A stretch of DNA of 32,484 nt from a virus: the IMG/VR virus record IMGVR_UViG_3300037847_003038, positions 1 to 32,484 of that record; one strand, given 5' to 3'. The position numbers and the translations under genes were made by a program. The notes beneath the pieces are model-generated. The model saw only the letters and a program-made list of their open reading frames with translations, had not been told where the DNA came from and did not search any database. This document shows positions 1 through 32,484 of the stretch, in pieces (the stretch's first letter is position 1; each line of letters opens with the position of its first letter).

Positions 1-120
1 TGCTATTTAAAAATAAAATACGCAGCAGCCAAAGTTTATGGGCATCGTGATTTCAGTACGAAGGCCTGTCCAAGTTTTGATGCAAAAACAGAATACGAGT
101 GGATAACAAACCAGTTTTAA
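1..120 (+). CDS. N-acetylmuramoyl-L-alanine amidase, C-terminal fragment (cut by contig start)
   Basis: Open from the first base to a TAA at 118-120, 39 residues without a start. It encodes exactly the last 39 residues of the complete amidase at the other end of the window (32021-32455), including the GHRD motif and the zinc-ligand cysteine in KACPSFD. The two copies differ at seven bases, all synonymous. I read this as the wrapped-round end of the same gene in a circularly permuted or terminally redundant contig, not as a second gene, although a strain variant or true partial duplication cannot be excluded. Confidence 0.85.
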   Translation, partial: CYLKIKYAAAKVYGHRDFSTKACPSFDAKTEYEWITNQF

Positions 121-149
121 AATGGCCCGCAAAACTTTTATTCCATTTG
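1..149 (+). repeat. Left copy of imperfect terminal repeat
   Basis: Bases 1-149 align without gaps to 32336-32484. Mismatches are at positions 30, 39, 42, 46, 48, 60 and 72 (7 of 149). All fall in the amidase coding part and none changes an amino acid. The stretch after position 72, including the start of the small basic protein gene, is identical. Confidence 0.95.
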
Positions 150-247
150 TAAAAAAAACTAGAAAAAAACGCCCAGGCGTTCACAGTAAAAATGCAAGCA
201 AGGGCCAAAGCGGTTACAAACAAAAATACAGAGGGCAAGGCAGATGA
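122..247 (+). CDS. Small basic protein (41 aa), unknown function
   Basis: ATG at 122 follows the amidase stop by one base; the TGA at 245-247 overlaps the holin ATG at 244 (ATGA). The product is strongly basic (KKTRKKRPG near residue 15, ending YRGQGR) with no hydrophobic segment. I recall similar tiny basic proteins next to lysis genes of flavobacterial phages, but no function is known to me. The tight coupling to both neighbours is the main evidence that it is real. The same gene begins again at 32457 at the right end of the contig. Confidence 0.7.
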   Translation: MARKTFIPFVKKTRKKRPGVHSKNASKGQSGYKQKYRGQGR

Positions 248-633
248 AAAAAATATTTGAATTTATAAGCGGTGGCGTAATAAGCGAAGTTGGTAAAGTT
301 TTAGATAATTTATTTACTAACGAAGAAGAACGCATTGCAGCTAAAAACGAAGTATTTAGAATACTTAAAGAAAAAGAACTACAATTGCGCCAAATGCAAA
401 CCGAGGTGATTGTAACCGAGGCCCAAGGCAACTGGCTGCAGCGCAGCTGGCGGCCAATACTGATGCTGGCTTTTGGTTTTATAGTTATTTACGTTAAATT
501 TATTGCACCTTTATTTGATTTAAAAATACCCGAATTGGAAAACGAATTTTGGAATTTGTTGCAGCTGGGGATAGGTGGTTATGTTATAGGCCGCAGCGCT
601 GAAAAGATAGCCAAGGATGTTATAAAAAAGTAG
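244..633 (+). CDS. 3TM-type holin
   Basis: 129 aa, resembling the 3TM holin family (first described from gene transfer agents). Residues 25-60 form an amphipathic, charged helix; the family signature GNWLQRSWRPILML spans about residues 62-75 and leads into a strongly hydrophobic segment (about 71-91); a second hydrophobic helix lies at about 103-117. Holins let endolysin cross the inner membrane at lysis, which fits its place two genes after the amidase once the contig is circularised. The start overlaps the preceding stop (ATGA). It is the last gene before a roughly 110-bp gap with an early-type promoter, so it probably ends the late transcript. Confidence 0.8.
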   Translation: MKKIFEFISGGVISEVGKVLDNLFTNEEERIAAKNEVFRILKEKELQLRQMQTEVIVTEAQGNWLQRSWRPILMLAFGFIVIYVKFIAPLFDLKIPELENEFWNLLQLGIGGYVIGRSAEKIAKDVIKK

Positions 634-656
634 TTGATAACTTATCGAATAAGATA

Positions 657-687
657 TTGACATTTTCGGAAAAAATATGTAACTTCG
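657..687 (+). promoter_or_regulatory. Candidate host-type promoter
   Basis: TTG at 657-659, 20 bases, then TAACTTCG at 680-687 (7 of 8 to TAnnTTTG). It sits in the gap between the holin and the next gene, where the late lysis block ends and the early block begins. Confidence 0.5.
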
Positions 688-745
688 CTGAAATTGTTTC
701 AAACTACAACAAGTTTTGCAAAGCAAAAAAGCAAAACGTTACAAT

Positions 746-943
746 ATGAACACAGCGCAAAATCTATCCGAAATGAAATTTGATTTAAATATTGATTACC
801 TAGGTAAAAAAGAGGACAAACATAGTGCCGAAAAACATATGTACTCACTTTCGTTTAAAACTTATAATGGGGAAGTAAGCGGCAGATTTGAAAAATCTGA
901 AATAAGGCATATTATACAACAATTAGACAACGCCATTGATTAA
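746..943 (+). CDS. Hypothetical protein (65 aa)
   Basis: Small acidic/basic mixed protein with no membrane segment and no family I recognise. I chose the ATG at 746 (MNTAQNLSEM) because it is preceded by an AT-rich leader and lies about 55 nt after the candidate promoter; an in-frame ATG at 716 would add ten lysine-rich residues. The stop codon abuts the ATG of the NinG gene at 944, so the two are co-transcribed. The C-terminal half (EKSEIRHIIQQLDNAI) looks helical. Confidence 0.6.
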   Translation: MNTAQNLSEMKFDLNIDYLGKKEDKHSAEKHMYSLSFKTYNGEVSGRFEKSEIRHIIQQLDNAID

Positions 944-1345
944 ATGCCACGCAAGCCGACACGGAAAACACTGGTTGCAAAAGCTGACAAGGTTTTTAGT
1001 GAGTTTATACGACGCCGCTATGCAAACCACAAAGGCGAAGCGGAGTGTTATACGTGCGGGGTTGTAAAACATTGGAAAGAATTACAATGCGGACACTTTC
1101 AAAGCCGCAAGCATTATGCTACTCGCTGGAACGAAACGAATTGCCAAGTGCAGTGCTCGGGATGTAATGTTTTTCGTTATGGCGAACAGTTCCGTTTTGG
1201 CCGTAATTTAGATATTGAGTTTGGTAATGGCACAGCCGAGGGCCTGTATCGTTTAAGCAGCCAGGTTATTAAATACAGCAATTACGAACTTGAAGATATG
1301 ATAAAGCACTACACGCAAAAACTTGCCCAGCTGGAAAAAAATTGA
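944..1345 (+). CDS. ninG: NinG/Rap-like recombination nuclease
   Basis: 133 aa, matching the lambda NinG (Rap) family, Holliday-junction/D-loop endonucleases acting in phage recombination. The Cys/His pattern is clear: CYTCG (C35, C38), LQCGHF (C49, H51), then C67, C71 and C74 in a cluster ending with SGCN, followed by the YGEQFRFG stretch. These residues probably hold a zinc-stabilised HNH-like fold. The N-terminus (residues 1-30) is basic. It starts immediately after the upstream stop. A host-type promoter lies in its 3' end. Confidence 0.85.
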   Translation: MPRKPTRKTLVAKADKVFSEFIRRRYANHKGEAECYTCGVVKHWKELQCGHFQSRKHYATRWNETNCQVQCSGCNVFRYGEQFRFGRNLDIEFGNGTAEGLYRLSSQVIKYSNYELEDMIKHYTQKLAQLEKN

Positions 1346-1353
1346 TAGCTTTG
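1323..1353 (+). promoter_or_regulatory. Host-type promoter inside the 3' end of ninG
   Basis: TTG at 1323-1325, 20 bases, then a perfect TAnnTTTG element (TAGCTTTG, 1346-1353) crossing the ninG stop region. Initiation would fall near 1360, only about 40 nt before a terminator. Confidence 0.55.
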
Positions 1354-1392
1354 TTTTATCTTTTAATGATAGTCAATCATTACTTTGTTTTA
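1349..1392 (+). promoter_or_regulatory. Inverted repeat flanked by a 10-nt direct repeat (possible operator)
   Basis: CTTTGTTTTA occurs at 1349-1358 and again at 1383-1392. Between them is a perfect 7-bp inverted repeat, TAATGAT / ATCATTA (1364-1370 and 1376-1382) with a 5-nt spacer. The arrangement overlaps the start of the transcript expected from the 1323-1353 promoter, so it could be a repressor site or an RNA hairpin. Confidence 0.45.
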
Positions 1393-1399
1393 ATTAGGT

Positions 1400-1431
1400 G
1401 CGGGGGGTTTTGTAGCCCCTCGCTTTTTTTT
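1400..1431 (+). terminator. Rho-independent terminator
   Basis: Eight-pair GC-rich stem (GCGGGGGG at 1400-1407 with CCCCTCGC at 1416-1423, one G-U), 8-nt loop, then eight T. It lies directly after ninG and before the next early gene. Confidence 0.9.
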
Positions 1432-1440
1432 ATTAAAAAT

Positions 1441-1475
1441 TTTTAGTATATTGCAAGCAGTTAAAACAATAAAAA
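1441..1475 (+). promoter_or_regulatory. Candidate early promoter/leader (weak)
   Basis: TATATTGC at 1447-1454 followed by AGTTAAAACAATAAA before the ATG. It resembles the leaders at 2303, 6209, 12225 and 13058 and directly follows a terminator. No good TTTG -33 box is present (only a T run), so support comes mainly from the family resemblance. Confidence 0.4.
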
Positions 1476-1631
1476 ATGACTTATATGGAAGATTTACTAC
1501 GGCTCAAAGAAGCCCGCATTGCTGCCCTAGAAGCTGAACTACAAAGGTTAAAAGGGGAAGTAGAAGAATGCAAAATGAAACTTGAAAATTCACAACAACA
1601 ATTAAAAACTATTTACGATGAAAACAGGTAA
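1476..1631 (+). CDS. Short coiled-coil protein (51 aa)
   Basis: ATG at 1476 after an A-rich leader, TAA at 1629-1631, overlapping the next gene by 14 nt. Almost the whole product is a heptad-patterned helix (LLRLKEARIAALEAELQRL at about residues 7-25), so an oligomerising coiled coil is likely. First gene of the replication operon behind the terminator at 1400-1431. I do not recognise a family. Starts at ATG 1476 or 1485 are both possible. Confidence 0.65.
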   Translation: MTYMEDLLRLKEARIAALEAELQRLKGEVEECKMKLENSQQQLKTIYDENR

Positions 1632-1953
1632 AGTGACGAGCATTGTCGGCGATGGCACGTACAAGGAGCTCAACAAATGGAAAGTGAATATTGATAACGG
1701 GGATAGCTTAACTTTTTTTAGCAAAAAGGAATTTAGAAAAAGTGTTGGCGATGTTATACAATACGAAATAACAAATGAAAAATACGGCATTGGAAAACTT
1801 GCCCAGGATAAGCCAGCGTTTGTTAGCAAAGATGATTTAATTTTAAGGCAAGTGGCATTTAAAGGCGCTATTGAATTAGCAACGACAGAAAAAATTACTT
1901 TGGATGCGATTGAACAGTACACTAATAACTTTTTTAATATTTTAAAACAATGA
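1618..1953 (+). CDS. OB-fold-like protein, possible ssDNA-binding protein
   Basis: 111 aa. Residues 1-61 have a beta-rich pattern (GKVTSIVGDGTY, WKVNIDNGDSLTFF, VGDVIQYEI, KYGIGKL) that reads like a small OB fold; residues 70-110 are helical. Proteins of this shape in flavobacterial phages sit in recombination/replication operons, and here the next gene ends in an SSB-type tail. I infer nucleic-acid binding from fold pattern and place only. ATG at 1618 overlaps the preceding gene; the stop overlaps the next ATG at 1950. Confidence 0.6.
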   Translation: MKTGKVTSIVGDGTYKELNKWKVNIDNGDSLTFFSKKEFRKSVGDVIQYEITNEKYGIGKLAQDKPAFVSKDDLILRQVAFKGAIELATTEKITLDAIEQYTNNFFNILKQ

Positions 1954-2231
1954 GTAAACACAGCGAACTTGTTGCGGGGATGTTTGTTGACCCTGGCAAC
2001 GTTGATTTTGTAAAACACAGAATCAGATTTAACGTAGAGCAATTCAATAAAATGCTGCATAACTATAAAGATGTAATTGAAGCGAACAAAGGTTTTGCAC
2101 GCATTGATGTAATGGAAGCCAAAAGCGGAAAGTTATACTGCGCTTTAAGCACTTATAAACCCCAACCACAAGCTGAAGTAACACCAGCTGAACATTTAGC
2201 TAGTAGAGGCAATGACGATTTGCCGTTCTAA
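1950..2231 (+). CDS. Small protein with SSB-type acidic C-terminal tail
   Basis: 93 aa. The body (residues 1-68) has no family I recognise. Residues 68-93 are a Pro/Gln/Ala linker ending in NDDLPF, which copies the conserved SSB tip (DDDIPF) used by bacterial SSB to recruit replication and repair proteins. Together with the OB-fold-like gene just upstream it may form a two-part SSB, or it may dock onto host SSB-binding proteins. ATGA overlap with the upstream gene; a terminator follows 25 nt after the stop. Confidence 0.65.
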   Translation: MSKHSELVAGMFVDPGNVDFVKHRIRFNVEQFNKMLHNYKDVIEANKGFARIDVMEAKSGKLYCALSTYKPQPQAEVTPAEHLASRGNDDLPF

Positions 2232-2255
2232 ATTTATTGGCTTTTTGTATATTGA

Positions 2256-2287
2256 GAGGGGTTACGAAAATTAGCCCCTCTTTTTTT
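2256..2287 (+). terminator. Rho-independent terminator
   Basis: GAGGGGTT (2256-2263) pairs with AGCCCCTC (2273-2280), one U-G pair, 9-nt loop, followed by seven T. It separates the SSB-tail gene from the helicase gene. Confidence 0.85.
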
Positions 2288-2297
2288 ATTTAAAAAT

Positions 2298-2326
2298 TTT
2301 GTATAACTTTAACCAAATTAAAAACA
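2298..2326 (+). promoter_or_regulatory. Candidate early promoter/leader (weak)
   Basis: TTTGTATAACTT at 2298-2309 is identical to the 12-mer at 13034-13045, and TAACTTTA (2303-2310) is 7 of 8 to TAnnTTTG. It is followed by AAATTAAAAACA and the ATG at 2327. It sits directly behind a terminator, but no TTG -33 box is visible at the normal distance. Confidence 0.4.
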
Positions 2327-3241
2327 ATGTTAATTGACTTCAATAAATTAAAAACTAAACTGAATGACGTACGAACGGGAAAAATTAAAGAGGGTGCAAA
2401 AATTGGCTTTAACGAAGTTGATGATTATTTGCGCTTTAAAGAGGGAAACTTCAACGTAATACTGGGCCACGCTAACGTAGGTAAAACAACACTTGTATTG
2501 TATTTGATGTTGGTGTTTGCCAAGCGTTTAAAAATACGTTGGCTGGTATTTAGTAGCGAAAATGAGCCGCACAGTATTGTGCGCAAGCTAGTAGAATTTT
2601 TAGCCGTTAAACCAATAAATAAAATTGACCAGGATGAATATGATAAGCATATTGAATTTGTTTACCAAAACTTTAAAATTGTTGATGCTAGCACGTTATA
2701 CACTTATAGACAAGTTATTGAGCTTGCAACAGCAATTCGTAAGGCCTGGGAGTATAAAGGGTTTTTAATTGACCCGTATAATAGTTTGATAAAAGAACCA
2801 GCAATGGCAAAGCAAATTGGCGGACACGAATACGATTACCAGGCGACGACAGAACTGCGTATTTTTTGCAAAACGCATAATATAAGTATTTGGCTAAATA
2901 CACACGCAAACACAGCTGCGCTGCGCTATAAACACCCGATAGGCCACGAGTATGTGGGGCATTCAATTCCGCCTATGGCGGCAGACGTTGAGGGAGGTGG
3001 AAAATTCGTAAACCGTGCTGATGATTTTATTTGCTTGCATAGATATATCCAGCATCCGACTGAATGGATGTTTACACACTTGCACGTGCGCAAGGTAAAG
3101 GAAATTGAAACTGGCGGTAGGCCAACACCAATTGACGACCCTATTAAGTTTCGGGCAATGCCTGGCAACGTTGGCTTTGAAATTGACGGCCAACCTTTGT
3201 TAGATTTGCCGCATAGGGAACAAAGCGATTTGCCGTTTTGA
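2327..3241 (+). CDS. DnaB-like/RecA-fold replicative ATPase with SSB-type tail
   Basis: 304 aa, the ATPase half of a DnaB/gp4-like helicase without a primase or DnaB N-terminal domain. Walker A GHANVGKTT at residues 47-55, catalytic-type Glu in SSENE (about 80), Walker B FLIDP at 146-150, and a NTHAN motif near 191-195 typical of the sensor strand. It probably translocates on ssDNA or loads host replication factors. The last five residues, SDLPF, resemble the SSB docking tail and echo the NDDLPF end of the preceding gene. An A-rich leader precedes it and a terminator lies just upstream, so it opens a new early operon. Confidence 0.85.
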   Translation: MLIDFNKLKTKLNDVRTGKIKEGAKIGFNEVDDYLRFKEGNFNVILGHANVGKTTLVLYLMLVFAKRLKIRWLVFSSENEPHSIVRKLVEFLAVKPINKIDQDEYDKHIEFVYQNFKIVDASTLYTYRQVIELATAIRKAWEYKGFLIDPYNSLIKEPAMAKQIGGHEYDYQATTELRIFCKTHNISIWLNTHANTAALRYKHPIGHEYVGHSIPPMAADVEGGGKFVNRADDFICLHRYIQHPTEWMFTHLHVRKVKEIETGGRPTPIDDPIKFRAMPGNVGFEIDGQPLLDLPHREQSDLPF

Positions 3242-3278
3242 TATGACTGAAATTAATGGTAGCTAAAACGTATGAGTT

Positions 3279-3407
3279 ATGAAGAAAACGAAAGCTGAAA
3301 TAAATAAAAAAATTAAATACATACGAACGCCCGAGTGGCAAAATATTTATCAATATCACAGAACGCAAAAACGTGCGCTGTATGTTGACGATAAAGGTAA
3401 AAGATGA
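3279..3407 (+). CDS. Hypothetical small basic protein (42 aa)
   Basis: ATG at 3279, TGA at 3405-3407 overlapping the next ATG at 3404. Lysine-rich N-terminus, then a Tyr/Gln-rich middle (PEWQNIYQYHRTQKRALY). No family recognised. The translational coupling of three consecutive micro-genes here (3279, 3404, 3510) argues that they are real. Confidence 0.55.
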   Translation: MKKTKAEINKKIKYIRTPEWQNIYQYHRTQKRALYVDDKGKR

Positions 3408-3529
3408 AAAATAAAAAGTACACGCAACTGCAAAGAATTGAACGGCTAGAGGCAGCTGTTGCAAAGGTGTATTTTATGCTGCAAAGTATAATGCAAAAAG
3501 AACAAAAAGATGAACGGGATAAAGATTGA
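3404..3529 (+). CDS. Hypothetical small helical protein (41 aa)
   Basis: ATGA overlap with the gene before, 20-nt overlap with the gene after. The sequence is predicted helical with a heptad-like middle (LQRIERLEAAVAKVYFML) flanked by lysine-rich ends. No family recognised. Confidence 0.55.
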   Translation: MKNKKYTQLQRIERLEAAVAKVYFMLQSIMQKEQKDERDKD

Positions 3530-3641
3530 ACAGGTTTTTATTTCAGGCGCTTTGCTTGGCTTTGTTTACAACCGTGAAGATGATTGTGAGGTTGTTATGT
3601 TTTGCTTGTTTATAATTGGTATAAAGATAAGCTGGTGGTAA
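3510..3641 (+). CDS. Small membrane protein (43 aa)
   Basis: Two hydrophobic segments (about residues 9-20 and 28-42) joined by an acidic NREDDCE turn, ending in SWW: a likely two-helix membrane hairpin. I recall similar mini-proteins beside sigma-like genes in flavobacterial phages; no function is known to me. It overlaps the upstream gene by 20 nt and the downstream sigma gene by at least 7 nt. Confidence 0.6.
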   Translation: MNGIKIEQVFISGALLGFVYNREDDCEVVMFCLFIIGIKISWW

Positions 3642-4123
3642 ACGTTTTAAACATAGTTGCTAAACATCATCAAAAGTGGTTGCGTATTGCAAAATCTTTT
3701 GGGCTTAATGAAACGGCCGAAGATTTGGTGCAAGATATGTATTTAAAAATTCACGATTGGAAGGGCAAATATGATAAAACATTAATGTATAATAAAAACG
3801 AGGTTAACCATTATTTTATTTTTTTGGTTTTACGAAATTTATTTTTAGATTTATGTAGGGCCAACAAAAAAAAATCACAATACAGCCAGGCCCAAAAAGA
3901 AAAAACAACAACACAGTTTGGCGTTGAATATAACGAACAACTGGCACTGGTAAAAAACGAAATAGCCAGCTGGCATTTATACGACAGAAAAATATACGAA
4001 CTGCTCTACCAAGAGGGTTACAGTATGCTTGAATTATCCAAGCAAACTGGGATAGATTATTATTCAATTTATCGTACAAAAAATAAAATACAAAAACTTT
4101 TAAACCAAAAACTGAAAAGATGA
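3602..4123 (+). CDS. Phage-encoded sigma-70 family (ECF-like) factor
   Basis: 173 aa from a TTG at 3602; an in-frame GTG at 3635 (162 aa) fits the homologous start region better and leaves only a 7-nt overlap. Residues 20-90 look like sigma region 2 (AKHHQKWLRIAKSFG, then AEDLVQDMYLKI at 39-50, and HYFIFLVLRNLFLD at 70-83). Residues 126-168 form a region 4 helix-turn-helix (YSMLELSKQTGIDYYSIYRT). There is no region 3 or 1.1, as in ECF-type factors. It should redirect host RNA polymerase. The best target in this genome is the CGTTATAY motif in front of the four late units. ATGA overlap with the next gene. Confidence 0.75.
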   Translation: MLVYNWYKDKLVVNVLNIVAKHHQKWLRIAKSFGLNETAEDLVQDMYLKIHDWKGKYDKTLMYNKNEVNHYFIFLVLRNLFLDLCRANKKKSQYSQAQKEKTTTQFGVEYNEQLALVKNEIASWHLYDRKIYELLYQEGYSMLELSKQTGIDYYSIYRTKNKIQKLLNQKLKR

Positions 4124-4626
4124 GAATACAAATTGGAACACAACTTAAAAATGAAGTTTGGCAATTCGTAAGCCAAAACAATTTAGGCAAACGCCACAGC
4201 AGCAACGGCACAAAAACAGAACAGTATGTCGGTATGCTAGGCGAGGTTGCAGTAAAAAGATTATTTAAACAGCCAGTAGATTTAACAGCTGAATTTGACG
4301 GCGGCTTTGATTTTGAACATAACGAAATGAAAATAGACGTTAAAACAATGGGCCGTAATGTTAACCCGCAGCCAAGCTATGTGAATAACTTTGTTGCATA
4401 CCAAAAAGATTTTAAATGCGATGCTTACATATTTTGTAGCTTAAATAAAAAAACAAGCGAGTTACATATTTGCGGCTGGGTTACAAAAGATGAATTATTG
4501 GATAAGGCAGAGAAGTTTAAAAAGGGTACTGAACGCACCCGCAGCGATGGCAGTGTTTTAAAACTTAAAGCACCGACATACGAAATAAAGAACAGCGATT
4601 TAAAACCAATAGAAACCTTGTTATGA
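4120..4626 (+). CDS. PD-(D/E)XK-type endonuclease-like protein
   Basis: 168 aa. Residues 36-50 (YVGMLGEVAVKRLFK) resemble the first helix of the fold with E42; GGFDF around D64 and KIDVKT (D73, K75) give the D-x(n)-DxK core. A substrate cannot be named: it could be a Holliday-junction or replication-repair nuclease. It starts within the sigma stop (ATGA), and its stop overlaps the ATG at 4623. Confidence 0.6.
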   Translation: MRIQIGTQLKNEVWQFVSQNNLGKRHSSNGTKTEQYVGMLGEVAVKRLFKQPVDLTAEFDGGFDFEHNEMKIDVKTMGRNVNPQPSYVNNFVAYQKDFKCDAYIFCSLNKKTSELHICGWVTKDELLDKAEKFKKGTERTRSDGSVLKLKAPTYEIKNSDLKPIETLL

Positions 4627-4787
4627 AACTGGGCGATTTAGTTTATACCATTACAAAATGGACTGGCATACGTTGGCTAGTTAAAAAGATAGCTGGCAAG
4701 AACGATTGTGGCTGCGATAAGCGGCACGAAGAATGGAATAAAATTGAACTAACTTTTGACGACAAATGGAAGAATTGGATAAAATAG
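4623..4787 (+). CDS. Conserved small protein with CxC motif (54 aa)
   Basis: Starts by ATGA overlap with the nuclease gene and overlaps the next gene by 22 nt. N-terminal half amphipathic (KLGDLVYTITKWTGIRWLV), then NDCGCDKRHEEWNKI with two cysteines that could bind metal. I recall this GCDKR..WN pattern as a frequent small protein of flavobacterial phages; its function is unknown. Confidence 0.65.
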   Translation: MKLGDLVYTITKWTGIRWLVKKIAGKNDCGCDKRHEEWNKIELTFDDKWKNWIK

Positions 4788-4975
4788 ATTGGGCTGAATT
4801 TAGAGCCAGTGTTAATAATGTTTTAAACCGTGAACAATTTGAACTAATTTGTCAACTTCACGCAAAGTATTACAAGCACAGTTATTACAAACCTTGCACC
4901 TGTTCGCCCAAAGTTGTTAAAACGTGGATAGCGCAATTAAACGATATCTATGACAGCAATACAAACAACCAATAA
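4766..4975 (+). CDS. Hypothetical protein with Cys motif (69 aa)
   Basis: Residues 24-52 (FELICQLHAKYYKHSYYKPC, then TCS) carry His/Tyr and three cysteines, possibly a small metal site. The pattern is familiar from flavobacterial phage early operons but has no assigned role. It overlaps both neighbours (22 nt and 26 nt). Confidence 0.6.
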   Translation: MEELDKIDWAEFRASVNNVLNREQFELICQLHAKYYKHSYYKPCTCSPKVVKTWIAQLNDIYDSNTNNQ

Positions 4976-5378
4976 ATTTGAAAAGGCCTTTATACTGTTT
5001 TTAAATACGTTTGACGGCTGGCAGCTGGAATGGGCTGGGGATAAAAATTTATGTTACGATGCAATAGGCATAACACCCAAAGGCAACAAGTGTGTTGTTG
5101 AAATGAAGTTTAGAAAAAAGTATTACGAAAGCAAGCTGTTGGAAAAAAAGAAATACGATGCTTTAATGCAACTGCCAGCTGATGTAGTTAAAATATATTT
5201 TGTTTCTGACCCTAAAGGCAGCTATTGGTTTTGGCTTGATAAGCTGGCTGAAATGCAGATTTTTGACAAGTTTTGCCCACAAACTTCGTATTGGAATGGA
5301 AAAAAAATAAAAAAAGATTGTTATCTTCTCAAGGAAGACCAAGCAAGTATTTGCAAAAAAAACGAAAATTTTTATTAA
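4950..5378 (+). CDS. Putative PD-(D/E)XK nuclease
   Basis: 142 aa. E11 in the first helix, D37 (NLCYDAIG) and VVEMKF (E51, K53) make the D-x(13)-ExK core of restriction-type nucleases, followed by a basic segment. Residues 80-100 (VVKIYFVSDPKGSYWFWLD) form the next strands. The likely activity is cleavage of a specific DNA structure or site. It is the last gene before the non-coding RNA unit; the ncRNA promoter begins six bases after its stop. Confidence 0.6.
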   Translation: MTAIQTTNKFEKAFILFLNTFDGWQLEWAGDKNLCYDAIGITPKGNKCVVEMKFRKKYYESKLLEKKKYDALMQLPADVVKIYFVSDPKGSYWFWLDKLAEMQIFDKFCPQTSYWNGKKIKKDCYLLKEDQASICKKNENFY

Positions 5379-5383
5379 AATAT

Positions 5384-5414
5384 TTTGACAACTAAAAAAT
5401 CGTTCCTATGTTTG
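5384..5414 (+). promoter_or_regulatory. Strong host-type promoter driving the large non-coding RNA
   Basis: TTTG at 5384-5387, 19 bases, then TATGTTTG at 5407-5414: a perfect match to the Bacteroidetes TTTG / TAnnTTTG form, starting six bases after the preceding stop codon. The predicted transcript start is near 5420. Confidence 0.8.
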
Positions 5415-5420
5415 TACCAA

Positions 5421-6131
5421 CAAAACGCCTAAACAGCGTTGAGCTCTTTGACAAATTGGAAAATAAAATTTAGGACAGCAGTAGAGTTGTGGCCAACTTA
5501 AAAAATTGGTTTGTTGTTGAGATACAACAATGCACGACACTGATAGTGGCTGCGGCCCGAGTAACAAAGGATAAGAGGAAAAAAGTAGATACCAACTATA
5601 ATAGGAGCCTTTGAAAGTATGTTACAACAATGCAAATTGTTTAAAGGGTGGAGCAGACGATACGAAAGCAACTAAATGTTTACAGCGCCAGAGGCGCAGT
5701 ATTAAGGTGGCAGCCGCATTAAAAGTTAGCTAGTAGTTGAAGCATACTGTTGGCGGGGTGGATAGACCCCTTAATAAGTTTGATATACAAGTACGTAAAT
5801 GATAAAAGACCGTGGTTGGTTAATATAAGTACGAGGGTTAAAAGGTAGGGTTGAAACCTACTAGCTTGAATAATAGCTTGACTGAAATACGTAGAATTTA
5901 CCTAGAGTTCAAGGCCTAGAAAAACGGACGCCTAACTAAATTTTTCCAATTTTAAAAGTTAAAATATTTAACGTTTGGTAGTTGCAGCAAGGGTTTAGCG
6001 GCCCAGCGCTGCGGGGGTGAGAGCCATAAGACCAAATCGGGGATAACGGGGATGCATACCCAAAGGCCGCAAGCCGCACCCAGTGGACACCATCAGAATT
6101 GAAAACCCTGGCATATTGCTGGGGTTTTTTT
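5421..6131 (+). ncRNA. Large structured non-coding RNA (about 710 nt), class not recognised
   Basis: A gene-free stretch bounded by a perfect promoter and a strong terminator. A long-range helix closes a roughly 500-nt domain: AAATTGGAA (5453-5461) with TTCCAATTT (5944-5952), continued by AAATTT (5466-5471 with 5938-5943) and AGG/CCT. Hairpins inside: TTGTTGT/ACAACAA (5511-5530), AACAAT-GCAA-ATTGTT with a GNRA loop (5626-5641), GCGCC/GGCGC (5685-5697), GGGGT/ACCCC (5755-5770), GTAGG/CCTAC (5845-5861). A 3' domain is closed by TTTGGT/ACCAAA (5974-5979, 6031-6036) around GCAGC/GCTGC. Local GC content is higher than in the flanks. It resembles in size and style the giant ornate phage RNAs (GOLLD, ROOL), but I cannot assign it to either. 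Confidence 0.8.
6102..6131 (+). terminator. Strong Rho-independent terminator of the non-coding RNA
   Basis: AAAACCCTGGCA (6102-6113) pairs with TGCTGGGGTTTT (6117-6128): 12 pairs including two G-U, 3-nt loop, in a run of seven T. Confidence 0.92.
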
Positions 6132-6135
6132 GTTC

Positions 6136-6153
6136 CCTGTTGTCCTAAACTTT
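6136..6153 (+). promoter_or_regulatory. Shared upstream element, copy 1
   Basis: CCTGTTGTCCTAAACTTT recurs at 12152-12168 with one base deleted. In both places exactly 34 nt separate its end from the TTG of the -33 box. It is probably a binding site for a common regulator of the two early promoters. Confidence 0.55.
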
Positions 6154-6186
6154 CTGAAAAAAATCTGAAAAAAGTTATTAAAAAGT

Positions 6187-6234
6187 TTTGATAATTAAAA
6201 TATGTTCGTATCTTTACACTATAATTAAAACGAA
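6187..6234 (+). promoter_or_regulatory. Early host-type promoter and shared leader
   Basis: TTTG (6187-6190), 18 bases, TATCTTTA (6209-6216), then TAATTAAAACGAA (6222-6234). The 13-mer leader is identical to 13071-13083 and sits 5 nt after the -7 element in both promoters. Confidence 0.75.
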
Positions 6235-6241
6235 AAGCAAT

Positions 6242-6478
6242 ATGGCAACTAGAGTAATAACAAAAGCAAACATTTTACAAAGTATGAAAGACGCTGGTGC
6301 TGATTTAACACCCTTTAAAAATTTAAAAAGTTACAAGTGTGTACAGTATGGCGATGAAGAATGGGTTTTAGATAGCGAAGTTTGGGCTTTAATTATGCCA
6401 GGCACTCCGCAGATGCATTCTGAATATAATTACCTAGCTGCTTGGGGTTACATTTATGATAACGAAATTGCAAAATAA
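6242..6478 (+). CDS. Hypothetical early protein (78 aa)
   Basis: I chose the ATG at 6242 (MATRVITKANIL); a start at 6188 would place the first codons on top of the promoter. Tryptophan-rich C-terminal half (WVLDSEVWALIMPG, AAWGYIYDNEIAK). No family recognised. As first gene behind a strong early promoter it is a candidate host-takeover or counter-defence protein, but that is position only. Confidence 0.7.
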   Translation: MATRVITKANILQSMKDAGADLTPFKNLKSYKCVQYGDEEWVLDSEVWALIMPGTPQMHSEYNYLAAWGYIYDNEIAK

Positions 6479-6498
6479 TAACTAAAATTAAAAGTAAT

Positions 6499-6756
6499 AT
6501 GGAACAAGCACGAGTAACAACTAGAAAAACTGACAAGGGAATAATAGTACCTGAAAAAGTTTGGATAACATTTTTAAATAACGGGTTTCAAGAATTTTGG
6601 ATGCCGTTAACTGACTGGGATGGAAACCAATTGTTTTGGATTGACGGCCTACAAACACAAGCTAAAAAAATAGCTGCTCAAAAATTTGATTGTAAATTTG
6701 GGATAGCACCTTGCAGCCAAAAAGAAGTGGGCAACGCTTGTATAGATAATTTTTAA
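6499..6756 (+). CDS. Hypothetical early protein (85 aa)
   Basis: ATG at 6499, preceded by the same A-rich leader type (AAAATTAAAAGTAAT). Residues 20-50 are rich in Trp/Phe (FWMPLTDWDGNQLFWIDG), suggesting a compact beta-rich domain. Three cysteines lie at the C-terminus. No family recognised. Confidence 0.65.
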   Translation: MEQARVTTRKTDKGIIVPEKVWITFLNNGFQEFWMPLTDWDGNQLFWIDGLQTQAKKIAAQKFDCKFGIAPCSQKEVGNACIDNF

Positions 6757-6767
6757 ATAGAAAACGT

Positions 6768-6923
6768 ATGATAAACACTATGCAAACACTGCCAGGCGAA
6801 AAGCCAAAAGACGGACAGTTAAAAGCAAAAGGCAAACAAATATGGCAATACAAAAGGCAGACAGGCCAGTGGCACTTGATGATGTGGAACGAAACTTTTG
6901 AATGCTGGAACACAGCACTATGA
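6768..6923 (+). CDS. Hypothetical small basic protein (51 aa)
   Basis: ATG at 6768 (or 6780), TGA at 6921-6923 overlapping the next ATG at 6920. Basic N-terminal half (GEKPKDGQLKAKGKQ), tryptophan-rich C-terminal half (WQYKR, WHLMMWNETFECW). No family recognised; supported by the stop-start overlap. Confidence 0.55.
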   Translation: MINTMQTLPGEKPKDGQLKAKGKQIWQYKRQTGQWHLMMWNETFECWNTAL

Positions 6924-7231
6924 ATAAAAAGATTGACAATTTAAAAGACCTGGAGTATTACGGCAATATTGAACTACTGGCAACAACTGTTTTAGAAGCG
7001 CTTAAAAAAGCACCAACAGAAAAGCTGGAAGCTATGAGCCGAGCAATAACGCAAATAACGTTTTACGTTAACAACCTACAAACCGACAGGCGAATGTATG
7101 ATAAAGCGATGAGCGAATACAGGGCCGATAAGAATAGGGCTGTAATGCGTGCCAGGGCCGCTGAAAAAAAAGCGGAGGAATTAGAACAACAGTTAAAAAA
7201 TTTTAATATATTTAAACCCTTAAAACAATGA
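6920..7231 (+). CDS. Hypothetical helical protein (103 aa)
   Basis: The ATG at 6920 forms an ATGA with the preceding stop and is preferred over an in-frame ATG at 6902. Residues 55-98 (RMYDKAMSEYRADKNRAVMR and on to EELEQQL) are a highly charged helix, likely coiled coil. No family recognised. Its TGA overlaps the next start at 7228. Confidence 0.65.
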   Translation: MNKKIDNLKDLEYYGNIELLATTVLEALKKAPTEKLEAMSRAITQITFYVNNLQTDRRMYDKAMSEYRADKNRAVMRARAAEKKAEELEQQLKNFNIFKPLKQ

Positions 7232-7359
7232 GTATGGAATACAGTGATTGGCTAAAGTACAATGAGGAGCCCGAACACAGCTGCCCTATTTGCGGCACTG
7301 AAGTTAGAAAGCTGGGCGAATATTGTAGCGGCATTTGCTTTGAAGCTGATATGCGATAA
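7228..7359 (+). CDS. Small zinc-finger protein (43 aa)
   Basis: ATGA overlap with the preceding gene. Four cysteines in two pairs, C19/C22 (CPIC) and C33/C37 (CSGIC), spaced as in a treble-clef or zinc-ribbon knuckle. It may be a DNA- or protein-binding adaptor. Located 11 nt before the RecE-like nuclease gene. Confidence 0.65.
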   Translation: MSMEYSDWLKYNEEPEHSCPICGTEVRKLGEYCSGICFEADMR

Positions 7360-7369
7360 AACAAAAAAT

Positions 7370-8149
7370 ATGGAACTAATTACTTTGCTTGACCAAAAGC
7401 AATATGAAAAGGCCAAGTTGCTTAATAAAATGACTAACGATGATTTTTATTATGGCGAACTTGCCCAGCTGGCATTGAGCAGCAGCGCAATAAAGTTGCT
7501 GCACGATAGCCCAAAAAAGTATCACTATGTAACAAACTATGGCGGCCCCGAAACCCAAGGGCTGCGAGACGGCTGGTTGCTGCATTGCTTGTTGCTCGAG
7601 CCCGAGAAATTCGACAAACAAATTTTTGTTGATGTGCAAAGCAAAAACACAAAAGCGTATAAAGAGGCAGCCGCAGAAAATGACGATAGGGTGTTCACGG
7701 TTAAAGAAAAAAACCAAGCTGAACGCCTGGCTGATGCTGTGCTTAAAAACGAACAAGCGCTGCGCCTGTTGAACAATAGCAAGTTTGAAGTGCCAGTGAT
7801 TGGAAACGTGCTTGGAATGCCATTTAGGGGCAAGGCAGATATTCTGTCGGCCAACGGCATTTGCGACATAAAAACAACAAGCGATATAAAAGCATTCCCG
7901 TATGCAGCCAAAAAGTATGGCTATGACATACAAGTTTATTTATACTGCAAATTGTTTGGCGTGCAATACTTTGATTTTAAATTTTTAGTAATTGATAAAA
8001 GCAGTTTAGATTTAGGCATTTGGGATTGCAGCGAGGAATTTTATTTAAGCGGCAAGCAAAAAGTAAAGCTGGGGATTGATACGTTTGTCAAATATTTTAT
8101 GAAACAGGAAATTGAAGTTAACGATTATATAATTAAAGGAACATTATGA
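7370..8149 (+). CDS. RecE/Cas4-like PD-(D/E)XK exonuclease (DUF3799-type)
   Basis: 259 aa from the ATG at 7370; longer in-frame starts overlap the zinc-finger gene. Motifs in order: GLRDGWLLHCLLLEPEKF with H72, GMPFRGKADIL with D157, CDIKTT with D166 and K168, and YDIQVYLYC with Q188/Y190. This is the layout of the exodeoxyribonuclease VIII-like PDDEXK family, which resects dsDNA ends for phage single-strand-annealing recombination. I see no RecT-type annealing protein beside it; the OB-fold-like protein at 1618 could take that role, but that is speculation. ATGA coupling to the next gene. Confidence 0.8.
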   Translation: MELITLLDQKQYEKAKLLNKMTNDDFYYGELAQLALSSSAIKLLHDSPKKYHYVTNYGGPETQGLRDGWLLHCLLLEPEKFDKQIFVDVQSKNTKAYKEAAAENDDRVFTVKEKNQAERLADAVLKNEQALRLLNNSKFEVPVIGNVLGMPFRGKADILSANGICDIKTTSDIKAFPYAAKKYGYDIQVYLYCKLFGVQYFDFKFLVIDKSSLDLGIWDCSEEFYLSGKQKVKLGIDTFVKYFMKQEIEVNDYIIKGTL

Positions 8150-8574
8150 AAGAATTTATGAAAATAAAAAAACAGTTTGAAATTGAATTTGGTTTTCAAT
8201 TTTTAAAGATAACACGCAAGCGTGAATTTGTTGAGGCCAGGGCTGCGTTTATTTATTATTTGTATCGGTTTAAACATTACGGGCTTTTAGATATTGCACG
8301 TATGATAAAAACTGCAACTGGCTGGAAAGTAAACCACGCAACAATTCATCACGCAATTAAAAACTTTGAAATGTATTGCAAATTTAACCCGCAGTTGGAT
8401 GTACATTTGTTGTCCATAATTGGCACGTTTGCTGATGTTAAAGACAAGCAACGCTATGTTAAAAACGTAATAACAAAGCTGCCCGATGATGTGGTTGACA
8501 AAGTACACGAAATTGTGCAAACAAGTTATACAAAAGTGCTGGTTGAAGATGCAGCAGCCGAACTAAACAATTAA
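8146..8574 (+). CDS. DnaA domain IV-like DNA-binding protein
   Basis: 142 aa. Residues 26-75 match the C-terminal DNA-binding domain of DnaA: basic helix, FVEARAAFIYYLYRF, LLDIARMI, and NHATIHHAIKNF at 63-74, the counterpart of the DnaA DHTTV signature that contacts DnaA boxes. There is no AAA+ domain, so it would mark or block an origin rather than melt it. It may direct host replication proteins to the phage origin. It closes the early operon; the late-type motif lies 16 nt after its stop. Confidence 0.75.
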   Translation: MKEFMKIKKQFEIEFGFQFLKITRKREFVEARAAFIYYLYRFKHYGLLDIARMIKTATGWKVNHATIHHAIKNFEMYCKFNPQLDVHLLSIIGTFADVKDKQRYVKNVITKLPDDVVDKVHEIVQTSYTKVLVEDAAAELNN

Positions 8575-8590
8575 AACTTTTTAAAAAAAA

Positions 8591-8602
8591 CGTTATATAA
8601 AT
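8591..8602 (+). promoter_or_regulatory. Late-type motif CGTTATAT, 12 nt before ATG (site 1)
   Basis: CGTTATATAAAT immediately before the ATG at 8603. The same CGTTATAY plus four bases plus ATG occurs at 14424, 22261 and 26511. AAAAC lies 13 nt upstream. Candidate promoter for the phage sigma factor; initiation would then fall at or very near the ATG, giving leaderless messages. Confidence 0.6.
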
Positions 8603-9199
8603 ATGCAAACAGAAGAATTATCAATTAAGAAAATAAAGGTTAACCCCGATAACCCAAGGTTAATTAAAGATTATAAATTCAGCAAGCTGGTTAAAAGCAT
8701 TAAAGATTTTCCACAGATGCTCCAGCTGCGCCCTATTGTTGTAAATGAGCATAATGTAATACTGGGCGGCAATATGCGTTTTAAAGCCAGTGTCGAAGCT
8801 GGTTTGCTTAAAGTGCCAGTAATACGGGCTAACGAATTAACCGAAGCCCAGCAGCGTGAATTCATTGCAAAGGATAATATTGGCTTTGGGGATTGGGATT
8901 GGGATATTTTAGCCAACGCCTGGGATAGCACGCAGCTTGAAGAATGGGGCTTGGATGCCTGGCAAAATATTGACGATATTGAAACCAGTGATGAGTTTAG
9001 TTTGCCCGATGAGGATAAGCCGCCATTTCAACAACAAACCTACACGCTTGCAGATGAACAAGCCGAAGTAATTAAGGCAGCAATAAACGACATAAAAAAA
9101 ACAGATGAGTTTAAATTTGTTGAAACGTTTGGCAATGAAAACAGCAACGGTAATGCGTTATATTTAATTGTTCAAAAGTGGAAAGAAACGAACAGCTAA
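8603..9199 (+). CDS. ParB/Srx-fold nuclease-like protein
   Basis: 198 aa. The ParB N-terminal fold is clear: IKKIKVNPDNPRLI (8-21), a core ending VILGGNMRFKA (52-62) with the GGNxR signature, KVPVIRANEL (70-79) and a helical arm EAQQREFIAKDN. Residues 93-115 (IGFGDWDWDILANAWD) are typical of phage ParB-like proteins located next to DNA-modification genes. It lacks a segregation HTH domain. It may bind or nick DNA for the Mom-type enzymes that follow. First gene of the late unit starting at 8591. Confidence 0.8.
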   Translation: MQTEELSIKKIKVNPDNPRLIKDYKFSKLVKSIKDFPQMLQLRPIVVNEHNVILGGNMRFKASVEAGLLKVPVIRANELTEAQQREFIAKDNIGFGDWDWDILANAWDSTQLEEWGLDAWQNIDDIETSDEFSLPDEDKPPFQQQTYTLADEQAEVIKAAINDIKKTDEFKFVETFGNENSNGNALYLIVQKWKETNS

Positions 9200-9870
9200 A
9201 GCAAATAAAAGTAAAGGTAATTGATAGCAAGGCAGCAAAGGCCTACACGCTAAAGCATCATTATATGAAAACCTTTCCAGCTGCCAAAGTTTGTTTCGGT
9301 GTGTTTTATAAAAAGCTGTTAAGCGGTGTGATAACATTTGGTTATTCAACAGCAACTAAACAAAAAATACAAAAGCTAGTTCCTAAAATCAATGAGGGCG
9401 AATATATTGAAATGCAGCGTATGAATTTGCTAGATGTTTTGGGTGGCAATGCTGAAAGCTACGTGCTAGGCGAAATATATTCTTTGTTTAAAAAGAACAC
9501 CAATATTAAAGTAATACTAACCCACGCTGGCGGGTGCAAGAATGATTGTGGCATTGTTTACCAAGCTGCCAGCTGGCTGTACTTTGGGAAAGAAAAATGC
9601 AATGACTTTTACTTAACAGCAAAAGGCGAATACAAAAACATAATAGCCCCGATGAGATTTGGCAGAGTACCCAAAGGCATTAAAGGCGGCCAGGCAGTTG
9701 GAGAGTATTTGTTTGGCCCAGGGGAATTGATAAATAGTTTTAGATATTTATATTTATATCCATTACAAAAAGGGCTGCGAAAGTATTTAGAAAAAACAAG
9801 TTTACAATATCCAAAAGATAGCGTTGTATTTAGGCGAAATCAAAAATGGATAAACGGGGGCGACCAATAG
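9178..9870 (+). CDS. Divergent Mom-family (GNAT-fold) DNA-modification protein, paralog 1
   Basis: 230 aa from a GTG at 9178, overlapping the ParB gene by 22 nt. It aligns with the Mom protein encoded next door: KHHYM gives H28/Y29, EMQRM gives R81 (53 residues on, as in Mom), and Y128 closes the active-site set. The Asp of Mom is replaced by Gly (THAGG, G118). A long C-terminal extension (residues 140-230) follows. Known Mom proteins convert adenine to N6-carbamoylmethyladenine in phage DNA, protecting it from restriction. Loss of the Asp suggests altered chemistry, a different acyl donor or an inactive partner. Confidence 0.65.
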   Translation: MERNEQLKQIKVKVIDSKAAKAYTLKHHYMKTFPAAKVCFGVFYKKLLSGVITFGYSTATKQKIQKLVPKINEGEYIEMQRMNLLDVLGGNAESYVLGEIYSLFKKNTNIKVILTHAGGCKNDCGIVYQAASWLYFGKEKCNDFYLTAKGEYKNIIAPMRFGRVPKGIKGGQAVGEYLFGPGELINSFRYLYLYPLQKGLRKYLEKTSLQYPKDSVVFRRNQKWINGGDQ

Positions 9871-9907
9871 GGGTTTTAAACTGTGTTCGAACCACAGCGC
9901 TTCCACA

Positions 9908-10594
9908 ATGGGCAGAGCCAAAGACATATTGATTAAAGTAATACCAGCAAAGGTTGCTAACGAGTTTGTAAGGCGCAAGCATTACAGCGGAAAGGTTGTG
10001 CCGAATAGTAGTTTGCATTTCGGTTGCTTTTTAGATAACCAGCTGCACGGGGTTATGCAATACGGGCCAAGCATTAACAAAAAAGGAACAATAAATTTAG
10101 TTGCTGGCACGGGCTGGAATGAGTTTATTGAATTAAATAGAATGGCGTTTGATGATTACCTACCAAAGTACTCTGAAAGCCGTTGTATTGCAATTAGCAT
10201 TCGGCTTATAAAAAAGCACGCCCCGCATATTAAATGGATTGTAAGTTTTGCAGACGGTACGCAATGCGGTGACGGCACAATATACAGGGCTAGCGGCTTT
10301 AAATTAGTTAGCATTACTGATAACACCGCTTTAAGGATAAACCCGCAGACAGGCGAAGCTATGCACGTAATACAAGCACACCATTTAAAAATGAGTAAAG
10401 CGTTTAGAAACTGGGAGCCAATAAAAGGCAAACAATTAAAATACGTTTACTTAATAGACAAACAAGCAAAGCTAACCGTTCCAGTATTACCATTTAGCAA
10501 AATAGATGAGCTTGGTGCTGGTATGTATAAAGGCAAAAAAATAAGTATGAAAGATAGATTGAGCGGCGAGGTCGATTTGCACGCCAATTCCTAG
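9908..10594 (+). CDS. mom: Mom-like adenine modification protein, paralog 2 (canonical residues)
   Basis: 228 aa. Residues H25, Y26 (RKHYSGKVV), R78 (ELNRM), D116 (SFADG) and Y126 (GTIYRASGF) have exactly the spacing (1, 52, 38, 10) of the residues I recall as essential in phage Mu Mom (H48, Y49, R101, D139, Y149). This supports a working GNAT-fold enzyme that modifies adenine in phage DNA against host restriction. No Com-like activator is visible. It is 37 nt downstream of paralog 1 and just before terminase, fitting late expression before packaging. The C-terminal tail (190-228) is phage-specific. Confidence 0.85.
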   Translation: MGRAKDILIKVIPAKVANEFVRRKHYSGKVVPNSSLHFGCFLDNQLHGVMQYGPSINKKGTINLVAGTGWNEFIELNRMAFDDYLPKYSESRCIAISIRLIKKHAPHIKWIVSFADGTQCGDGTIYRASGFKLVSITDNTALRINPQTGEAMHVIQAHHLKMSKAFRNWEPIKGKQLKYVYLIDKQAKLTVPVLPFSKIDELGAGMYKGKKISMKDRLSGEVDLHANS

Positions 10595-10610
10595 CTGGAT
10601 GCTAGGCGTG
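10580..10610 (+). other. Intergenic hairpin before terminase small subunit
   Basis: CCTAGC (10590-10595) pairs with GCTAGG (10601-10606) over a 5-nt loop; an alternative outer helix CACGCC/GGCGTG (10580-10585, 10605-10610) shares two bases with it. No T run follows, so it is not a simple terminator. It may be an RNA processing or packaging-related structure. Confidence 0.4.
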
Positions 10611-10656
10611 TTGCTATTACACTATCGCCGCAGATAACTCAAAGATAATAAAAAAA

Positions 10657-11016
10657 ATGAACAAAACTGAACACCATAAAAAAGCAATTCTAGAAGCATT
10701 GGAACAGAGCCTGGGTGTTGTAACAAGCGCCTGTAAAAAAATTGGCATTGGCCGAACTACGTTTTACGGTTGGTTAAAAGAGGACCCCGAGTTTAAAAAG
10801 CAAGTTGATGATATTTCAAACATTGCACTTGATTTTGCTGAAAGCCAGCTGCACCAACAAATCAAAAAAGGTAACACCAGCGCAACAATATTTTATTTAA
10901 AAACCAAAGGCAAAAAGCGGGGCTATGTTGAAAGGACAGAACACACAGGTTTTGAGGGAACAAAATTGTTTGATGTCGAAATTGTAAGGAATGTTGAAGC
11001 AGACGATTCGGAGTAA
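10657..11016 (+). CDS. terS: Terminase small subunit
   Basis: 119 aa. The N-terminal helix-turn-helix (SACKKIGIGRTTFYGWLKED, about 24-43) matches the HTH of small terminases. A helical oligomerisation segment follows (ALDFAESQLHQQIKKGNTSA), with the KTKGKKRGY motif common at the C-terminus of this family. It recognises phage DNA and hands it to the large subunit, whose gene overlaps its last 26 nt. Confidence 0.85.
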   Translation: MNKTEHHKKAILEALEQSLGVVTSACKKIGIGRTTFYGWLKEDPEFKKQVDDISNIALDFAESQLHQQIKKGNTSATIFYLKTKGKKRGYVERTEHTGFEGTKLFDVEIVRNVEADDSE

Positions 11017-12151
11017 TATTGTTTACAACCATTTAACAACAAGCAATAAAAAAATAATTGTTGAACAGGGCGGAACACGAAGCGGCAAAACCTACAATAT
11101 TCTGTTATGGATAATAGCACACTATTGCACAAAGCACCAAGGCAAAACCGTTACAATTGTACGTAAAACTTTTCCAGCTGTTCGTGGAACTGTTATGCGT
11201 GATTTTTTTGATATTGTAAAGCAGTATGATTTATACTTTGAGGAACTGCATTTAAAAAGCACCCACGAATATTTTTTAAACAATAACCGCATTGAATTTA
11301 TATCGCTAGACCAGCCAACCAAAATACGTGGCCGTAAAAGAGATTTGCTGTTTATAAATGAAGCCAACGAACTTACGTTTGAGGATTGGCAGCAGCTAAT
11401 TTTTAGAACAACAGAACGCATTGTTATTGACTACAACCCAAGCGAGGAATTTCATTGGATATACGATAAAGTTTTAACACGGGCTGATGTCGATTTTTAC
11501 CAAACTACTTACAAGGATAACCCATTTTTAAGCAAGGTTATAATACAGGAAATTGAACGCCTTAAATACATTGATGAAAGTTACTGGCGTGTGTATGGGC
11601 TTGGCGAACGTGGCAAAAGCCGCTCGCTGGTGTTTGCTTTTACAACAGCACCCAACGTTCCGCCAGCTGCAAAACTAATTGGCAGAGGGCTTGATTTTGG
11701 TTTTAGCAATGATAGCACAGCGCTTGTTGAAACTTACATAGATGGCGACAATATGTACGTTAACGAATTGCTTTATCGTACTGGAATGACAAACCAAGAT
11801 ATTGGCAACGAATTAAAACGCCTGGGGCTGGATAGGCGGGATGAAATTTGGTGTGATAGTGCAGAGCCAAAAAGCATTGAAGAACTGTTTAGAATGGGCT
11901 ACAATGCGAAACGAACTTACAAGGGTGCAATTAATATTAGTATTGATATGATAAGGCGTTACAAGCTGCACGTAACAACTGCCAGTATAAACCTAATAAA
12001 AGAACTGCGCAATTATAAATACATAGAAGATAAAAACGGCCAGCTAACAAATAAGCCAATTGATGCATTTAACCACGCAATTGATGCCTTGCGTTACAGT
12101 ATTGTGAACAAATTAGGGCGGCCAAAGTATGGAAAATACTTTATACGCTAA
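10991..12151 (+). CDS. terL: Terminase large subunit
   Basis: 386 aa. ATPase: Walker A GGTRSGKT (27-34), Walker B LLFINEA (119-125). Nuclease (RNase H-like): D235 in GLDFGFSND, D289 in WCDSAEPKS, D365 in HAIDALRY. It powers DNA packaging into the prohead and cuts the concatemer. It resembles the PBSX/Terminase_3 type and is slightly short for the family. The start at 10991 lies inside terS in another frame. Followed by an intergenic gap that carries an early-type promoter rather than by the portal gene. Confidence 0.92.
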   Translation: MLKQTIRSNIVYNHLTTSNKKIIVEQGGTRSGKTYNILLWIIAHYCTKHQGKTVTIVRKTFPAVRGTVMRDFFDIVKQYDLYFEELHLKSTHEYFLNNNRIEFISLDQPTKIRGRKRDLLFINEANELTFEDWQQLIFRTTERIVIDYNPSEEFHWIYDKVLTRADVDFYQTTYKDNPFLSKVIIQEIERLKYIDESYWRVYGLGERGKSRSLVFAFTTAPNVPPAAKLIGRGLDFGFSNDSTALVETYIDGDNMYVNELLYRTGMTNQDIGNELKRLGLDRRDEIWCDSAEPKSIEELFRMGYNAKRTYKGAINISIDMIRRYKLHVTTASINLIKELRNYKYIEDKNGQLTNKPIDAFNHAIDALRYSIVNKLGRPKYGKYFIR

Positions 12152-12168
12152 CCTGTTGTCTAAACTTT
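12152..12168 (+). promoter_or_regulatory. Shared upstream element, copy 2
   Basis: CCTGTTGTCTAAACTTT matches 6136-6153 except for one missing C and again lies exactly 34 nt before the TTG of the following -33 box. It begins right after the terL stop. Confidence 0.55.
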
Positions 12169-12201
12169 TTTTAAAATTTTTTAATTTTTTTTGTGTTTTT
12201 A

Positions 12202-12232
12202 TTTGGTTTATTAAAATCTTTTAATATCTTTG
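12202..12232 (+). promoter_or_regulatory. Strong early host-type promoter
   Basis: TTTG (12202-12205), 19 bases, TATCTTTG (12225-12232): perfect match to TTTG / TAnnTTTG. An A-rich leader (TATTTAAAACAAAACAAA) leads to the ATG at 12260. Confidence 0.85.
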
Positions 12233-12259
12233 TACTATTAATATTTAAAACAAAACAAA

Positions 12260-12997
12260 ATGACTATTACTAAACAACAATTAAAAGCGAAAATTGAAAC
12301 ATTAGAAACTCAAAAACGCAAAAACAACAAAATTCAAGAGGAAGCACAAAAAGCATTATTTGCTCACTATGTTTATGAAAATATGGAACTTAAAAATGTT
12401 GAGGCATTTTTTGGTGCTTGCCACGGACCTGAATCAGAAGTTAAACCTAACTACAATTTATATTTCAATTACAGTTACAACACGGGCTTAACAACAGTTG
12501 AGGTTAGCTGTTACAGCTGGAGAATAGAGCAAGGCCAAGGCGATTTTAACGCTTATTTAGACACCATTGTTGACAGCGCAGAAATTGCTAGGTTTATTGA
12601 AAACAACTTGGATGAAATACAAATTATGTTAAGCACTTGCAAAGCTGATGTTGAGGAAGTTGATAAGCACTATTTAAAATATTGCACAGACCAGCTTTAC
12701 GAAATGAATGAAGCTGATAGCCAAAACGAAGCTTTTCAAAAAATGGAATACTTGAAAGAGGGTGTTGAATTTGATGAAGGTGAGCGTGTTGAATTAAAGC
12801 GTGATTATAACCCTCGTGTAAAAGCAATTAAGGTTACTAAAGAAACCGACAAAACATTTACTGTTGAATGGGAATGCGCTTACGGCCTTGGAACTAACGG
12901 GCCACGTACTGAAAGCCGTGTAAACAAATCAAATGTAATAAATGATGTGTTTGGCTGGGATTACAAAGAGGTAGAAGCAGAGGTTGCAGCTGCATAA
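12260..12997 (+). CDS. Hypothetical monocistronic protein (245 aa), moron-like
   Basis: Helical N-terminus (about 1-45, heptad-like), a beta-rich middle (NYNLYFNYSYNTGLTTVEVS) and an acidic C-terminus. No family recognised. It has its own perfect host-type promoter and its own terminator and interrupts the terminase-to-structural order, which is the layout of a moron or accessory gene. It shares the 6136-type upstream element with the early operon, so it is probably expressed early. Counter-defence or host takeover is possible but unproven. Confidence 0.8.
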   Translation: MTITKQQLKAKIETLETQKRKNNKIQEEAQKALFAHYVYENMELKNVEAFFGACHGPESEVKPNYNLYFNYSYNTGLTTVEVSCYSWRIEQGQGDFNAYLDTIVDSAEIARFIENNLDEIQIMLSTCKADVEEVDKHYLKYCTDQLYEMNEADSQNEAFQKMEYLKEGVEFDEGERVELKRDYNPRVKAIKVTKETDKTFTVEWECAYGLGTNGPRTESRVNKSNVINDVFGWDYKEVEAEVAAA

Positions 12998-13001
12998 CAA
13001 T

Positions 13002-13024
13002 AAGGGGCGCAGCAGCGCCCTTTT
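13002..13024 (+). terminator. Rho-independent terminator
   Basis: AAGGGGCGC (13002-13010), loop AGCA, GCGCCCTTT (13015-13023), nine pairs with one G-U, then a short T tract. It ends the single-gene unit. Confidence 0.85.
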
Positions 13025-13033
13025 ATTAAAACA

Positions 13034-13083
13034 TTTGTATAACTTAAAAAAAAGTATTATATTAGCATAGTAATTAAAACGAA
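13034..13083 (+). promoter_or_regulatory. Early host-type promoter and shared leader
   Basis: TTTG (13034-13037), 20 bases, TATATTAG (13058-13065, 7 of 8), then TAATTAAAACGAA (13071-13083), identical to 6222-6234 and at the same 5-nt distance from the -7 element. Confidence 0.6.
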
Positions 13084-13089
13084 GTAAAT

Positions 13090-13368
13090 ATGACACCACA
13101 ATTTGAAATAACAAAATACGCAATAGACATTTACTACAAAGGCAAGTTCTATGGCAGTATGTATGCAGACCAGCCCGACAGAGAAGTGTTTGGTTATGGT
13201 GGCCGCCAGCAAGTTAAACTAGCAGACAGCTGGGTTTATAAAAACAAAAAAATTAAAGCGGGCGAAATTGTTACGACAGAATGTGTGCCAGTATGCGGGC
13301 GCTTACAAGGCAGCCAAGAAGATAAAATAGCAGCCCTTGCACGCAGTACGGCTTTTTACAATAAATAA
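13090..13368 (+). CDS. Hypothetical protein (92 aa)
   Basis: Tyrosine-rich N-terminal half (ITKYAIDIYYKGKFYGSMYA), then a basic stretch (YKNKKIKAGEIVTTE) and two cysteines (ECVPVCG). No family recognised. First gene of the second accessory operon, behind its own promoter. Confidence 0.65.
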   Translation: MTPQFEITKYAIDIYYKGKFYGSMYADQPDREVFGYGGRQQVKLADSWVYKNKKIKAGEIVTTECVPVCGRLQGSQEDKIAALARSTAFYNK

Positions 13369-13378
13369 AACAAAGAGT

Positions 13379-13759
13379 ATGATTAGAAACATTTTAGAAT
13401 TTATAGCAAACAATTTAGAGCTGGAAGTTAACCGCAACGAAGTGCGGGATATAGTAAACGAAATTAAAACTGGCAGCTGGACTGATTTTTACGCCAATAT
13501 AGACGGCCAGGAATACCGCTTTATCCACGAAGATTACATTTGGGATATTTACGCTGAAGGAATTAAAGAGTTAACCCAGGATGCATATTTAGGCGGAACT
13601 GATTTAGATAAATATTGGTGGATAGCAATTGACTGGGAGCAAACTGCAAAAAACTGTTACGGGGCTGACGGCTACGGCCATCACTTTGGCAGCTATGACG
13701 GCGGGGAACTTATGGTTAATTTGGATAGCGAATTGTATCACGTATTTAGAACTAATTAA
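13379..13759 (+). CDS. Acidic protein with possible ArdA-like C-terminus (126 aa)
   Basis: ATG at 13379 (MIRNILEFI) is preferred over the in-frame start at 13337, which overlaps the previous gene. Strongly acidic. The C-terminal part (IAIDWEQTAKNCY, GYGHHFGSYDGGE, YHVFRTN) reminds me of the C-terminal part of antirestriction/ArdA-like proteins (DNA mimics), but the similarity is short and from memory. The TAATG overlap couples it to the next gene. Confidence 0.6.
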   Translation: MIRNILEFIANNLELEVNRNEVRDIVNEIKTGSWTDFYANIDGQEYRFIHEDYIWDIYAEGIKELTQDAYLGGTDLDKYWWIAIDWEQTAKNCYGADGYGHHFGSYDGGELMVNLDSELYHVFRTN

Positions 13760-13869
13760 TGGAAAACAAAAACCAAAAACAAGAGGCCAAATATCAAGCT
13801 GTGTTTTACAGCTTGCTGGGCCTTGCAATTATATTTATTTATTTACTAATTAAAACCCATATATTATGA
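13759..13869 (+). CDS. Single-pass membrane micro-protein (36 aa)
   Basis: Charged N-terminus (MENKNQKQEAKYQ), then one hydrophobic helix (VFYSLLGLAIIFIYLLI, about 15-31). The start overlaps the preceding stop (TAATG) and its stop overlaps the next start (ATGA), which is the main support. Confidence 0.55.
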   Translation: MENKNQKQEAKYQAVFYSLLGLAIIFIYLLIKTHIL

Positions 13870-14069
13870 GTATAGACAACAGATTTTTTAACCCTAACCG
13901 AGTAGAGGAATATTTCCCCGAAAGAAACCAGGCGGAAGATTTAAAACAACAAATTCGCATTTGCCAAAGGATGAAAGCCGAGGCCGCAATTGAGGGCAAC
14001 ATTTTCAAGTGGCGCAAGTTTGAAGATAAAGAACAAAGAGCCCGAACAATTTTGTATAACATAAAATAA
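13866..14069 (+). CDS. Hypothetical helical protein (67 aa)
   Basis: Mostly charged helix (AEDLKQQIRICQRMKAEAA). No membrane segment or known motif. ATGA overlap with the membrane micro-protein; 6 nt to the next gene. Confidence 0.6.
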   Translation: MSIDNRFFNPNRVEEYFPERNQAEDLKQQIRICQRMKAEAAIEGNIFKWRKFEDKEQRARTILYNIK

Positions 14070-14075
14070 AAAGCA

Positions 14076-14336
14076 ATGGAATTTTACATAGACAGAACGC
14101 ACACAATAAGCGGCTATCACGGCGATGTTACAATTGAGTTTTACAATGATGATAACCAAAATGTCCAGCTGGTTTTTAACGCCTGGGAATTGTTAAAGGA
14201 CTTGCCAGCAATTTTTAGAATGGCAAGCCAAGCGCACCAAGGCGAAATTGAATGGCAGAAAAAACAATACAGGAAGCTGGCCAGTGAAATGCAAGAGGAA
14301 TTTAAACGCCCTGTTGGTAGGCCGCCGAAAAATTAG
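14076..14336 (+). CDS. Hypothetical protein with AT-hook-like end (86 aa)
   Basis: Beta-rich first half (ISGYHGDVTIEFYNDDN), helical second half and a C-terminal KRPVGRPPKN, where GRPPK resembles an AT-hook DNA-minor-groove motif. Last gene of the accessory operon, followed by a terminator. Confidence 0.6.
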   Translation: MEFYIDRTHTISGYHGDVTIEFYNDDNQNVQLVFNAWELLKDLPAIFRMASQAHQGEIEWQKKQYRKLASEMQEEFKRPVGRPPKN

Positions 14337-14359
14337 TTTAGTTTGTTTTGATTATTTGG

Positions 14360-14392
14360 AAAGGGGTTGCAGTAATGTAGCCCTTTTTTTTT
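14360..14392 (+). terminator. Rho-independent terminator
   Basis: AAAGGGGTTGC (14360-14370) pairs with GTAGCCCTTT and the following T (14377-14387), eleven pairs including three G-U, 6-nt loop, T run to 14392. It insulates the tail operon from the accessory cassette. Confidence 0.85.
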
Positions 14393-14423
14393 GTAGATTT
14401 ATCAAAAACTTTTACCAACAATT

Positions 14424-14435
14424 CGTTATATAAAT
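14424..14435 (+). promoter_or_regulatory. Late-type motif CGTTATAT, 12 nt before ATG (site 2)
   Basis: CGTTATATAAAT, identical over all 12 bases to site 1, directly before the ATG at 14436; AAAAAC 14 nt upstream. It heads the tail operon and follows a terminator, so some promoter is needed here. Confidence 0.6.
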
Positions 14436-15089
14436 ATGAAACTAAAATTAAACGTTCCACAAAGTTTAGCCGATATTACTTTGGCTGAATACAAACAATA
14501 CGATACGATTGTAAACACCAACGCTGAAAACGAAAACAGCGAACGATTTGTCAATCTTAAAATGCTGGAAATATTTTGCGGCATTACGTTTGAACAAGCC
14601 AGGGCAATACAGCTAAATGATTATAATGAATTGCTAGTTCACTTGTACGAAGTTTTGCAAGAGCAACCAAAGCTAGTGCAGCGCTTTAAAATGGGCGAGG
14701 TTGAATTTGGCTTTGTGCCTAATTTAGAGGAAATGACGTTCGGGGAATATATTGACCTTGATACGTACATTCACGATATGCAGCAAATGGAAAAAGCTAT
14801 GGCAGTGCTTTACAGGCCCATTAAAACAAGCCACAAGGATAAATATACGATACACGAATACCAAGGCGACTTGCTGCACAATGAAATGTTAAATATGCCA
14901 ATGAATGCGGTTGTAAGTAGCATTGTTTTTTTTTATCGTTTAGGGATAGAATTGTCGAGCGCTATGATGAACTGTTCGGAGGGGCTGGAAGTACAACAAG
15001 CGCAGCTGGAGGATTTGCGAAAAAATGGGGCTGGTATCAATCCCTTTACGCACTCGCTCGGGGCGATATTAGGCGATTCGAAAATATAA
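14436..15089 (+). CDS. Tail assembly chaperone, short (0-frame) form
   Basis: 217 aa. It follows the pattern of flavobacterial phage tail proteins that start KLKLNVPQSLADITLAEY, have a middle FGFVPNLEEMTFGEYIDLD, and then MPMNAVVSSIVFFYRLG. The acidic, helical character and its place at the head of the tail operon fit a lambda gpG-like chaperone that keeps the tape measure soluble. The 0-frame ends LRKNGAGINPFTHSLGAI and stops at 15087-15089 while the -1 frame stays open. Confidence 0.75.
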   Translation: MKLKLNVPQSLADITLAEYKQYDTIVNTNAENENSERFVNLKMLEIFCGITFEQARAIQLNDYNELLVHLYEVLQEQPKLVQRFKMGEVEFGFVPNLEEMTFGEYIDLDTYIHDMQQMEKAMAVLYRPIKTSHKDKYTIHEYQGDLLHNEMLNMPMNAVVSSIVFFYRLGIELSSAMMNCSEGLEVQQAQLEDLRKNGAGINPFTHSLGAILGDSKI

Positions 15090-15187
15090 CAAAACTGAAT
15101 ATGAATTTTTGTTTAACAATGCTGGCCTTTGAAAAAGAAAAAACAGAATTAGAAAACAAAGAACTAAATAAAAAATTTAAAAACTAA
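14436..15187 (+). CDS. Tail assembly chaperone, long form by -1 frameshift (about 250 aa)
   Basis: The -1 frame has no stop from before 14933 to the TAA at 15185-15187. It encodes FAKKWGWYQSLYALARGDI, then FENITKL and CLTMLAFEKEKTE, the pattern I know from the T-part of gpGT-like tail proteins in flavobacterial phages. Two slippery sites precede it: A AAA AAT at 15020-15026 (0-frame Lys-Asn, directly before Trp-Gly-Trp) and T TTT TTT at 14927-14933 in a run of nine T. Either gives 250 residues. The TAATG overlap with the next gene at 15187 also shows that the -1 frame, not the 0 frame, sets the operon spacing. Confidence 0.7.
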
Positions 15188-15675
15188 TGGCAGTAAATCA
15201 AAACATAGGTGCGCAAAGCTATTTACAAATCATTGAAATATTAAGAAACGAATTGCTTGCGAACAAAAATATTACAACTGTAACCCAGGGCGATATAAGT
15301 GATGTTGATTTAGTAAAGCAAACTATTTTTCCCCTGGCGCATATTATTGTAAACAATGCTAATTTCAGCAGCACGATAATTACTTACAATATAAGCGTTC
15401 TGATAATGGATATGGTACACAATGACGACACGGCAGATGAGCCGAGCATATACCAAAGCACAAATGAAATGTACGTTCATAATTCAATGCTGAATATTGG
15501 CAACCATTTAACAGATAAATTGTTTAATGGCGACCTTTATGACGGCAATACGTTTGTTGACCGTGCAAGTGTAAACGCAGAGCCCTTTGTGGATAGGTTT
15601 GAAAACCAAATGGCTGGCTGGGCTTTTACTTTTGATTTAGTAACTAGAAACAATATAGACAGATGCAATTCCTAG
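15187..15675 (+). CDS. Putative tail completion/neck protein
   Basis: 162 aa. Pattern SYLQIIEILRNELLANKNI, then TQGDISDVDLVKQTIFPLAH, then a beta-rich segment around ITYNISVLIMDMV, familiar from small structural proteins of Bacteroidetes phages located between tail chaperone and HK97 gp10-like genes. A tail-terminator or neck role fits size and place but is inferred. It overlaps the next gene by 13 nt. Confidence 0.6.
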   Translation: MAVNQNIGAQSYLQIIEILRNELLANKNITTVTQGDISDVDLVKQTIFPLAHIIVNNANFSSTIITYNISVLIMDMVHNDDTADEPSIYQSTNEMYVHNSMLNIGNHLTDKLFNGDLYDGNTFVDRASVNAEPFVDRFENQMAGWAFTFDLVTRNNIDRCNS

Positions 15676-16238
15676 AATTAACGCAAGTGCTGCAGAAATT
15701 TGGAAAATATGTAGTCCAACAAGCCCGCACTCGTTTAGCGAAAGAAGGAAAAGGGAAAGGGCCTTTATATAGCAGCTTGGGTTATGGCGTACACGCAGCC
15801 CAAACAAATGTAAAGCTAGCATTTAAGGCAATTGGTTACGCTGAATTTGTTGACCAAGGTGTGAAAGGTGCAAACCCCAGCAACGTATCTCCAAACGCTA
15901 AAATCACAGGCCAACAAGCGCCTGGCTCGCCTTACCGTTTTGGCAGTGGCAGATTTGCTGGAACTTGGGATAGCTTTGTTGAAAAGATGAGCGCCTGGGC
16001 TAAAACCAAACGTTTAAGATTACGAGATGAAAAAGGCAGATTTGCGAAAGGTAATTACAAGGCGATTGGCTACATAGTAGCAAAGAATATTTACAGTAGA
16101 GGTTTAAAGCCAACAATGTTTTTTACAGCGCCTTATCGCAATGCCTTACAAAAATATGACCAACCATTTGCAGCAGCTATTGCTCAAGATATTGCAACCC
16201 AGGTTGCTAAAGTTGCAAAACAAATAGATAAAAAATGA
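15663..16238 (+). CDS. HK97 gp10-like head-tail joining protein
   Basis: 191 aa, basic. AEFVDQGVKG near residues 59-69 and FFTAPYRNALQ near residues 157-168 are the features I associate with the HK97 gp10 family (neck/tail completion). The middle contains a Gly/Ser/Pro-rich insertion and a basic RLRLRDEKGRFAKG segment. ATGA overlap with the next gene. Confidence 0.6.
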   Translation: MQFLELTQVLQKFGKYVVQQARTRLAKEGKGKGPLYSSLGYGVHAAQTNVKLAFKAIGYAEFVDQGVKGANPSNVSPNAKITGQQAPGSPYRFGSGRFAGTWDSFVEKMSAWAKTKRLRLRDEKGRFAKGNYKAIGYIVAKNIYSRGLKPTMFFTAPYRNALQKYDQPFAAAIAQDIATQVAKVAKQIDKK

Positions 16239-17392
16239 GTACAATTATAAACGCACGAAGCCCGTATTTTATTAAATACACTCCGCCAGCTGGTTTTTTA
16301 AATAATGTTCAGCTTGAAATATACATTTGGGATGGCGACAAAAACAGCCCGCCAACTGATGTTACATACACTTTAAATAAACTGGCTAAAGATAATTCAG
16401 TCGGCAATAATGTTACTTTTGAAATAAGCGAATTAATACGTGATTATTTGTTAACTGAATATTACACAGAAGCTGTTGATGCAGTTTGGGTTAAAGTGGA
16501 TGCGACTTTAACGTATGTAAATAACTTGCCTTTAACAACAACAGAAACCTTTACTTATTTAGCGCTAGACGGTTTTGGTTATTTTGAGGACGGCAGCAAC
16601 CCACGAACAAGCATCAGTCCAGCAGCAAGCAGTTTTACGCCAATGGTGCTGCAGAGTAATTTGTGCGTTCAGTTTGTTAGAGGGCGTGAAATTAAGATAC
16701 CAATATTCAGCGAAACCGAGCCAACAATAACAACTAACATTCCGAATGATGTTTGGAACTTTACTGAAGAATTTTGGGCCACAGCTGACGTGAACTGGGA
16801 TGAAACAAACGTAACCCAAAACATTACAGACAGTGATGATAGCGGTGATAAAATACAGTATTTAATTATTTCAACAACCAACGCTTTAACGGGCAATACA
16901 ATTACAGTAACAAGCACAACAGGCCTAGCCCAATCGGTTACAATAACAATTGAGGAAATTTGCGAAGAAAGATTTGATAGAATACGTGGGATATTTTATA
17001 ATAAGTTTGGCGCATTACAAACGATGTGGCTTACAAAAAAGTCAACAATTAAAACAAATGTAAAGGCCGAAAACTTTAAACGTAATACAATTGATTTTAC
17101 AACAAGCCCGCCTAGTTACAGCATTTATAAGCACAACAAAAAACGCTTTAATGTACAGGCCAGCCAAAGCATAGAAACGAACACCACGTTGCTTAATGAA
17201 TGTTTAAACGAGCCAATTGAACAGCTGTTAATGTCCGAGCAAGTTTGGTTGGAAAATGATGCGCTTGAAACTTCGCCTGTTAACTTAACAACAAATTCAA
17301 TTGTTAGAAAAACTGGGGTTAACGACAAAGCGATGATTCAATACGGTTTAAATTTTGATTACGCATTTGAAAAAATAAATTCAGTTAGGTAA
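16235..17392 (+). CDS. Structural tail protein, unknown role (385 aa)
   Basis: Opens INARSPYFIKYTPPAGFL and continues with beta-strand-rich sequence (VQLEIYIWDG, VTFEISELIRDYLL), then an Ig-like Ser/Thr-rich part (ALTGNTITVTSTTGLAQSVT, about 210-235) and a C-terminal domain with INSVR at the end. Such proteins precede the large tail-tip protein in flavobacterial phages. Its stop overlaps the next ATG. Role at the tail tip inferred from place. Confidence 0.6.
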   Translation: MSTIINARSPYFIKYTPPAGFLNNVQLEIYIWDGDKNSPPTDVTYTLNKLAKDNSVGNNVTFEISELIRDYLLTEYYTEAVDAVWVKVDATLTYVNNLPLTTTETFTYLALDGFGYFEDGSNPRTSISPAASSFTPMVLQSNLCVQFVRGREIKIPIFSETEPTITTNIPNDVWNFTEEFWATADVNWDETNVTQNITDSDDSGDKIQYLIISTTNALTGNTITVTSTTGLAQSVTITIEEICEERFDRIRGIFYNKFGALQTMWLTKKSTIKTNVKAENFKRNTIDFTTSPPSYSIYKHNKKRFNVQASQSIETNTTLLNECLNEPIEQLLMSEQVWLENDALETSPVNLTTNSIVRKTGVNDKAMIQYGLNFDYAFEKINSVR

Positions 17393-19536
17393 TGGAAAGA
17401 TTGTTACAGCTTTTTATCGGCAGCGAGCGAATTGATTTATTTAAAGATGAAACAATAAGCATTACGCAAACATTGCAAAACGTTAGGGATATTGATAAAA
17501 TATTTACTTCGTTTACGAAAACTTTTAGCGTGCCAGCAAGCAAAACCAACAATAAAATTTTTAAACATTATTACAACTTTGATGTCCAAAATGGTTTTGA
17601 CGCAAGATTAAAAGTTAACGCAACTTTGGAAATAAACAGCTTGCCATTTAAGCGAGGTAAAATAAAACTTGAAGGCGTTGATTTAAAAGACAGAAAACCG
17701 CATACATACCGAATAACTTTTTTTGGTAATACAGTTGAATTAAAAGATTTGCTAGGGGATGATAAATTAAATGATTTACAATTTAACGGTTACAATTTGC
17801 TTTACGGTGCAAACACAGTTAAAGGGCGTTTAACCCAAGCTGCAAGTTCAACAAGGCACGTTATAGCGCCTTTAATTACGCACACACAAAGATTATATTT
17901 TGATAGCGGGGAAAATGAAGCAGATAGTGGCAACCTAAAATGGAATGCTGGCACTGCAAAAGGTGTTAAATGGAATCAGCTTAAATACGCAATAAGAGTA
18001 AATAAAATTATTGAGGAAATAGAAGCTAGATACACCCAACCCAACTATCCTATCAACCTATCATTTAGTAGCGATTTTTTTAAAAGCACTGGCAAAACAC
18101 AATTGAATAATTTGTTTATGTGGCTGCATAGAAAAAGTGGCCCAGTGGAAAATTTAGGCGGCACGCAAGAACTAACAACGCTTGTTGACGGTTGGAATAA
18201 TTATCAGAATGGCGATTATGGCGTGAATATGAATGGTACTTTTTTAAGCATTTTTTACCAGCCGCAAATTGTAAATACTTTTCAACTTGTCGTAACGCCC
18301 GCTGTTAATTTTAACACACAGGAATATTCAGTTAGAATTGCGAATGGTATAGACGGAAACTGGTATAACAGCGGCACAATAACAGGCCAGCTTACAGTAG
18401 ATATGACAACAGCAAACCCGTTATATCCAGTGTTCGGAAATGCGTTTGATTACAGCGTTTTTATTACAACAAGCGGGGGAATGACATTTAGTTCAATTCG
18501 TTGGCTTTTAAATTTTGAGCAGCAAGGCGACCCGCAATTAATACAAACACTAAATACTTTTACTTTTTCAACAGCAACAGTATTTCAGTTTAACATTAAT
18601 CAACAAATTCCCGATATGAAAGTTATTGAATTTTTAACGGGCTTGTTTAAGATGTTTAACCTAACTGCGTTTATTGATGAAAGCGTAAGCGATGATGATA
18701 ATTCAGTTATAAAAGTTATACCGTTAGATGAATATTACGCAGAGGGCAAAGGCGCAATAGGTACAAACACAGAGCCGTGGGATATAAGCGAATTTGTAGA
18801 TAGCACAAAACACAAAGTTGATGTTGCATTACCTTACAGGCGTATTGTTTTTAAATACAAGGACACAAAAACGTTTCTAGCAAATAGGTTTAACCAGCTT
18901 GCGAATAGAAACTGGGGCGAAATAGATTACTCAACAGGCGAAAGCGAATTAGCTGGAAAGCTGTACAAAATTGAAGCGCCCTTTAGCCATATGTTATTCG
19001 AACGTTTAAGCGATGCTAACCTTTCGGGCAGTTCAGCAATAAAGGATATTCAGTGGGGCTATTCAGTTAGCGAAAGCCAAAACGCTTACAAGGGTGCGCC
19101 CTTACTATTTTATCCAGTTAGAGTAAACACAGGCGGAATAAGTTTTGTTGATGATGTGAATGAAGATACTGGCGCAGCTGACAACCACGTTCAAATCAGT
19201 TACGTGAATTTGCCTAGCAATTCAGTGCAGATGCCAGGCGGCTCAACGCCAAGCGATACAAACAATATAAACTTTAATAATGAAATAAACGAGTGGACTG
19301 GAAATACAGAATTTACAGGAACATTGTTTAACAACTTTTACAATGATTATATAAGTGATATATTTAAAACAAATAAACGGCTAACAAAAGTTACTGCCTA
19401 TTTGCCGCTGAATATATTGCTAAACTTTAATTTGAATGACGTTTTTGTTATTAATGAAAGGCGTTATTTAATAAATGAAATTACTACTGATTTGCTTACG
19501 GGCAAAAGTGATATTGAACTTTTAAACATAGTATAA
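17392..19536 (+). CDS. Large tail-tip/baseplate protein (714 aa)
   Basis: N-terminal domain (LFIGSERIDLFKDETISITQ, then FTSFTKTFSVPASKTNNKIF) typical of a Bacteroidetes phage tail protein type; a central beta-rich part; a later segment VIEFLTGLFKMFNLTAFID and end NERRYLINEITTDLLTGKSD similar to Tal/gp21-like tail hub proteins. It probably forms the hub to which fibres attach. Encoded just upstream of the tape measure, the reverse of the order I know best (tape measure first). Confidence 0.65.
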   Translation: MERLLQLFIGSERIDLFKDETISITQTLQNVRDIDKIFTSFTKTFSVPASKTNNKIFKHYYNFDVQNGFDARLKVNATLEINSLPFKRGKIKLEGVDLKDRKPHTYRITFFGNTVELKDLLGDDKLNDLQFNGYNLLYGANTVKGRLTQAASSTRHVIAPLITHTQRLYFDSGENEADSGNLKWNAGTAKGVKWNQLKYAIRVNKIIEEIEARYTQPNYPINLSFSSDFFKSTGKTQLNNLFMWLHRKSGPVENLGGTQELTTLVDGWNNYQNGDYGVNMNGTFLSIFYQPQIVNTFQLVVTPAVNFNTQEYSVRIANGIDGNWYNSGTITGQLTVDMTTANPLYPVFGNAFDYSVFITTSGGMTFSSIRWLLNFEQQGDPQLIQTLNTFTFSTATVFQFNINQQIPDMKVIEFLTGLFKMFNLTAFIDESVSDDDNSVIKVIPLDEYYAEGKGAIGTNTEPWDISEFVDSTKHKVDVALPYRRIVFKYKDTKTFLANRFNQLANRNWGEIDYSTGESELAGKLYKIEAPFSHMLFERLSDANLSGSSAIKDIQWGYSVSESQNAYKGAPLLFYPVRVNTGGISFVDDVNEDTGAADNHVQISYVNLPSNSVQMPGGSTPSDTNNINFNNEINEWTGNTEFTGTLFNNFYNDYISDIFKTNKRLTKVTAYLPLNILLNFNLNDVFVINERRYLINEITTDLLTGKSDIELLNIV

Positions 19537-19688
19537 TGATAAACGAAATATTGCAGCTGTTGCCATTTGTAAAAGGCGAAACCGAAAACATAAGAATCGC
19601 AAAAGGTAAATATAAACAACCAACTAATTTTAGTGAGGGTGTTAAAACATTTAAAAGAGAACTAGAATGGCGAAACAGGAACAAATAG
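19536..19688 (+). CDS. Hypothetical small basic protein (50 aa)
   Basis: TAATG overlap with the large tail protein and 22-nt overlap with the tape-measure gene. Sequence mixes basic and aromatic residues (RIAKGKYKQPTNFSEGVKTF, ending ELEWRNRNK). No family recognised. Confidence 0.55.
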   Translation: MINEILQLLPFVKGETENIRIAKGKYKQPTNFSEGVKTFKRELEWRNRNK

Positions 19689-22234
19689 TAACTATTAAAG
19701 TCGAAACGGGCCAGGCCAAAGGTGCGCTCGGTGGCCTTGGTAAAGATTTAGATAACGTTGACAAAAAAGGTAAAAAGACCAGCAAAGGTATGGGCGCAGC
19801 GTTTAAGGGCATTAAGGGCGCTGTACTGGGCGCTATTCCCGCTCTGCGTGCTTTTACTGCTGCTTTAGTTTCAACGGGCGTAGGAGCGCTTGTCGTGGCT
19901 GTGGGGGCTTTAACAAGTGTATTTGTAAAGGCAGCTGGCAAAGGCGCAGAATTTCAAAAAGCATTAAGCGGGTTAAAAGCGGTTGCGGGCGCAACAGATG
20001 AAGAAGTTGCAATGCTATCAGACCAGGCCAAACAGTTAGGCTCAACAACAGCGTTTACAGCATCGCAAGTTGTTGCATTACAAACTGAAATGGCAAAGCT
20101 AGGTTTTAGCGTTGGCGATATTGCAAATTCAACGCCAGCGGTTTTGGACTTGGCAGCATCGTTAGATGTGGACTTGGCAAGCGCTGCGGAGTTTACTGGT
20201 AGTGTTGTTCGTTCGTTTGGTTTAGATACTGCAGAAACAAAAAGGGTTGTTGATGTTATGGCCCAGTCGGCTGTAAGTTCTGCGCAAAACTTTGGCACGT
20301 TGACTGAAAGTTTTAAACTAGCTGCGCCAACTGCAAAAGCCCTTGGGGTTACAGTTGAAGAAACAGCCGCTTATTTAGGCGTGCTTGCTAACAACGGTTT
20401 AAAAGGTAGTATTGCGGGAACTGGTTTATCTAAAACATTTATACAGCTAAACAAACAGGGGCTTTCGTTAGATGAAGCAATGGCAAAGGTTGCTGGCAGT
20501 AGTAATAAATTGAACACGGCTGTTGAGCTTGTTGGTGTGGTTGGTGCAAAGTCGCTTTTAACGCTTGCAGAAAACCAGCCAGCTATTGAGGAACTAAATG
20601 AAAAAATGGAAACGGCTGGCGATACAGTTGAGGTATCGGGCGAAAAGTTTGAGGGTGCTGCAGCTGCAATTGCAGAAACAAGGTTAGATAATTTAGCTGG
20701 TGATACAACTAAACTTGCATCTGCTTGGGAGGGCTTTTTGCTAGGGCTTGAAGACGGAACAGGGCCAATAAATAAAATACAACGTTTTCTAGTTCAAGGG
20801 CTTACAGCTGCAATAACGGGGCTTTCAACTGCAATTAATTTTGTTGGCTTTTATTTTAAGGAAATGGGTATTGCAATGAAATCTATTGCAAGCGGAACAA
20901 GCGATGTTGTTGGTGGTGCGTTTTCAATTTTAGGTGCTAAAATAAAAGAATTTGCAAATAAGGCGCTTGTTCAAATTGGTAGAATTCCGATACTAGGACG
21001 GGCCATTGATACTGCAGCTGCCAAGCGTAGAATAAAAGAAGCTGCAAAATCACTTGATGAGGCCGAAGCTAGAATAAGAAAAGGGCGTGATACATTTCAG
21101 CAACAAGCGCTGCGTGATGCTACATTCTTTGCACGTTTTGCAGAAGAACAAAAAGGTGCTGCCCAGCGTGTTGAAATGAAAAAGCAACAAAAGGAAACTG
21201 AAGCGTTACAGGCGCAAATGGATGAGGAAGCTAAAAAGAAAGAAGAAGAACGTGCCAAGCAACGTGAAAAAGATTTAGAAAAGATTGCTGATATAGAAAA
21301 AAAATATATTAAGAAGTCAGAAGATTTAACTGATACAACTAACCTATTAAAAGTACAAAGGCAAAGGGAACGAGGCCTGGCTGAAATTGAGGCGTTGGTT
21401 TTAACCGAAGAAGAAAAGCGAAAAGCAATAGATGCGTTAAATGCTTTTTATGATGATAAAGAGGCGGAAGCTGCAGCAAAAGATGCTGAAAAAGAAACCG
21501 CAGCTGCACAGAAAAAACAAAACGAAAAAATTAAAAATTTAGAGCTTGAACGTGAGTTTGATGCAATGTCTTTTGAGGAACAAAGGCAAGTATTGGCAGA
21601 GCGTAGGCAAGCGCTATTGGATGATGAAATTTTAACTGAAACCCAAAAGCAAGAATTGTTAGGACAGTTTGCAGAAGCCGAAGCACAAATGGATGCTAAA
21701 AAGGTTGCTAGTAAACAAGCAATGCTGCAAGCTGTGGCAAATGTAGCTGGCGCAGAAACTAAAGTGGGGCAAGCATTGTTAATTGCTAAAAACATTTTAA
21801 CAATGAAAGAAATGATAATGGACTTAAAGAAAATTACATTTAAAGGAAAATCAGCTGTTGCCGAAGCTGGTGTTAACGCAGCCCAAAACGTTTCTGAATC
21901 ATCTAAAATTGGTTTCCCGCAAAACATTATAACAATTGCCGCAGCTATTGGACAAGGTATTTCAATTATCCAACAAGTTAAAAAGGCAGTAGGTAAAACA
22001 AAGGCAGCGGGTGCGGGCAGCGCAACAGCGCCAACAGTTGCAGCAACTGGCGGCAGAGGTGCAACAGAACAACAATCACCAGCATTCAATATTGTAGGTG
22101 CAAGTCAACAAAGCCAAGTTGCAAACGCTATTGCTGGCGCTAACCAAAGGCCAGTTAAAGCGTATGTAACGAGCAACGATGTATCAACGGCCCAGGCACT
22201 TGACAGAAACATTGTGGAGGGTGCTAGTATTTAG
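19667..22234 (+). CDS. Tail tape measure protein (TP901 type)
   Basis: 855 aa. The TP901 core covers about residues 95-330, with SGLKAVAGATDEEVAMLSDQ, QLGSTTAFTASQV, ALGVTVEETAAYLGVLANNG and GSIAGTGLSK. Hydrophobic helices lie near 40-88 and 365-400; a long charged coiled coil (about 500-690, runs of K/E/Q) and an Ala/Ser-rich end follow. It sets tail length; with the usual 0.15 nm per residue the tail would be roughly 125-130 nm. Tapes of this kind identify a long-tailed phage, here a siphovirus as no sheath gene is visible. Confidence 0.9.
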   Translation: MAKQEQIVTIKVETGQAKGALGGLGKDLDNVDKKGKKTSKGMGAAFKGIKGAVLGAIPALRAFTAALVSTGVGALVVAVGALTSVFVKAAGKGAEFQKALSGLKAVAGATDEEVAMLSDQAKQLGSTTAFTASQVVALQTEMAKLGFSVGDIANSTPAVLDLAASLDVDLASAAEFTGSVVRSFGLDTAETKRVVDVMAQSAVSSAQNFGTLTESFKLAAPTAKALGVTVEETAAYLGVLANNGLKGSIAGTGLSKTFIQLNKQGLSLDEAMAKVAGSSNKLNTAVELVGVVGAKSLLTLAENQPAIEELNEKMETAGDTVEVSGEKFEGAAAAIAETRLDNLAGDTTKLASAWEGFLLGLEDGTGPINKIQRFLVQGLTAAITGLSTAINFVGFYFKEMGIAMKSIASGTSDVVGGAFSILGAKIKEFANKALVQIGRIPILGRAIDTAAAKRRIKEAAKSLDEAEARIRKGRDTFQQQALRDATFFARFAEEQKGAAQRVEMKKQQKETEALQAQMDEEAKKKEEERAKQREKDLEKIADIEKKYIKKSEDLTDTTNLLKVQRQRERGLAEIEALVLTEEEKRKAIDALNAFYDDKEAEAAAKDAEKETAAAQKKQNEKIKNLELEREFDAMSFEEQRQVLAERRQALLDDEILTETQKQELLGQFAEAEAQMDAKKVASKQAMLQAVANVAGAETKVGQALLIAKNILTMKEMIMDLKKITFKGKSAVAEAGVNAAQNVSESSKIGFPQNIITIAAAIGQGISIIQQVKKAVGKTKAAGAGSATAPTVAATGGRGATEQQSPAFNIVGASQQSQVANAIAGANQRPVKAYVTSNDVSTAQALDRNIVEGASI

Positions 22235-22260
22235 TAAAAAGCAAAAAACAATTTTAAAAA

Positions 22261-22272
22261 CGTTATACAGTT
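22261..22272 (+). promoter_or_regulatory. Late-type motif CGTTATAC, 12 nt before ATG (site 3)
   Basis: CGTTATACAGTT directly before the ATG at 22273, with AAAAC 11 nt upstream. It heads the head-gene unit. Confidence 0.55.
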
Positions 22273-23757
22273 ATGAAAATAGTCGAACTTATTTTAGACG
22301 AGGAACAGGATAATTTTATCGAAGCGATATCGGTAGTCGAAAATCCTGCCATTGAGGAGGATTTTGTGGCGCTGAAAAACCACGAAATTAGATTTGCCAA
22401 AGCTGATGAGGATAAAAAAATATTGATAGGCCCAGTGCTTATTCCAAACAAACCAATATTCAGAAAAAACGGTGCGGAAGAATATTACATTTATTTTAGC
22501 CGCAATACTGTGCAGCGTGCTTCACAGCTTTACTTACAGCAAGGCAACCAATCTGCAGCAACACTTGAACACGCAGAAAAGATAAATGGTTTAACCCTTG
22601 TTGAAAGCTGGATTGTTGAAGATAAGGAAAACGATAAAAGCAATATGTACGGAATGGACGTGCCGCTTGGAACTTGGATGGGTGCTATTAAAGTTGATAA
22701 CGATGAAGTTTGGAACGATTATGTGAAAACGGGCAAGGTTAAAGGTTTTAGCATTGAGGGCTATTTTGCTGATAAGGCAGATACAAAACAAAATGATGAA
22801 GAAGATTTAGCGGCTGAAATGTTAGCTGAATTAAAAGATGCGTTGGCTGGTGTTGAATTGGAAACGTATAACGATTATCCAAAGGCGGCAATTGAAAACG
22901 CAAAGCGTGCTATTAAATACAAAGAAGAAAAAGGCACAAGCTGCGGAACTACTGTGGGCTGGACTAGAGCGGGCCAGTTGAGCCGTAATGAAAATATCAG
23001 CCGTTCAACAATTGCTAGAATGGCCAGCTTTAAAAGACACCAACAGAATAAAGATGTACCCTATGATGAGGGCTGCGGTGGTATTATGTGGGATGCGTGG
23101 GGCGGCACAGAGGGCGTTGAATGGGCAATAAAAAAACTAGCCCAAATTGATAAAGAAAAGCTAGAGGATGAAGTTATTATTGTAGATGAAAACTATGCAA
23201 TTATAAATGATAGATTGGCTTACAGCAATAAAGAAGCTGCAGAAAAAATTGCTAGCGATATTGGCTGTAATGGACACCACGTACACAAACACGAAGATAA
23301 AGAATGGTTTATGCCTTGCGAGCACCACGCTCTTGCTGAAATTGGCCCAAGGGGCGGAATAAGAAAAAGCCCTAAAGCGCCCAAATCTTCAACGCCAAAT
23401 AAAAACCCCAAAAAAGGCAGCAGCAAAAACCCAAAGGGAGCAGCTGGCAAGGCGGGCGGGGTTAAAGTACCCGCAACGGTTTTAAAGTCGTTGCAAAAAA
23501 AAGCTGATGATTTTAATGAAAAATACAAAGCAAAACTAGGTTATGGAACAACAGTGGGGCAATTGAAATCTGTTTACCAGCGTGGCGTTGGTGCATTTCA
23601 AACCTCGCATAGCCCAAACGTAAAATCAGCAGAGCAGTGGGGCCAAGCTAGAGTTAACGCTTATTTATATTTATTAAAAAACAAAAGGCCACAAAACCCA
23701 AAGTACATAACCGACTATGATTTGCTGCCAGCTAAACACCCAAAAAGCCCAAAGTAA
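22273..23757 (+). CDS. Multidomain prohead protease (XkdF/S78-like) with appended DUF5824-type domain
   Basis: 494 aa. Residues 1-165: protease with H100 (LEHAEKINGLTLVESWIVED) and S160 (KGFSIEGYF), the catalytic pattern of XkdF-like prohead proteases. Residues 200-290: domain YPKAAIENAKRAIKYKEEKG with CGTTVGWTRAGQL and WGGTEGVEWA, common in Bacteroidetes phages. Residues 305-352: His/Cys-rich segment (GCNGHHVHKHEDKEWFMPC). Basic Pro/Lys linker 358-400. Residues 405-486: DUF5824-like end (YQRGVGAFQTSHSPNV, ARVNAYLYLL, YDLLP). It should process scaffold and capsid. Fusion of three further domains to a maturation protease is unusual. Confidence 0.75.
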   Translation: MKIVELILDEEQDNFIEAISVVENPAIEEDFVALKNHEIRFAKADEDKKILIGPVLIPNKPIFRKNGAEEYYIYFSRNTVQRASQLYLQQGNQSAATLEHAEKINGLTLVESWIVEDKENDKSNMYGMDVPLGTWMGAIKVDNDEVWNDYVKTGKVKGFSIEGYFADKADTKQNDEEDLAAEMLAELKDALAGVELETYNDYPKAAIENAKRAIKYKEEKGTSCGTTVGWTRAGQLSRNENISRSTIARMASFKRHQQNKDVPYDEGCGGIMWDAWGGTEGVEWAIKKLAQIDKEKLEDEVIIVDENYAIINDRLAYSNKEAAEKIASDIGCNGHHVHKHEDKEWFMPCEHHALAEIGPRGGIRKSPKAPKSSTPNKNPKKGSSKNPKGAAGKAGGVKVPATVLKSLQKKADDFNEKYKAKLGYGTTVGQLKSVYQRGVGAFQTSHSPNVKSAEQWGQARVNAYLYLLKNKRPQNPKYITDYDLLPAKHPKSPK

Positions 23758-23897
23758 TGCCATTGCCAAAACCAAAGCCAAACGAAAAGCAAAGGGAATT
23801 TATTAACAGATGTATTGTTGACCCTAACATACAAAAAGAGGGCAAAGATACGAAACAACGAATAGCTATATGTTACGGAATATTTACAAGAAAATAA
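23757..23897 (+). CDS. Small conserved protein beside protease (46 aa)
   Basis: TAATG overlap with the protease gene. Pattern PNEKQREFINRCIVDPNI, then DTKQRIAICYGIF, which I know as a short module often found at the end of, or directly after, phage head-morphogenesis proteins (cysteine before DP and KQRxAICY). Overlaps the next small gene by 28 nt. Confidence 0.65.
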   Translation: MPLPKPKPNEKQREFINRCIVDPNIQKEGKDTKQRIAICYGIFTRK

Positions 23898-24028
23898 AAT
23901 TTAAAACACCTAGCCACAGCAGCCCTAAAAATGGACGTAGAGGTTGCTTGTGCGAAGATAATACCTATCACCGTGATTGTTGCGACGGAAGCTTACAGGC
24001 CCAGGGTATTGGGAAAACCCGTGCTTAA
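23870..24028 (+). CDS. Cysteine-rich small protein (52 aa)
   Basis: ATG at 23870 in another frame than the preceding gene. Cysteines at 26, 28, 37 and 38 in NGRRGCLCEDNTY and DCCDG, followed by SLQAQGIG. I recall this GCLC...CCxGxLQxQGIG signature as a recurrent tag in Bacteroidetes phage structural regions; its role is unknown. It could bind metal or be a decoration/attachment element. The 47 nt to the scaffold gene contain nothing else. Confidence 0.65.
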   Translation: MLRNIYKKIKFKTPSHSSPKNGRRGCLCEDNTYHRDCCDGSLQAQGIGKTRA

Positions 24029-24075
24029 ACGCAAACAAATTAAATTAATTCGTTAAACCAATAAACATTTTTATT

Positions 24076-24675
24076 ATGAGCAATGCATCAGAAACACTAA
24101 AAAAAGTCAAAGCGGTGCTAGGCCTTGAAGTCAGAATGGAACAATTGCAGTTAGAAAACGGAACAATCTTGGAAGCTGATAAGTTTGCCGAGGGCGAATC
24201 TGTTTTTATTGTTACAGAAGATGAAAGGGTAGCATTACCAGTTGGGGCGTACGAACTTGAAAACAACAAAATGCTTGTTGTTGAGCAAGAGGGTATAATT
24301 GCCAAGCTGGATGAGCACCAGGAAGAAGAAGTTGAAGAAAAAGAAAAAGAAGTTGAAGATGAAGAAAAAGACGAAATGGAATACGTTTCCAGGGAGGAAT
24401 TTTCAATGGCGCTTGAAGAAATCAAAAAAATGATTGAAGAAGTGAAAGCTGGTTACGACAAAAAAGAAATGTCGGAAAATGAGCCAGTATCTGAAACAAC
24501 TGAAACTGAAACTTCTGAACAAGAAGAATTGGCAGCAGAGTTGGCAAAGCCAGCTGTACAGCCATTTAAGCACAGCCCTGAAAAAGTGGCTGCCCGTAAA
24601 CAAGTCCGTTTTGCAAAAAACAGACCGATGAGTACACTAGATATCGTATTTCAAAAATTAAATTCTAAAAACTAA
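24076..24675 (+). CDS. Capsid scaffold protein
   Basis: 199 aa, very acidic, with a Glu/Lys run at about 75-100 and a helix at 104-135 (REEFSMALEEIKKMIEEVKA); a basic C-terminus (ARKQVRFAKNRPMSTLDIVF) suits capsid binding. Position between protease and major capsid gene is the normal place for a scaffold. Ends 5 nt before the capsid ATG. Confidence 0.75.
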   Translation: MSNASETLKKVKAVLGLEVRMEQLQLENGTILEADKFAEGESVFIVTEDERVALPVGAYELENNKMLVVEQEGIIAKLDEHQEEEVEEKEKEVEDEEKDEMEYVSREEFSMALEEIKKMIEEVKAGYDKKEMSENEPVSETTETETSEQEELAAELAKPAVQPFKHSPEKVAARKQVRFAKNRPMSTLDIVFQKLNSKN

Positions 24676-24680
24676 AAAAA

Positions 24681-25652
24681 ATGAGTACACAAAAAGTAAA
24701 TTTAACAGGCTCGGTTGCTAGTATTACTACGACTTATGCGGGAGAATTCGCTGGCGAATATATCGCAGCTGCACTTCTTTCGGGCAAAACCCTAGCCGAA
24801 GAAGCAATTACTATTAAGCCAAATGTAAAATACAAAGAGGTAATAAAGAAACTTGCTTCAACAAACATTATTGCAGACGCTAGTTGTGATTTTAGTTCAA
24901 CTGCTGATGCTGTAACTTTAACAGAAAGAATATTACAGCCCGATGAGTTCCAAGTAAATCTGGAATTTTGTAAGCAAGATTTTCAATCGGATTGGGAAGC
25001 GATTCAAATGGGATATAGCGCTTTCGATAATCTTCCACCAAAGTTTTCTGATTTCATTATTGCACACGCAAGCGCAAAGGTTGCTGAAAGCACAGAGCAA
25101 AACATATGGGGCGGACTTGGTGCAAACCCAGGCGAGTTCACTGGCTTTACAGAAGCTATGTTAGCTGATGCAGATGTAAACGATGCTGCAAACGGTGGCG
25201 AAACTGATTTTAACAGCGGTAACGTTGTTGATTTATTAGGTAACGTTGTAGATGCTATTCCAAGCGCAGTTTATGGAAAAGAAGATTTAACTATTTATGT
25301 TCCAACTGTTGCTCACCAGGCGTATATCAGAGCCCTTGGCGGTTTCGGTGCTAACGGTGTTGGTGCAGCTGGTACAGATGCAAAAGGACAGCAGTGGTAT
25401 AATATGGGCAACGCACTTTCATTTGAAGGTATTAAAATTCAGCTTGCGCCAGGTATGCCAACAGACCATATTGTTGCAGCACAGAAAAGCAATTTATATT
25501 TCGGAACTGGCTTAATGTCTGACCATTCACTCGTGAAATTGATTGATATGGCCGACATCGACGGAAGTCAAAATGTTCGTCTTGTAATGAGATTTACAGC
25601 TGGAGTTCAGTACGGAATTGGCTCGGATGTAGCTTTATTGACATTAGCATAA
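24681..25652 (+). CDS. Major capsid protein (HK97-fold type)
   Basis: 323 aa directly after protease and scaffold. N-terminal arm, then EFCKQDFQSDWEAIQMGYSA (about 94-113), a Gly/Ala/Asp-rich middle, VYGKEDLTIYVPTVAHQAYI (about 198-217) and QLAPGMPTDHIVAAQKSNLY (about 254-273), a layout known from capsid proteins of Bacteroidetes siphoviruses. A terminator follows 9 nt after the stop. Confidence 0.85.
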   Translation: MSTQKVNLTGSVASITTTYAGEFAGEYIAAALLSGKTLAEEAITIKPNVKYKEVIKKLASTNIIADASCDFSSTADAVTLTERILQPDEFQVNLEFCKQDFQSDWEAIQMGYSAFDNLPPKFSDFIIAHASAKVAESTEQNIWGGLGANPGEFTGFTEAMLADADVNDAANGGETDFNSGNVVDLLGNVVDAIPSAVYGKEDLTIYVPTVAHQAYIRALGGFGANGVGAAGTDAKGQQWYNMGNALSFEGIKIQLAPGMPTDHIVAAQKSNLYFGTGLMSDHSLVKLIDMADIDGSQNVRLVMRFTAGVQYGIGSDVALLTLA

Positions 25653-25661
25653 TATTTCAAT

Positions 25662-25684
25662 AAGGGGCTTTAATCGGCCCCTTT
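25662..25684 (+). terminator. Terminator-like hairpin after capsid gene
   Basis: AAGGGGC (25662-25668) pairs with GCCCCTT (25677-25683), 8-nt loop, followed by only a short T tract. It is probably a partial terminator or mRNA stabiliser, raising capsid over tail-tube transcript. Confidence 0.7.
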
Positions 25685-25710
25685 ATACTAACAATTTAAA
25701 ATTTTAAAAA

Positions 25711-26247
25711 ATGGCTTGTACACTAAATAAAGGAAGATTAGAACCTTGCAAGGATTCAGTCGGCGGAATTCAAGCTGTATATTTTGTTGATTTTGGAACG
25801 CTAGGCGATGCAACCTATGCTAGTTCAAGTGATGAAATTACAGCATTCAGCGGAACACCAACTGCTTTCAAATATGTAGTAAAAGGCAACAGCTCACTAG
25901 AACAAACAATAACAAGTTCTAGAGAAAACGGAACTACATTTTACGACCAAGTAACTAGTCTTACATTTAAAAAACTATCCCCACAATCACACGATGAACT
26001 TGCACTAATTGCAGTTGCAAGACCTCACGTTATTGTTGAGGATAATAATGGTAACGCATTTATCTCGGGGCTTGAATTCGGAGCCGATGTGAATGGCGGA
26101 ACGGTAGTGACTGGGGCTGCTATGGGAGATTTAAGCGGCTACACTCTAACGCTTCAAGGTATGGAAAAAAAGCCCGCAAACTTTTTGCAAGGCGGAGTAA
26201 CTGGCGTTGGAATTACAGTTTCATCAACTAATATCGACGATATATAA
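25711..26247 (+). CDS. Major tail (tube) protein
   Basis: 178 aa, beta-rich with VYFVDFGTL, TAFKYVVKGNSSLEQTITSS and VIVEDNNGNAFISGLEFG, closing with GYTLTLQGMEKKPANFL. This is the tube-protein style of Bacteroidetes siphoviruses. Encoded directly after the capsid gene and followed by a strong terminator, in line with high expression as a single unit. Confidence 0.75.
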   Translation: MACTLNKGRLEPCKDSVGGIQAVYFVDFGTLGDATYASSSDEITAFSGTPTAFKYVVKGNSSLEQTITSSRENGTTFYDQVTSLTFKKLSPQSHDELALIAVARPHVIVEDNNGNAFISGLEFGADVNGGTVVTGAAMGDLSGYTLTLQGMEKKPANFLQGGVTGVGITVSSTNIDDI

Positions 26248-26276
26248 TCGTTAGATTTTTTGTTTTCATTGTAGCG

Positions 26277-26305
26277 AAAGGCGGCCCCGTAAGGCCGCTT
26301 TTTTT
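26277..26305 (+). terminator. Strong Rho-independent terminator
   Basis: GCGGCC (26281-26286) pairs with GGCCGC (26293-26298), extended by AAAG/TTTT, 6-nt loop, seven T. Confidence 0.92.
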
Positions 26306-26510
26306 GTGCAAAATCGTGCTGATTTTTGGCCTATTTTAACGATTTCCAGCAAGCCGACAGAGGCCATTTTTAGGCCGTTTCCCGAACTTTCCCCCTTGTG
26401 GGGTGTGGTTATATTAAACTTTTGAGAACTTTCAATTGTCAAAAATTTCCTGGGACGGAAAATCGCTGATTTTTTTTTTATTTCGTGAGCGCAAAAACAT
26501 TGATTTTTTT
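26306..26510 (+). other. Gene-free gap with hairpins between tail-tube and portal units
   Basis: About 205 nt without a convincing gene. It holds GGCC repeats (GGCC-ATTTTTA-GGCC near 26363-26377), CCCC/GGGG near 26392-26404, and two imperfect copies of AAAATC/GATTTT hairpins (near 26315 and 26458), the second followed by nine or ten T. An in-frame ATG at 26436 for the next gene lies here, but the leader is better read as regulatory. Confidence 0.5.
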
Positions 26511-26522
26511 CGTTATATCAGT
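26511..26522 (+). promoter_or_regulatory. Late-type motif CGTTATAT, 12 nt before ATG (site 4)
   Basis: CGTTATATCAGT directly before the ATG at 26523, with AAAAAC 12 nt upstream. It heads the portal-to-lysis unit behind a strong terminator. Confidence 0.6.
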
Positions 26523-26882
26523 ATGATAATAATGACGACAGCAACAAGCGATAAAGAATTATTTTTCATTCCTCGCGAGTACGAAACAACAAATTTGAGC
26601 GTTGGTTTAACTGATGATATTACAGGCGATTCAATTAGCCCAGATACAGAAAATTATACACGCCAAGGCGATTATTTAAAAGCTGTTGTTGCATACACGG
26701 GCTTGAAAGAGGACCGTTTTTATACATTGAGAGCAACCAAAACAAGCGGCGAAGTTGTTTACAAAGACAAGGTATTTGTAACAAACCAAACAATTGACCA
26801 AGTGAACAATGAAGCGTACACAATTAACAAAGATGAGTACGTAGAGCAGCAAACAAGCAATAACGATTATATTGTATTATGA
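26523..26882 (+). CDS. Structural protein upstream of portal (119 aa)
   Basis: The start at 26523 (MIIMTTATSD, or the ATG at 26532) is set by the CGTTATAT motif; the longer frame from 26436 would translate the leader. Beta-rich, Ig-like look (TNLSVGLTDDITGD, YTLRATKTSGEVVYKDKVFV). I recall similar short proteins in front of the portal gene in flavobacterial phages. Role unknown. ATGA overlap with the portal gene. Confidence 0.6.
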   Translation: MIIMTTATSDKELFFIPREYETTNLSVGLTDDITGDSISPDTENYTRQGDYLKAVVAYTGLKEDRFYTLRATKTSGEVVYKDKVFVTNQTIDQVNNEAYTINKDEYVEQQTSNNDYIVL

Positions 26883-28726
26883 GCAGAAGAAAACCAAAAC
26901 CAGGCAAATTAAGTTTAATTAATTTATCCAATTATGTTTCGCCCGACATACAAGTTCAAAAGAGTAAAGAGTGGGTAACGTTTGGAAATAAAAATGATTA
27001 CTTTGCCTATTTATTAGACCGTTATAAAGGCAGCCCAACAAACAACGCAATTATTAACGGGATAAGTTTAATGATTTACGGCAAGGGTTTAGATGCAACT
27101 GATAGTTCTAAACAACCCGAACAATATGCGCAAGCTGTTACATTGCTGCGCAAGGATTGTGTCCGCAAATTAGTTTACGATTTAAAACTGATGGGCCAGT
27201 GTGCAATACAAGTTATTTACAGCAAAGACAGAAACCGTGTTGCGCAAGTTGAACATTTGCCAGTAGAAACATTGGCTATGGAAAAATGTGATGAAGACGG
27301 CGAAGTTAAAGGGTTTTACTATCACAATGATTGGGCTAACATAAAACCAAATGAAAAGCCGCAAAGGTTTCCAGCGTTCGGCACAAGCAAAGAGGCAATT
27401 GAAATTTTGTACGTAAAACCTTACGTCGCTGGCCATTACTATTTCAGTCCTGTCGATTACCAGGGTGGACTACAATATAGCGAACTGGAGGAGGAAATTG
27501 GCAACTATCATTTATCGAATATCCATAACGGCCTGGCTCCGAGTATGCTCATCAATTTCAATAATGGCGTACCGAATGAAGAAGAAAGGGAATTAATTGA
27601 ACAGCGTATTTATCAAAAGTACAGCGGTTCAAGCAATGCGGGCAAGTTCATTCTCTCGTTTAACGAATCAAGTGATACCGAAAGCAGCATTGATGCTGTG
27701 CAGTTAAGCGATGCACACCAGCAATATCAATTTTTGTCGGATGAAACAATGCGAAAAATTATGGTAAGCCATAGGGTTGTCAGTCCGATGTTGTTAGGTA
27801 TTAAAGACCAAACAGGTTTGGGGAATAATGCTGATGAATTGAAAACAGCCAGTACATTAATGGATAACACAGTTATAAGGCCCTTTCAAGAACTTTTGTT
27901 AGATGCCTTTGATAAAATACTAGCTGTAAATGATATTGCGTTAAACCTATATTTTAAAACGTTACAGCCATTAGAGTTTACTGAAATAGATAGCGACTTG
28001 GTTGATGATGAAACGCAAGAGGAAGAAACAGGCGTTAAAATGAGCAGCGAGCCAGTAGATTTATCAGATGAAGATTTTGAAATTATACTGAAAGATTTAA
28101 AGCCAAGCGAAATGAGCAGCGAATGGGAATTTGTTGACAAACGTGATGTTGCAGAGGGAATGATAAGCAATGAGGATTGGGCAACAATTTGCATTGAACA
28201 AAAAGATAATTTATTTACAAACCTAGCTGGCAAAGTTATCCCACGTAAAAAGAAGCAAAACGAAAATACGTTTAGCTATTTAGATAAAAGTTTTTACCGT
28301 GTGCGTTACCGTTACAAAGCTGCGCAGCAAAGTGGTAACTCTAGGCATTTTTGCCAGGCAATGATGAAGCGTTTTGATAGTAATGGTAAACCAGCAGTTT
28401 ATAGAATTGAAGATATTGATGAAGCAAGCAAAAAAGGCGTAAATAAAAAGTTTAGCCATAATGGCGTGTCTTACGATTTGTTCCGCTGGAAAGGCGGACC
28501 GTACTGTAATCACGTATGGGAAGCTGTATTGTATCGCTTAAAAGACAAAACAAAACCAAGCCGCTATTTGAAAGATTATGTTGAAACTGGTAGCATACCA
28601 AAAAGCTACACGCCAACACCTTTCGGATATAGGGATGCTGCAACACCGAATTTCACTATGGAATACGGGGGCCATCACCCAAATTGGATAGCTAAAGTCA
28701 AATCAAATAAGAAAAAGAAAAAATAA
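26879..28726 (+). CDS. Portal protein with C-terminal extension
   Basis: 615 aa. The portal part (about 1-370) shows the usual helix-rich order: NKNDYFAYLLDRYKGSPTNN, a wing, VSPMLLGIKDQTGLGNNADE (about 301-320) and the crown helix TLMDNTVIRPFQELLLDAFD. After an acidic linker, residues 470-615 form a separate domain (SFYRVRYRYKAAQQSGNSRH, KRFDSNGKPAVYRIEDID, LFRWKGGPYCNHVWEAVLY, ending in lysines) found attached to portals of Bacteroidetes phages. It forms the DNA gate of the head. It lies far from terminase and after the capsid and tail-tube genes, which is unusual. Confidence 0.8.
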   Translation: MSRRKPKPGKLSLINLSNYVSPDIQVQKSKEWVTFGNKNDYFAYLLDRYKGSPTNNAIINGISLMIYGKGLDATDSSKQPEQYAQAVTLLRKDCVRKLVYDLKLMGQCAIQVIYSKDRNRVAQVEHLPVETLAMEKCDEDGEVKGFYYHNDWANIKPNEKPQRFPAFGTSKEAIEILYVKPYVAGHYYFSPVDYQGGLQYSELEEEIGNYHLSNIHNGLAPSMLINFNNGVPNEEERELIEQRIYQKYSGSSNAGKFILSFNESSDTESSIDAVQLSDAHQQYQFLSDETMRKIMVSHRVVSPMLLGIKDQTGLGNNADELKTASTLMDNTVIRPFQELLLDAFDKILAVNDIALNLYFKTLQPLEFTEIDSDLVDDETQEEETGVKMSSEPVDLSDEDFEIILKDLKPSEMSSEWEFVDKRDVAEGMISNEDWATICIEQKDNLFTNLAGKVIPRKKKQNENTFSYLDKSFYRVRYRYKAAQQSGNSRHFCQAMMKRFDSNGKPAVYRIEDIDEASKKGVNKKFSHNGVSYDLFRWKGGPYCNHVWEAVLYRLKDKTKPSRYLKDYVETGSIPKSYTPTPFGYRDAATPNFTMEYGGHHPNWIAKVKSNKKKKK

Positions 28727-29238
28727 TGGCAACAGCACTATTCATAACACCCAAGGACTTAAAACAAAACACGCTAATTGACGGAAGCGTGGACGTGGAT
28801 AAGTTTATACAATTTATCAAAATCGCACAGCAAATTCATCTCCAGAATTACCTCGGTGGAAAGCTCTATGATAAGATAAGTGATTTAATAATTAGCGGGG
28901 ATATTGCATTGCCAGCAAATGTTAACTATTTAAACCTAATTAAAGATTATTTAAAAGATATGCTAATTCACTATGCAATGGTTGATTATCTCCCATTTGC
29001 GGCCTACCAAGTGGCCAACGGGGGCGTTTACAAAAACCAAAGCGAAAACAGTGAAACGGCAACAAAAGCTGAAATTGATACATTGGTAGATAAGCACAGG
29101 GGTTTTGCGCAATTTTATACAAGGCGCTTTATCGATTATATGTGTTTTAACAACAGTTTGTTTCCAGAGTACAACCAAAATCAAAACGAGGATATGTACC
29201 CCGATAAGGATGCAACGTTTACGGGCTGGGTATTATGA
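28726..29238 (+). CDS. Head-tail adaptor-like protein
   Basis: 170 aa, helical, with LFITPKDLKQNTLIDGSVDV, QIHLQNYLGGKLYDKI and YAMVDYLPFAAYQVANGGV; this matches the DUF6712-type connector proteins of Bacteroidetes phages. It starts on the portal stop and its stop overlaps the next ATG. The role as connector below the portal is inferred from place and fold pattern. Confidence 0.7.
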   Translation: MATALFITPKDLKQNTLIDGSVDVDKFIQFIKIAQQIHLQNYLGGKLYDKISDLIISGDIALPANVNYLNLIKDYLKDMLIHYAMVDYLPFAAYQVANGGVYKNQSENSETATKAEIDTLVDKHRGFAQFYTRRFIDYMCFNNSLFPEYNQNQNEDMYPDKDATFTGWVL

Positions 29239-29351
29239 TAAGAAAAAGTAAACCAAAACAAAAAAACATTGAGTTGTTGAAAAAATTTATAGAAAAAAAA
29301 GTAAAAAACTATGGCAACACTTACAGGACAAAAAATAAAGGACACCTATGA
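29235..29351 (+). CDS. Hypothetical lysine-rich micro-protein (38 aa)
   Basis: ATGA overlap with the adaptor gene, 41-nt overlap with the fibre gene. Basic helix (KNIELLKKFIEKKVKNY). No family recognised. The rest of the gap before the fibre gene contains nothing else. Confidence 0.5.
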   Translation: MIRKSKPKQKNIELLKKFIEKKVKNYGNTYRTKNKGHL

Positions 29352-30522
29352 CGGGCTGTTAAAAACAACAGATAGCACTACTGGGCTGCCAGCAACTGGC
29401 AAATCTGTAATACAAGACGGGCTGGGGAATGATAGTGCCTTAAAGCTAGGCCAAACTGGCAACGGTGTTGAAGTAGATAGCGATTTCGATGTTACTGGCA
29501 ATTTAGGCGTTAACGGCGAATCGAATTTTGACGGAGTTGCAAAATTTGATGCGGATGTAACTTGCAATGCGGATGTAGATTGTAAACAGAATGTAGAAGT
29601 AACGGATAGCGTTACAGTTGGCCAAGATTTAGAAACAGGAAATGATGTTATATGTGGAAACGATATATCAGTTGTAGGTACCGCATCAATACAGGGCAAC
29701 GCATTAATAGCAACAGCTGGTACTTCAAAAGTTGGTATTCGTACAAGCACCCCAGCCGCAGCACTTGATGTAAATGGCACAATAAAAGCAGCTAACATTA
29801 ATATCAACAGCAAGCATATTTACACAAAAGAAATTGCGGGTGCTATTAAGGCAGTACAAATGACAGGTTATAACTCTGGCGATTTTATTGGTGGTGCTTT
29901 AGGCCCAAACACTTTAACAGTTCCCGTAACAACTACTGCGTTTTCAGGTGCTGGAAATATAACACAGGATTGTGTTTATAAATATTATAGAATTACTCCT
30001 AGCTTTTGGCCTACAAACCAATCCGACCCAGCTGTTCAATATTTCGATTATACATTACTTCCAAACAGCGATGATAATTTGTTTATTGTAATTGATGAAA
30101 TAATGTGGGTAGATAACAAGCAAATAGGCCCAAGCGACCCGCCAGTACAGCGAGGGGGATATGTAGGCCCAGATGCAGATGATTATATTTCTATCGCAAG
30201 CCAAGCTACTACGGAAGATTCAAAAAGGCAACTGTGTAGAATACCGCTGGGAACTTATAGAAATGAAAACGGAAAATGGAGTTATACATTACGTTCTTCG
30301 GAGTTTGTAGATGAAACTAGTAATTTCAGAACAAGAGTGCAACGTGCTGGGGCAAAAATTATTTTAAGAGTGGCAAGATTAAACGTTTACGATAGTGGTG
30401 GTAATTATGTAGGGCCAACTTTGCCGAATTACAATAGTTTGTTAAGAATAAAATATAGAACGTTTCAAGCGAATGAATTGTTTGCACAAAATCAAAGCAC
30501 AACGTTAAATTCTCACGTATAA
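29311..30522 (+). CDS. Tail fibre / receptor-binding protein
   Basis: 403 aa. Short N-terminal helix, then a repetitive shaft (about 50-150: DVTGNLGVNGESNFDGVAKF, then alternating V/D/N/C strands) like a trimeric beta-helix, and the stalk signature VGIRTSTPAAALDVNGTIKA (about 142-161) often found before peptidase S74 domains. I see no S74 catalytic end; residues 165-403 form a separate C-terminal domain, probably the receptor-binding head. Confidence 0.75.
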   Translation: MATLTGQKIKDTYDGLLKTTDSTTGLPATGKSVIQDGLGNDSALKLGQTGNGVEVDSDFDVTGNLGVNGESNFDGVAKFDADVTCNADVDCKQNVEVTDSVTVGQDLETGNDVICGNDISVVGTASIQGNALIATAGTSKVGIRTSTPAAALDVNGTIKAANININSKHIYTKEIAGAIKAVQMTGYNSGDFIGGALGPNTLTVPVTTTAFSGAGNITQDCVYKYYRITPSFWPTNQSDPAVQYFDYTLLPNSDDNLFIVIDEIMWVDNKQIGPSDPPVQRGGYVGPDADDYISIASQATTEDSKRQLCRIPLGTYRNENGKWSYTLRSSEFVDETSNFRTRVQRAGAKIILRVARLNVYDSGGNYVGPTLPNYNSLLRIKYRTFQANELFAQNQSTTLNSHV

Positions 30523-30526
30523 TAAA

Positions 30527-30682
30527 ATGAACTTAACCGATTTGAAAATATATAGTTTAAACTTTGGGGCGTTGGCACTTTCGCTAACGGAAATAGAATT
30601 GATTTTAAAGGTGGCTGTTCTAGCAATAACTGCTGGTTATACAGTTCACAAGTGGTATTTAATTTATAAAAAAAATAAATAA
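30527..30682 (+). CDS. Small membrane protein, possible holin component (51 aa)
   Basis: A single hydrophobic segment (ILKVAVLAITAGYTV, about 26-40) with a basic C-terminus (KWYLIYKKNK). Tiny one-helix proteins like this accompany fibre genes in flavobacterial phages. TAATG overlap with the next gene. Alternative: pinholin-like; undecided. Confidence 0.6.
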   Translation: MNLTDLKIYSLNFGALALSLTEIELILKVAVLAITAGYTVHKWYLIYKKNK

Positions 30683-30864
30683 TGGCTTTTGGCTCAATAT
30701 ACACAACAACAGATTTTGGAAACGGTGTTTGCGACAATGCGATTGACTGGGGAATAATTTACAGGGCAATTGCAAACTGTACGCCAATAAGCGTTGACAA
30801 TTTAATCGCTGAAAATGGCGACAACTTAATAGACGAAATAGGTAACAACTTAATATCAGAATAA
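30682..30864 (+). CDS. Small structural-region protein with repeat tail (60 aa)
   Basis: Start MAFGSIYTTTDFGNG, then AIDWGIIYRAI, a pattern I recall from short proteins near tail-fibre genes in flavobacterial phages, and a repeated C-terminus (NLIAENG, NLIDEIG, NLISE). Function unknown. Confidence 0.65.
   Translation: MAFGSIYTTTDFGNGVCDNAIDWGIIYRAIANCTPISVDNLIAENGDNLIDEIGNNLISE
30796..30861 (+). repeat. Degenerate 24-bp tandem repeat (2.75 units)
   Basis: Units start at 30796, 30820 and 30844 and encode (D/N)NLI-x-E-x-G three times. It lies at the 3' end of the 60-aa gene. Confidence 0.7.
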
Positions 30865-30865
30865 A

Positions 30866-31645
30866 ATGGCAGATAAGAAATTTTCACAATTTACAAACAA
30901 GGCCACACCAACAGGCAACGAGCAAGTTGTGGGATTGGATGCTGGCAGTAATGTAAAGTTAACAATTAATACAATTGACCGAAACAATTTAAGCGGTGTT
31001 TTGGACATCAATAATGGCGGTACTGGTGCAAGCGTTGAGGGCGTTGCAACTGTTGGCGCTTTACTAGATGAGGCAAATCAGCAGATTGGCGATGCGCTTG
31101 TTATACAAGATGACGGCTCTGGTAATTCAGTGCTAGCAACTGGCCCAGCTGTAAATATTGCACCAGCTGGCTTGCAGTTAGTTATTGCGGGCGATAGCGG
31201 AGTTAGCAATACAGATAACGGGGTTGATTTTACAGTACCTTACAACACAGTAAGAACAAACGATGATACAAGCGTTTACGATACTTCGGTTTTAGGCGAA
31301 GCAAAGGTTTTAAAAGACGGTAGGTATTTAGTGCAAGCTAGATATTCAACTTTCGATTTAGTGCAAAGCAATTTGCCAACTGTTGACGGTACAAAGTTTT
31401 TAAGAATTACAGCAACTGTTAACGGTGCAAAAACTTGCGTATTTCACAACCTGTTAATCACAACTTCTGTAAACGGCGAAGCTGTGGCAACAGGAAGCGG
31501 AATAATGGACTTACAAGCGAACGATATAGTAACAATAACAGGGTTTCATACTGGCGCAACTGGCGGAAATGGAAACCAAGGTTTTCCAGTTACAAACAAC
31601 AACCTGTTTAACGAGCCGATGTTATGGCTTATAAAAATAAAATAA
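30866..31645 (+). CDS. Second tail fibre/spike-like protein
   Basis: 259 aa. Opens ADKKFSQFTNKATPTGNEQV and continues with LDINNGGTGASVEGVAT, a linker typical of phage fibres. The C-terminal half (about 100-259) is beta-rich with FTVPYNTVRTNDDTSVYD, LVQARYSTFD and NEPMLWLIKIK, resembling a C1q/TNF-like jelly-roll head. Probably attaches to host surface or decorates the fibre. Confidence 0.7.
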   Translation: MADKKFSQFTNKATPTGNEQVVGLDAGSNVKLTINTIDRNNLSGVLDINNGGTGASVEGVATVGALLDEANQQIGDALVIQDDGSGNSVLATGPAVNIAPAGLQLVIAGDSGVSNTDNGVDFTVPYNTVRTNDDTSVYDTSVLGEAKVLKDGRYLVQARYSTFDLVQSNLPTVDGTKFLRITATVNGAKTCVFHNLLITTSVNGEAVATGSGIMDLQANDIVTITGFHTGATGGNGNQGFPVTNNNLFNEPMLWLIKIK

Positions 31646-31646
31646 G

Positions 31647-32033
31647 ATGATGAATATACTAAACAATAAAGAGTTAAGAGGGTACGTTGGCGCTGGCATA
31701 ATTTTCTTTCTAGTTATGGGGCTGCTGTTGTTTTTGGCATTTGTAGAAATACCCGACAAAAATAATGATATTTTCAAGGTGATTGTTGGTATGTTGGTAG
31801 GAAGTTTATCAGTTGTTGTTTACACTTTCATAGGTAAAAACCCAGAGGAGGTTTCTAACCTTACTGCAAAAAATGAAAGTTTAGAAAAACAGGTGGAACA
31901 AATGGTTGAGGAAAAAGACAAAATTGAAAAGCTGTTACGTGATTTGCAAACTGAAGTGATTGAAAAGCTATCCTTAACGGGCGAAAGTTTTGCTTTTAAA
32001 AACGGCTGCGAAATTGAAGAATGCGAAAAATAG
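31647..32033 (+). CDS. Two-helix membrane protein with coiled-coil tail (lysis-region)
   Basis: 128 aa. Transmembrane segments at about 13-33 (YVGAGIIFFLVMGLLLFLAF) and 43-62 (FKVIVGMLVGSLSVVVYTFI), followed by a charged coiled coil (about 70-105). It could be a holin partner or spanin-like factor. It starts one base after the previous stop and overlaps the amidase start by 13 nt. ATG codons at 31647 and 31650 are both possible. Confidence 0.65.
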   Translation: MMNILNNKELRGYVGAGIIFFLVMGLLLFLAFVEIPDKNNDIFKVIVGMLVGSLSVVVYTFIGKNPEEVSNLTAKNESLEKQVEQMVEEKDKIEKLLRDLQTEVIEKLSLTGESFAFKNGCEIEECEK

Positions 32034-32455
32034 ATAAACTTATTATACATTGCACAGCAACACCCGAGGGCCGAGAGGTAAGCGTTGAAACTATACGTAA
32101 ATGGCACCTCGGCAGAGGCTGGCGTGATATTGGTTATCATTTTGTGATTGGCCTAGACGGCGAAGTACACGAGGGGCGGCCTATTGAACAAACAGGTGCG
32201 CATACGAAAGGACAAAATTACGACAGCATAGGAATAGCGTACGTTGGTGGGGTTGAAGCTAAAAAGGTTAACGGCGAATGGAAAGCGAAAGACACACGCA
32301 CGGACAAGCAGAAAGAAGCACTAGAGGACTTGCTGTGCTATTTAAAAATAAAATACGCAGCAGCTAAAGTTTACGGCCATAGGGATTTCAGTACAAAGGC
32401 CTGTCCGAGTTTTGATGCAAAAACAGAATACGAGTGGATAACAAACCAGTTTTAA
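32021..32455 (+). CDS. N-acetylmuramoyl-L-alanine amidase (endolysin)
   Basis: 144 aa, Amidase_2/T7-lysozyme type. Zinc ligands H10 (LIIHCTAT), H120 (GHRDF) and C128 (KACPSFD); Y39 (GYHFVIG) and K126 match T7 lysozyme Y46 and K128. It cuts the amide between MurNAc and L-Ala in peptidoglycan. No signal peptide, so it needs a holin; the 3TM holin follows two genes later after circularisation. Confidence 0.92.
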   Translation: MRKIDKLIIHCTATPEGREVSVETIRKWHLGRGWRDIGYHFVIGLDGEVHEGRPIEQTGAHTKGQNYDSIGIAYVGGVEAKKVNGEWKAKDTRTDKQKEALEDLLCYLKIKYAAAKVYGHRDFSTKACPSFDAKTEYEWITNQF

Positions 32456-32484
32456 AATGGCCCGCAAAACTTTTATTCCATTTG
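32336..32484 (+). repeat. Right copy of imperfect terminal repeat
   Basis: Aligns with 1-149 (142 of 149 identical, no gaps). All differences are synonymous third-position or Arg-codon changes in the amidase. Confidence 0.95.
32457..32484 (+). CDS. Small basic protein, N-terminal fragment (cut by contig end)
   Basis: ATG at 32457 encodes MARKTFIPF before the window ends; identical in DNA to the start of the 41-aa gene at 122-247. Confidence 0.7.

Follow-up and report, generated by a model that had tools for sequence, protein, structure and literature searches.

A predicted large structured non-coding RNA gene in a variable cargo slot of an aquatic Bacteroidota phage

A gene-free stretch between conserved genes

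The window analysed here is the whole IMG/VR virus record IMGVR_UViG_3300037847_003038 (32,484 nt). Its first 149 nt are repeated in its last 149 nt (1–149 and 32336–32484) with 95% identity, so the window probably spans a nearly complete genome. This overlap falls within an endolysin-like gene; a genome with circular permutation or terminal redundancy, when assembled from a mixed population, would be expected to show it. The record itself is classed as linear. The window terminase shares 71–89% identity with those of the 80 nearest uncultured phages in IMG/VR, and its best identity to those of cultured Bacteroides and Parabacteroides phages is about 40%. The window phage is a virus of aquatic Bacteroidota bacteria. 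All called genes lie on the + strand, as do the promoters, the terminator and the predicted RNA described below, and no tRNA genes were found in the record.

For comparison we used about 215 loci from related uncultured phages. The order of the genes at 4623, 4766, 4950, 6902 and 7262 is kept in these relatives, with a slot between the third and the fourth (5379–6901 in the window). The left border of the slot is a conserved 142-aa gene (4950–5378) with no Pfam or PHROG match, and its right border is a conserved 109-aa gene (6902–7231). The slot itself is variable: among 60 distinct relatives its length ranges from 55 bp to 1.7 kb, and small ORFs fill it. In the window its second cargo is a gene for a 78-aa orphan protein (6242–6478). 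The 863 nt between the end of the 142-aa gene at 5378 and the start of this orphan at 6242 contain no called gene, and 809 nt of them (5379–6187) are free of any + strand ORF of 45 aa. An earlier, sequence-only reading had singled out this region as the longest gene-free stretch of the window, and our analysis agrees.

The gene-free stretch codes for no protein and bears no trace of a coding past. Stops are scattered across all frames, and reassigning any single stop codon opens at most 77 codons. The three-base periodicity of 1.39 is within the shuffled range, whereas coding pieces of the same length from this genome all reach at least 3.2. Stop-to-stop fragments gave no convincing match in PHROGs or Pfam, and tblastx against the relatives was likewise negative. 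A protein-coding reading was rejected on these grounds, and the search for a conserved reading frame, which would have contradicted the sequence-only reading, found none in the window.

The G+C content of the stretch exceeds that of its flanks. A gene-free region located about 2 kb downstream of the gene for the replicative helicase would suit a DNA element, for instance a replication origin or a packaging site, in place of an RNA gene. However, there is no GC-skew turn at the stretch and there are no iterons, just one 12-mer in two copies; the elevated G+C content and the fact that relatives do without the stretch also argue against such an element, which we regard as very improbable.

An inherited slot promoter and a strong terminator

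We identified a promoter with the perfect Bacteroidota consensus, TTTG-N19-TATGTTTG, at 5384–5414 (TTTG at 5384–5387, TATGTTTG at 5407–5414). The sequence-only reading had described it in the same terms, and only 0.005 such sites are expected per shuffled window with both strands counted. In the related phages, the density of TTTG-N19/20-TAnnTTTG is 20–66 times higher in intergenic than in coding DNA, which indicates that this consensus is really used in them; most other spacings of TTTG and TAnnTTTG show little or no intergenic excess. A sigma-factor-like protein is encoded at 3602–4123 (Sigma70_r2 just below the Pfam cut-off; PHROG RNA polymerase sigma factor) and may read some of the phage promoters.

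In 23 of 78 relatives the first 150 nt after the 142-aa gene contain a perfect promoter, and in 12 more they contain a one-mismatch version (35/78), compared with 0 perfect and 2 one-mismatch sites in the shuffle control. The promoter is therefore a feature of the slot and inherited with it, which is the most solid new result of our analysis. The promoter that had been ascribed to the RNA as its own is thus present but not private to it. In relatives, the cargo ORF usually begins 17–38 nt after the slot promoter; the distance to the next ORF is 774 nt in the window versus 240 nt in the next largest case. The promoter is thus an old, inherited element that would transcribe a long non-coding cargo only in this phage. 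Other promoters in related phages, at position 689 of locus L125 and 3616 of locus L225, lie 217–240 nt from the next 45-aa ORF and possibly serve short non-coding RNAs or very small genes.

At the other end of the stretch, an intrinsic terminator spans 6101–6131 and is composed of a 13-pair stem (arms 6101–6113 and 6117–6129), one pair longer than previously given, and a T run. Its predicted stability (−16.3 kcal/mol) corresponds to z = −4.5, with 0 of 200 shuffles as stable. Downstream of it, a promoter-like site one base off the consensus, TTTG-N18-TATCTTTA (6187–6216), is positioned 25 nt before the next protein gene, the usual distance among related phages, and the sequence upstream of this site recurs in them. 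Based on the promoter, the terminator and this separate downstream promoter, the RNA is probably a unit of its own and not a leader. We infer a transcript spanning 5418–6131, which would start a few nt past the −7 box and end at the T run of the terminator.

An inherited promoter is, at the same time, uninformative about its cargo. The stretch could be non-coding or long-decayed DNA that came to lie after the slot promoter; the terminator would then just end read-through, and the structure would be a by-product of composition. Against this, the longest ORF-free run in the slots of the 60 relatives is 181 nt, versus 809 nt in the window. Idle DNA is lost from compact phage genomes, and the stretch has no trace of a coding past and ends exactly at a strong terminator. 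Non-functional cargo appears to us a real alternative, if an improbable one, and two further observations discussed below, the modest stability of the whole molecule and the lack of homologs, would be in line with it. If the stretch has no selected function, it cautions that chance can produce ORF-less gaps between a promoter and a terminator in cargo slots.

Predicted fold of the transcript

The predicted RNA is composed of a body (5436–5974) closed by a long-range helix, P1, and a G+C-rich 3′ domain (5970–6083). P1 pairs 5436–5473 with 5936–5974 and is present in the minimum free energy structure with about 32 pairs and mean pair probabilities of 0.67–0.87. The long-range helix of the sequence-only reading (5453–5471 with 5931–5952) is thus found, and is longer than stated; the complementarity is, however, not unusual, since the best end-to-end match, which itself is not P1, is equalled or surpassed in 29 of 160 shuffles.

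Within P1, three domains are predicted. Domain A (5474–5545) consists of branched hairpins and includes the first copy of the 12-nt repeat TACAACAATGCA at 5523 (z = −1.7). Domain B (5546–5717) is multibranched and carries the second copy at 5623 together with a GCAA tetraloop (5632–5635), which is the GNRA loop noticed earlier; folded as 5543–5720 it has z = −3.3, with 0/200 shuffles as stable. Domain C (5722–5885), also multibranched, has z = −2.6 (1/200 shuffles as stable), and the segment 5440–5965 has z = −3.3; because the domain borders were picked after the fold was seen, the z-scores of the domains are somewhat flattered. For the whole molecule, z is about −2 and 3 of 160 shuffles are at least as stable, and among 22 coding windows from this phage, 3 also reach z ≤ −2. 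The repeat TACAACAATGCA, although present in two copies as claimed, exceeds chance only marginally, as a repeat as long occurs in 23 of 500 shuffles (about 5%).

For the 3′ domain, two alternative folds compete at almost the same energy. The segment 5974–6036, previously proposed as a second domain, can form a plausible three-way junction (−23 kcal/mol) but is no better than its shuffles (z = −1.1), and 5971–6083 has z = +0.9. The strings GGGTG (6015–6019) and CACCC (6077–6081) are both present; CACCC also takes part in a nested pairing (5991–5994 with 6078–6081) with a probability of about 0.6. A pseudoknot between the two strings is possible and not clearly beyond chance.

Most structural elements of the sequence-only reading are present, and its description of the promoter as the RNA's own is revised as given above. 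Its dedicated non-coding unit is well supported by the lack of a coding signal, the promoter, the terminator and the inner domains that beat their shuffles. The ornate look of the predicted fold is suggestive. The better-than-chance folding of domains B and C argues against non-functional cargo, and the whole-molecule z of only about −2 agrees with it; this modest value, together with the single sequence available, weakens the case for a non-coding RNA.

Searches for relatives and interpretation

Comparison with Rfam covariance models, as suggested in the sequence-only reading, returned no match for the stretch to either an ordinary or a giant RNA in scans at two thresholds that included GOLLD and ROOL. 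Used alone against the genome, the GOLLD model gave no match at E ≤ 10. The ROOL model alone likewise gave none at E ≤ 10, in a scan in which the control genomes gave none either. These scans revealed no similarity to a known CRISPR, tRNA or other Rfam RNA. A group I or group II intron was rejected as well, as there was no Rfam match and the stretch lies between intact genes.

We identified no homolog by BLAST in phages or plasmids, by exact and gapped patterns in viral contigs, by nhmmer, in 94 phage records searched whole or in two draws of about 395 Bacteroidota genomes; this result covers phage, plasmid, viral-contig and Bacteroidota genome collections without metagenome contigs, from which very near records may be absent. 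Single-sequence covariance models, which are weak by construction, also found none, either for domains B and C over 1.28 Mb of related loci or for domain B over 295 genomes, and neither did a second, more distant set of terminase-centred loci. The candidates that emerged were chance matches. A 27-nt match in the phage collection came with no further DNA similarity to any of its records, and matches at E of about 1e-4 in Bacteroidota genomes were to coding DNA, A+T-rich DNA or a look-alike terminator. The doubled 12-nt motif at a spacing of about 100 nt gave 37 matches, none with further similarity and most in open frames. The neighbouring 78-aa gene, being an orphan, offered no route to homologs. 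With no homolog found, there is no covariation evidence and function cannot be deduced by kinship. The same absence, in the roughly 215 related loci and elsewhere searched, is what non-functional cargo would predict.

No second copy of the stretch exists in the window genome, and a diversity-generating or retron-like arrangement was rejected on this ground. Its complementarity to other parts of the phage is not significant. This last result bears on a further alternative, that of a regulatory or anti-defence RNA in which a shorter active part, such as domain B or the 3′ domain, would act as a decoy or antisense against host defence or host RNA and the length and fold would be incidental. A slot of fast-changing small cargo resembles what is often seen at accessory and counter-defence loci, and the slot genes are orphans. 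On the other hand, the lack of significant complementarity to other phage parts and of CRISPR, tRNA or other Rfam likeness does not favour this alternative, and 500 nt of multibranched folding exceeds the needs of a decoy. We consider it unlikely.

Few large structured phage RNAs are known. GOLLD and ROOL are phage RNAs of 660–830 nt that form RNA-only cages, and GOLLD is often found near tRNAs (PMC12286853). The cage is a 14-mer for GOLLD and an octamer for ROOL. In phage ICP1, an RNA of about 800 nt and of top abundance is produced from an ORF-less gap of about 1 kb, with no tRNAs (PMC7567579). The window stretch shows the general features of large phage non-coding RNAs, namely several hundred non-coding nt, a promoter and a terminator. 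Its predicted RNA resembles GOLLD (Rfam RF02032) in size, phage setting, multibranched fold and separate 5′ and 3′ regions, but differs in having its body 5′ and a small 3′ domain, in the absence of tRNAs from the record and in the lack of a model match. With ROOL (Rfam RF03087) it shares size, phage setting and a link between its 5′ and 3′ parts through long-range pairing; in contrast, it has no tRNA island and no match to the ROOL model at the threshold given above. The tRNA neighbourhood of GOLLD and ROOL, which is usual and not obligatory, is thus absent from the window. As both Rfam model tests were negative, we do not assign the window RNA to either family. The ICP1 RNA is similar in occupying an ORF-less gap of about 1 kb in one phage, without tRNAs and without an assigned RNA class; however, host and phage are unrelated, and the ICP1 RNA was seen by RNA-seq whereas the window RNA is predicted only.

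Based on this, we favour, with a probability of roughly 0.6, a genuine, large and orphan structured non-coding RNA gene in the slot; a genuine non-coding RNA gene of any kind, with a regulator or decoy included, is quite probable. In the preferred account, the gene would be accessory cargo behind the 142-aa gene, where the promoter transcribes whatever fills the slot, usually small protein genes. The first cargo in this phage would yield an RNA of about 710 nt ending at the intrinsic terminator, and the second promoter would then serve the next protein gene. Most likely, the RNA would fold as a closed multibranched body, with P1 around domains A–C, plus the G+C-rich 3′ domain, and would work as RNA in trans. 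Like GOLLD and ROOL, it might build up during infection in the form of a stable structural particle or scaffold. We prefer this mechanism because of the length and the closed, multibranched shape, and because phage RNAs of the same size provide a precedent; taken alone, it is an analogy that we hold tentatively. More doubtful is a new giant ornate class of phage RNA with no kinship to GOLLD or ROOL, placed in a protein-cargo slot of aquatic Bacteroidota phages and forming an RNA-only particle.

If the preferred account is true, a non-coding RNA in the cargo slot of a small-protein promoter, in a phage of about 32 kb without tRNAs, would suggest that RNAs of this kind are exchangeable accessory genes, and the window phage would be a small system in which removal of the RNA is a clean experiment. 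From the 60 distinct slots, small accessory genes of aquatic Bacteroidota phages can also be catalogued readily.

Between its helicase and sigma-like genes, the window has another long intergenic stretch (3242–3601, 360 nt). In some relatives, a 435-nt A+T-rich ORF-free stretch is located upstream of the same gene cluster (1724–2158 in locus L132 and 1433–1867 in locus L220). These regions are possibly an origin or a control region.
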